Virus record (IMG/VR): IMGVR_UViG_3300037189_010603
Coordinates: 1-38,874 of that record
DNA from: a virus
DNA length: 38,874 nt
Direction: 5' to 3' (one strand)
Made by a program: the position numbers and the translations under genes. Below, in pieces: positions 1-38,874 of this stretch. Under the pieces are notes generated by a model. The model saw nothing but the letters and a program-made list of their open reading frames with translations. It had not been told where the DNA came from and searched no databases. Each line of letters opens with the position of its first letter. The stretch's first letter is position 1.

Positions 1-32
1 CATGCCCTTTTCAATCATGCCCTTTTCAATCA
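1..32. repeat. Terminal direct repeat, left copy
   Basis: Two exact copies of the 15-mer CATGCCCTTTTCAAT followed by CA. The same 32 bases end the window at 38843-38874, where a third, slightly different copy (38828-38842, last base C) precedes them. In a circular molecule this would be one array of about three units. The identity may be a true terminal redundancy or an assembly overlap of a circular genome; the sequence alone cannot separate these. Confidence 0.9.
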
Positions 33-33
33 A

Positions 34-64
34 TTCAGTTGTACGATAAAATCGTACAACTGAA
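34..64. repeat. Perfect hairpin upstream of the terminase genes
   Basis: A perfect 14-bp inverted repeat (TTCAGTTGTACGAT, 34-47; ATCGTACAACTGAA, 51-64) with an AAA loop. A related hairpin lies at 102-130. There is no U-tract, so it is unlikely to be a terminator. Its position just before the small terminase gene makes a packaging-initiation site or a protein operator the likeliest roles; both are inference. Confidence 0.8.
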
Positions 65-101
65 AACCATCCCCGTCGCCGATCACCCAGACCGCCACTA
101 T

Positions 102-130
102 TCAACTGTACGAAAAAATCGTACGGTTGA
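102..130. repeat. Second, related hairpin upstream of the terminase genes
   Basis: A 12-bp inverted repeat (TCAACTGTACGA, 102-113; TCGTACGGTTGA, 119-130) with an AAAAA loop and a single G-T wobble position. It shares the core GTACGA...TCGTAC and the flanking CAACTG/CAGTTG bases with the hairpin at 34-64. The centres are about 67 bp apart. The pair looks like two binding sites for one dimeric protein or two packaging elements. Confidence 0.75.
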
Positions 131-147
131 TTCTCCCCGTCGAAATG

Positions 148-158
148 TTACATTGTAA
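148..158. promoter_or_regulatory. Operator-like palindrome over the terS ribosome-binding region
   Basis: TTACATTGTAA is palindromic around its central T and covers the place where a Shine-Dalgarno sequence for the ATG at 161 would be expected; none is visible. An almost identical site (TTACGTTGTAA, 38676-38686) lies just upstream of the extended -10 promoter at 38691-38699, suggesting one regulator binds both. Confidence 0.4.
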
Positions 159-160
159 TC

Positions 161-604
161 ATGGCAGCAGATAACGCACCACTCGCACACTTTAATTATG
201 AAATCGCGTTCGAGACTGTTCTCGAACGGATGATGGAGAAAGTTTCATTCATCAACGCTGTTCGCGAAGACCATCGAAACATTAATCCCGGCTCGATGAT
301 GCACTGGATCCTTGCCAACCCTGAGCGAAAAGCCAGATACTACCAAGCACTCGAAACCCGAGCGGAGCTTCTTTCGGAAGAGATCATTTCCATCGCTGAT
401 GGCGTTGATACGATGGAAGACATTGATCGCTCTAAGTTTCGTTGCTCCGAGTATCGCAAGCAAATGGCAAACTGGAACCGCAAACGTTTTGGAGATGTCA
501 AGCAGATCGACGTGACCCAATCTATCTCGATTAGTGCAGCCATCGAAGAAGCCGACCGTCGCGTATCTTCCCTCTACCTCGACAACGTAACGGATGTAAC
601 CTAA
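161..604 (+). CDS. terS: Terminase small subunit, Sf6-like
   Basis: A 147-residue protein that should recognise the packaging site on phage DNA and hand it to the large terminase. The central segment (about residues 55-80: RYYQALETRAELLSEEII, then SIADG) resembles the helical region of Sf6-type small terminases, and its length fits that family. It lies directly before the large subunit and overlaps it by one base (TAATG at 602-606), which implies translational coupling. No Shine-Dalgarno sequence is visible before the ATG at 161; a palindrome at 148-158 sits there instead, so translation or transcription may be controlled at this point. The role is supported by position and family resemblance; the DNA site it binds is not known, although the hairpins at 34-130 are candidates. 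Confidence 0.85.
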   Translation: MAADNAPLAHFNYEIAFETVLERMMEKVSFINAVREDHRNINPGSMMHWILANPERKARYYQALETRAELLSEEIISIADGVDTMEDIDRSKFRCSEYRKQMANWNRKRFGDVKQIDVTQSISISAAIEEADRRVSSLYLDNVTDVT

Positions 605-2139
605 TGACCAATGCCGAAGAAGAACAACGCCTCATGGCGGCACTTATGTCGGCAAGGGTACGAGACGACCTCGAAGCATTCGTTATGTTCGTTTTCCCTT
701 GGGGGAAGAAGGGCACACCGCTTGAGTTCTTTACAGGGCCTAAACAGTGGCAGCGGGACATCCTGCGTCGTGTAACCGAAGCCGTTCGTCTCAACAAGGC
801 GGCCCTCCATCGAGACCTCTACGATGTTATGAAGCATGCCGTGTGCTCTGGCCGTGGTATTGGTAAGTCTTCCCTTGTCGCATGGTTAATCCTGTGGATG
901 ATGACCACTCGCATTGGCTCGTCTACCATCGTATCCGCTAATAGCGAAGCCCAGTTGAAGTCGTACACATGGGGTGAGTTGGTCAAATGGACGACGCTGG
1001 CCATACACTCGCACTGGTTTGATGTGTCATCGTTGAAGATCGCACCTGCTCAATGGCTGGCCACCATCGTTGAGCGTGACCTAGGGATTGGTACACGGCA
1101 GTGGTATGCCGAGGGGAAACTCTGGTCGGAAGAGAACCCTAACTCGTATGCAGGTGCTCACAACATGATCGGCACCATGTTGCTGTTCGATGAGGCCAGC
1201 GGTATCCCCTCGGTCATCTGGGAAACAGCTCGTGGGTTCTTAACGGACCCTACACCTGATCGCTATCAGTTCGCTTTCTCCAACGGTCGTAACTCTGAAG
1301 GATACTTCTACGACATCTTCAAGGGCAAGAAGCAGGGATGGACCTACCAGCACATCGACGCACGGCTCGTAGAACACACCGACAAGAAGGTCTATGAGGA
1401 GATCATAGCCGATAACGGCGAAGACAGCGATGAGGCAAGGATCGAGGTTTACGGCCAGTTTCCGCGCATCGACGATGTTCACTTTATTCCTGAAGAACTG
1501 ATCGACGCAGCGATTGCTAGACCAAGACACAATGATCCCGATGCAACTGTCGTTATTGGTGTTGACCCTGCTGCTGGTGGTCGAGACCATGCTGCCATCG
1601 TCGTCCGTAAAGGCAGGGACGTGATTGACCTAAAGCGGTTCAAGACGGATGACCTCATGGATGTCGTTGGTGAAGTGATCGTGATGATCAGGAAGCATAA
1701 TCCTAACCTAACCGTGATTGACGAAGGGGGTTGTGGCAAAGGCGTTATTGATCGGGTCAAGGAGCAGGGCTACAAGGCCAGAGGAGTTAACTTCGGCTGG
1801 GCATCATCTAACAAGGCTGTGTGGGCCAACAAGCGGGTCGAGATGTGGGACAACATGAAGGACTGGTTAAAGGATGCACACTTGCCCAAGAACAAGCAGT
1901 TGAAGGATGAGCTGCTGTCAGCTCGTGAAGACAAGAAGGGATCGCTGGGGCAGATGAAGCTGATGATGAAGGAGGACACGCGCACTCGGTCTGTTCCTTC
2001 GCCTGACATAGCTGATGCATTGGCAACCACGTTTGCATACGATGTGTTCATCCCAATGGAGAACAAAAATAGTCGTAGAGTTTTTGAAGAAACTGATTAT
2101 TATGGTGAAACGGTTTCTCAATCATGGATGGCTTATTGA
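604..2139 (+). CDS. terL: Terminase large subunit (ATPase and headful nuclease)
   Basis: The 511-residue packaging motor that pumps DNA into the prohead and cuts it. The ATPase domain shows a Walker A motif (CSGRGIGKSS, residues 81-90) and Walker B (MLLFDEA, 192-198). The RNase-H-like nuclease domain shows its three acidic motifs: GVDPAAGGRD (319-328), VIDEGG (371-376) and SPDIADAL (466-473). The architecture and length are those of P22/Sf6-like terminases, which cut by headful packaging; this agrees with the circular map implied by the window ends. The stop overlaps the next start at 2137-2141 (TGATG). All expected catalytic acidic residues are present and no frameshift is seen. Confidence 0.95.
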   Translation: MTNAEEEQRLMAALMSARVRDDLEAFVMFVFPWGKKGTPLEFFTGPKQWQRDILRRVTEAVRLNKAALHRDLYDVMKHAVCSGRGIGKSSLVAWLILWMMTTRIGSSTIVSANSEAQLKSYTWGELVKWTTLAIHSHWFDVSSLKIAPAQWLATIVERDLGIGTRQWYAEGKLWSEENPNSYAGAHNMIGTMLLFDEASGIPSVIWETARGFLTDPTPDRYQFAFSNGRNSEGYFYDIFKGKKQGWTYQHIDARLVEHTDKKVYEEIIADNGEDSDEARIEVYGQFPRIDDVHFIPEELIDAAIARPRHNDPDATVVIGVDPAAGGRDHAAIVVRKGRDVIDLKRFKTDDLMDVVGEVIVMIRKHNPNLTVIDEGGCGKGVIDRVKEQGYKARGVNFGWASSNKAVWANKRVEMWDNMKDWLKDAHLPKNKQLKDELLSAREDKKGSLGQMKLMMKEDTRTRSVPSPDIADALATTFAYDVFIPMENKNSRRVFEETDYYGETVSQSWMAY

Positions 2140-2435
2140 TGGGTAAAATGAAATCCTCCGCTGGTAAGCCAGCGATGGTTAAGCAAGTGGGTAAGTCGAT
2201 GAAGGACATGCCTGCCAAACCGATGAAGCCTTCTGGTAAACCAACGAAGGCCAAGGTCGCGAAGACGATGGTCAACATGTTGGCAACAAATGCGCCAGCA
2301 CCAGGGTCGTCCGTAATCCCCGGTAAGCGTGGTAAGAAGGCCAACCCATCGTCAACAGTAAAACCATCGACGATGAAGATGAAGAAGCCTAAAGTCGGAG
2401 CGATGGCGTCGCTGATTAATCAGACCAACAGTTAA
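2139..2435 (+). CDS. Lysine-rich low-complexity protein between terL and portal
   Basis: A 98-residue, strongly basic protein made of short repeats of K, P, M, S and G (for example KPSGKPTKAKVAK). It has no recognisable domain. I chose the ATG at 2139 because it overlaps the terL stop (TGATG); an in-frame ATG also exists at 2124 inside terL. The basic, disordered composition suggests binding to DNA or to acidic proteins. Its place between terminase and portal suggests a role in packaging or head assembly; this is inference. It could instead be a packaged DNA-condensing protein. Confidence 0.7.
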   Translation: MGKMKSSAGKPAMVKQVGKSMKDMPAKPMKPSGKPTKAKVAKTMVNMLATNAPAPGSSVIPGKRGKKANPSSTVKPSTMKMKKPKVGAMASLINQTNS

Positions 2436-2443
2436 GGCGGACA

Positions 2444-4630
2444 ATGATCGAGTTACCCAATGCGATCAAACCGAAGGACTCTGACGATGACATGAGCGAC
2501 GATGAAAATCGTCTCGTTATCATGCGGAAGCGGTTTACTGCGGCTGTGTCGGCCCACTCGCACAACCGCACTGTCCAGCTGAACGATCTGAAGTTCATGG
2601 CGGGTTCCCCAGACAATCACTATCAGTGGCCTGAATACGCTGTCCGCACACGTGGCTCGAACAACGGTACGTTCAATCGGCCGATGTTAACGATCAACAA
2701 GTTGCCGCAGCACGTCAAGCAGGTAACGAACGATCAACGGCAGAACAGACCGTCGGTAAAGGTTGTCCCTATCGACGATAAGGGCGACGTAGAGCTTGCC
2801 AAAGTGTTCAACGGCATTATTCGCTACATCGAGAACCGCTCGTGCGCTGACGTGGCCTATGACTCGGCGTGTGAGAACCAGCTAATCATCGGTGAGGGCT
2901 ACATTCGCATTCGTACCGAGTATGCGGATGAGAACTCATTCGATCAAGAGATCAAGATTGATCGTGTCCGTAATGCGTTCTCCGTATACATGGACCCCAA
3001 CATCGACGACCCCACGGGACTAGATGCCCAATGGTGCTTCGTTAGCTCGTCTATCCCCCGTGAAGAGTTTAAGAAACGGTACCCAGACCAGCACGAGTAC
3101 TTCTATTTTAGCCAATCGGGGATCAATGATCCTGATCGCATGTACTGGGGCGATCAAGAGCAGGTGCGGATAGCCGAGTACTTCTACATCGAGAACGTTG
3201 CCGATACGCTGTGCGACTATGGTAACGGGCAGGTGTTCTTAAAGAGCTCGGACGAAGGTAAGCAGGCTAAAGAGCAGTATGGCAAGCCCGTTCGTGAACG
3301 GAAGACCATGCGTCGTACGATCAAGTGGTGTTTAACCAACGGCTACAAGATTCTTGAAGAGACCGAGTGGGCAGGGAAGTACATTCCCGTCGTACGGGTC
3401 GTTGGTAACGAGTTCGAGATTGACGGTAAGGTCCATGTGTCAGGACTGGTGCGCAACTCGAAGGATGCCCAGCGCATGTACAACTACTGGGCATCGCAGG
3501 AAGCTGAGATGTTGGCGCTGGCCCCTAAGGCTCCGTTTATCGGATACTCAGGGCAGTTCGACGCGTTCCGTCAGAAGTGGGAGACGGCGAACACAAGCAA
3601 CTGGCCGTACCTAGAGGTCTCTGCTGACGCAAAGGACGGCACTGGGGCCACGTTACCATTGCCACAGCGGTCAGCACCACCTCAAGCGCAGATAGGCTTG
3701 ATTGAGGCTAAAAAGGGTGCTGCAGAGGATATGAAGAACACTACGGGGCAGTACAATGCCTCGTTGGGCATGACCAGCAACGAACGGTCGGGTAAAGCGA
3801 TCCTTGCACGTCAGCGTGAGGGCGACACGGGTACGTTTCACTACGTCGATAACTTTGCACGGGCGATCAAGTCGGTGGGTAAGCAGCTGGTTGATCTGAT
3901 TCCGAAGATCTACGACACCAGTCGTGTGATGCGGATCGTCGGGGAAGATGGTGAGTCGGAGTTGGCGGAGATTGATCCGACGCAACAGCAAGGTGTGACC
4001 CCAGTTCAAGACCCGAACAACCCTGCGATCACGATTAAGAAGATCTACAACCTCGGTGTTGGTCAGTTTGATCTGATTGTATCGACTGGACCGGGTTATG
4101 CGACCAAACGGCAGGAAGCATTGGAGTCGATGGCGCAGTTGCTGCAAGGTAATCCGCAGTTGTGGATGATTGCTGGGGATCTGTTCGTCAAGAACATGGA
4201 TTGGCCCGGTGCATCGGACATGGCGGAGCGCCTTAAACGCTCGATGGATCCGAAGCTGCTACAAGGGGATGACAAGACTCCTGAGTTCCAAGCCGCTCAG
4301 CAACAGATTGAGCAGATGGGTCAGCAGATGCAGCAGATGCAGCAGATGTTGCAAGGGTTTGGTAAGTCTTTGGAGGTTGAGAAGTTGAAGATTCAAGCAT
4401 ATGATGCAGAAACCAAGCGCATTTCTGCCATTGCTGGTGGGTTTGACGAACAGCAAGTGAGAACGCTAGCGTTGGAGACCATGAAGGAAGTCTTGCAAAT
4501 GGGTGATTTGTCTATACAATCGCAGATGCAACAGGGTATGCCGCAAGAACAACCAATACCGCAAGGTATGCCTCAAGGACAACTAGCTGACCCAAGTCAA
4601 CCAATGGTCAGTCCAATGGAGGGTGTCTAA
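2444..4630 (+). CDS. Portal protein, P22-like
   Basis: A 728-residue protein forming the ring at the special capsid vertex through which DNA enters and leaves. The N-terminal two thirds match the P22 portal family in length and character (for example NRPMLTINKLPQHVKQVTND at about residues 78-97, and ENQLIIGEGYIRI at about 144-156). The C-terminal third has a glutamine-rich helical stretch (QQQIEQMGQQMQQMQQMLQG, about 623-642) like the P22 portal barrel, then a Gln/Pro/Met-rich tail. It follows the lysine-rich gene by 8 bp. In P22 the barrel senses DNA filling and triggers the headful cut, so this fits the TerL type seen here. Confidence 0.93.
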   Translation: MIELPNAIKPKDSDDDMSDDENRLVIMRKRFTAAVSAHSHNRTVQLNDLKFMAGSPDNHYQWPEYAVRTRGSNNGTFNRPMLTINKLPQHVKQVTNDQRQNRPSVKVVPIDDKGDVELAKVFNGIIRYIENRSCADVAYDSACENQLIIGEGYIRIRTEYADENSFDQEIKIDRVRNAFSVYMDPNIDDPTGLDAQWCFVSSSIPREEFKKRYPDQHEYFYFSQSGINDPDRMYWGDQEQVRIAEYFYIENVADTLCDYGNGQVFLKSSDEGKQAKEQYGKPVRERKTMRRTIKWCLTNGYKILEETEWAGKYIPVVRVVGNEFEIDGKVHVSGLVRNSKDAQRMYNYWASQEAEMLALAPKAPFIGYSGQFDAFRQKWETANTSNWPYLEVSADAKDGTGATLPLPQRSAPPQAQIGLIEAKKGAAEDMKNTTGQYNASLGMTSNERSGKAILARQREGDTGTFHYVDNFARAIKSVGKQLVDLIPKIYDTSRVMRIVGEDGESELAEIDPTQQQGVTPVQDPNNPAITIKKIYNLGVGQFDLIVSTGPGYATKRQEALESMAQLLQGNPQLWMIAGDLFVKNMDWPGASDMAERLKRSMDPKLLQGDDKTPEFQAAQQQIEQMGQQMQQMQQMLQGFGKSLEVEKLKIQAYDAETKRISAIAGGFDEQQVRTLALETMKEVLQMGDLSIQSQMQQGMPQEQPIPQGMPQGQLADPSQPMVSPMEGV

Positions 4631-4632
4631 CG

Positions 4633-4974
4633 ATGGGTTCATTTGTAGGTGTATACGAGAAATTAATTCACGCATACGCGCAAAACACTAACGGTACATA
4701 CATTTTCCCTACAGGTGGTCGCCCGTTTGTTGATTGGCCCGGTGGCCAAGGTACTTTCTTTGTTTCAGGAACCATCGCAGCCAGCTCGAACGTTGCATTG
4801 CAGGTGTTGGGACCAGATGATGTGACATGGTTTAACGTAGGTGTAGATACGACCAAAACGAGTTCAGGCGCAGGGAACTTCGCGTTACCTCCTTGTCGGC
4901 TTAGAGCGGTTGTCAACATTGGTGCGACAGGAACAACCAACGTCCACGCGTCGATTGGTAGAGTCGTACTGTAA
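4633..4974 (+). CDS. Small beta-rich virion protein, unknown
   Basis: A 113-residue protein rich in G, T, V and F, with short alternating hydrophobic segments typical of a small beta-sandwich. No signal peptide, membrane segment or known motif was seen. A strong Shine-Dalgarno sequence (GGAGGG) precedes the ATG at 4633, and its stop overlaps the next ATG (TAATG at 4972-4976), so it is co-translated with the lectin-like protein. Location between portal and scaffold and composition suggest a capsid decoration or accessory protein. I do not recognise the family. Confidence 0.75.
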   Translation: MGSFVGVYEKLIHAYAQNTNGTYIFPTGGRPFVDWPGGQGTFFVSGTIAASSNVALQVLGPDDVTWFNVGVDTTKTSSGAGNFALPPCRLRAVVNIGATGTTNVHASIGRVVL

Positions 4975-5879
4975 TGTTCCCTTACAACACACTGATTACG
5001 GAAAGCCCAACGGGTGAGTTGTGTCAGACGACAGACGGTGCAAAAGCCTTCCTTGAAACACTTCCATATAACCCAGTAATCGTTGTCTCGCATAAACGGG
5101 CACTTGCCAACGCTAGGCAAGAGTCGATGATTACTGGGGAAGGTTGGAAGATACCGTACCAACAAGACACTCGTTATTGGGACTCCTCAAACATCCCTAA
5201 CCTCCCATCGTATGCTGACAGCGATGGTGTTCAGATGGCCGTTTGGTATAACCAGGCCAACCTCAACTTGAATTTGACGGGTTTGGCGCAGATTACGCCA
5301 GGAATGTCAATGAACTACGAGACAATGACTGGGGCAGGTATATTCCCTTGTTTCCAAAACACGTCTGCCGGTCTTCAACATGCAAATACCTACGACGGTA
5401 GCTTCACTTGGATTGGCTTAGTCCGTTTTTCCAATGGTGGCGCTAACGTCACGAGTGGGAACTGGAGAACTACGGGTTCGAACTTCCTGATAGACGGCCG
5501 AATCGGCACCAGTAATGATGATTTGTGCATGGGTGTCGACACGAACTTCATCTGGGTTGGAATGGGCACCGCTGGTGGAGCTGACACGTTTCTCCAAGGT
5601 ACCTACGACGTTGTCGAGCCCGGTTTTGCAGACCCTAAACTTGTCGTACTCCGTCGTGATGCTACCACGGGAACTGTTGCGTTAAGAATAAACAAGATCA
5701 ATGACGGTTCTGCTGTTATGACTACTGGTAGCCTTGCAAATATGCCAAACATAATGATGAAACCCGTGACGGGTGACAGTCGTATTTCAGAGTTGTACTT
5801 GTATAATGATTACATCGACGATGCGACTCTGCTCCAAATTGAAAACGATTTCCAAGCTTTTTACGACTTGAGTATTTAA
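4974..5879 (+). CDS. Probable lectin-fold (LamG/concanavalin A-like) virion protein
   Basis: A 301-residue protein. Its C-terminal half looks like a concanavalin A/LamG jelly-roll domain: alternating strands, a segment KLVVLRRDATTGTVALRINK, and the ending ISELYLYNDYIDDATLLQIE followed by a short helix, a common last strand and helix in this fold. The first 90 residues are different and may be an anchoring domain. Such domains bind sugars. A gene of this type between portal and scaffold suggests a head-surface decoration that sticks to polysaccharide, although a tail role is possible. The start overlaps the previous stop by one base. The fold is my recognition from sequence pattern, not a search result. 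Confidence 0.6.
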   Translation: MFPYNTLITESPTGELCQTTDGAKAFLETLPYNPVIVVSHKRALANARQESMITGEGWKIPYQQDTRYWDSSNIPNLPSYADSDGVQMAVWYNQANLNLNLTGLAQITPGMSMNYETMTGAGIFPCFQNTSAGLQHANTYDGSFTWIGLVRFSNGGANVTSGNWRTTGSNFLIDGRIGTSNDDLCMGVDTNFIWVGMGTAGGADTFLQGTYDVVEPGFADPKLVVLRRDATTGTVALRINKINDGSAVMTTGSLANMPNIMMKPVTGDSRISELYLYNDYIDDATLLQIENDFQAFYDLSI

Positions 5880-5964
5880 AAACTTATTGAAGTGTTTTTA
5901 AAAATGTGTTAACCGTATCTTACCGGTGAGGCTCATCGGGTGAATCAAACGATTCGGGAAGCAA
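5880..5964 (+). promoter_or_regulatory. Intergenic leader of the scaffold gene with two small stem-loops
   Basis: This 85-base gap is AT-rich at first and then holds two small stem-loops: CCGGTGA/TCATCGG (one G-T pair) and GAATC-AAAC-GATTC. No U-tract follows either, so they are not clear terminators. They lie just before the scaffold start and may set its translation level. No convincing sigma-70 promoter was found. Confidence 0.35.
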
Positions 5965-6696
5965 ATGAGCACTGAAGATCAAGAATTTCACGATACCAGC
6001 ACTACAGAAGAACAGACTACGGCCACGCCTACCGAAGAAAAGGCGGAAGAAGTACAACAACTGACGCAACGCCAGTTGGACGAGATCGTTGAAAAGCGCC
6101 TCAGCCGTGAACGTAAAAAGTTTGCTCGTGAGCGCGAGGAAATGGCGAGATCGCAGCAACAACAGACTTATCAGCTTGAAGAACCAAACCCAGATCAATT
6201 TAAAGACAATCAGTCTTACATTGAAGCTGTTGTTGAGTTCCGCTCGAACCTAAAAGCTGAACAGAAACTGTTTACAAAGACTTTGCAGACTAAGAAAGAC
6301 GAGGCTGCGGAGAAATACGACGATTATTACGAGGTGATCAATCGGGATGATCTGCATTTTACAAGCGCAATGGTGGAATCCGTCATTGACTCGCCTAATT
6401 TTGCAGATGTGACCTACTACCTCGCCAATAATCCAGATGTTGCTTTGAAGATCTCTAAAATGACTCCGTTGAAGCAAGCTCGTGAAATGGCACTGCTTGA
6501 GGATACGGTGAAGAAAGAACTAAAAAATGAAACTAAATCCGAAAAAGCTAAAGTGACCTCATCCAAAGCCCCTCCCCCCATTAAGCCTGTCAGAGGCGGT
6601 GATTCTCGTGTTATCGACGTTGATAACCCTGATGACGATGTTTCAATGGACGACTGGGTTCAAGCTTGGAAAAAAAAGGTTGCTTCTAGGCTTTGA
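5965..6696 (+). CDS. Capsid scaffolding protein
   Basis: A 243-residue, highly charged, mostly helical protein directly before the coat gene, as in P22-like phages. The N-terminus is Glu/Thr-rich and disordered. A central coiled-coil-like region (for example EKRLSRERKKFAREREEMAR, about residues 43-62) is followed by helices, and the C-terminus is basic (VQAWKKKVASRL). In P22 a basic C-terminal helix-turn-helix of the scaffold binds the coat protein, so the ending fits. The protein should guide coat assembly and then leave the prohead. The sequence of scaffolds is poorly conserved, so the call rests mainly on position, size and composition. Confidence 0.8.
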   Translation: MSTEDQEFHDTSTTEEQTTATPTEEKAEEVQQLTQRQLDEIVEKRLSRERKKFAREREEMARSQQQQTYQLEEPNPDQFKDNQSYIEAVVEFRSNLKAEQKLFTKTLQTKKDEAAEKYDDYYEVINRDDLHFTSAMVESVIDSPNFADVTYYLANNPDVALKISKMTPLKQAREMALLEDTVKKELKNETKSEKAKVTSSKAPPPIKPVRGGDSRVIDVDNPDDDVSMDDWVQAWKKKVASRL

Positions 6697-6722
6697 CGGT
6701 TCACCCGCTTTAAGGAGCCATC

Positions 6723-7943
6723 ATGTCGAATACGTTACTTACTAACTCTATTCTGACGAAAAAACCGCTTGCCTTGTTAAGCAACAACTACGTTGCTTTG
6801 CGCGCGGTTAATCGTCAATATGACTCCAGTTTTGCGAATTCTGGTGCGAAGATCGGCGATACGCTGAACGTTCGCCTGCCAGAGCGTGTGTTTACCGCTC
6901 GTGGTGCAGCGTTGCAAGTTCGTGACACGGAACAGCGTTCTGTTCCAGTTACCGTAAGTGAACAATACCAAGCGTCGGTTAATTTCGCCAGCGCCGAGCT
7001 TGCGTTGAAGATGGAAGACTTCGAGGAGCGTGTACTTGCCCCTCGTATGGAGCAGCTGGCGTCCGACATGGACACTCAGGTGCTGAGCAACTACTGGCGC
7101 ATTCCGACGACGGTTGGTACGCCTGGTACTGCTCCTGCGACCACTACTGTTCTTCTTCAAGCGATGCAGCGTTTTCGTGAGGAAGGTTATGGTAACAGTC
7201 CGAAAATTAGTTTGTTGTTGAACCCATCGACAAACACATCGTTGATCCCAGCATTGCAGGGGTTGTTCAATCCAGTTGATAAACTGACTCGTCAATTTAA
7301 CTCTGGTTTGGTTGCTGAAGGTATTCTTGGCTTCAAGGAAATTTCGGTCACGGCCTCGTTACCAAACCATACCAACGGATCGTGGCAAAGTGCTGGTACT
7401 ATTACTTTGTCTTCTACCCCGACCGAAGGTTCAAACCAAATTGGTATCAGCTTTACGGGAACCGCCACCTTTAACCGGGGAGACGTACTCACCATTGGTG
7501 GTTGCCGGTCGGTGAACCCCCTTACCCGTCTTAACACTGGTGTTTCTCGCTGCTTTACCGTTTTGCAAACTGTCACTGGTACAAGCAGTGCCACTTTAAC
7601 TGTGTTTCCAGAACTGACGTCTCCTGCTTCTGGTTCTCCGTATACTACTGTCCATGCTATGCCTGGGTCTGGTTTTACCGTAACCATGCAAGGAACTGGT
7701 GCAGTTACTTACCAACAGTCGTTGGCACTTCACGAAGACGCTCTGTACTTCGTCACGGCCGATTTGGCTCTTCCGCAAAACGTTGAGCTGGCGAAGCGTG
7801 AGAATTACAAAGGTGTCAGCATGCGAATCGTTAAGAATTATGATATTAACAACGATACGCATCCGTTGCGCTTTGACATCCTTGCTGGTGATGGTGCTCT
7901 TCGCCCCCTCGGCGCAGTCCGTGTCTGGGGCGCACAAGTTTAA
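6723..7943 (+). CDS. Major capsid (coat) protein, P22 gp5-like
   Basis: A 406-residue coat protein. The N-terminus (MSNTLLTNSILTKKPLALLS, then a segment with GDTLNVRLPERV) and the following region match the HK97-fold P22 coat family in pattern and length (P22 gp5 is 430 residues). Residues about 225-325 are Thr/Ser/Gly/Val-rich and probably form the inserted beta-barrel domain that P22 uses to stabilise the capsid. A consensus Shine-Dalgarno sequence (AAGGAG) precedes the ATG at 6723, as expected for the most abundant virion protein. It is followed by a small virion gene and then a terminator at 8379-8402. Confidence 0.95.
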   Translation: MSNTLLTNSILTKKPLALLSNNYVALRAVNRQYDSSFANSGAKIGDTLNVRLPERVFTARGAALQVRDTEQRSVPVTVSEQYQASVNFASAELALKMEDFEERVLAPRMEQLASDMDTQVLSNYWRIPTTVGTPGTAPATTTVLLQAMQRFREEGYGNSPKISLLLNPSTNTSLIPALQGLFNPVDKLTRQFNSGLVAEGILGFKEISVTASLPNHTNGSWQSAGTITLSSTPTEGSNQIGISFTGTATFNRGDVLTIGGCRSVNPLTRLNTGVSRCFTVLQTVTGTSSATLTVFPELTSPASGSPYTTVHAMPGSGFTVTMQGTGAVTYQQSLALHEDALYFVTADLALPQNVELAKRENYKGVSMRIVKNYDINNDTHPLRFDILAGDGALRPLGAVRVWGAQV

Positions 7944-7968
7944 TCTTAACCTTTAAAGGATATCGAAC

Positions 7969-8370
7969 ATGGCTTACGGTGTATACGGTTCAGGGGGGCA
8001 ACTTAATGATGGTAACCCCAACACTCCGATTGTTATAACTCAAGGTCCAGTACAGACGGCTACTGCCACTGCGACGCTGACCCCGACGCAAGTGTCAAGT
8101 CGTATTCTGGTTGGTAACCCAAGCACGACTGCTGCCACCTACACGCTGCCGACTTTCACTTTGATGGAAACCGCGTTTAACAGCCCACAGCTCAACTTTG
8201 CTTTTGACCTGTATATTGTTAACCTCGGTACCTCGTCTGGTGTGATCACGGTTGCTGCTGGTACTGGTGTGGCGATTGTAGGAAGTGCCACCATTGCTAT
8301 TACGAGCTCTGGCGGATTCCGTTTTGTTAAAACAAGTGCGACTGGCTACACGGCTTATCGCATCACTTGA
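7969..8370 (+). CDS. Small beta-rich virion protein after coat, unknown
   Basis: A 133-residue protein rich in T, V, A and G, with repeated beta-strand-like segments (TATATATLTPTQVSSRIL; GVITVAAGTGVAIVGSATIA). It has no charged core or membrane segment. It has a good Shine-Dalgarno sequence (AAAGGA) 25 bases after the coat stop and ends just before the terminator at 8379, so coat and this gene may be made at similar levels. A capsid decoration or cement protein is the most likely role, by position and composition only. Confidence 0.75.
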   Translation: MAYGVYGSGGQLNDGNPNTPIVITQGPVQTATATATLTPTQVSSRILVGNPSTTAATYTLPTFTLMETAFNSPQLNFAFDLYIVNLGTSSGVITVAAGTGVAIVGSATIAITSSGGFRFVKTSATGYTAYRIT

Positions 8371-8378
8371 TCCTAACC

Positions 8379-8410
8379 GGTCGTGATGAAACCATCACGA
8401 CCTTCTTTTA
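8379..8410 (+). terminator. Rho-independent terminator after the coat gene block
   Basis: A perfect 10-bp stem, GGTCGTGATG (8379-8388) and CATCACGACC (8393-8402), with loop AAAC, followed by a T-rich tract TTCTTTTATT. It should partly end transcripts after the capsid genes and so lower expression of the tail genes that follow. Confidence 0.85.
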
Positions 8411-8424
8411 TTATGGAAGTGGTC

Positions 8425-8676
8425 ATGGAATACCTTTTACGTCATCCAGTACACGGTACGAAGACAGCTTCTCTACTTTTGGAAGTAGAAGAAGATATGG
8501 CGAACGGTTGGATAGAATTTATCTACCGAGACGGTGTCATGGTAGACAAGACTGACGAAACAGTCGAAGAAGAACCAGCTGAGGAAGAAATTACTGAGGA
8601 AAATCCAATCGAAGAGGAAGTGGTTGAGGAAAACCCAGTTAAAAGCAGAAAAAACAAACCCTCTTTCGTGGAGTAA
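8425..8676 (+). CDS. Small acidic protein between coat and tail genes
   Basis: An 83-residue protein with an N-terminal globular part (about residues 1-45; it includes MANGWIEFIYRDG) and a Glu-rich tail with imperfect repeats (EENPIEEEVVEENPV) ending in a basic patch (KSRKNKP). I chose the ATG at 8425 because GGAAGTGG lies just before it; in-frame starts at 8383 (GTG) and 8413 fall inside or beside the terminator stem and lack a ribosome-binding site. The function is unknown. The acidic tail could mimic DNA or bind a basic partner such as the lysine-rich protein; this is speculation. Confidence 0.65.
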   Translation: MEYLLRHPVHGTKTASLLLEVEEDMANGWIEFIYRDGVMVDKTDETVEEEPAEEEITEENPIEEEVVEENPVKSRKNKPSFVE

Positions 8677-8682
8677 AGTCTG

Positions 8683-9387
8683 ATGACAACCGTCCAAGAG
8701 ATTATTGACGGCGCGATGCGTTTGGCTGGCGTTGTTGCGGACGGTGAGACCATCACTGCTAAAGAAGCCCAAGATGCCCTGATGGCCATGAATCAGATGA
8801 TTGAGGCATGGGCGTTAGAGGGCATCTTGTTATATGACCTCGACAAGCAAGTACTGACATGGCCTGCAGACACCGAACAGATTACAGTCGGTCCTACGGG
8901 AACTGTGGTTGGATATCGCCCGTTAGAGGTTAGCCGAGCAAGCTTCTTTCGTGATACCGTGAGCAACATTCGGTATAGCACTCGAATTGTGGGCGAGAAA
9001 GAGTTTTACTCTGTGGCGTATCCAAACGTCTCATCGACGTACCCCGAGATGCTCTACGTTAATTACACATACCCGAACGCAGAGATTAACATCTTTCCAA
9101 AGCTCACCACGGCAAAGGAGTTCAACCTTTTCTCCCGTCGTGAATTGACACAGCCTGCAAACCTAACGACTGTTTTGTCGTTCCCACCAGGATACTCGCA
9201 AGCGTTTAGGTTCAACTTGGCAACTGTGTTAGCTCCTGAGTTTGGTGTTCCTGTGTCCAACGACATCCTTCGTATTGCTGTGGATACCAAAGAGAAGATC
9301 CGACGGCTAAACCAATCGGTCAATGAGCTTAACAACCCGATCGGTGCTTCTCTCAGATACAACATTTACACGGATGGGTATCAATGA
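8683..9387 (+). CDS. Tail accessory factor / head-completion protein, P22 gp4-like
   Basis: A 234-residue protein with the layout of P22 tail accessory factor gp4: a helical start (TVQEIIDGAMRLAGVVADGE, then ALMAMNQMIEAWALEGILLY), a beta-rich middle, and a helical end (DTKEKIRRLNQSVNELN). In P22 twelve copies bind under the portal and connect it to the tail hub. A good ribosome-binding site (GGAG) lies in the end of the previous gene. The stop overlaps the next start (ATGA at 9384-9387), which fits joint production with the tail hub. The adaptor role is established for the family and inferred here. Confidence 0.88.
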   Translation: MTTVQEIIDGAMRLAGVVADGETITAKEAQDALMAMNQMIEAWALEGILLYDLDKQVLTWPADTEQITVGPTGTVVGYRPLEVSRASFFRDTVSNIRYSTRIVGEKEFYSVAYPNVSSTYPEMLYVNYTYPNAEINIFPKLTTAKEFNLFSRRELTQPANLTTVLSFPPGYSQAFRFNLATVLAPEFGVPVSNDILRIAVDTKEKIRRLNQSVNELNNPIGASLRYNIYTDGYQ

Positions 9388-10835
9388 AGACGCCGATCCT
9401 AGGTGGGTCTTACGTTGCGGTTAGCACGAATGCCGCATGCAACCGAATGGTCAACTTGTACCCAGAGCTCAACGCTGAGGGTGGCAAAGAAACTGGATTT
9501 TTACGGAAGTGCCCAGGTTTGTCATTATTGGCGACTGTTGGCACTGGCCCTATTCGCGGGATGTATGTCTTTAAAGGTCTGATCTTTGTCGTGTCTGGAA
9601 GTCTTCTATATGCGATGGGTAACGATTATATCCCTATAATCATCGGTGGGATTGCTAATACTCAAGCTGTCAGTATGTCTGACAACGGTAATCAACTTTT
9701 TATTGCCGCTGACCCACGAGCGTATGTTTATGATTTTACGTTAAATTCAATGTTTGATCTTGGGGCGTATGATGTTGACTTTCAAGGTGCTAAATCGGTT
9801 GGTTATTTAGACGGGTATTTTGTATATATCGAACCGAACACTCAGAAGTTATGGGTGACAAGTATCTTAGACGGTACTCAGGTCGATCCGTTAGATTTCG
9901 CCAGCGTCGAAGGAGCGCCTGATAACCTTGTGTCACTACTGATCGACCATCGTGAGGTGTGGTTGTTTGGTACGAACAGCGTCGAGGTTTGGTATAACGC
10001 AGGTGCTGCTGATTTCCCTCTTCAGAGAATTCAAGGTGCATTTATTGAAGTAGGGTGTGCTGCCACCGCATCGCCAGCCAAAATTGATGGGGGTATCTTT
10101 TGGTTGGGGACCGATAGACGAGGTTCTTACAGTGTTTATCGAACCAATGGGTACAACTCGCAGCGAGTAAGCACCCACGCTGTTGAATGGCAAATCAATA
10201 GCTATGCTCGCGTTGATGACGCAGTTGCATTCTCATATCGTCAAGACGGACATGAGTTTTATGTCCTGTCTTTCCCGTCAGCAAACATCACTTGGGTTTA
10301 CGACGCGGTGACTCAAACTTGGCATGAGAGAGGATATTTTAACACCTCAACATCTTCATACGAACGGCACCGCGCAAATTCTCATGTGTTTTACGATGGC
10401 AAGAACATCGTAGGTGATTACGATAACGGGAAGATTTACCAGTTGGATGGTAATACTTACAGTGATGACGGGAATCCCATTCGCTGGCTTCGTTCATGGC
10501 GAGCATTGGCACCGGGAACAGACGACCTAAAGGGTCAACTACACCACGGACTACGAATCGACTGTGAGGCTGGGGTAGGGTTGAACAGTGGGCAGGGAAG
10601 TGACCCTCAGATCATGCTGCGCTGGTCTGATGACGGTGGACATACTTGGTCGGATGAACGACAAGCAAGCATGGGTAAGATTGGGGAACATTACGAGAAA
10701 GTTAACTTCCGTCGGTTGGGTCAAACAAAGAAACTTCGTGACCGAGTGTACGAGATTTCAGGGACAGATCCTGTTAAAGTGATTATCAATGGTGCGTCCG
10801 TCGAGGGTGTAGCACTTGCAAACAGGAAGTTTTAA
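9384..10835 (+). CDS. Tail hub / packaged DNA stabilisation protein, P22 gp10-like
   Basis: A 483-residue protein. The N-terminus (KTPILGGSYVAVSTNAACNR, then MVNLYPELNAEGGKETGFLR and the following CPGLSLL) matches the P22 gp10 family, which closes the head after packaging and carries the tail fibres or needle. The rest is beta-rich with repeated strand-turn units, as in the six-bladed-propeller-like hub. It overlaps the gp4-like gene by four bases and the first tail fibre by one base (TAATG at 10833-10837). Length agrees with the P22 protein (472 residues). Confidence 0.92.
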   Translation: MKTPILGGSYVAVSTNAACNRMVNLYPELNAEGGKETGFLRKCPGLSLLATVGTGPIRGMYVFKGLIFVVSGSLLYAMGNDYIPIIIGGIANTQAVSMSDNGNQLFIAADPRAYVYDFTLNSMFDLGAYDVDFQGAKSVGYLDGYFVYIEPNTQKLWVTSILDGTQVDPLDFASVEGAPDNLVSLLIDHREVWLFGTNSVEVWYNAGAADFPLQRIQGAFIEVGCAATASPAKIDGGIFWLGTDRRGSYSVYRTNGYNSQRVSTHAVEWQINSYARVDDAVAFSYRQDGHEFYVLSFPSANITWVYDAVTQTWHERGYFNTSTSSYERHRANSHVFYDGKNIVGDYDNGKIYQLDGNTYSDDGNPIRWLRSWRALAPGTDDLKGQLHHGLRIDCEAGVGLNSGQGSDPQIMLRWSDDGGHTWSDERQASMGKIGEHYEKVNFRRLGQTKKLRDRVYEISGTDPVKVIINGASVEGVALANRKF

Positions 10836-12031
10836 TGGCCAACACGTCCATCATCCCAGCGTCAAGGGTCCCTGTATTAGACGACGGTGGTTTTGTAACG
10901 CGTGAATGGTATCGTTTCTTCTCTGGTCTGTCGTCACTGACTGGTTCTGGGGTAAACGATATTAGCTTGTTGGATTTACAACTAGCTCCACAGTCAGAAG
11001 ACGGGTTCAGCACGCCCGACCAATCATTGTGTTTAACTCCTGCATCGGTAGACACATTACGAGAAACAAACCTTCAGCTAGACTCGAGATCGCTAAACGA
11101 GGAGTTTTATTCATTCTCCAGTAAAACTTCTGCAAGCATTACAACCCTTACTAACACTGTTAATGGTCTTACCAACTATAACGTCCGCAATTATTTGATA
11201 AACGGAGCTTTTGATTTTTGGCAACGTGCTACGACAACTACCTACACGGGAGCGTCTTCATCCGTCTATCTGGCCGATCGTTGGCTTTTTAGTTTTGCGT
11301 CTGCTGGTACTGGGAGCTATACTCTACAGAGATACGACGCTAAAAATGACCCATCTAGCGGGTATAGCCGGTATGCAATCACCGTCTCAATCACTTCAGC
11401 AACAGCCACCTCCTTCGAGCAGAGGATTGAGGATGCTCTTACTCTGCAGGGTAAGTACGTCATGGCATCTATTTACTTTGCTGGGGATTGCACGTTTAAC
11501 ATACAATTGATTCAGAACTTTGGAACGGGAGGATCACCTTCTTCACAAGTCGTTCTAACAAGTTCTACGCTTACTTCCCCGTCGTCAGCTTGGGCTAGAT
11601 ACGCGGTTCTTTTTCAATTAGGGACCGTCCTTTCTAAAACCTTCGGTACAAACAATGACAGTTATCTGTCATTTAGGGTTAACATTCTTTCCAACTTCAC
11701 CAACCTATATTGGCTAAGTGATTGTCAATTAGAACACTCCACCGTCGGAACCACGACCGCGTCAACCTTCTCCCGTCGTCTGTTGGGAGAAGAACTGGCA
11801 CTATGCCAGCGGTATTACTCTGAGGTGTCAGTGACACCTACAACGTTGTCTACATATGCTTACACGAGCTTACCGACAACTATGCGTGTGGTCCCGACCA
11901 TCACTGTTAAGAGCGGGTCAGTCAACGGCGCAACGTATGCGGGTGCTCCTTATGGCACGTCCTCTATCCGTCAACAAACAGCGTCAGCAGGTGCCTCAGA
12001 CGCTCTTCTTGCGCTAGACGCAGAATTGTGA
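10835..12031 (+). CDS. Tail fibre 1 with carbohydrate-binding-like domain
   Basis: A 398-residue fibre. The N-terminus (SRVPVLDDGGFVTREWYRFF, about residues 8-27) is a widespread phage virion-attachment segment. A short coiled or linker region follows (about 85-115). Then comes a beta-rich domain starting RNYLINGAFDFWQRAT and ADRWLFSF, a pattern common in phage fibres and similar to sugar-binding jelly rolls. Near the end it has LCQRYYSEV. Residues 118 onward are paralogous to tail fibre 2 at 12079. It probably binds the host surface. It overlaps the hub gene by one base. Confidence 0.82.
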   Translation: MANTSIIPASRVPVLDDGGFVTREWYRFFSGLSSLTGSGVNDISLLDLQLAPQSEDGFSTPDQSLCLTPASVDTLRETNLQLDSRSLNEEFYSFSSKTSASITTLTNTVNGLTNYNVRNYLINGAFDFWQRATTTTYTGASSSVYLADRWLFSFASAGTGSYTLQRYDAKNDPSSGYSRYAITVSITSATATSFEQRIEDALTLQGKYVMASIYFAGDCTFNIQLIQNFGTGGSPSSQVVLTSSTLTSPSSAWARYAVLFQLGTVLSKTFGTNNDSYLSFRVNILSNFTNLYWLSDCQLEHSTVGTTTASTFSRRLLGEELALCQRYYSEVSVTPTTLSTYAYTSLPTTMRVVPTITVKSGSVNGATYAGAPYGTSSIRQQTASAGASDALLALDAEL

Positions 12032-12078
12032 TTATCGTTTATCGTTGGAACCTGTTTGGTTTTATGGTAGGGTGAACC

Positions 12079-13323
12079 ATGGCGAATTATGCTCCGTACC
12101 CAGTCCTTCGGTTCTACGATGACAACAATAACCCGCTTGTAGGCGGTAAGATATACGTCTATTTAGCTGGTACGACCACACCAACCCCTACTTACCAAGA
12201 TGTAGCCGGGACTACACCTAACAGCAACCCTGTCATACTTGATTCACGGGGTGAGGCTTTAGTTTACCTAGCTACTAATATTTCTTATAAGTTTGTCCTA
12301 AAAACTTCAGCAGAAGTGACAATCAGAACTGTTGACAACATTACCACTATCGCTCAACCATCTGTAGCCGGTAACTCTTTAATTAGCGCAGTAGACGTTC
12401 CTGCTCAAAGAGAAATATTGGGGATTGGTAATTTTGCTAACAGGAATTATATAATAAATGGTGATTTCAGTGTATGGCAAAGAGCTACAGGTTTTAACTT
12501 AGGTACTATAGGTACATACGTTTATACCGCGGACCGTTGGGTATGTAGATTTAATTCAGGGATCGGGGTTGTCAATGTATCTCGTTATAGTATTTTTGGC
12601 AATGGTTGGAACTACCTGATTGGAAATAAGTACGCATGTCGTATTTACAACACTAACCTTACCCAACTTTTAACCTATGAGTTAGGAACTCGGATAGAAG
12701 GTGTTGACAATTTAAGTGGTAGAACAGTAACATTATCTTTTTATTATTTTGCGTCTCTGACAACAGGTTGTACTGTTTCTGTAACTCAAAATTATGGTAC
12801 AGGTGGGACCCCTTCTTCCTCGGTAACTACAAGTGGTAGCACCACCTTGTTATATAACTCTGACATTAATAGAGCGACTGTAACTTTGACACTCCCCGTC
12901 GCTTTTGGTACTCGTGGGACAAACGGCGATGACCATTTATATGTCAGCATAGAAACATCAACTGGCCCCGGTGGAAGTAACGTACCTAATTATTATTGGG
13001 GTTTTCAATTGGAAGAAGGAAGTTCAGCTAGTGCATACGAATATGTCCCGTATGCTGTTCAATTAAGGAATTGTCAAAGATATTATTGGAAACCAACATC
13101 TGAATATATAGGTGAGCCATATTCAACGAGTGGGATATCAGGATGTCTAGAATATCCTGTGGAGATGCGTGTTGCCCCTACTATAACAAACGGGAGTTTT
13201 AGCGCTGGTACTTTTGCATCAAGCAATGTAGGAACAAGAACAGCAAGATTGTATAACTCAGCATCTAACTGGACCATCGGTACACCGATCACAGCAAGTG
13301 CTGAATTCTCAGCGGAGTTGTAA
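12079..13323 (+). CDS. Tail fibre 2, paralogous receptor-binding domain with a different base
   Basis: A 414-residue fibre. Its first 105 residues (YPVLRFYDDNNNPLVGGKIY, then VYLAGTTTPTPTYQDVAGTT) form a beta-rich attachment domain found on many tail proteins and unlike that of fibre 1. From RNYIINGDFSVWQRAT and ADRWVCRF to NCQRYYWKP it is paralogous to fibre 1. Both fibres end in AEL. The gene is visibly richer in A and T than its neighbours, which points to recent acquisition or to recombination of the receptor-binding part. A 47-bp gap separates it from fibre 1; GGTAGGGTGA just before the ATG is the ribosome-binding site. It likely broadens or alters host recognition. Confidence 0.82.
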   Translation: MANYAPYPVLRFYDDNNNPLVGGKIYVYLAGTTTPTPTYQDVAGTTPNSNPVILDSRGEALVYLATNISYKFVLKTSAEVTIRTVDNITTIAQPSVAGNSLISAVDVPAQREILGIGNFANRNYIINGDFSVWQRATGFNLGTIGTYVYTADRWVCRFNSGIGVVNVSRYSIFGNGWNYLIGNKYACRIYNTNLTQLLTYELGTRIEGVDNLSGRTVTLSFYYFASLTTGCTVSVTQNYGTGGTPSSSVTTSGSTTLLYNSDINRATVTLTLPVAFGTRGTNGDDHLYVSIETSTGPGGSNVPNYYWGFQLEEGSSASAYEYVPYAVQLRNCQRYYWKPTSEYIGEPYSTSGISGCLEYPVEMRVAPTITNGSFSAGTFASSNVGTRTARLYNSASNWTIGTPITASAEFSAEL

Positions 13324-13325
13324 CC

Positions 13326-13661
13326 ATGGCAGTCATATCTAAAGCGATTATCCCATCCAAGACCCTCGAAAACACACAGACGACGCAGTACACTGCGACG
13401 AACGTCACCACACTCATCGACAAGTTCACCGCCACCAATTACAGCGGGTCGGCAGTCACTGTGTCAGTGAACCTCGTGACGTTGGCTGACACTGCTGGTA
13501 ACCAGAACCTTATTGCTAAACTGGTACCCATAGCCGCAGGTACGACCTATAACTTCCCCGAGATCGTCGGTCATACGCTCCTACCTGGAAGCTTCATCTC
13601 CACGATTGCCAGCGCCAGTTCGTCTGTTGCACTAAGAGCATCTGGTAGAGAGGTGACTTGA
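13326..13661 (+). CDS. Conserved small phage protein next to tail fibres
   Basis: A 111-residue protein with alternating beta segments (TLIDKFTATNYSGSAVTVSV; GSFISTIASASSSVALRASG, then REVT). I recognise the pattern from many phages, where it follows tail fibre genes and is annotated as hypothetical. No membrane segment or catalytic motif was seen. It may be a structural part of the tail or a chaperone. The stop overlaps the next start (TGATG at 13659-13663). Confidence 0.75.
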   Translation: MAVISKAIIPSKTLENTQTTQYTATNVTTLIDKFTATNYSGSAVTVSVNLVTLADTAGNQNLIAKLVPIAAGTTYNFPEIVGHTLLPGSFISTIASASSSVALRASGREVT

Positions 13662-14068
13662 TGGTAGCAATCGAAAAGATTGAGCATTTGGAAGATGAAC
13701 TAGCAGTTTTACCGACTCTTGATCTTGCTGTCTCGCACCATTTTGCAGAAGGAATATATGCTCGCTGCATGTACATCCCTGCCAACGTCATGAGCACTGG
13801 TAAAATACACAAGACGGAACACCTGATCGCATGCATCAAAGGCGGTGGAGTCCTAGTTACTCAGAATGGACGGTTTGACTTTGAAGCTGGTACAGTCTTA
13901 ACGATTCCTCCAAACACGAAGAAGGCCTTTTTTGCTAAGGAGGATTCAATTTTGATGAATGTTCACCATAATCCTGATAATATGCACGAAGTGGATACCC
14001 TCGTACAAACTTTGGTTTATCCTGCCGATTATCGGAGCAACCAGTTAACAACGGAGACTGAACAATGA
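13661..14068 (+). CDS. Cupin-fold protein in the tail region
   Basis: A 135-residue single-domain cupin. The first cupin motif is recognisable (TGKIHKTEHLIACIKGGGVL), with histidines spaced HxxxH, followed by an FEAGTVLTIPPNTKKAF segment that resembles the second motif but lacks its usual metal-binding histidine. A histidine pair (VHHNP) follows and could complete a site. The start at 13661 overlaps the previous stop (TGATG); a TTG at 13658 is less likely. Proteins of this type sit between tail fibre and ejection genes in other phages. Possible roles are fibre assembly, sugar binding or a small-molecule enzyme; none is shown here. Confidence 0.7.
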   Translation: MVAIEKIEHLEDELAVLPTLDLAVSHHFAEGIYARCMYIPANVMSTGKIHKTEHLIACIKGGGVLVTQNGRFDFEAGTVLTIPPNTKKAFFAKEDSILMNVHHNPDNMHEVDTLVQTLVYPADYRSNQLTTETEQ

Positions 14069-15525
14069 GCTTTGGAGTTGTAGCTGCTGTTTCAATAGGA
14101 GCTCTTGCCGTAGGGTCAGTTGCTCAATCCGTCATTGGTGCCCAAGCAGCCCGTAACGCGTCTAAAGCACAGCAAAAGGGTGCTCAGGCTGCTATCTACA
14201 ACGAAGAAGAGTCGTTTAAAGATTATAAGCAACGTGCAGACGAAGCGCGTGACCAGAGTATAAACTTATTCAACCAGTCGCGTGACCAAGGGTTAAACCT
14301 TCAACAGAACGCCCTTAATACCTCGCAGGCCGCTCTCCTCGACACTCGTAACCAAAGCGTTGGAGTTCAACAGAACGCCCTAAACGATAGCCGCACCGCT
14401 CTAACTACTACCCGTGACCAAACAGTCGCAGCCCAGCAACAAGCCTATGATCGTACGTTAGCCGCACAAATCGAAGCGCGTGACCAAGGGTTAGGTCTTC
14501 AACGGCAAGCATACACTGACATTCAAGGTAATCTGACGGACACCCGCAATCAAAACAACACGACGCAGGCAAACGTCTACAACACCAACGCCGCTATCCA
14601 GCAACCTTTCTATCAGACGGGTGTAGATGCCAATTCCAAAATGGCAAGCTACCTCGGACTAGGTGGTAGCTCAACCGATCCTAATTACGGAAGGTTCACG
14701 CAAGGGTTTACCAACAACGACTTCCAACAAGATCCCGGTTATGGTTTTCGTTTCCAAGAGGGACTGAAAGCACTTGAGCGCAGTGCCGCTGCTAAAGGTG
14801 GGTTACTTGGTGGTTCTCAAGTTAAAGCCAGTCAACGGTACGGACAAGATTTTGCATCGAATGAATACCAGAATGCTTACAATCGGTTTAACCAAGATCG
14901 TCAATTCACTGCAAATCAGTTGACTGGTGCGATCAACACAGGGACAAACGCAGCAAACCAGATCGCTGGCTATGGTACGAATTACGCCAACGCTACCAAC
15001 GCAAATAACCAGAACTACAGTACTGGAATGACTAACGCTAGTAGTAACTATGCAAACAATGCTGGTAACCTGTATCAAAACTACGGCAACAACATGACAA
15101 ATGCTAGTGCTAATTTGGCTGATAAGAACAGCGCTGCTTATCAGAACTACGGTACTGGGATGACAAATGCCAATCAAAATTATGCGAATAGTGCTATGAA
15201 TGCGTATCAGAACTACGGTACTGGTGTAACGAACGCTAATGCGAACTATGCAAATAACACAAGCAATCTGTACCAAAATGCTGCCAACAACCAGTCGAAC
15301 ATGCTGAACAACTACGCGCAAAACTACGGTGCTCAGCGTTCCCAGAACTCTTCCAACATATCGAACATCATTCTTGGCGGTGCTAAAGCTAGAGCTCAAG
15401 GGTACATCGGTCAGGCCAATGCATATAACGCTGGCATCGGTAACATTATGAGCGCAGCTGGTCAAGCTCTTGGTGGTAGTCTAAACCAACTAAGTGGCTC
15501 TAACAACTTCACCAATCGACAATAA
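14065..15525 (+). CDS. DNA ejection protein 1 (P22 gp7-type) with tandem 22-residue repeats
   Basis: A 486-residue internal virion protein, probably ejected into the cell envelope to help DNA transfer. The N-terminus has one hydrophobic helix (VVAAVSIGALAVGSVAQSVI, about residues 5-24), then a Gln/Asn/Arg-rich helical region built from 13-15-residue repeats (for example RDQGLNLQQNALN). The middle (QDPGYGFRFQEGLKALERSA, then AAKGGLLGG) is the widely conserved ejection-protein signature. The C-terminal part carries four 22-residue repeats of the type YQNYGTGMTNANxNYANN, encoded at 15007-15270. The start overlaps the cupin gene (ATGA). Confidence 0.82.
   Translation: MSFGVVAAVSIGALAVGSVAQSVIGAQAARNASKAQQKGAQAAIYNEEESFKDYKQRADEARDQSINLFNQSRDQGLNLQQNALNTSQAALLDTRNQSVGVQQNALNDSRTALTTTRDQTVAAQQQAYDRTLAAQIEARDQGLGLQRQAYTDIQGNLTDTRNQNNTTQANVYNTNAAIQQPFYQTGVDANSKMASYLGLGGSSTDPNYGRFTQGFTNNDFQQDPGYGFRFQEGLKALERSAAAKGGLLGGSQVKASQRYGQDFASNEYQNAYNRFNQDRQFTANQLTGAINTGTNAANQIAGYGTNYANATNANNQNYSTGMTNASSNYANNAGNLYQNYGNNMTNASANLADKNSAAYQNYGTGMTNANQNYANSAMNAYQNYGTGVTNANANYANNTSNLYQNAANNQSNMLNNYAQNYGAQRSQNSSNISNIILGGAKARAQGYIGQANAYNAGIGNIMSAAGQALGGSLNQLSGSNNFTNRQ
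15007..15270 (+). repeat. Four tandem 66-bp coding repeats in ejection protein 1
   Basis: Units begin at 15007, 15073, 15139 and 15205. Each encodes 22 residues of the form xQNYxxxMTNAxxNxAxxxxxx, Asn/Tyr-rich. The copies differ at many third positions, so the array is not brand new. The composition suggests a beta-rich or aggregation-prone repeat that might help form a channel through the periplasm. Confidence 0.75.
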
Positions 15526-15538
15526 AAGGGAGGCTCTG

Positions 15539-16819
15539 ATGGCCGTAGATGCTAGTTTGCTGACGAACAACCTCGGTGAAGTTAAGTACAACCAATTACC
15601 TGACATCAGTGCTATCTCCAGCCAGTTTGCGGCTGCTGACCAAGCACGGTCACAGACCGCTCGTAACAACATTTTGGCTCAGGATGACCAGCGTGTATTG
15701 ACCAACAATCAACGTGCAGACAACTACCTTGCACAAAACCCTGGCGTGCAAGGAGAAGAGCGCAATCGTGGCTTACAACAGTTTGGTACTCAAGGTGCCA
15801 AAGTTGGCGAAGCATTAAATACTAATGATCAAGCTAGTTTTAATCTGACTGAGGATAAAATTAAAGCAGCTACAGACGGTCTTAGATCTGCCGTTGATGA
15901 TAATTCCTACCAACAGTATTTGAATTACGCTAGAGAAAAATTTGGTCCGGACGCTCTAAAGAATCTACCTCCCGTTTATAACAAGGCTCAGGTTGACCAA
16001 CTTATCTTTGGTGGTGACAAACTATTAAAGACTATCTTAGAGATGAAAAAACTTGAGCAAGGTGACAAAAGAATTGAATATGATTATGAGATTAACAATA
16101 GACGAGCTACTGACTCCGAGAAGCGTACAGATCTTATGGGAGGGGCATCTGCCCGATCGGGTGACAATAAGATAATTTCCGACCAAATTGTGGAACTGAA
16201 TGGTTTTGGCGCCAATTTGCCAAAAAACATCCAAGACACACAGATGATAGAAAATGCGTTAGTTAACTTGGATAAGTCTCCAAATCAAGGAGGTCCTATT
16301 ACTGGAGGTTTGGGTGAAACACGCACCAGCCTTCTTCGTGGGCTCAGTTCCTTTGTTAATTTATCACCTGAAGCGATGAAATCCCTCGAGAGTACTGAAA
16401 ACCTATCTCAGACGTTTAAACGAATTGTTTCACAGGAAGCAATGACGACACCTGTGAAGGGTAAAGCTGGTCTTACTGATGCCGACCTTCAATTCGTTAA
16501 GGAGTTAGTTGGTGGAACTATTGAGCTTACTCCTGAAACCCTAAAAAAAGCGTTCAGAATAGGTTTGAATAATAAATTAGCTTCTGAAAACGACGCCATA
16601 AAAAAATCGAGAGACATTTTAAAAAACACTGGTAGACGTAGTGTTTACCTTGAACAATTAGCCACTCGACCTCTTAAGTCCATGATTTCGCATGACGGCG
16701 TAACTTTAGTGTCGCCTGATGGAAAAGCAAAAACTTTACCTTCTCCCGAGGCAGCTAGAGCCGCTCGTGACAAATACAATGCGTTTTTAGCGGAGGAGGC
16801 TGCGAATGCCAGTTACTAG
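15539..16819 (+). CDS. DNA ejection protein 2 (P22 gp20-like position)
   Basis: A 426-residue, mainly helical, hydrophilic protein between two recognisable ejection proteins. I chose the ATG at 15539 because AAGGGAGG sits just before it; an upstream in-frame start at 15494 would overlap the previous gene by 32 bases without a ribosome-binding site. The N-terminal 120 residues are Gln/Asn/Ala-rich (for example ARNNILAQDDQRVLTNNQRA); the rest has amphipathic helices. In P22 three such proteins leave the particle with the DNA. The stop overlaps the next start by 14 bases. Confidence 0.7.
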   Translation: MAVDASLLTNNLGEVKYNQLPDISAISSQFAAADQARSQTARNNILAQDDQRVLTNNQRADNYLAQNPGVQGEERNRGLQQFGTQGAKVGEALNTNDQASFNLTEDKIKAATDGLRSAVDDNSYQQYLNYAREKFGPDALKNLPPVYNKAQVDQLIFGGDKLLKTILEMKKLEQGDKRIEYDYEINNRRATDSEKRTDLMGGASARSGDNKIISDQIVELNGFGANLPKNIQDTQMIENALVNLDKSPNQGGPITGGLGETRTSLLRGLSSFVNLSPEAMKSLESTENLSQTFKRIVSQEAMTTPVKGKAGLTDADLQFVKELVGGTIELTPETLKKAFRIGLNNKLASENDAIKKSRDILKNTGRRSVYLEQLATRPLKSMISHDGVTLVSPDGKAKTLPSPEAARAARDKYNAFLAEEAANASY

Positions 16820-19800
16820 ATTTGACGATCCTCAGGTTCTGACTGCTATTAACAATGCCGAGCGTGAGAATGGAATTCCCCCGGGGTTGATGCAGTCGCT
16901 TGTCGTAAATGGCGAACGCAGTAACTCTAACCAAGTATCACCGGCCGGTGCACGAACTGTGTTCCAAGTTATCCCTGCTACGCGCAATGCATTGAAGCAA
17001 AAATACGGTGTTGACGCCTATAGTCCTGATCTTAACGAACAAGCACGGGCGTCTGCTCTTGTGGTTAAAGAGGGTCTTGATCGAAACAAGGGCAATCCTG
17101 CTGCCGCTGTAGCAGAATATCACGGTGGTACGAACCCTCGTAACCATGGACCAATAACCAACGCATACACCAAGCGAGTCATTGGTGGTTTTGAAGGTGG
17201 ACAAATGGTATCAGCTGACAAACCTAATGATCCCTTCGATGATATTGTCGCTGAGTTTTCAAGTGGTGACGGTAGCAAGGGACCATTACCAGACAGTAGC
17301 CCTAAGGCTTCCGCTCCTTCTGAAGACCCATTCGATCAGATTGTTGCCGAATATAGCAATGGTGGCACACAATCATCCTCACCTAGTAGACAACAACCTC
17401 AATCTGCCCCAGAACAAAAACAAGATCCTAGTTTCCTTGAGAACGTAGGGACGACTCTCTATAACGTCCCCGGAAGTGCCGCTAGGTTTGCTGGTGATAC
17501 CTATCAGGGTATAGCACAGGCTATCCAGAGTCCCGTTCAAACTGCAAAAGCAGCATACGTCGCTGCTGGTAAACTTGGTGATTACGTTGGTATTCCAGCG
17601 GGTGAGGATCAACCAACGAACGTAACAAATTCACCCCTCGTGCAAGATGTGACTGCTGCCGCTAATGACCCTAAGGGAACAATCGAAGCAGCCGGTCGTC
17701 AACTGCGCGATGACCCTGTCCGAACCATTGCTACAGTCGCTCCAGTCTTAACTCCTTTAAAAGGGGTTACAGCCACTGGAGCTCTAGGTGCTACAGCTCG
17801 TGGCGTCGGTAAACTGGCAGGTGCTGCTGACATGCTGACTAACACCGCTGTCATGAAGCCCGTCGAGCTTGCTGGTCGTGGTCTAGTAGGAGGAGCAAAG
17901 ACACTAGCCCAGCTTGCAGTAGTACCTAAGCAAGGTGGCGGGTACATTAACGAGCTTGGTAACTCGACCAACGCAGCTCAAATATCGAACGCTTTGAAAG
18001 CTGAAGCACGGTCGAACGTACCAGGATATCGTAGAACGGTAGAAGACATTGCTCCAGAGGTAGCACCTTTTCAACGTAAGACGATCCCGTCGAAGCAGAG
18101 ACTTGAGCTGGATCAAGCCAATGACATGGCTTTAACCAGCAACGTTGATCGAGGAATTGAGTCTTCCCAGTCACTGAAAGACCAACGCTTTGCTGAAACT
18201 TCTCCGTTGTATAAGCAAGCTGATAATGCAACCGTTGATGTTTCTAACAAAGATCTTTACATCAATTCTCAGCAATTCCCTGATGTTTATGGTAAGTCAA
18301 AAACAGACATTAATAACGGCCGTAGATCCTTAGCAAAGGGACAAGAACCACTCCCGTCTACGTTTGGTGGAACGGTAGAAGCAGATACTCTATTGGCGCA
18401 GCAAGGTAGCGATCTTGCGCAAGCTCAAACCAAGCTGGATAGAGCAACAGAGCGTTTACAAGCAGGTAACCTGACGCCTGAGCAACGCGCTGTTATCGAA
18501 GCCGATGTTAATTTGAACAAAAACATCGTAGAGAAACTGCAAGCCGACATTGACAAACGTCAGCAGGTTTTAGCTGGTAGCAAAACTGCTGATTTGAACC
18601 CTGACGAAATTAAGCGTCAAGCCGCTATAGCTAAGATCGAGCAGGAACGCAAAAGAACTGAAGCTCTTACAGCATCACAAAAACCAGAGCTGACAAACAA
18701 CAAACTTGCAACTTCTGTTAGTGTAAATCAAGCCAAGTCGGCATTGATCCAAGATCGTCTTAATAAATCAAAAGGAAAGAACCAATTAACAGACGATTAT
18801 CTGCGAGCACAACTCGAAGACCTTGGTGCTAGTTCAGCCGCAAAAACTGGCACGATTGCTGACTCAAACACTGCCAACAAACTTGGGGTTCCTGACGCTA
18901 AAGCAAAAGTTAATGCTCTTGCATCAGCTGACAAAGCGTCGAAAATCCAAGGGTTTGAAGAGAATAGTGCTGTTAAAGGTACGAATAAAGATCGTCTTGC
19001 CTCTCGTATTCAATTTGATACGGATCGACTTGCATTGATGAAAGCTCAGATTGCCGAGAAAGAAGCTAAACTGAACTCTGGTATGTCCGCCGCTGACAAG
19101 GCTGCTGCTGATGCCGAGATTGCTGGTAATCAGACCAAGGTGAAGGAACTACAAGACAAAATAGATCAAACTCTTGGCTTGCCCACCCTTGACGATGTAA
19201 CTAAAATGAAAGGTAACGAGATTAATCAACACATTAAAAATCTTAACACCAAGATATACGGAAGCAAACAGATCGGTGGTGAGGTTGCCTTAGATCGCAG
19301 TGGTGGAGAGTTTAAAGCCTTGACCAAACATCTCCGCCGAGTGGAGGCATGGCGGGATAAAGTACTTCCAACTTTTAAACAAGCGGATGAAATCTTTGCA
19401 AAATATTCCAAAGATATTAACCGTTCAGCAGTCATGGAGAAGTTTAAAGAAAAACTTGCACCACTGCTAGATGGGGATTCTGTCAATGTCAGAGCATTTG
19501 CAACTGCTTTCGATAACCCAAGTAAGATCATTGATGAGGTGTTAGAAGCTAGCTACAACAACAAAAAGATCTCTGGCGAACGTCGCTTAGACAGCATCAT
19601 CACACCCGAAGATAAACAACGCTTGGTTGACGTTCTCGATGAACTGAACCGCCGCAATAAGGCCGACTCGTATGCACGTACCAGAGCGGAGTTACCAGAA
19701 GGTAAGATCCCAGGGGGTAACGTAACTACTACAGCTAATAGCCGAGCTGCTGTCGAGGTGGGTAACAAGGCATTAGCGTACATCAAGAACGTCTTTAGTA

Positions 19801-20030
19801 GTGAGTATCTCAAGCAAGCTGGATTTGACTTGCAAGACCCTGCTAAGTTTGCCGCACAACTTGATAAAGCACTACCAACTTACCGAGCCGTCGAAAAGAC
19901 TGAAAACGCATTAAGAGGAGCGGGTAACGTTATCTCTACAGTTGGCCGCAAAACACCACTTTTCAGAGAGATAGAACCAACCAGAAACAACATCGTCAAC
20001 AACTTGCGGAATTGGCTAACTGGTATATAA
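16806..20030 (+). CDS. DNA ejection protein 3 with N-terminal lytic transglycosylase domain
   Basis: A 1074-residue protein. Residues about 10-115 look like a soluble lytic transglycosylase (SLT) domain: Glu37 in LVVNGERSNS is the candidate catalytic acid, followed by VSPAGARTVFQVIPATR and by AVAEYHGGT near residue 105, all standard SLT positions. It should cut peptidoglycan locally so that DNA can pass the wall. After a Ser/Pro/Gln-rich linker repeating a DPFDxIVAE motif (about 142-185), the rest is long and mainly helical, with coiled-coil stretches around residues 530-760. The design resembles T7 gp16 more than P22 gp16, although the setting is P22-like. No frameshift was seen. Confidence 0.82.
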   Translation: MPVTRFDDPQVLTAINNAERENGIPPGLMQSLVVNGERSNSNQVSPAGARTVFQVIPATRNALKQKYGVDAYSPDLNEQARASALVVKEGLDRNKGNPAAAVAEYHGGTNPRNHGPITNAYTKRVIGGFEGGQMVSADKPNDPFDDIVAEFSSGDGSKGPLPDSSPKASAPSEDPFDQIVAEYSNGGTQSSSPSRQQPQSAPEQKQDPSFLENVGTTLYNVPGSAARFAGDTYQGIAQAIQSPVQTAKAAYVAAGKLGDYVGIPAGEDQPTNVTNSPLVQDVTAAANDPKGTIEAAGRQLRDDPVRTIATVAPVLTPLKGVTATGALGATARGVGKLAGAADMLTNTAVMKPVELAGRGLVGGAKTLAQLAVVPKQGGGYINELGNSTNAAQISNALKAEARSNVPGYRRTVEDIAPEVAPFQRKTIPSKQRLELDQANDMALTSNVDRGIESSQSLKDQRFAETSPLYKQADNATVDVSNKDLYINSQQFPDVYGKSKTDINNGRRSLAKGQEPLPSTFGGTVEADTLLAQQGSDLAQAQTKLDRATERLQAGNLTPEQRAVIEADVNLNKNIVEKLQADIDKRQQVLAGSKTADLNPDEIKRQAAIAKIEQERKRTEALTASQKPELTNNKLATSVSVNQAKSALIQDRLNKSKGKNQLTDDYLRAQLEDLGASSAAKTGTIADSNTANKLGVPDAKAKVNALASADKASKIQGFEENSAVKGTNKDRLASRIQFDTDRLALMKAQIAEKEAKLNSGMSAADKAAADAEIAGNQTKVKELQDKIDQTLGLPTLDDVTKMKGNEINQHIKNLNTKIYGSKQIGGEVALDRSGGEFKALTKHLRRVEAWRDKVLPTFKQADEIFAKYSKDINRSAVMEKFKEKLAPLLDGDSVNVRAFATAFDNPSKIIDEVLEASYNNKKISGERRLDSIITPEDKQRLVDVLDELNRRNKADSYARTRAELPEGKIPGGNVTTTANSRAAVEVGNKALAYIKNVFSSEYLKQAGFDLQDPAKFAAQLDKALPTYRAVEKTENALRGAGNVISTVGRKTPLFREIEPTRNNIVNNLRNWLTGI

Positions 20031-20073
20031 CTTATGGTTGTAATATATATCTTTGAACGGTAATCTGTATGCT
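20031..20073 (+). promoter_or_regulatory. Short gap before the lysis cassette
   Basis: This AT-rich gap contains GGTTGTAATATATATC, which shares the core TTGTAAT with the operator-like sites at 148-158 and 38676-38686. It could carry a weak promoter or regulator site for the lysis genes. No convincing -35/-10 pair was found. Confidence 0.25.
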
Positions 20074-20397
20074 ATGCCAGCGGAGGTGTTTGAGATTAAG
20101 TATATCATCGGTATGCCCTCCGATGCTGTGTTATACGGTTTGTTCGGAGCGTTAATAATGGTCGCCCGTTCTCCGCGCACCACAAGGGCGGAGGCGTTTA
20201 GTAAGATCTTATCCAGTGTTTTGATAGCTGGTGTGGGTTCCGATTTACTGCTTGACTTGCTTATCTATAACTTTAATCTGTTTACTCATACACCAGTCGG
20301 GACAATCAGGAAGGCGTGTGCTTTGTTTTTAGGTGGATGTTGGCCGACCTTGGTCGGTATAGCTTTCGACAAACTTAAAAACTGGAGAAAATCGTGA
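20074..20397 (+). CDS. Small membrane protein, possible holin or antiholin
   Basis: A 107-residue protein with about three predicted membrane helices: SDAVLYGLFGALIMVA, then VLIAGVGSDLLLDLLIYNF, and ACALFLGGCWPTLVGIAF. It ends in a basic tail (KLKNWRKS). It opens a group of three small membrane-protein genes around the endolysin. The ATG at 20074 was chosen; a TTG at 20053 is in frame, and neither has a good Shine-Dalgarno sequence. Size, helix number and position fit a class I holin or an antiholin, but sequence gives no family match I can name. Confidence 0.6.
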   Translation: MPAEVFEIKYIIGMPSDAVLYGLFGALIMVARSPRTTRAEAFSKILSSVLIAGVGSDLLLDLLIYNFNLFTHTPVGTIRKACALFLGGCWPTLVGIAFDKLKNWRKS

Positions 20398-20660
20398 TTT
20401 TGCTAAATGAAGTTGTTGGGATTGGTGCATTTATACATAGTGTTTGCGTGTGCAATAACCTTGACCCAAAGGAAAACACCGCAATTTCACTGTCTCATGC
20501 ACTGGTCGCAACAGCTTCGTTTGCAATCTTTTTTAAAATGTACTACGTTAGCGCATTGCTATGGGGACTATCTCAAATACTACTAGGTTTTGTTGACTTA
20601 GCAAAGGAGACAGTGCGTGCAGACATCACAAAAAGGAATCGACCTCATCAAGACGTATGA
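20394..20660 (+). CDS. Small membrane protein overlapping the endolysin gene
   Basis: An 88-residue protein with two or three hydrophobic segments (VVGIGAFIHSVCVC; LVATASFAIFFKMYYVSALL, then WGLSQILLGF). It starts with GTG, overlapping the previous stop by four bases (GTGA), and has GGAG upstream. Its 3' end overlaps the endolysin start by 44 bases. It belongs to the lysis cassette and may be a second holin-like protein or a modulator of holin timing. No family was recognised. Confidence 0.6.
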   Translation: MILLNEVVGIGAFIHSVCVCNNLDPKENTAISLSHALVATASFAIFFKMYYVSALLWGLSQILLGFVDLAKETVRADITKRNRPHQDV

Positions 20661-21063
20661 AGGTTTTTCAGAAAAACCTTACCTTTGTCCAGCAGGTGTC
20701 CCTACCATCGGATACGGTAGCACTTACTACGACAACGACGAACCTGTAGCGATGGATGACCCTGTCATCAGCAAAAAATATGCCGATAGTTTGCTGAAGA
20801 TTATGCTTCGTAAATACGAAAAGGGTGTTCTTAACGCTGTCACCGTAGCACTGACTCAAAACCAATTCGATGCGTTAGTGTCATTTGCTTACAACCTCGG
20901 AGTCGGTCAACTTCGTGGAAGCACTTTGCTCAATAAGTTGAACAAAGGTGACATCAAAGGTGCTGCTTTTGAATTTGACAAATGGGTACATGGAGGCGGT
21001 AAAGTGCTGCCTGGACTTGTTAAACGCCGTGCAGCCGAGAGAGCTTTGTTTTTATCTCAATGA
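20617..21063 (+). CDS. Endolysin, GH24 (T4/P22-type lysozyme)
   Basis: A 148-residue lysozyme that cuts the glycan strands of peptidoglycan at lysis. The catalytic Glu15 lies in LIKTYEGF, and the TIGYG motif follows at residues 30-34. The position that is often Asp in this family is Cys24 (YLCPAGVPTIGYG), a natural variant also seen in other phage lysozymes. FDALVSFAYNLGVG and the C-terminal KRRAAERALFL are typical. There is no signal peptide or signal-anchor helix, so release must depend on a holin. The GTG start at 20617 has AAAGGAGA 7-8 bases upstream. Confidence 0.93.
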   Translation: MQTSQKGIDLIKTYEGFSEKPYLCPAGVPTIGYGSTYYDNDEPVAMDDPVISKKYADSLLKIMLRKYEKGVLNAVTVALTQNQFDALVSFAYNLGVGQLRGSTLLNKLNKGDIKGAAFEFDKWVHGGGKVLPGLVKRRAAERALFLSQ

Positions 21064-21078
21064 ATGGAGGTGGTAACA

Positions 21079-21117
21079 ATGAAACCGACTAAAAAACCCA
21101 AACCCAAAGGCTGCTAA
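21079..21117 (+). CDS. Twelve-residue Lys/Pro-rich leader peptide ORF
   Basis: ATG at 21079 with a strong Shine-Dalgarno sequence (GGAGG), encoding MKPTKKPKPKGC, then TAA overlapping the ATG of the next gene (TAATG at 21115-21119). The next gene has no ribosome-binding site of its own, so translation of this micro-ORF probably feeds ribosomes to it. The Lys/Pro run may slow ribosomes and tune expression of the membrane protein. It may be functional only as a coupling device. Confidence 0.5.
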   Translation: MKPTKKPKPKGC

Positions 21118-21536
21118 TGCTCGGACTCGATGATATCATCGGTGGTGTGGTTCAGGTGGTGAACAAGTTCATCCCTGACCCACAAGCACAAGCTCAGATG
21201 CAGCTTGAACTTGCTAAACTTAAGCAGGCTGATGATTTCAAACAGATTGATGCTGCTTTGCAAATGGCACAGCAGCAGACGGAGATTAACAAGGAAGAAG
21301 CACAAAGCTCCAACTGGTTTGTATCATCTTGGCGTCCTGCGTGTGGGTGGGTGTGCGCCGTTGCGTTTGGTTACCATTACGTCGTCCAACCATGTTTAGC
21401 GTTTGGCTTATCGACGTTTGGTGTCCAAGTCACACTTCCTCAGTTTAACATGGACACGCTGATGACCCTGCTGATGGGCATGTTAGGTCTTGGTGGTATG
21501 CGTAGCTTCGATAAGGTGAAGGGGACGAGTAAATAA
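21117..21536 (+). CDS. Holin-like protein, three-transmembrane GTA type
   Basis: A 139-residue protein with an N-terminal amphipathic segment (DIIGGVVQVVNKFIPDPQAQ), a helical Gln-rich region, then the conserved block SSWRPACGWVCAVAFGYHYV and, near the end, TLMTLLMGMLGLGGMRSFDK. This order matches the 3TM holin family found in gene transfer agents and phages. It should form or regulate the inner-membrane hole at lysis. It is the last late gene. Its 3' end overlaps the convergent - strand gene at 21483-21722 by 54 bases, and no terminator was found between them. Confidence 0.82.
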   Translation: MLGLDDIIGGVVQVVNKFIPDPQAQAQMQLELAKLKQADDFKQIDAALQMAQQQTEINKEEAQSSNWFVSSWRPACGWVCAVAFGYHYVVQPCLAFGLSTFGVQVTLPQFNMDTLMTLLMGMLGLGGMRSFDKVKGTSK

Positions 21537-21722
21537 TGACCAACCGTTATTCTTAGAGACATTGTCGATTTGTAAATGTTCCTCTATATCTATTGTTATT
21601 ATTATTTTCTCTTTAGGTTTATACTTACCGTATAAAATCGCACCGTTTGGAACAACCAATTTCCAAATTTTATTTTTGTTAGTCCAATGATAAACCAAAT
21701 CACCAATTTTAAAGTCATCCAT
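21483..21722 (-). CDS. Small protein at the end of the replication operon, unknown
   Basis: A 79-residue protein beginning MDDFKIGDLVYHWTNKNKIW. The opening resembles small SH3/KOW-like barrel proteins (GDLVYxW), but I cannot assign a family. Its start overlaps the helicase stop by eight bases, with GGAGAATG upstream, so it is co-translated as the last gene of the leftward operon. The last 18 codons are antisense to the holin-like gene. That overlap lowers confidence in the C-terminus but the start context is good. Confidence 0.6.
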   Translation of the reverse strand: MDDFKIGDLVYHWTNKNKIWKLVVPNGAILYGKYKPKEKIIITIDIEEHLQIDNVSKNNGWSLFTRPLHLIEATHTTKT

Positions 21723-23613
21723 ACTTCATTCTCCGATACTCTCCGATTGCTTTTCTTAGTGAATTTTCACCAGCGGCTTTTTCGTCCAGAGCCATTGCCT
21801 GTGCTTGGTCTAACGTATCCTTGGTGAAAATTCGATGGCATACTACTGGTTTCTTTTGCCCCTGCCGTCGTATCCGTGCATTGAACTGGCTGTATAGGTC
21901 GAGTGACCATGTCAGACCAAACCACACAAGGATGAACCCTGTTTTCTGTAGCCCATCAATCCCGTGCCCCATGGAATTATGTGAAATAAACATCTCGCCT
22001 TCCTTATTACGTATTAAGAACCTGTTTCGTGGTCCACAGTTAACAAGGTCATAGACATGCGTCCTTTTCTCTTTTTGACATTCTTCGGTTCCTGACTTTT
22101 CCCCCTCTTTTGACGATTGGACTTTATGGCATTTTGACGTATCAACTCGTGAATCTTGCCACATCGTAAACATTCCACCTCCACAATTGGATGGCGTTTG
22201 CCATTTGTATAAACTTTTTCGCTTGTTTTTCTCAGTATTTTGTACATGTCTGGCTTCCTTCCATTCTCCGTCAACAAGGATCTTATGGTTTGGAGTCATA
22301 GTTATTCCAAACAGCTCGATAGTTTTTTCATACCCTGAATACGAGCAACCATCATGGGTGACGTATTCCACCCCATCAAAAACTTTATCAGTTTGTAGAA
22401 CCTCTGTAATTTTAACCCAGCCTCTTAGTTCAGTTAGAACCTCGGTGTCAGCAGCTAAACACAAAGGGTGCCCGATCATCAAGGGACAGTCACCACTCTG
22501 CCACCGCTTCATGGCGTTGTTCAGTTGTGCGTCGCTCTTGCATGCAGTCAGGTTGATAGGATTGAGTGATTTAAACTTCTTCATGATCCTGTCTGCGTCG
22601 CTTTTGTACGCATAGGAACACAACACTGGGTTACCTTGTGCCGAGTCGATAATGTCCTCCAGTGCATCCAGCTTCAAGTCGTGGATAACGTGGTACTCTG
22701 GTTTACCAGCCTCTAAATACATCGCACCATTAGAGAACTGTAGGCACTTGTTGGTCAACGACGCTTTGTTAAAGATCTCGACGTGGGTCTGTGCATCGAG
22801 CTGAAGGAAAAACTCCTTCTCCATCCCGTCGTAGTCTGCTCGTAGTTCGTCGGGTAGCTCGATCAGCAAGTCGTTAATCACCATGTCAGGTAGCTTATTG
22901 TATTCTTCTGCTGACATCTCTAACGTAATGTCCCCGATCTTTTGCTTGATCTCATCGAGCGAGAAGTTATGCGGCTTTAGCTTGTACCCGTCTTTAGAGA
23001 AATAGTTCTCCAAAAAGTGAGTCTTGTAGACCCCGAGTCGTTGCCCCTTATCGACAACCAAGAACTGCCCATGAAGATCAGGGAAACCGTTTGACGCTGG
23101 TGTCCCAGTCAACCCCGTGATCCAGTCCATCTTGGCCACAATCGGTAACACAGCTTTGCTTCTTTTACTCGTGCTGTTTTTCATCTTCGTCACTTCGTCC
23201 CAGACGATACCGTTGAACGGTAGATCTTTGCCATTGTCGATTAGCTTCTTTTTGACGACGTCGCTCAACCACTTTAGGTTCTCATTGTTAATCAGGTACA
23301 CATTGGCTTTGCGATTGAGTGCCCTAAAGCGCTGGTCTGGTGTACCTGAGATAAGCGAGAACGTAAGGTGTTTCGTCTGTGCCCATTCTAACGCCTGTTG
23401 ACGCCATACGCCCTTTAACGGGCGTAATGGTGCCACGACAAGCACGGACTTCAGCACACCTTGATTGAGAAGATGTGCCACGGTACTCAGGGTTATGATG
23501 GTCTTACCAAGACCCATGTCGAGCCAGAGCATCGTGTAAGGGTTGGTACACTGATGCGCAATTGCACGCTTCTGGTAATCGTGGAGATCACTTGGTTTCA
23601 GTATTTTTGACAC
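21715..23613 (-). CDS. SNF2-family DNA helicase/translocase containing a mini-intein
   Basis: A 632-residue precursor. After intein removal a 470-residue SNF2-type helicase should remain. Visible motifs: Walker A LDMGLGKT (31-38), motif II VWDEV (137-141), motif III LTGTPASN (168-175), motif V GHPL-SMGHGIDGLQ split by the intein after Leu384, and motif VI QFNARIRRQGQ (576-586). In many phages a helicase of this kind follows VRR-NUC, DUF2800 and DUF2815-type genes and works in replication or recombination. It overlaps the nuclease gene by 26 bases. Since the intein breaks motif V, the helicase should be inactive until splicing occurs. Confidence 0.9.
   Translation of the reverse strand: MSKILKPSDLHDYQKRAIAHQCTNPYTMLWLDMGLGKTIITLSTVAHLLNQGVLKSVLVVAPLRPLKGVWRQQALEWAQTKHLTFSLISGTPDQRFRALNRKANVYLINNENLKWLSDVVKKKLIDNGKDLPFNGIVWDEVTKMKNSTSKRSKAVLPIVAKMDWITGLTGTPASNGFPDLHGQFLVVDKGQRLGVYKTHFLENYFSKDGYKLKPHNFSLDEIKQKIGDITLEMSAEEYNKLPDMVINDLLIELPDELRADYDGMEKEFFLQLDAQTHVEIFNKASLTNKCLQFSNGAMYLEAGKPEYHVIHDLKLDALEDIIDSAQGNPVLCSYAYKSDADRIMKKFKSLNPINLTACKSDAQLNNAMKRWQSGDCPLMIGHPLCLAADTEVLTELRGWVKITEVLQTDKVFDGVEYVTHDGCSYSGYEKTIELFGITMTPNHKILVDGEWKEARHVQNTEKNKRKSLYKWQTPSNCGGGMFTMWQDSRVDTSKCHKVQSSKEGEKSGTEECQKEKRTHVYDLVNCGPRNRFLIRNKEGEMFISHNSMGHGIDGLQKTGFILVWFGLTWSLDLYSQFNARIRRQGQKKPVVCHRIFTKDTLDQAQAMALDEKAAGENSLRKAIGEYRRMKYG
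21976..22461 (-). other. Mini-intein inside the SNF2 helicase (162 residues)
   Basis: Helicase residues 385-546. The first residue is Cys in CLAADTEVLTELRGWV (block A). Block B is seen as FGITMTPNHKIL, with the TxNH pattern. Block F is HVYDLVNCGPRNRFLI. Block G is EMFISHN, followed by Ser as the +1 residue. These are the residues needed for protein splicing: Cys1, block-B His, penultimate His, final Asn, Ser+1. No DOD or HNH endonuclease motif is present in the reading frame, so it is a mini-intein. Joining the flanks gives MIGHPL-SMGHGIDG, a normal SNF2 motif V. Confidence 0.9.
22014..22277 (-). other. Out-of-frame CxxC reading frame within the intein
   Basis: An 87-codon ORF in the +1 frame relative to the helicase, lying inside the intein linker. 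Its middle encodes KRHPIVEVECLRCGKIHELI, then a Lys/Arg/Asn-rich stretch. The CxxC (codons at 22161-22172) within a beta-hairpin-like setting resembles zinc-binding DNA-recognition modules found next to HNH endonucleases. It may be a decayed endonuclease part joined by frameshifts, or an overlapping gene. No good ribosome-binding site was found. The functional reading is uncertain. Confidence 0.3.
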
Positions 23614-23914
23614 CAGTCATCCCCTCGTAGACATCTCTTTGTCCATCGACGTTGCGTACAACCTCGGTGTAGAACCCAAGGGCGTGCAGTAGGTTTAGCT
23701 CTCGGACTTGTCCGGGGGTGAGAGTTCCCTTTTCCGATTTGTACTCAACAAAACGTACATACTTTGCAACGGTTTCTCGATCCTCGGAGGGGATACAACC
23801 CAGAATAAGCCGATCAGGAACGGAACGGCGTGACGGAGACGTGAACTTACGGTGCTCAAGACCTAATTCCTTGCATAGTTTACCACCTTTGTCTTCTACC
23901 TTTTTTTCACTCAT
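23588..23914 (-). CDS. VRR-NUC domain nuclease
   Basis: A 108-residue nuclease of the virus-type replication-repair family. The fold's key residues are visible: SVPDRLIL (Asp34), FVEYKSEKG (Glu57, Lys59) and LTPGQVREL with Gln69. In this family the site cuts branched DNA or flaps. I chose the ATG at 23914 because AGGAA lies six to seven bases upstream; the ATG at 23920 is too close to it. It overlaps the helicase by 26 bases and follows the polymerase, the standard place for VRR-NUC genes in phage replication modules. Confidence 0.9.
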   Translation of the reverse strand: MSEKKVEDKGGKLCKELGLEHRKFTSPSRRSVPDRLILGCIPSEDRETVAKYVRFVEYKSEKGTLTPGQVRELNLLHALGFYTEVVRNVDGQRDVYEGMTGVKNTETK

Positions 23915-23923
23915 TGTCATTTC

Positions 23924-25774
23924 CTATTTCAGAATCAGACATAGCTTTTCCACTTCCTCTACATAATAATCGTAGTCGATTGCATACTTACCAAAATCCT
24001 TTATGTCATTACAGACATGCACCCTCCATCCACTTTTAACTGCGTTTATCCGTTGGCCTGTTTCACCCTTCTTGCTCATGATTGAGGGCATATGTTTCCA
24101 CATGTACTTACCTCCATCAGCAACGTAGTAACGTGATACTCGTTGTATGAACTCGTGTTCCCCTTCCTTGTCGTTCTCCTGAGTCAGCGATAACCGATCA
24201 CTTCGGTTGACTTTACCAAGGATAAGGAAGTCATAAGGATCTTGCCATTCTTCGACGGTCTTTCGTATTGGCTTACCTTGAGTTAGTACCAGCTCCGCCA
24301 CCTTCGGTACTATTAGTTCACCGTGATCTTTATGCCATTCTATCTCGTGAGCATATGCTCCCTTCTTTTTCAGTTTTCCAGAAGTTGACAACGCCATGTA
24401 ATTGTTGACGTCTCTTACCCACATCGCCTTATAATCGGTTCTTTCCATCACGAACTTCAACTGGGTTTGCCAGTTATCAACGATCTTGCCGAACCGTTCC
24501 TCGTCTTCCTTGTCGATACTGACCGTTATCCCGTCGGTGTTCATTTGGATAACCTGAAGACTGTCGATCTTGAGGAGTAGATCAATCAGCTTGCACAACA
24601 ACAGCTGGCCGTTAAGCGTCACCCGCATCGTGAACTGCGGGTCAAAGAACGGGCTGCGTGGGTTGTTGCTGTCACCGTACACAGCGTTCAATGCTAGCTT
24701 GTAGGCTGCGTTGTCGGCGGTGCCCTTCGGATACCGCTTTCTTATCTCAAATAGCTCGTCGTACACATCGCAGAACATATGTGTCATATGCTCTGGGTAG
24801 AAGTTGTTAGCGATTGAGACGTTGGGGTAGTACGATGCAACGTCTAAGTCTATCACAAGCGTGTTGTCGTCAGACCTGACCGCAGTGTTTTTGATCGAGG
24901 CATGTATGCCTCCTAGGCCAAACACGACCGTGGTACCCTTAACGACGGTACTAAGGTCTTTAAAAACGCTCTTGGTCTCAGTGATCGTCTGATCCAGCAA
25001 CCACAAGCGGATTTTCTCCAACCCCTCGTGTTTAAACTTGATCCATGATGCAATGCAGTTTTTTAGGTCGATAAACGGTCGAGGTGTTTGTCTTGGTTTT
25101 CTGTTTTCGTCGTAGCACTGGATACCTGCTTCGGTAAGTGCGTTGATAAAAAACTTCTTGCCGATAGCGGTATCGCTGTGGTTGGTGTAGTTGAACCCCG
25201 TCTTCTCTGATAGCTTTTCACGGAACTCAATCATAGGCAACGTGTGCTGATAAAAGAGTTTCGTGGCATGCACGTCGTGAGCATTGTATCGTTTCAGCAC
25301 GTCTATCTGCTCATGGCTCAGCGTCATCCCTACGTCGAATGGTAGGTCTTCCAGTGTGTCCATACGCATGGCGAACTGAAGCGCCTTAAGGCTGGTTTTG
25401 CGACTAGGGTTGTCGAAGTGGTGGATCTTAAACAAGTCCATCTGTGGGTGCATGTGTTTCCAAGACGGGATTAGGTGTGTGAAGTCATACCCACCACCCG
25501 ATTGTGAGTCGATGATCGCCTGAGCCTTGTTATAGAGCGTCTTAGCGTCAGACACACCCATCGTCAGAAGCATATGCAGCACAGGATAATCGAACCCAAG
25601 GTTATTGAATCCGATCATCAGTGCGACGTTGCTGTTTAAAAACGCGGCAATCTTGCGTGAGTCATTGACTCGATCGCTGATCTCAAACGATGCTTTGTCG
25701 TCGGTGTCCGTACGCTCAAGCGCTATGGTGAAGACGTTTGGATACGTCTCTATATCATAGATCCATTTTTTCAT
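23924..25774 (-). CDS. DNA polymerase, family B, with 3'-5' exonuclease
   Basis: A 616-residue replicative polymerase. The proofreading domain shows ExoI (YDIETYP, Asp7/Glu9), ExoII (GFNNLGFDYP, 55-64) and ExoIII (YNAHDVHATK, 163-172). The polymerase domain shows motif A (VIDLDVASYYPNVSI, 307-321), motif B (KLALNAVYGDSN, 359-370) and motif C (QMNTDGITV, 410-418). Motif C has NTD where most family-B enzymes have DTD; the second Asp (Asp414), which binds metal, is kept. No terminal-protein insertion was recognised. It is short for family B but all core motifs are present and in order. Confidence 0.93.
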   Translation of the reverse strand: MKKWIYDIETYPNVFTIALERTDTDDKASFEISDRVNDSRKIAAFLNSNVALMIGFNNLGFDYPVLHMLLTMGVSDAKTLYNKAQAIIDSQSGGGYDFTHLIPSWKHMHPQMDLFKIHHFDNPSRKTSLKALQFAMRMDTLEDLPFDVGMTLSHEQIDVLKRYNAHDVHATKLFYQHTLPMIEFREKLSEKTGFNYTNHSDTAIGKKFFINALTEAGIQCYDENRKPRQTPRPFIDLKNCIASWIKFKHEGLEKIRLWLLDQTITETKSVFKDLSTVVKGTTVVFGLGGIHASIKNTAVRSDDNTLVIDLDVASYYPNVSIANNFYPEHMTHMFCDVYDELFEIRKRYPKGTADNAAYKLALNAVYGDSNNPRSPFFDPQFTMRVTLNGQLLLCKLIDLLLKIDSLQVIQMNTDGITVSIDKEDEERFGKIVDNWQTQLKFVMERTDYKAMWVRDVNNYMALSTSGKLKKKGAYAHEIEWHKDHGELIVPKVAELVLTQGKPIRKTVEEWQDPYDFLILGKVNRSDRLSLTQENDKEGEHEFIQRVSRYYVADGGKYMWKHMPSIMSKKGETGQRINAVKSGWRVHVCNDIKDFGKYAIDYDYYVEEVEKLCLILK

Positions 25775-25777
25775 ACG

Positions 25778-26068
25778 TTACTCATGCACCAAAACAGGTG
25801 TCATGATGTCAAAACGTTTTTCTGCACTGAAAGCGTTATATGTCAAAGTTTTATGAGTTATTTTTTTAGCATAATCTTTAAGTGCTTCTTGCAAAGTCTC
25901 CCCTGACCCAAAAACACTCGCTAAAACCCCTGCGCTTTCCTTAACCTCGATTAAATCAAACCCAGCATGGTAACCAACATTAGTCACGGTCACGCTCATT
26001 TTGAGGTTGTTTTTGTCCGCAAACTCAGAAAGAGTCATGCTTCCTAAGTATTTCAAAGTTATTTTCAT
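25778..26068 (-). CDS. Small protein between polymerase and SSB, unknown
   Basis: A 96-residue protein with a likely alpha/beta fold (KITLKYLGSMTLSEFADKNN; ETLQEALKDYAKKI). It starts at the ATG at 26068 with GGGGA upstream and ends three bases before the polymerase start, so the two are probably co-translated. It contains no cysteine motif or membrane segment. A polymerase accessory role is suggested by position only. Confidence 0.7.
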   Translation of the reverse strand: MKITLKYLGSMTLSEFADKNNLKMSVTVTNVGYHAGFDLIEVKESAGVLASVFGSGETLQEALKDYAKKITHKTLTYNAFSAEKRFDIMTPVLVHE

Positions 26069-26126
26069 ATTTTCCCCATGTTTTTATTTACTGCTATTCG
26101 CCCGCTATTACACGGGCGCTTGTCTA

Positions 26127-26801
26127 TCAATCCTCGTCTTCGTCCGCAAACGAAGGGGCAGTTCCGCCAAACGCTACGACTGGTACTGCTGGCTTCTCAA
26201 TCGGGGAAAACAACGCTTCAGTGTCAACGTCTTGACCAGAACTACCCGTTTTAACAAACTGAACGGCAAGCAGTTTGCCACGCAGACCAAAGCCATACTT
26301 GTTGTCTTGAACCCAGATCTGCGCAGCCACGTTGGCAACCGCACCTTGCTTGATTTTACGACCTTCTTCTTCCCAAGCCGAGGTGTTAGCGAACGTTACC
26401 TTGCGGCTATCCGCGTCGTAATATATGTGAGGAGCATCCTCACCAGTTGCCACTTTAATCTGGTACTTGCCCTTCAGGTACTCGATGGGTGTACCGTCTT
26501 TCTTCTTCACTTGATCGCCATCAACCATGAAGATTTTCTGTTTGTCGTTCTCAATCTTGACAAACACCTTTTCGGCTTCAGAGCCAAAATGACGCTTCAG
26601 AAGCTCCTTCGACAGATCCATAATGTCGCGCTCTTTACCGTCAACAATAACTTTTTCATTTTTCGGTAATGGGATAGTCACACTGTAGCTTTTCTTATCG
26701 GGGTTCAAAGGGCTTCCCGTAGGTGTCAACAGGTTAGGGAAGTTAATATCAACGTTTGTAAACAAAACGGTTGCGTTGGTAAATTTTTTTTCTTTAGTCA
26801 T
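26127..26801 (-). CDS. Single-strand DNA-binding protein (DUF2815 / T7 gp2.5-like)
   Basis: A 224-residue protein with an OB-fold-like beta pattern: FTNATVLFTNVDINFPNLLT at the start, YSVTIPLPKNEK, IWVQDNKYGFGLRGKLLAVQ near the end of the domain. It closes with a Pro-rich linker and a very acidic tail ending FADEDED. Acidic tails with an aromatic residue are the partner-binding hook of SSB proteins. DUF2815-type genes sit next to DUF2800 genes in many phage replication modules, exactly as here. A ribosome-binding site (AAGGAA) is present. Confidence 0.85.
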   Translation of the reverse strand: MTKEKKFTNATVLFTNVDINFPNLLTPTGSPLNPDKKSYSVTIPLPKNEKVIVDGKERDIMDLSKELLKRHFGSEAEKVFVKIENDKQKIFMVDGDQVKKKDGTPIEYLKGKYQIKVATGEDAPHIYYDADSRKVTFANTSAWEEEGRKIKQGAVANVAAQIWVQDNKYGFGLRGKLLAVQFVKTGSSGQDVDTEALFSPIEKPAVPVVAFGGTAPSFADEDED

Positions 26802-26804
26802 TTT

Positions 26805-27278
26805 CTATTCCTTGCTGTTTGCTTGTTTAAAGAGATTGTCTAGTTCACCCGCTGCGGCGAAGTCTTTAGGTTTCCGCTTGTCATTTTCGGGTACTACCGT
26901 CGGATAACCGGGTACTTTTTTAACATACTCACGGTAAACAAGTTCGACTTGCTCCGACGTTAGCCCGTCTGGGTTACCGTCTTTGTCCTGCCAAGTCAAG
27001 TTTTTTAGCTTGTTTGGAGACAGCACCTCATGCTCATGCCAGCACTCTTTTGGCACGCCGAGCTTCTTGAAGACCTTCAACAGTTTATCTTCAGGGATCG
27101 CCCAATCGTAACTTGCACGACCATCGACAATCTTAACGCCCTCAACGGTTTGTCCACGTTCAGCACGCATAACCACTTCAGCTTTGACGTTCTTCAGAAA
27201 CTTTTCAATCACTGGCGCGTATTGGATAATCTTCGCTATCTGTGCGTCAGAGAGCGTGTGTGCTTCCTTGTCAAACAT
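26805..27278 (-). CDS. C-terminal part of a split DUF2800 protein
   Basis: A 157-residue protein that resembles the C-terminal region of DUF2800 proteins (LSDAQIAKIIQYAPVIEKFL, then NVKAEVVMRAERGQ and VEGVKIVDGRASYDW). Most relatives are one chain of about 370-400 residues; here the N-terminal nuclease part is a separate gene ending at 27271. The two ORFs overlap by eight bases in different frames, with the ATG upstream of the other gene's TGA. It probably still associates with the nuclease domain. It could also reflect a frameshift error, although the break falls at a domain boundary. Confidence 0.75.
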   Translation of the reverse strand: MFDKEAHTLSDAQIAKIIQYAPVIEKFLKNVKAEVVMRAERGQTVEGVKIVDGRASYDWAIPEDKLLKVFKKLGVPKECWHEHEVLSPNKLKNLTWQDKDGNPDGLTSEQVELVYREYVKKVPGYPTVVPENDKRKPKDFAAAGELDNLFKQANSKE

Positions 27279-28035
27279 TGATGTCCACTCCTACCAGTTC
27301 CATAAGTCGTTCAGCGTTGGCCTTGCAAGACCCTGATGCAAGGCAGTACTTGCACCATTCACCCGCTTTGGTAAACGGTCGTGTTTCGCAAATGTCTACT
27401 TCTTCTTTGATCTTTTCAGCTACTTTTTTAATGTATTCATTGTCCCTCGGTTCGTCCCATTGGATTCCTTGAGCAACACGGGGTTGGATAATACCAATTC
27501 GGTATTCAGTATCACAAATGCTCAATCCATCATCGTCATCAAACGCAGCGGCATAATACTCAAGTTGTTTATTATTCTTAATTTCAACAGGGACGTTGCC
27601 GTCTTTGTAGTCGATAACAAAGATGTCGGTATACTCCAACTCTGGACAGTGAATATTTATTTTACCGACGGCTATTACTACATCCAACGTACCGCGCAGT
27701 TCGTCATTGACATATTTACTAAGGTAAACTTTTTGCTCACTATACACCCTGACAAATTTACCAAGGTCTTCGCCGTGGTAAACATATTTATCGACTAACT
27801 CCTTGATCAACCCAAACGCATATTTGGCACGTTCTAACTCTTCACGGTCTACCTTCTCTGGTAACGGTTTACTTGTAAGTAGACGATGCAATAGGTCATG
27901 CACCCGCGTGCCTTGCTCTGCTGCTTCATTCGTTACGTTCTCATAGTCCTCTTGCATATGGATCGACGCAGGGCATTCGCTCCATCGTTCCCGACTACTG
28001 GGTGAGAAGCGTGAATGTGCTGGTTCACTACTCAT
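27271..28035 (-). CDS. DUF2800-type PD-(D/E)XK nuclease, N-terminal part of a split gene
   Basis: A 254-residue RecB/Cas4-like nuclease. Visible features: FSPSSRERWSECPASI with Cys21 at the start, AAEQGTRVHDLLH, LRGTLDVVIAVG (Asp118), VIDYKDG (Asp142, Lys144), a QLEYYAAAF helix, and a C-terminal cysteine cluster WCKYCLASGSCK (Cys228, 231, 237). The four cysteines are placed like the iron-sulphur cluster of AddB/Cas4 nucleases. It probably trims DNA ends in replication or recombination. The start overlaps the upstream stop (ATGA), and the end overlaps the C-terminal half gene. Confidence 0.87.
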   Translation of the reverse strand: MSSEPAHSRFSPSSRERWSECPASIHMQEDYENVTNEAAEQGTRVHDLLHRLLTSKPLPEKVDREELERAKYAFGLIKELVDKYVYHGEDLGKFVRVYSEQKVYLSKYVNDELRGTLDVVIAVGKINIHCPELEYTDIFVIDYKDGNVPVEIKNNKQLEYYAAAFDDDDGLSICDTEYRIGIIQPRVAQGIQWDEPRDNEYIKKVAEKIKEEVDICETRPFTKAGEWCKYCLASGSCKANAERLMELVGVDINV

Positions 28036-28313
28036 TTAATCAACCTTTCATCTCTAACTTGTTGAAGTTGTTGGCGTAGCACGGCGTTCTCGTTAAGGAC
28101 TTGGTTCGTTCTATCGTACTGTCGTTGGTAATCCCCATCTAATTGTTCATACTGGCGACGGAGTTCAGCAGTCACTTTAACTTGATCCTCAAGCCTATGT
28201 CGTGTTGCTTCAAGCTGGTTCTTGGTGATCTCAAGTTCTTGCTTTAGACCACTCGTTTGCTGTACCATTTCGTTGGCATACGCCACATCATAGTAGATCG
28301 CATACTCACTCAT
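28032..28313 (-). CDS. Coiled-coil protein, unknown
   Basis: A 93-residue protein that is almost entirely coiled coil (LKQELEITKNQLEATRHRLE, then a second helix QRQYDRTNQVLNENAVLRQQ). The first 20 residues are different and may bind a partner. Both ends are linked to neighbours by ATGA overlaps, so it is produced with the nuclease. Possible roles are oligomerisation or bridging replication proteins; none is demonstrated. Confidence 0.7.
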   Translation of the reverse strand: MSEYAIYYDVAYANEMVQQTSGLKQELEITKNQLEATRHRLEDQVKVTAELRRQYEQLDGDYQRQYDRTNQVLNENAVLRQQLQQVRDERLIK

Positions 28314-28609
28314 CGCGAGTTCTCCTTCACCGCTATAACCTTCTGTACAAATGCCTCGTAGTGCATCGGGTTGATGTTGGCTAGTCCACCTTGGTGGTCG
28401 ATCATTTTCTTAATAAACTCGCGTTGTTTAAAGTCACACTCTGCCCAGTGGTTCTTCACTTCTTCGGCAAACGTGGTGTAGTCGTTCGCAGTAACCACAT
28501 TCTCCTTCTCAGGAATAGCGTTGCTGCTCATGTGCTCGTTGATGCATAAGTGGATGTAGTTCGCGACGGCTTCGGCGATCCGTCTTGCCGCTAATTCTCT
28601 AGTGTCCAT
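28310..28609 (-). CDS. Small helical protein, unknown
   Basis: A 99-residue, mainly helical protein (RRIAEAVANYIHLCINEHMS; DFKQREFIKKMIDHQGGLAN). It starts at an ATG with GGAG upstream and overlaps both neighbours (18 bases with the previous gene, four with the next). No known motif was recognised. Its place second in the operon suggests an early function. Confidence 0.7.
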   Translation of the reverse strand: MDTRELAARRIAEAVANYIHLCINEHMSSNAIPEKENVVTANDYTTFAEEVKNHWAECDFKQREFIKKMIDHQGGLANINPMHYEAFVQKVIAVKENSR

Positions 28610-28938
28610 AGCTTGGTCTCCTTTTCCTCGATTAGATAGTAGGCCAGCCGTTCGACAACATCAGTCAACGGTTGCTCGTTTCTGTCACACAGGTCATGAA
28701 GCTTCTTCACAATCTCCATCGGTACAGAAGGCTGAACCAATGAGTGCTCTTGTCGAGTAATCGTCTTGTTGTCGAAACGGCATAGGTAATTGAAAGGAAT
28801 CTCACCGTCTGCTAACTCGGTAAGTCGCAAAGCCAAGGTTTCGATAGCATCACGACGGTTTTCAAAACAATCGAAAAGTCGCTGTCTGTCTTCCAACCGA
28901 AGACGGATGTTGACCCTTATGTTAATCGACCTGCTCAC
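28591..28938 (-). CDS. Possible ribbon-helix-helix regulator, first gene of the replication operon
   Basis: A 115-residue protein. Its start SRSINIRVNIRLRLEDRQRL followed by helices resembles a ribbon-helix-helix DNA-binding domain (beta strand, helix, helix). I chose the GTG at 28938 because AGGGAG lies seven bases upstream; the ATG at 28962 would leave no leader after the promoter at 28967-28996. The second half (QPSVPMEIVKKLHDLCDRNE) is also helical. As first gene after a promoter with an inverted repeat (28970-28987) it is a candidate autoregulator. The domain call is tentative. Confidence 0.6.
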   Translation of the reverse strand: MSRSINIRVNIRLRLEDRQRLFDCFENRRDAIETLALRLTELADGEIPFNYLCRFDNKTITRQEHSLVQPSVPMEIVKKLHDLCDRNEQPLTDVVERLAYYLIEEKETKLWTLEN

Positions 28939-28961
28939 TTCCTGTCTCCCTTGTCTTTGCA

Positions 28962-28990
28962 TTGCTTTTCTAGCACGTTTCGTGTAGACT
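28962..28990 (+). promoter_or_regulatory. Candidate promoter of the primase gene
   Basis: TTGCTT (28962-28967), 17-bp spacer, TAGACT (28985-28990). Transcription would start near 28997, giving a leader of about 30 bases before the GTG at 29028. It overlaps the leftward promoter on the other strand, so the two are likely mutually exclusive or jointly controlled. Confidence 0.5.
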
Positions 28991-28996
28991 TGTCAA
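28967..28996 (-). promoter_or_regulatory. Candidate promoter of the leftward replication operon, with operator
   Basis: Reading leftward: TTGACA (28996-28991), 18-bp spacer, TAGAAA (28972-28967). The spacer holds an inverted repeat, CTAGCACG-TTT-CGTGTAG (28970-28987, one bulged base), which is well placed for a repressor or activator acting on both divergent promoters. Confidence 0.6.
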
Positions 28997-29027
28997 GCCA
29001 AGGTTTCAACAAAAGGAGACGGGACGC

Positions 29028-31367
29028 GTGATTCAGAAGTTTTTGGATTTGGGGTGGGTACTTATCCCGATAAAACCACGATCTAAGTCACCACGGTGCC
29101 TTAAGTGGAACCGTCGGGAAAGCGCTATCAAGAGCCTTGACGACCTGTTACCGGGAGAAGGCGTCGGGCTTGCTCACGCATACAGCGGCACGATGTGTGT
29201 TGACATAGACAATTTCAAAGTGGCTTCAGCCTTCCTTGCAGGGCACAAGGTTGACCTGAAAGCTTTGTGTATGGCTGAAGACGCAGTGTGCATCGAAAGT
29301 GGCGTAAAGGGGCGTGGAAAGCTCCTGTATAAGATGCCCAAAGGGTTAGTGCTACCATCCAAGCGGTTACACATCAATGGGGACGTGTACCTTGAGTTCT
29401 TGTGTGCGTCGCATGCTGGATACACGTTGCAAAACGTGCTCCCCCCGTCGATCCACCCCGACACGAATCAGGCGTACAAGTGGACGGGGCACGGTAGCTT
29501 TGAGAATCTACCAACCATCCCCGAATCACTGCTGTCAGTATGGCAATCGTTGCTGCCTCAACGACCTGTTAGATCGAAGGAGTTCAAGAGCGTTGAGACC
29601 AACGACGTGCTGGATGCGTTAAATGTCATACCAGCGGACATTAGTCGTGACGAATGGATCCGAATCGGAATGGCACTGCATCATGCGTCGGTGTCCAACG
29701 GTGATTCGTCTCTGTTCGATGTGTGGAACGACTGGTCGGCAACAGCTAAGACGAAGTACCCAGGTGAAGAGAAACTGTGGAAACAGTGGTCGTCGTTTGA
29801 CATGGACGATGAGAACCCTGTGACACTCGGTACTCTGTTTGACATAGCGGGTAAGCATGGTTACACACGCCCAGCGCCGGATGTTAGCCACATGTTCAAG
29901 AAACCTGTGGACATTTTCGATAAGTTCAAAACACCAATGCCCGATCCTTTGATCGACTTGTGGCCTCAAGAACTGCGTGACATGGCCATACACACCTCGG
30001 GTAGCATTGGTTGCGACCCGTTGGTATCACTATATGCTGGCCTATCTGCTGTGTGTGCTGTGGTCAACTCGGGTACAGACCTGATCGTCACGAAGGGGTT
30101 TAGCGTTCCTCCGATCCTGTGGTTGATGACCATTGGCGACCCGGCGGATAAGAAGACGCCCGGTGCCAGACCGATGCTCAAGATCTTGAACGAGCTGGAG
30201 AAGGAAGACCGTCCTCGCTACTCAAAAAAGATTCTGGAGTGGGAGGCACACGAAGCATTCTATGCAGCATCGAAAAAGGATTTTCTCAAACATGCCAGCA
30301 GCTCAGCGCCTAATGATGTTGTGATTGATGTGCCGACGTTACCGCCTCGACCAGAGCCGTTACGGATGGTGGTCAAGGATGTTACCTCGCAGAAGCTGGT
30401 GCGCTTAGCTGCCGATAACCCTGCTGGCCTGCTGTGTCACCTTGATGAGATGGCGTCGTGGGTCAAAAAGATGACCGACAAGGGCAGTGCTGAAGATCGT
30501 TCTGCGTGGGTTGTGGCCTATGAAGGTGATTCGTACACGATGGATCGTGTTGGCTCAGGGACGATCAGTTGTGATCGATTCGCTGTGTCGATCTACGGTA
30601 ACATCCAGCCCGATGTGCTCCGTCGTAACTGCGATGCACTCTCTGCCGATGGTTTGTTGCAGCGCTTTATCCCTGCGTGCCTACGGCCGTCTCAATCTCG
30701 ACTGGGTGTCCCTGTTGAGAACACTAAGATCGAGCAAGCGTATGAGATGATGATCCGCCGCATCTACGCGACCGAAGCACAATCGTATTACCTGTCCCCC
30801 GATTCGTATGCCGTCTATCGCGACTTCCAAGGGCACTACGAGCAGCGGAAGAAAGACGAACGCATGGTTGGTACAGACAACACGTTCATGACAGCTTACG
30901 GTAAGATCGAAGGTACATGCGCCCGATTGATCCTGCTGTTCCACATCATGGAGAACCCACACCAGCAGCGCATCGAGGTGGACACAGTGAAGCGTGTCAC
31001 GCAGCTTGTTAAGTCGTTCATCATCCCGTCGTTGAAGTACGCCCTGATCGAGATCACTGGGCTGCGCAACGTGGTGGTATGGGTTGCCGAAAAGATCATA
31101 CAAGACGGCGACAATCAGCGAATCACACTGGCTGATCTGCGGCGTGGTGCCATGCTCTACTTCAAGAACCTGCACTCTGGGCAGATCGAAGACATGCTTC
31201 TGGTTGCGGTCAAACAGCTTGAAGATGCATCATGGCTGACTCGCCTAGATGATGGCAAGAAGGAGCGTCTGGGTTATGCCGAGTGGGCGATCAACCCTGA
31301 ACTAGAAGAGCTAACCAAGCAGCGCAGAGAACGCATCTCTGAGGCACACCAGCGCATCAACATGTAA
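29028..31367 (+). CDS. Primase-polymerase / DUF3987 helicase-like protein
   Basis: A 779-residue replication initiator. Residues 1-170 form a primase-polymerase domain: MCVDIDN (Asp59, Asp61) and GYTLQNVLPPSIHPDTNQAY are typical. Residues 190-275 match a PriCT-2-like domain (LNVIPADISRDEWIRIGMAL; WNDWSATAKTKYPGEEKLWK). The rest is DUF3987-like with a Walker B (LLCHLDEM, 468-475). The Walker A is degenerate: GDPADKKT (370-377), where the family expects GxxGxGKS/T. It should make primers and possibly unwind DNA. The GTG start at 29028 has AAGGAG nine bases upstream. It is the only + strand gene in the early half. Confidence 0.87.
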   Translation: MIQKFLDLGWVLIPIKPRSKSPRCLKWNRRESAIKSLDDLLPGEGVGLAHAYSGTMCVDIDNFKVASAFLAGHKVDLKALCMAEDAVCIESGVKGRGKLLYKMPKGLVLPSKRLHINGDVYLEFLCASHAGYTLQNVLPPSIHPDTNQAYKWTGHGSFENLPTIPESLLSVWQSLLPQRPVRSKEFKSVETNDVLDALNVIPADISRDEWIRIGMALHHASVSNGDSSLFDVWNDWSATAKTKYPGEEKLWKQWSSFDMDDENPVTLGTLFDIAGKHGYTRPAPDVSHMFKKPVDIFDKFKTPMPDPLIDLWPQELRDMAIHTSGSIGCDPLVSLYAGLSAVCAVVNSGTDLIVTKGFSVPPILWLMTIGDPADKKTPGARPMLKILNELEKEDRPRYSKKILEWEAHEAFYAASKKDFLKHASSSAPNDVVIDVPTLPPRPEPLRMVVKDVTSQKLVRLAADNPAGLLCHLDEMASWVKKMTDKGSAEDRSAWVVAYEGDSYTMDRVGSGTISCDRFAVSIYGNIQPDVLRRNCDALSADGLLQRFIPACLRPSQSRLGVPVENTKIEQAYEMMIRRIYATEAQSYYLSPDSYAVYRDFQGHYEQRKKDERMVGTDNTFMTAYGKIEGTCARLILLFHIMENPHQQRIEVDTVKRVTQLVKSFIIPSLKYALIEITGLRNVVVWVAEKIIQDGDNQRITLADLRRGAMLYFKNLHSGQIEDMLLVAVKQLEDASWLTRLDDGKKERLGYAEWAINPELEELTKQRRERISEAHQRINM

Positions 31368-31379
31368 AGAGAATCGGTG

Positions 31380-31473
31380 TTTCGTGTGCATGTCCAAAAA
31401 ACATGCACAAGGAATGGGCTTTTCGTGTGCATGTCCAAAAAACATGCACAAGGAATGGGCTTTTCGTGTGCAT
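31380..31473. repeat. 41-bp tandem hairpin repeats after the primase gene
   Basis: Two exact 41-bp copies (31380-31420, 31421-31461) and the first 12 bases of a third (31462-31473). Each full copy contains the 8-bp stem GTGCATGT/ACATGCAC with loop CCAAAAA. The array lies directly before the terminator at 31481. It may protect the 3' end of the primase mRNA, bind a protein, or mark a replication site. There is no spacer variation, so it is not a CRISPR. Confidence 0.85.
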
Positions 31474-31480
31474 AAAGAGA

Positions 31481-31519
31481 AACCCCTTGTGTGCATGGGG
31501 TACACACAAGGGGTTTTTT
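31481..31519 (+). terminator. Strong rho-independent terminator of the primase transcript
   Basis: A perfect 13-bp stem (AACCCCTTGTGTG, 31481-31493; CACACAAGGGGTT, 31503-31515), 9-base loop, then four more T residues so that six T's follow the G run. The arms also read GTGTG/CACAC like the upstream repeats, so the terminator and the repeat array may share ancestry. Confidence 0.92.
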
Positions 31520-31574
31520 GGCTATCAACAAAAAGGAAGACAAGAAAGGCAGTAACCAAGGACACTCTCAGGGG

Positions 31575-31612
31575 ATAGGAGAAACCCCTACCATGTTGAA
31601 GCATGGTAGGGG
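31575..31612 (-). terminator. Probable terminator of the leftward early operon
   Basis: An 11-bp perfect stem CCCCTACCATG (31585-31595) and CATGGTAGGGG (31602-31612) with a six-base loop. Reading leftward it is followed by TTTCTCCT, a short T-rich tract. It lies 27 bases after the last early gene (stop at 31639) and faces the primase terminator, so the two transcripts end against each other here. Confidence 0.65.
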
Positions 31613-31638
31613 CAATGTAACTGGTTACGAGTTTTGTG

Positions 31639-31827
31639 TCAACACTTGCGGTTGATTAGTCCGATGATGTCAATGACACGGTCATGGATTAGTTCGTTGC
31701 GATTGCTCACAATGCTTTCGATGATCGTGTTCTCAATGAGGTCAATCACACGCGCTAGGTCGTTCAACGTGTATGCACTGCCCTCAAGGTGGTATCCTTT
31801 TTCGTCACACGTTATGGTTATCTGCAT
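31639..31827 (-). CDS. Small protein at the end of the early operon, unknown
   Basis: A 62-residue protein (MQITITCDEKGYHLEGSAYT, then a helix with IDLIENTIIESIVSNRNELI). I chose the ATG at 31827 because AGGAAG lies seven bases upstream; the GTG at 31833 is too close to it. It overlaps the preceding gene by 23 bases and is followed by a terminator. The beta strands plus helix suggest a small alpha/beta fold. No family was recognised. Confidence 0.65.
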   Translation of the reverse strand: MQITITCDEKGYHLEGSAYTLNDLARVIDLIENTIIESIVSNRNELIHDRVIDIIGLINRKC

Positions 31828-32143
31828 TTTCACTCTTCCTTGTTAGACGGTACTGCTCTATTTCACGCGCGTCGTAGGTCGGTTCTCCATTGCGATCTAC
31901 TTGGTTGGGTCGTGGTGCGACGCCTTTTATACACTCCATGATAAGACTGCTGACGTCAATCTTAAGATAGTCAGCTGCTTCTTTAAAGGTTAAAGTTTTG
32001 ACACCTTCGTCTTCACTATTGTTTTTCAATGCCTCTTTATATCTCTTGCGCCTTTCAGCTTGAAGAAGCATCTCTCTTTCCCATCGCGCTGGGTCTTTCC
32101 TTAATTTCTCGTAATTTCGTCTTTTTTGTTCAACTCTAGACAT
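31805..32143 (-). CDS. Basic/winged-helix protein B, paralogue of the gene at 32921
   Basis: A 112-residue protein with two parts. Residues 9-40 are very basic and helical (NYEKLRKDPARWEREMLLQA, then ERRKR). Residues 48-103 resemble a MerR/excisionase-type winged helix (LTFKEAADYLKIDVSSLIME, then CIKGVAPRPNQ). Both parts align by eye with the ends of the 244-residue protein at 32921-33655. It probably binds DNA and may regulate transcription or act as a recombination directionality-like factor. It has GGGGT before the ATG. The paralogy is visible; the function is inference. Confidence 0.7.
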   Translation of the reverse strand: MSRVEQKRRNYEKLRKDPARWEREMLLQAERRKRYKEALKNNSEDEGVKTLTFKEAADYLKIDVSSLIMECIKGVAPRPNQVDRNGEPTYDAREIEQYRLTRKSENADNHNV

Positions 32144-32158
32144 TTTGACCCCACATGG

Positions 32159-32479
32159 TTATTTCACCACCCGTAACTTCGTTAATGCTTCATAGCGCTG
32201 TGCTAGTTCGTTGTATGCCTCGATCACTTCGTCACAAGAGTCACATTCATGACATATCTGGATTCGCAGCGTTGGCGATTGTGATACAACGGTTGCTTTA
32301 CGCAGAATCAGGAAAATCCCTATCGCGACTAAGCTGAACACAATAGCAAGTCCGACAAGGTTACCCATGATGATCCCTAACATGAACAAACCAGAGAAGA
32401 AAAGTAAGCAAAGAGCTAACTTAATGGCGTCAATAACAGGTGTCAGTTTGAAAACAAGTTTTTGAATCTTAGCCATCAT
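32159..32479 (-). CDS. Two-helix membrane protein, unknown
   Basis: A 106-residue protein with two predicted membrane helices (IKLALCLLFFSGLFMLGIIM; LVGLAIVFSLVAIGIFLIL), an N-terminal basic amphipathic segment and a cytoplasmic or periplasmic tail with CHECDSC and a coiled-coil end. I chose the ATG at 32479, which overlaps the upstream stop (ATGA). The CxxCxxC cluster might bind metal. No family was recognised. An early membrane protein could act in host takeover or superinfection exclusion. Confidence 0.65.
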   Translation of the reverse strand: MMAKIQKLVFKLTPVIDAIKLALCLLFFSGLFMLGIIMGNLVGLAIVFSLVAIGIFLILRKATVVSQSPTLRIQICHECDSCDEVIEAYNELAQRYEALTKLRVVK

Positions 32480-32745
32480 ATCACTACCACCCCGTTCACA
32501 AACTCTTCCTGCATTGCTAAACGGTTTTGTTCTACCTCGACCCATTTCTGTGCGTAATGCAATGCCTTCTGTGCGTTCAGCAGTGGTGTGTCCTTAGCAG
32601 TCGCACGCATGGCGTACTTCAGCAGATTGCCGCGATAGTAGGCAACCTGCTCTTCAGCTGGCCATTGTTGGATAATGTCCCATGGTTGTATGGTCATTTC
32701 GACGTAGTGCTTACCGCCATACTGCATCTTGTTTACATTGTTCAT
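32476..32745 (-). CDS. DUF3310 protein, T7 gp1.7-like nucleotide kinase family
   Basis: An 89-residue DUF3310 domain: YGGKHYVEMTIQPWDIIQQW, then LLKYAMRATAKD and ALHYAQKWVEV. The family includes T7 gp1.7, a thymidylate kinase-like enzyme. This copy is short and consists only of the conserved domain, so its activity is uncertain. I chose the ATG at 32745 because AAGGA lies upstream; an extended start at 32781 lacks one. It overlaps the next gene by four bases. Confidence 0.82.
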   Translation of the reverse strand: MNNVNKMQYGGKHYVEMTIQPWDIIQQWPAEEQVAYYRGNLLKYAMRATAKDTPLLNAQKALHYAQKWVEVEQNRLAMQEEFVNGVVVI

Positions 32746-32762
32746 TTTCTGTCCTTTTTGAG

Positions 32763-32924
32763 TTACTGATCTTCTTGGCACATATCGACTGTGAAAGTCT
32801 GTAACATGGTCTGAAGTTCACAATTAAGGATGTTGATGCACTTTTCTAAATCTTCGTATGTTTGCCCCACAGCATGGAGCAAATAGGGTTGTCCATCATC
32901 TTTTCGGGATAGCACGATAATCAT
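32763..32924 (-). CDS. Small protein (53 residues), unknown
   Basis: A 53-residue ORF starting MIIVLSRKDDGQPYLLHAVG and ending FTVDMCQEDQ. The start overlaps the upstream stop (ATGA at 32924-32921) and AAGGGA lies 12 bases upstream, so it is probably translated with the 244-residue protein. It has a short strand-helix pattern and no membrane segment. The function is unknown. Confidence 0.6.
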   Translation of the reverse strand: MIIVLSRKDDGQPYLLHAVGQTYEDLEKCINILNCELQTMLQTFTVDMCQEDQ

Positions 32925-33655
32925 TTATCTTGTCCCTTTTGATTGTTTTTGTATTCCCTGATTGCATCAATAGCATAGGCTATTACCCCACCGTGTATCA
33001 TACCACTTGGTCTTGGTGCCTCGCCTTTCAGCCCCGCCATTATCAATTCGCCAGGTGAAATGTCAAGGTAATGCGCTGCCTCAGTGATAGACATTAACCT
33101 TGAACTAACCGAGTAGCTGTTTACTATTTCAAAATGACGTGCTGTGTCGTTCAGGGTTACACGACGGTGCTTCGTAGCTGGTGGGTTTACTGCACGCTCT
33201 AACCTTAGCTTTTCGTTGCGTATTGCGGTGTATTTGATGCTGTTCAACCGTCGTTTTTCTGCCCGTTCTTCTGGCGTTTGTAACACTCTTTTCTCAACTG
33301 CTCTTGTTGCTAGGTACTTAGCGCGCTGTCGATCATTTAGCTCTTTTTTGTTGCGTTCTCGATACCGACGGTTACGCTCTACTTTCTTTCTATGTTTTTC
33401 AGCTTCTTTCTTTTCGGTATCGTCTGGCGATACAGGTGAATCTAATTTATCAGCTGCCCTTTTTTCCTTAAACCGCTGCTGCCTTATGTGCGCCATCTCT
33501 GCTATTTTAGCCAGTCGCTCAGGGTTCTGCGAGTCTTTCAATTTAGCTCGTTCTTTGCGTACTTTGTCCGCCGCTAAATGCTTTGCCCATCGAACAGGGT
33601 CATTACGCAGCTTTGCATAATACTTTTTGTTTTTGTCCAACTTCTCCTCGTCCAT
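32921..33655 (-). CDS. Basic/winged-helix protein A (244 residues)
   Basis: A 244-residue protein. Residues 8-41 (KKYYAKLRNDPVRWAKHLAA) and about 90-120 (RYRERNKKELNDRQRAKYLA) are similar very basic helical repeats, rich in Arg and Lys. Residues 183-240 form a winged-helix-like domain (SITEAAHYLDISPGELIMAG, then LKGEAPRPS). The small protein at 31805 has one basic repeat and the same C-terminal domain, so the two genes are paralogues. A DNA-binding role is likely. The basic repeats resemble segments often found next to HNH endonucleases, but no HNH motif is present. Confidence 0.72.
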   Translation of the reverse strand: MDEEKLDKNKKYYAKLRNDPVRWAKHLAADKVRKERAKLKDSQNPERLAKIAEMAHIRQQRFKEKRAADKLDSPVSPDDTEKKEAEKHRKKVERNRRYRERNKKELNDRQRAKYLATRAVEKRVLQTPEERAEKRRLNSIKYTAIRNEKLRLERAVNPPATKHRRVTLNDTARHFEIVNSYSVSSRLMSITEAAHYLDISPGELIMAGLKGEAPRPSGMIHGGVIAYAIDAIREYKNNQKGQDK

Positions 33656-33660
33656 GCGTC

Positions 33661-33888
33661 TTAGCCCCCATCAAACAGGTTGTTTTGTACCTTGTCGTTT
33701 GCATTCGACTCGATAATTGACAGAGCGTAACCAAGTCGAATACCAAGTAGCATAGCTACAATGATCGCGGTAGCAAATACGAAAGAGGGTATAAAGACAA
33801 CAGAGAAACCCCATAAAACAAAACTAAGACAACAAAACTTCGTTACCAACGTCGAATGTTTTCTTAAAGTAAATGTAAGCTCACTCAT
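33661..33888 (-). CDS. Two-helix membrane protein, unknown
   Basis: A 75-residue protein with two hydrophobic helices (FCCLSFVLWGFSVVFIPSFV; ATAIIVAMLLGIRLGYALSI) and a polar tail. Its start overlaps the end of a 28-residue membrane peptide gene by eight bases, and its stop lies five bases before the next gene. It is part of a run of very small membrane proteins. The function is unknown. Confidence 0.65.
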   Translation of the reverse strand: MSELTFTLRKHSTLVTKFCCLSFVLWGFSVVFIPSFVFATAIIVAMLLGIRLGYALSIIESNANDKVQNNLFDGG

Positions 33889-33967
33889 TACTCATCCCTT
33901 TCACAAAGATGACAATCACAAAAAGGATTACGTTGTACAAAGCGAATAACGCTAGTGCTTTAATCAT
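33881..33967 (-). CDS. Micro-membrane protein (28 residues)
   Basis: ATG at 33967 encodes MIKALALFALYNVILFVIVI followed by FVKGMSNE: a single membrane helix with a short polar tail. It overlaps the next start by eight bases and has GGGTG upstream. The size and single helix are like small phage membrane peptides that modulate host membrane proteins. Evidence is the intact frame, start context and tight spacing. Confidence 0.55.
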   Translation of the reverse strand: MIKALALFALYNVILFVIVIFVKGMSNE

Positions 33968-33977
33968 ACATCACCCA

Positions 33978-34076
33978 TCAAAACAAAAACAAAGTAGCAA
34001 GGATGAATAGGCTTGTTAGTACAAACCCGTTCATGATTAGAAAGACAAGCAAGATAAACATACATATGCCGTACAT
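33978..34076 (-). CDS. Micro-membrane protein (32 residues)
   Basis: ATG at 34076 encodes MYGICMFILLVFLIMNGFVL followed by TSLFILATLFLF, nearly all hydrophobic, with one or two helix-forming segments. It starts two bases after the lipoprotein stop, with a G-rich ribosome-binding region (GGGGG) further upstream. The function is unknown. The unbroken frame within a chain of coupled genes supports it. Confidence 0.5.
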   Translation of the reverse strand: MYGICMFILLVFLIMNGFVLTSLFILATLFLF

Positions 34077-34078
34077 AC

Positions 34079-34216
34079 CTATAACCCCCGATTGTTTAGC
34101 GAAACAATGATGGTTTTAATAGGCGCCGGACGCGAAGCGTCAGCGTAGCCGGCCGGCACTCTAGGTGCGCAACCAGCACAAAGCAAGGCCGTAATCAGCA
34201 CAAAGGTGATTTTCAT
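34079..34216 (-). CDS. Small lipoprotein (45 residues), possible Rz1-like outer spanin
   Basis: ATG at 34216 encodes a signal peptide MKITFVLITALLCAGC with Cys16 as the probable lipidation site, then a short Pro-containing mature part (APRVPAGYADASRPAPIKTI). It overlaps the SleB-type hydrolase stop by four bases (ATGA). Size, lipobox and proline content are like Rz1 outer-membrane spanin subunits, but no classic Rz partner was recognised and the gene lies in the early operon. The residue three before Cys16 is Cys13 rather than the usual Leu, so the lipobox is not perfect. It could instead be a surface-exclusion lipoprotein. Confidence 0.6.
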   Translation of the reverse strand: MKITFVLITALLCAGCAPRVPAGYADASRPAPIKTIIVSLNNRGL

Positions 34217-34977
34217 ACATTACCTTTTTTTGTTTTAAAGAAATCGTGGTCGCCAATACTCAACACATGCCAACCATTTTTTCCGTTAGTCATACTTACA
34301 AAGTATTCCAGCGCCCGTTTCGATGTGCTATCTCCTTTAGCTGCACGTTGGCGCACAATGCTCAAGTTTGCAAAGTGCGTTGCTCCACCCGTCGGATCAA
34401 CGTACCGCATACCCCGCACCATACGATTAAAAGCAAGTCGTTCCGATGCGTATTCAGGGCGCATAGCAAGCTCTAGGATAGCGTCTTGCGACTTGCCTCT
34501 AAGGACGGGTACAGAATGAGCAAACTCAAACTGCCCCTCTTGTATCACTGCCGCCATAGCGTCCCGCGCCATATTCATTTTGACACGATTGATTATAACG
34601 GCCGCTACAGCCTGCTTACCCTCCTCGCTTTGATTACCTGCCTCACCCTTCATTGCAATGATCGTAGCCGCTACATCAAGCTTGCTAAACGACGTGGGGA
34701 ATTGTTTCACAACCTTCTCTGCTACCTTCAACGGTAACTGCACCATTGACGGATCAACCTGATTGCTCGCTAGCTTTTCGTTCTCTGCTTCTAACTTCTT
34801 GGCCTTCTCCATCGCTACATCGTAAGTTTTAGCCTTGTGCAGCACACCAGACACGTTACTGGTCATATCTGCAGCCTCTAAGCCAAGATAAACCAACCAC
34901 AGCGAGCCGCAAGCTGCACTGGCCAGCATTGCCCCGACTGGGCGAGGTTTCTTTACAATTTTCTCTGCATTTCTCAT
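34213..34977 (-). CDS. SleB-type cell-wall hydrolase with membrane anchor
   Basis: A 254-residue protein. An N-terminal basic tail and one membrane helix (VGAMLASAACGSLWLVYLGL, about residues 14-33) are followed by a coiled coil (HKAKTYDVAMEKAKKLEAEN) and a SleB/hydrolase-2 domain: MKGEAGNQSEEGKQAVAAVI (Glu112 as catalytic candidate), GQFEFAHSVP and DPTGGATHF (194-202). It should cut peptidoglycan while anchored in the inner membrane. I chose the ATG at 34977, with GGGGG upstream and an ATGA overlap with the previous gene. It is separate from the late GH24 endolysin. Confidence 0.83.
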   Translation of the reverse strand: MRNAEKIVKKPRPVGAMLASAACGSLWLVYLGLEAADMTSNVSGVLHKAKTYDVAMEKAKKLEAENEKLASNQVDPSMVQLPLKVAEKVVKQFPTSFSKLDVAATIIAMKGEAGNQSEEGKQAVAAVIINRVKMNMARDAMAAVIQEGQFEFAHSVPVLRGKSQDAILELAMRPEYASERLAFNRMVRGMRYVDPTGGATHFANLSIVRQRAAKGDSTSKRALEYFVSMTNGKNGWHVLSIGDHDFFKTKKGNV

Positions 34978-35135
34978 TTTGCCCCCTTTGGTTTTTTGCA
35001 ATCAACCATGATAAAGACATCGTCTGCGGTGTTTGAATGGATCGTCGTTTGCGTACAAACAAGTTGAATCGTTTCAGCCTTAGCTTGTCCAAATAGCACA
35101 ACGACAATCAGGAAAATTGCTGCCAGTTTGTACAT
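34974..35135 (-). CDS. Small exported protein (53 residues)
   Basis: MYKLAAIFLIVVVLFGQAKA is a typical cleavable signal peptide, followed by a mature peptide ETIQLVCTQTTIHSNTADDV ending VDCKKPKGAK, with two cysteines that may form a disulphide in the periplasm. AAGGA lies 12 bases before the ATG at 35135. The stop overlaps the hydrolase start (ATGA), so it is coupled to that gene. Possible roles are hydrolase inhibitor, chaperone or envelope effector. No family was recognised. Confidence 0.65.
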   Translation of the reverse strand: MYKLAAIFLIVVVLFGQAKAETIQLVCTQTTIHSNTADDVFIMVDCKKPKGAK

Positions 35136-35136
35136 G

Positions 35137-35382
35137 TTAAAAGTCCTTTCCAGTGTTTGATGCATACATAGAACGAAGCAGCCAGCGTATTGCACAAGCG
35201 GCCTGTGTGCCCTTATCGCCATGCTTGGCAAGTTCAGGCTCCAAAATCGACAACTCATGTTCTGCAACGGCCATAGGCAAACGATGCTCATACATCCGGG
35301 CAATTGAGTTGATCAGCGTGTCAATCTGATCGTCTTTAAACACTTGTGACAATCGTTTGCGGATAACTGTTTCCGTGCTCAT
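35137..35382 (-). CDS. Small helical protein, unknown
   Basis: An 81-residue, mainly helical, soluble protein (RKRLSQVFKDDQIDTLINSI; DKGTQAACAIRWLLRSMYAS). The start overlaps the stop of the preceding membrane peptide gene (ATGA), and the stop is one base before the next ATG. It fits the tightly packed early operon. No known domain was recognised. Confidence 0.65.
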   Translation of the reverse strand: MSTETVIRKRLSQVFKDDQIDTLINSIARMYEHRLPMAVAEHELSILEPELAKHGDKGTQAACAIRWLLRSMYASNTGKDF

Positions 35383-35471
35383 ACCATACCTCCAACGATT
35401 GCAAAAAAAGCTACAATGCCGACAATAACCAGCATCAAGTCAAACAGCTTGCTAATAATTAAACTACGCAT
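35379..35471 (-). CDS. Micro-membrane protein (30 residues)
   Basis: ATG at 35471 encodes MRSLIISKLFDLMLVIVGIV followed by AFFAIVGGMV: a short basic start and one membrane helix. It overlaps the previous gene by eight bases and the next by four (ATGA), with GGGGG upstream. The gene chain argues that it is translated. The function is unknown. Confidence 0.55.
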   Translation of the reverse strand: MRSLIISKLFDLMLVIVGIVAFFAIVGGMV

Positions 35472-35616
35472 TGTCTTCCCCCTTATTGATTGCGGCAAAC
35501 ATGGCCATGATCTGCTCTTGTATCTCTTGAGGTGTAGTCTTTAGCTCTTGCGCCTCAATGGTCTTAACGGCCTGCCATTTAGCCGCAATTGTTTGCTCTA
35601 AGTTTTTGCGTGTCAT
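35464..35616 (-). CDS. Small soluble protein (50 residues)
   Basis: A 50-residue ORF starting MTRKNLEQTIAAKWQAVKTI and continuing with EAQELKTTPQ and IMAMFAAINK. It is mainly helical with mixed charge. AAGGGG lies upstream of the ATG at 35616. Its stop overlaps the start of the micro-membrane gene. The function is unknown. Confidence 0.55.
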   Translation of the reverse strand: MTRKNLEQTIAAKWQAVKTIEAQELKTTPQEIQEQIMAMFAAINKGEDNA

Positions 35617-35630
35617 TGTCTTACCCCTTC

Positions 35631-36137
35631 TCAATAATACGTTGTGTCTGGTTCGTAGTAATCTTCTGGTTCAGGTAACACCCCTATCTGATTGTCGATC
35701 CTGGTAATTAGGTCGGTTAAAGTGTTGAGCACATCTGATACAAAACGCAACTCTGAATCGGGGTCATTAAGCTGTATCAGCTGATTTGCTTCTGGCACTT
35801 CGTCATACAAAGAATCGAAATAGTCGTTAGCCTTCAGGTACGCCAATGCCAGCGTGTCCTGGACGCTCGATAGCTTGGTTGCATCCACGTTAATACCCTC
35901 CGATTGTGTCGATGGTTGTTCAGGTTGATTGAATGGTTCAGTGATTGCCAGCGGTGCATGGTGCGGGGTATCCGCTGGCAAAGGTGGGTTAAAGACGAAA
36001 TAACCGCTGTCGTGGTGCAAGGCTATACGATCATGCCCAATTGCATCTAGTAGGCTTTCTTGGTGTCTTATCGGCGTGCTACGGGGTAACAGTCTCTCGA
36101 CTGTATGCCCGTGGTATTCCGAAGGTGATTTTGTCAT
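35631..36137 (-). CDS. Early protein with Pro/Gln-rich linker, unknown
   Basis: A 168-residue protein with an N-terminal part (about residues 1-60, including RIALHHDSGYFVFNPPLPAD), a Pro/Gln/Ser linker (FNQPEQPSTQSE), and a helical acidic C-terminal part (LAYLKANDYFDSLYDEVPEA, ending in EDYYEPDTTYY). GGGGGCAAA precedes the ATG at 36137. A hairpin at 36151-36175 lies in its leader. No known family was recognised. Confidence 0.65.
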   Translation of the reverse strand: MTKSPSEYHGHTVERLLPRSTPIRHQESLLDAIGHDRIALHHDSGYFVFNPPLPADTPHHAPLAITEPFNQPEQPSTQSEGINVDATKLSSVQDTLALAYLKANDYFDSLYDEVPEANQLIQLNDPDSELRFVSDVLNTLTDLITRIDNQIGVLPEPEDYYEPDTTYY

Positions 36138-36150
36138 TTTGCCCCCATGC

Positions 36151-36180
36151 TAACGAGGTGTTCAGCCCCTCGTTATTTTT
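36151..36180. promoter_or_regulatory. Leader hairpin before the 168-residue early gene
   Basis: An 8-bp perfect stem, TAACGAGG (36151-36158) and CCTCGTTA (36168-36175), nine-base loop. On the + strand five T's follow, so it looks like a rightward terminator. On the operon's - strand it sits in the leader 14-38 bases before the ATG at 36137, where it could control translation, as do the hairpins before two neighbouring genes. Confidence 0.55.
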
Positions 36181-36208
36181 AGATTAGCAGCGAAAAGTTA
36201 AAGAACGA

Positions 36209-36388
36209 TTAACGGGCTTTGCGAACGGTAAATCCCTTGCGTTTAAGCGTCAGTAGCACGCTCTCTAAGGTATCCGATTCTTGCATAAGGCTGATTACCT
36301 CCCAAAGCGCACGCTCGCCATTCTCATTGAGCGCTTTGAATGTAAGGCGTCCGCCTTGTGTGCTGTACGTTAGATCAAACTGGCGCAT
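36209..36388 (-). CDS. Small protein (59 residues), unknown
   Basis: A 59-residue ORF starting MRQFDLTYSTQGGRLTFKAL and ending KRKGFTVRKAR. It has a strand-strand-helix-strand pattern and a basic end. AAGGG lies upstream of the ATG at 36388, one base after the preceding stop. The sequence pattern suggests a small nucleic-acid or protein-binding fold. No family was recognised. Confidence 0.6.
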   Translation of the reverse strand: MRQFDLTYSTQGGRLTFKALNENGERALWEVISLMQESDTLESVLLTLKRKGFTVRKAR

Positions 36389-36389
36389 G

Positions 36390-36707
36390 TTATTTACCCT
36401 TTTGTTTTTTGATAAGTTTACGCAATTCGTTATTTTCTTTGATTAGTTCAACGTGCTCTTCTCTTAATTTTTCAAAACGTTCGTCTAACTCGCTGTAAGA
36501 TATCGTGTCATTTTCAATCGGTGAATCGTCTGTAAGTGATACCAGATCGTCTAAGCAATTCTCGACTGCGGCAAGGTAGTTAATTAGATCGTAATCAGCA
36601 TTGCCAGCTGATAGCGCTTGCATCTCTGCCCGTTCGATGCGTTGCCGTGTTTCAACAAGCAAATGCCCTATCGGAATATCCAAGTGATGTTTTGTAATGT
36701 CATACAT
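36390..36707 (-). CDS. Coiled-coil early protein (105 residues)
   Basis: A 105-residue protein, helical throughout, with a strong C-terminal coiled coil (YSELDERFEKLREEHVELIK, then NNELRKLIKKQ). GGGGC lies upstream of the ATG at 36707, after the duplicated hairpin leader at 36708-36777. It could form dimers and bind a host protein. No family was recognised. Confidence 0.65.
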   Translation of the reverse strand: MYDITKHHLDIPIGHLLVETRQRIERAEMQALSAGNADYDLINYLAAVENCLDDLVSLTDDSPIENDTISYSELDERFEKLREEHVELIKENNELRKLIKKQKGK

Positions 36708-36777
36708 GTTTGTGCCCCTGATTGTTTTGGGCAGCTTGATTGCTGCCCTATTTGTAGAATACGCGGTAAAGGTTAAT
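36708..36777 (-). promoter_or_regulatory. Duplicated hairpin leader, copy A
   Basis: On the - strand this region reads AATTAACCTTTA, then TTCTACAAATA, then the stem GGGCAGC...GCTGCCC (36729-36735 with 36742-36748), then AACAATCAGGGG before the ATG at 36707. Copy B at 37013-37080 has nearly the same order. TACAAA may be a -10 element, in which case transcripts would begin close to the hairpin and carry a 5' stem-loop. A clear -35 element was not found. Confidence 0.6.
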
Positions 36778-36784
36778 TTAGTAT

Positions 36785-37012
36785 TTACGGATAAACCGAT
36801 TTATAAATTCCGCGTGCTAAGTCCGCACGCTCGTCATCGTCTATCGCTTCTGCAAAACCATCGCGCCATTCGATTGCTTGTTGGCCTTTTAATGCCACAC
36901 CGCGAGTACCTGTGGGGTTTTTAGCGTAATCCCGTTGCACCGTAAGCCATTCGCCGCGTGCAATCCAACATACCGTGTAACCATAACCTTCAAAAATCAC
37001 TGCGCTTTTCAT
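36785..37012 (-). CDS. Small early protein (75 residues), unknown
   Basis: A 75-residue protein with a beta-rich first half (SAVIFEGYGYTVCWIARGEW) and a helical second half (QQAIEWRDGFAEAIDDDERA). GAGGAC lies before the ATG at 37012, and the duplicated hairpin leader B lies just upstream, so it probably has its own expression signal. No family was recognised. Confidence 0.6.
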   Translation of the reverse strand: MKSAVIFEGYGYTVCWIARGEWLTVQRDYAKNPTGTRGVALKGQQAIEWRDGFAEAIDDDERADLARGIYKSVYP

Positions 37013-37080
37013 TGTAGTCCTCTGATTGTTGCGGGCAGCTTGATTACTGCCCTATTTGTAGGATATTGGATAAAGGTTAA
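37013..37080 (-). promoter_or_regulatory. Duplicated hairpin leader, copy B
   Basis: It repeats the elements of copy A: AATTAACCTTTA, CCTACAAATA, the stem GGGCAG...CTGCCC (37033-37038 with 37047-37052) and AACAATCAGAGG before the ATG at 37012. The stem is kept although bases near it differ. This argues for a shared leader function rather than chance. Confidence 0.6.
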
Positions 37081-37087
37081 TTTTCTG

Positions 37088-37258
37088 TTACCGCTTATTG
37101 AGTTTGATTGTGATAATGTTTTTTCCTAATTTCGATTTACCTTCGACGTATTTCCATGCGTGCGCTTCCTCGACTGTCATTCCGAAGTGCGCTTTAAACC
37201 AATCTTCTTTTTGTGCGGCTGGTTTTTTCGCGAAAAGGTTTTTGATAAAGTTAATCAT
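37088..37258 (-). CDS. Small basic early protein (56 residues)
   Basis: A 56-residue protein starting MINFIKNLFAKKPAAQKEDW, an amphipathic basic helix that could lie on a membrane, and followed by EEAHAWKYVEGKSKLGKNII. AAGGGAGC lies upstream of the ATG at 37258. An upstream in-frame start would overlap the next gene without a ribosome-binding site. The function is unknown. Confidence 0.6.
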   Translation of the reverse strand: MINFIKNLFAKKPAAQKEDWFKAHFGMTVEEAHAWKYVEGKSKLGKNIITIKLNKR

Positions 37259-37331
37259 TTTCGTTGCTCCCTTGTTTGTCTCTATGATTGTAGAATAGCG
37301 GCCAATTCCTAACGAAGGGTAAACGGGTAAT
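37259..37331 (-). promoter_or_regulatory. Candidate early promoter region, related to the duplicated leaders
   Basis: On the - strand this gap carries TTCGTTAGG, then GCTATTCTACAATCAT. TACAAT is a good -10 hexamer and aligns with TACAAA in leaders A and B, including the preceding TATTC. There is no hairpin here. It probably drives the small gene at 37088-37258. Confidence 0.45.
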
Positions 37332-38000
37332 TCAAATTTTCTCGAATTGATCGAAGCCAAGCAAAAAGCCTTCCGTGATAATCCAGCGATTAACGGCCTG
37401 CTTCGCTTCGAATGCATCGCGAAACATGCCGACAGCTCTGCGCTCGCCAGTGACGCTTGAATAGGCGAATCCCGGTACTCTCAGGCCGTATTTGTAGCGA
37501 CCACGAACGACTTGCTCTGCATCGTCTCGCGTAGGATAAAGGCCTAGCGACGTTGTTCTTATGCCGACGTGGCGAATAACTTTGAATAGGTGTTTGTCTG
37601 CTTTGATCGTCAACGTTTCGCCGTATTTTTCATATTCTTCAATCGCCTCATCACGCTCCCTTTGCGTCGCGTGATAACCTAGGCTCGTTGATCGACCGTT
37701 TACCATTACGCGCGCTTGATATTGACTGCGACGGTTTAAAGGCTTGTCGGTTAGGTTATCTAAACGCTCAATATCCGAAATTCGCTTTTTGTGAATCTTT
37801 TCAGGCAGTGAATCATAAGCGCATGCCCATATTGCACGGCGCAAAGATATCAATTCACCGTTTGCGAGTGGGACGGTTAGCTGAATGCCCCTTTTTCTTG
37901 TATGCGCGATTGTGCCGTCATGATTTGCAAGCAATCCGTCAGGTGACAATTTATAAAGATCACGAACGCGTGAAACGTCAATCTGCTTAGCCTGAAACAT
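37332..38000 (-). CDS. AP2-like DNA-binding protein, HNH-derived, first early gene
   Basis: A 222-residue protein. After YKLSPDGLLANHDGTIAHTR there is an HNH-endonuclease-like region (LISLRRAIWACAYDSLPEKI, then ERLDNLTD) in which the usual histidines of an HNH core are missing. Then come AP2-like repeats: YQARVMVNGRSTSLGYHATQ, then HLFKVIRHVGIRTTSLGLYP, and a weaker third (SVTGERRAVGMFRDAFEAKQ). It probably binds DNA without cutting it and may regulate the early or late switch. I chose the ATG at 38000, with AAAGGT eight bases upstream. It is first after a promoter at 38054-38082. Confidence 0.65.
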   Translation of the reverse strand: MFQAKQIDVSRVRDLYKLSPDGLLANHDGTIAHTRKRGIQLTVPLANGELISLRRAIWACAYDSLPEKIHKKRISDIERLDNLTDKPLNRRSQYQARVMVNGRSTSLGYHATQRERDEAIEEYEKYGETLTIKADKHLFKVIRHVGIRTTSLGLYPTRDDAEQVVRGRYKYGLRVPGFAYSSVTGERRAVGMFRDAFEAKQAVNRWIITEGFLLGFDQFEKI

Positions 38001-38053
38001 TCGATTACCTTTCATTAAAGGGTTTTTTTCGACGGGTGATTCGCCGTAAAATA

Positions 38054-38082
38054 ACCGTAAAGGCTGAATCAGGAATTGTCAA
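38054..38082 (-). promoter_or_regulatory. Candidate early promoter
   Basis: Reading leftward: TTGACA (38082-38077), 17-bp spacer, TACGGT (38059-38054). The -35 is perfect and the -10 weak, which suggests activation. The surrounding bases AGCTTGACAATTC (38085-38073) recur on the + strand at 38401-38413. Confidence 0.5.
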
Positions 38083-38305
38083 GCTGAAAAAAGGGATTCT
38101 TATAGACATTTTTTTTTCCTCTCTTATATATTCGTTAAGAAAATTCTCATCGATGAGTTAAACCGCTTGATAAAAGGTTTAAAGGGATTGTTTGATTTGT
38201 TGGTAAGATGCACTCCGTCCGGCAATTCGCTTGCGTCTTCGATAAAATTTTGCGTCAATTATTCCCACCCGTGGAAAATAAGTATATATAGTGAATTTTG
38301 GTTTT

Positions 38306-38343
38306 TTGCCTTAATTGCCTAAAATTTGCCTTATTTTGCCTTA
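38306..38343. repeat. Four TTGCCTWA iterons
   Basis: TTGCCTTA (38306-38313), TTGCCTAA (38315-38322), TTGCCTTA (38326-38333) and TTGCCTTA (38336-38343). Starts are 9, 11 and 10 bases apart, close to one DNA turn, as for iterons bound on one face of the helix by an initiator or regulator. Confidence 0.75.
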
Positions 38344-38367
38344 ATTCGTTAACCATAGACAACAAAA

Positions 38368-38389
38368 ACATCGTAAAAACATCGTAAAA
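38368..38389. repeat. Tandem 11-mer ACATCGTAAAA
   Basis: Two exact adjacent copies, 38368-38378 and 38379-38389, 24 bases after the iterons. The 11-base spacing again matches one helical turn, so a second protein may bind here. Confidence 0.75.
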
Positions 38390-38642
38390 ATATGCATAAA
38401 AGCTTGACAATTCTAAATTTAGGTTTTTTTCACAGTGTCTCATGGAATTAACAAAAAGTCAAAATTATCTTTATGGTTAATAAAACGTTAATTCGGAATA
38501 GCTAGTCGAAAAACACTCGAACGAATCAGCTCGAACGTCCGATAATCATTATTATGTTAAATGCGCTTTTCAAAATACCCGATGGCCATGCGTCGTCACT
38601 TAACATCGTAGCACCAATTCGTTAAAATTTCGTTAATAGACG

Positions 38643-38745
38643 ATACAATTTTATTAGTTCAAATTGTATGCAATCTTACGTTGTAATGATTGATATAATT
38701 TAATTCAAAATTTAACTGATGCAATTTGAACTAATAAAATTTTAT
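38643..38745. repeat. 24-bp inverted repeat around a promoter
   Basis: Arms at 38643-38666 and 38722-38745 match at 23 of 24 positions, with a 55-base centre. The core of both arms is TTTTATTAGTTCAAATTG or its complement. The centre holds an operator-like site (38676-38686) and an extended -10 promoter (38691-38699). The structure could form a cruciform or be two operator half-sites that loop. Confidence 0.8.
38676..38699 (+). promoter_or_regulatory. Extended -10 promoter with upstream operator, candidate late promoter
   Basis: TGATATAAT (38691-38699) is a perfect extended -10 element; no good -35 is present. TTACGTTGTAATGAT (38676-38690) lies exactly where a -35 would be and matches TTACATTGTAATCAT before terS (148-162). 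On the circular map transcription would run through the window ends into the terminase genes. An activator binding the site may supply the missing -35 contact. Confidence 0.55.
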
Positions 38746-38750
38746 CTATA

Positions 38751-38791
38751 CCCCCCGGGTAGGGCCGCCAAGGCCCGCTGCGGCTACGGGG
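38751..38791 (+). other. GC-rich hairpin, possible small RNA or transcript leader
   Basis: A GC-rich island inside AT-rich DNA. Outer pairing CCCC-gg-GTAG (38753-38762) with CTACGGGG (38784-38791); inner stem GGGCC/GGCCC (about 38762-38775). It lies about 45 bases after the expected start of the extended -10 promoter and is followed at 38804-38823 by long T runs. A short RNA ending there, or a structured leader of the late transcript, is possible. Confidence 0.4.
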
Positions 38792-38842
38792 ATCAGCATA
38801 GAAAATTTTTTTAAATTTTTTTTCAACCATGCCCTTTTCAAC

Positions 38843-38874
38843 CATGCCCTTTTCAATCATGCCCTTTTCAATCA
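38843..38874. repeat. Terminal direct repeat, right copy
   Basis: Identical to bases 1-32. The preceding unit at 38828-38842 is CATGCCCTTTTCAAC, and a further degenerate end (TTTTTTTCAAC) comes before that, so the array continues leftward. It supports a circular map broken within the array. Confidence 0.9.

Follow-up and report, generated by a model that had tools for sequence, protein, structure and literature searches.

The window analysed here is the whole of IMG/VR record IMGVR_UViG_3300037189_010603, a viral contig of 38,874 bases, which carries a phage helicase gene interrupted by an intein. The helicase ORF matched Pfam SNF2-rel_dom (E=4.7e-18) and PHROG 62, DNA helicase (E=5e-116), and the intein lies in its motif V. 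Across the middle of the intein, the remnant of an HNH endonuclease gene was found in a different reading frame. The features of the locus are listed below.

21715..23613, minus strand: SNF2-type phage helicase gene; precursor of 632 aa, 470 aa after predicted splicing
21976..22461, minus strand: intein of 162 aa, helicase residues 385-546, between GHPL and SMGHG of motif V
22246..22461, minus strand: N-terminal half of the Hint domain, intein residues 1-72, with C1, T56 and H59 invariant
22459-22461, minus strand: Cys1 codon
22285-22296, minus strand: block B, T56 to H59
22256..22260, minus strand: Shine-Dalgarno sequence AAGGA, 8 nt ahead of the ATG of the out-of-frame ORF
22014..22247, minus strand: +1-frame remnant of the overlapping HNH ORF, 77 aa with an ATG start, found with the HNH profile
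22069..22245, minus strand: in-frame linker, a shadow translation of the endonuclease remnant, predicted to be disordered
22103..22104, minus strand: deletion scar, 438 nt lost with respect to the relative L002
21976..22068, minus strand: C-terminal half of the Hint domain (VYDLVNCGPRNRF...SHN), with H161-N162 at 21976-21981
21973..21975, minus strand: +1 Ser codon of the C-extein, TCC

The intein begins at Cys385 with CLAADTEV and contains block B TPNHKIL, block F HVYDLVNCGPRNRF and block G FISHN, followed by Ser547. Joining the helicase flanks without it gave GHPLSMGHGIDG. Class 1 inteins have Cys or Ser at position 1 and TxxH in block B, which are represented here by C1, T56 and H59, all three invariant in 64 relatives. 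They end in His-Asn followed by Cys, Ser or Thr, which is SHN and then Ser in the window; the invariance of His-Asn and the +1 residue among the relatives is partly by construction, because the ends of their inteins were located by the His-Asn motif. The whole intein and the helicase form one ORF, and not the separate IntN and IntC ORFs of a split intein.

The 162 amino acids alone gave matches under the respective cut-offs to NCBIfam intein_Nterm (E=5e-4) and to the Vint profile (E=0.003), while a profile of the 64 relatives matched the solved PDB inteins NEQ068, PI-MtuI/RecA and DnaX. The AlphaFold model of the window intein had a mean pLDDT of 85.6, with 97-98 in the Hint core, and a Foldseek search with it recovered inteins together with relatives of the Hint domain (top E=1.4e-4), as expected of a Hint fold. 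The pLDDT of the linker was about 46-60 across most of its length, and in the relatives the conservation of the linker frame was no better than that of the third frame. A sequence-only reading of this DNA had described an intein that bears the class 1 residues and splits SNF2 motif V, and had named a search against Hint profiles as a check. Its coordinates, the length of 162 residues and all the motifs it quoted proved exact by ORF and translation check, the profile match came weakly from the intein alone and then through the profile of the relatives and the model, and the intein is confirmed by its residues and the predicted fold, with splicing as a prediction.

The site was examined in near relatives. 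In two IMG/VR contigs (L004 and L005) the helicase is 97% identical in the best segment and the site is empty, reading GHPL-SMGHG; these are intein-free alleles with an intact extein, of the kind that the same reading had suggested for comparison. L002 (98%) and L003 (75%) carry an intein of 308 aa at the identical site, and their helicase frames are open throughout without a stop (778 and 775 aa). The +1 Ser codon, TCC in the window, L002 and L003, is AGC where the site is empty, a difference that co-conversion of the flanking codons would explain. The insert behaves like a mobile element, being present, absent or shortened among near relatives and carrying in the family an endonuclease under selection. 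Elsewhere in the window, a protein of 1074 aa (16806-20030) seemingly has about 300 extra codons, coiled-coil-like, with respect to the otherwise near-identical L002.

The intact inteins of L002 and L003 contain a second ORF in the +1 frame across their middle (L002 4367-5035; L003 4358-5026), which has in L002 a Shine-Dalgarno sequence of its own, encodes 223 aa from its ATG and shows CxxC zinc-finger pairs and the motif YAGRGI...W...ERIDNN..YSRTNCRWAT. The window intein equals the L002 intein minus 438 nt, exactly 146 codons, and therefore both frames survive. The remnant retained the zinc-finger half and lost the HNH core; the HNH profile matched it at 22265-22083 (E=6.7e-7), and a search with this profile found no further HNH copy elsewhere in the window record. 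No long perfect repeat was found at the deletion scar, where there is only a short imperfect GGG(A) match. The sequence-only reading had stated that no in-frame homing endonuclease remains, which is literally true and nevertheless misleading, since the endonuclease of the relatives is never in frame and the window remnant lies in the +1 frame. What it missed is the overlapping +1-frame HNH gene, of which the window mini-intein is a deletion derivative, and the large family built in this way. As in the window, the inteins of three other loci (L015, L023 and L073) have been shortened, apparently independently, and keep part of an HNH out of frame.

The identity of the out-of-frame protein was assessed by profile and structure. 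All of the 51 alternative-frame proteins tested matched HNH endonuclease PHROGs (best 1e-66; 3.6e-40 for L002). As to the beta-beta-alpha-metal fold, the HNH model, with a pLDDT of 89.6, found the HNH enzyme PacI as the best VIA-align match (Z 6.8 over 76 residues); Foldseek returned nothing significant. Pfam and NCBIfam gave no HNH family match on the alternative-frame ORFs, a PDB sequence search with the HNH profile gave no match, and the canonical first His of HNH was not evident in the overlapping ORF, in a PacI-like manner. The overprinted HNH is homologous to the free-standing phage HNH homing genes of PHROG 374/3377, which differ in not lying within an intein.

The frame of the HNH was determined across the family by three IMG/VR scans and one bacterial-genome scan, with profiles of Hint-N, Hint-C and HNH used to sort the inteins into classes. 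Beyond these phages, the nearest intein relatives were those of DNA polymerase I (polA) from APSE, Sodalis SO-1, Dhillonvirus, Salmonella Jerseyvirus, Caulobacter, Pseudomonas MR14, Vibrio 97.13, Shewanella SFCi1, Gardnerella AB1 and EBPR siphovirus 2, and the host genes checked by Pfam were family A polymerases and SNF2/SF2-type helicases. The intein matched 191 GenBank phage records, and the HNH was out of frame in every one of the listed GenBank phage inteins read with a full HNH. The survey yielded 209 distinct inteins that are contiguous and include a full HNH (183 clusters at 85% nucleotide identity), with the HNH in the +1 frame in 128, in the +2 frame in 81 and in frame in none. The endonuclease continuous with the Hint frame that marks a bifunctional intein was thus found in 0 of 209. 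A further 14 contiguous inteins had no HNH match at all; they measure only 109-187 aa and are therefore too short for another endonuclease.

The GenBank records of APSE-1 (P45/P46) and SO-1 (gp38/gp39) list both ORFs. For APSE-1 (L008, 3203-3853), the annotation begins P46 at a late ATG, 3431; the HNH ORF likely starts from GTG at 3203, which would take in the zinc-finger half. In Sodalis phage SO-1 (L009), the polymerase insert at 3001-3897 is annotated as a type I self-splicing intron; we read it as an intein whose HNH lies in the +2 frame, and it gave no Rfam intron match.

The use of both frames was examined by stop codons and substitutions. The expected number of stops was obtained by permuting synonymous codons within each HNH over 35,436 HNH codons of the 183 clusters. 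As a result, 0 intein-frame stops were observed over the HNH against 1,012 expected, in clusters that are related and so not independent trials, and in a class of which contiguity is itself a condition, so that inteins with stops would be sorted out; besides the split inteins, only L037 and L066 with indels and the ambiguous locus L272 lay outside this class. The third frame showed no depletion (2,278 stops observed versus 2,189 expected). In 19 non-overlapping pairs, the differences at HNH codon positions 1, 2 and 3 were 0.19, 0.15 and 0.40 for +1 members and 0.22, 0.15 and 0.38 for +2 members, and those in the Hint-N region fell on intein third positions. The absence of intein-frame stops together with substitutions on HNH third positions indicates that both frames are used. 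When the three frames of the same DNA were compared, the HNH frame was the most conserved in 10 of 10 pairs, and the intein frame over the HNH was roughly as free as the unused frame; the HNH is therefore selected as a protein and the linker is mainly kept open. Single frameshifts break the intein and HNH frames at L037 (1273-2194) and L066 (137-1002), by decay or sequencing error.

The two frame classes differed in the signals for starting the endonuclease. Among +1 members, a Shine-Dalgarno sequence stood ahead of the first start in 82 of 123 clusters versus a background of 9.3%, taken from out-of-frame start codons upstream, and in their helicase group it was located at a fixed position, nt 214. 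Among +2 members (e.g., L010, L012, L013 and L017) it was not enriched (4 of the 64 clusters with a start versus a background of 5.8%), and 64 of 67 clusters had an alternative frame that was already open at nt 92 or before it. These two properties of the +2 members would suit programmed frameshifting from the intein frame, by which a fusion of Hint-N and HNH would be made with no internal start. We regard this explanation as rather unlikely, since the Shine-Dalgarno sequence is enriched among the +1 members, is present in the window and keeps a constant place among the helicase inteins, and no common slippery site was noticed on unsystematic inspection.

Taken together, the insert is very probably a class 1-type intein with a homing endonuclease gene overprinted in another reading frame of the intein gene. 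The window by itself looks like an ordinary mini-intein after loss of an in-frame endonuclease, as the sequence-only reading implied, but this origin is barely credible given that the HNH is out of frame in L002, L003 and every full-HNH relative, and likewise in the window remnant. That only the intein is functional, and the HNH in the alternative frame no more than a dead, frameshifted remnant, holds for the window copy itself; as an account of the family it is highly improbable in view of the third-position bias, the conservation of the HNH frame across many lineages and the open HNH in 183 distinct clusters. Group I introns of phages commonly contain an HNH gene in another frame, and the SO-1 record uses the term 'type I self-splicing intron', which would favour a self-splicing RNA intron carrying an internal HNH gene. 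Such an intron has next to no probability here: there was no Rfam match at the gathering threshold in 12 sources (the window and 11 relatives), the Hint residues are conserved at the protein level and the host frame is open throughout. Group I intron identity was rejected on the Rfam result and the Hint residues.

The remaining alternative concerns what the intein does. The sequence-only reading proposed that it keeps the helicase inactive until splicing and so could time replication, and an insertion in motif V should inactivate the precursor. However, near-identical phages do without the intein, and its distribution and the HNH fit a selfish element. As phages with a 97%-identical helicase lack the insert, regulation is unnecessary to explain it; the proposal found no support, and we consider a replication switch very unlikely for an insert that behaves as a mobile element.

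Under the overprinting reading, a ribosome in the helicase frame of the intact relatives would produce one long precursor, in which the Hint halves would fold together and excise the element. The linker of about 200 aa in these relatives would be unstructured and would arise only because the endonuclease gene is translated out of its own frame. Another ribosome would start within the intein, at the Shine-Dalgarno sequence and ATG shortly past block B, and this internal start would give a separate zinc-finger/HNH endonuclease of about 220 aa. This enzyme presumably cuts intein-free alleles, and the element would be copied in by repair. With 438 nt of the endonuclease core gone and both frames kept, the window copy should therefore still splice and be unable to home.

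The history of the family was examined with trees of short sequences built by a fast method, in which the HNH tree required one frame change and the Hint tree six. The helicase inteins of the window's site formed one group in both trees, and Hint and HNH distances were correlated (Spearman 0.55; 0 of 200 permutations). The simplest reading is that HNH genes of two lineages moved into Hint elements, each lineage in its own frame, and that HNH and Hint then mostly travelled together. At another polA site (TGRxxG followed by NLQN), a split intein was found at several loci, and the Hint halves surround a separate HNH in L044, L067, L087 and L091. In L044, IntN ends at 1172, the HNH ORF (1042-1809) overlaps both neighbours, and IntC starts at 1763 or 1790; the same polA has a contiguous overprinted intein further on. 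This arrangement, in which a split intein with an overlapping HNH gene between its halves divides PolA and the same polA also has a contiguous overprinted intein, was seen over L044 1-3586 and also in L067, L087, L091, L194 and L212. The split inteins around an HNH are probable relatives of the overprinted family, and the L044 arrangement suggests, short of proof, an evolutionary step from overprinted to split intein. It is about an even chance that overprinting is a distinct and stable design of mobile inteins that arose from free-standing HNH genes on two or more occasions, one for each frame, and a stepping stone to split inteins. If so, a split intein would arise from an overprinted one by just a stop and a new start, a simple route from contiguous to split inteins.

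The usual description of a homing intein is that of a single bifunctional protein. Here the two functions lie in two overlapping frames, and annotations therefore miss the endonuclease or call the element an intron, in a widespread phage family to which well-sequenced phages of Salmonella, E. coli and insect symbionts belong. Overlapping genes can be studied in this family in a natural setting, with one frame conserved as protein and the other merely kept open. Frame-keeping deletions, as in the window, L015, L023 and L073, indicate how the endonuclease may go while the predicted splicing stays.

Inteins that contain a homing endonuclease are bifunctional, and their endonuclease domain sits between blocks B and F and continues the intein frame. 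The present family resembles them in the Hint halves, the class 1 residues, the endonuclease between blocks B and F, the insertion in conserved motifs of replication genes and the presence or absence among relatives. It differs in that the endonuclease is predicted to be a separate protein from an overlapping +1 or +2 frame, with none of the 209 in the intein frame. In the 'fractured genes' reportedly described by Dassa et al. in NAR in 2009, split inteins flank a free-standing endonuclease gene. The separately expressed endonuclease between Hint halves is common to both, and L044, L067, L087 and L091 have that very layout, whereas the overprinted inteins have their halves joined by the open overlapping frame into one ORF; the polA of L044 has both. 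The polymerase inteins of APSE, Dhillonvirus and Jerseyvirus in GenBank belong to the same family in a different host gene, and some of their records name an intein-containing polymerase; no publication on their ORF overlap was found in the open literature. One article describes a family of HNH homing genes that lie close to polymerases in phages (PMC10448857), and no overlap of intein and HNH was seen in the part of it consulted. A search confined to open-access papers found no report of an out-of-frame endonuclease within a splicing intein.

The only similar report found in the open literature is that of the ShiLan domain, a 'hidden HNH' in mycobacteriophage DNA methylases, in 2025 (PMC11855218). 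As in the relatives of the window, and as a remnant in the window itself, an out-of-frame HNH gene with zinc fingers there lies within an open host frame, and Pacc40, the second hidden-HNH case of that paper, was matched to PacI, as was the HNH here. Neither a splicing domain nor a ribosome binding site or Shine-Dalgarno sequence was detected by its authors (PMC11855218). The hidden HNH stays in the methylase, whereas the family described here has a Hint domain, an intein predicted to remove the shadow peptide and, in its +1 members, a Shine-Dalgarno sequence. The window element alone is of a known kind; an intein with its endonuclease overprinted in another frame is a new form of that kind, of which a prior description may exist.
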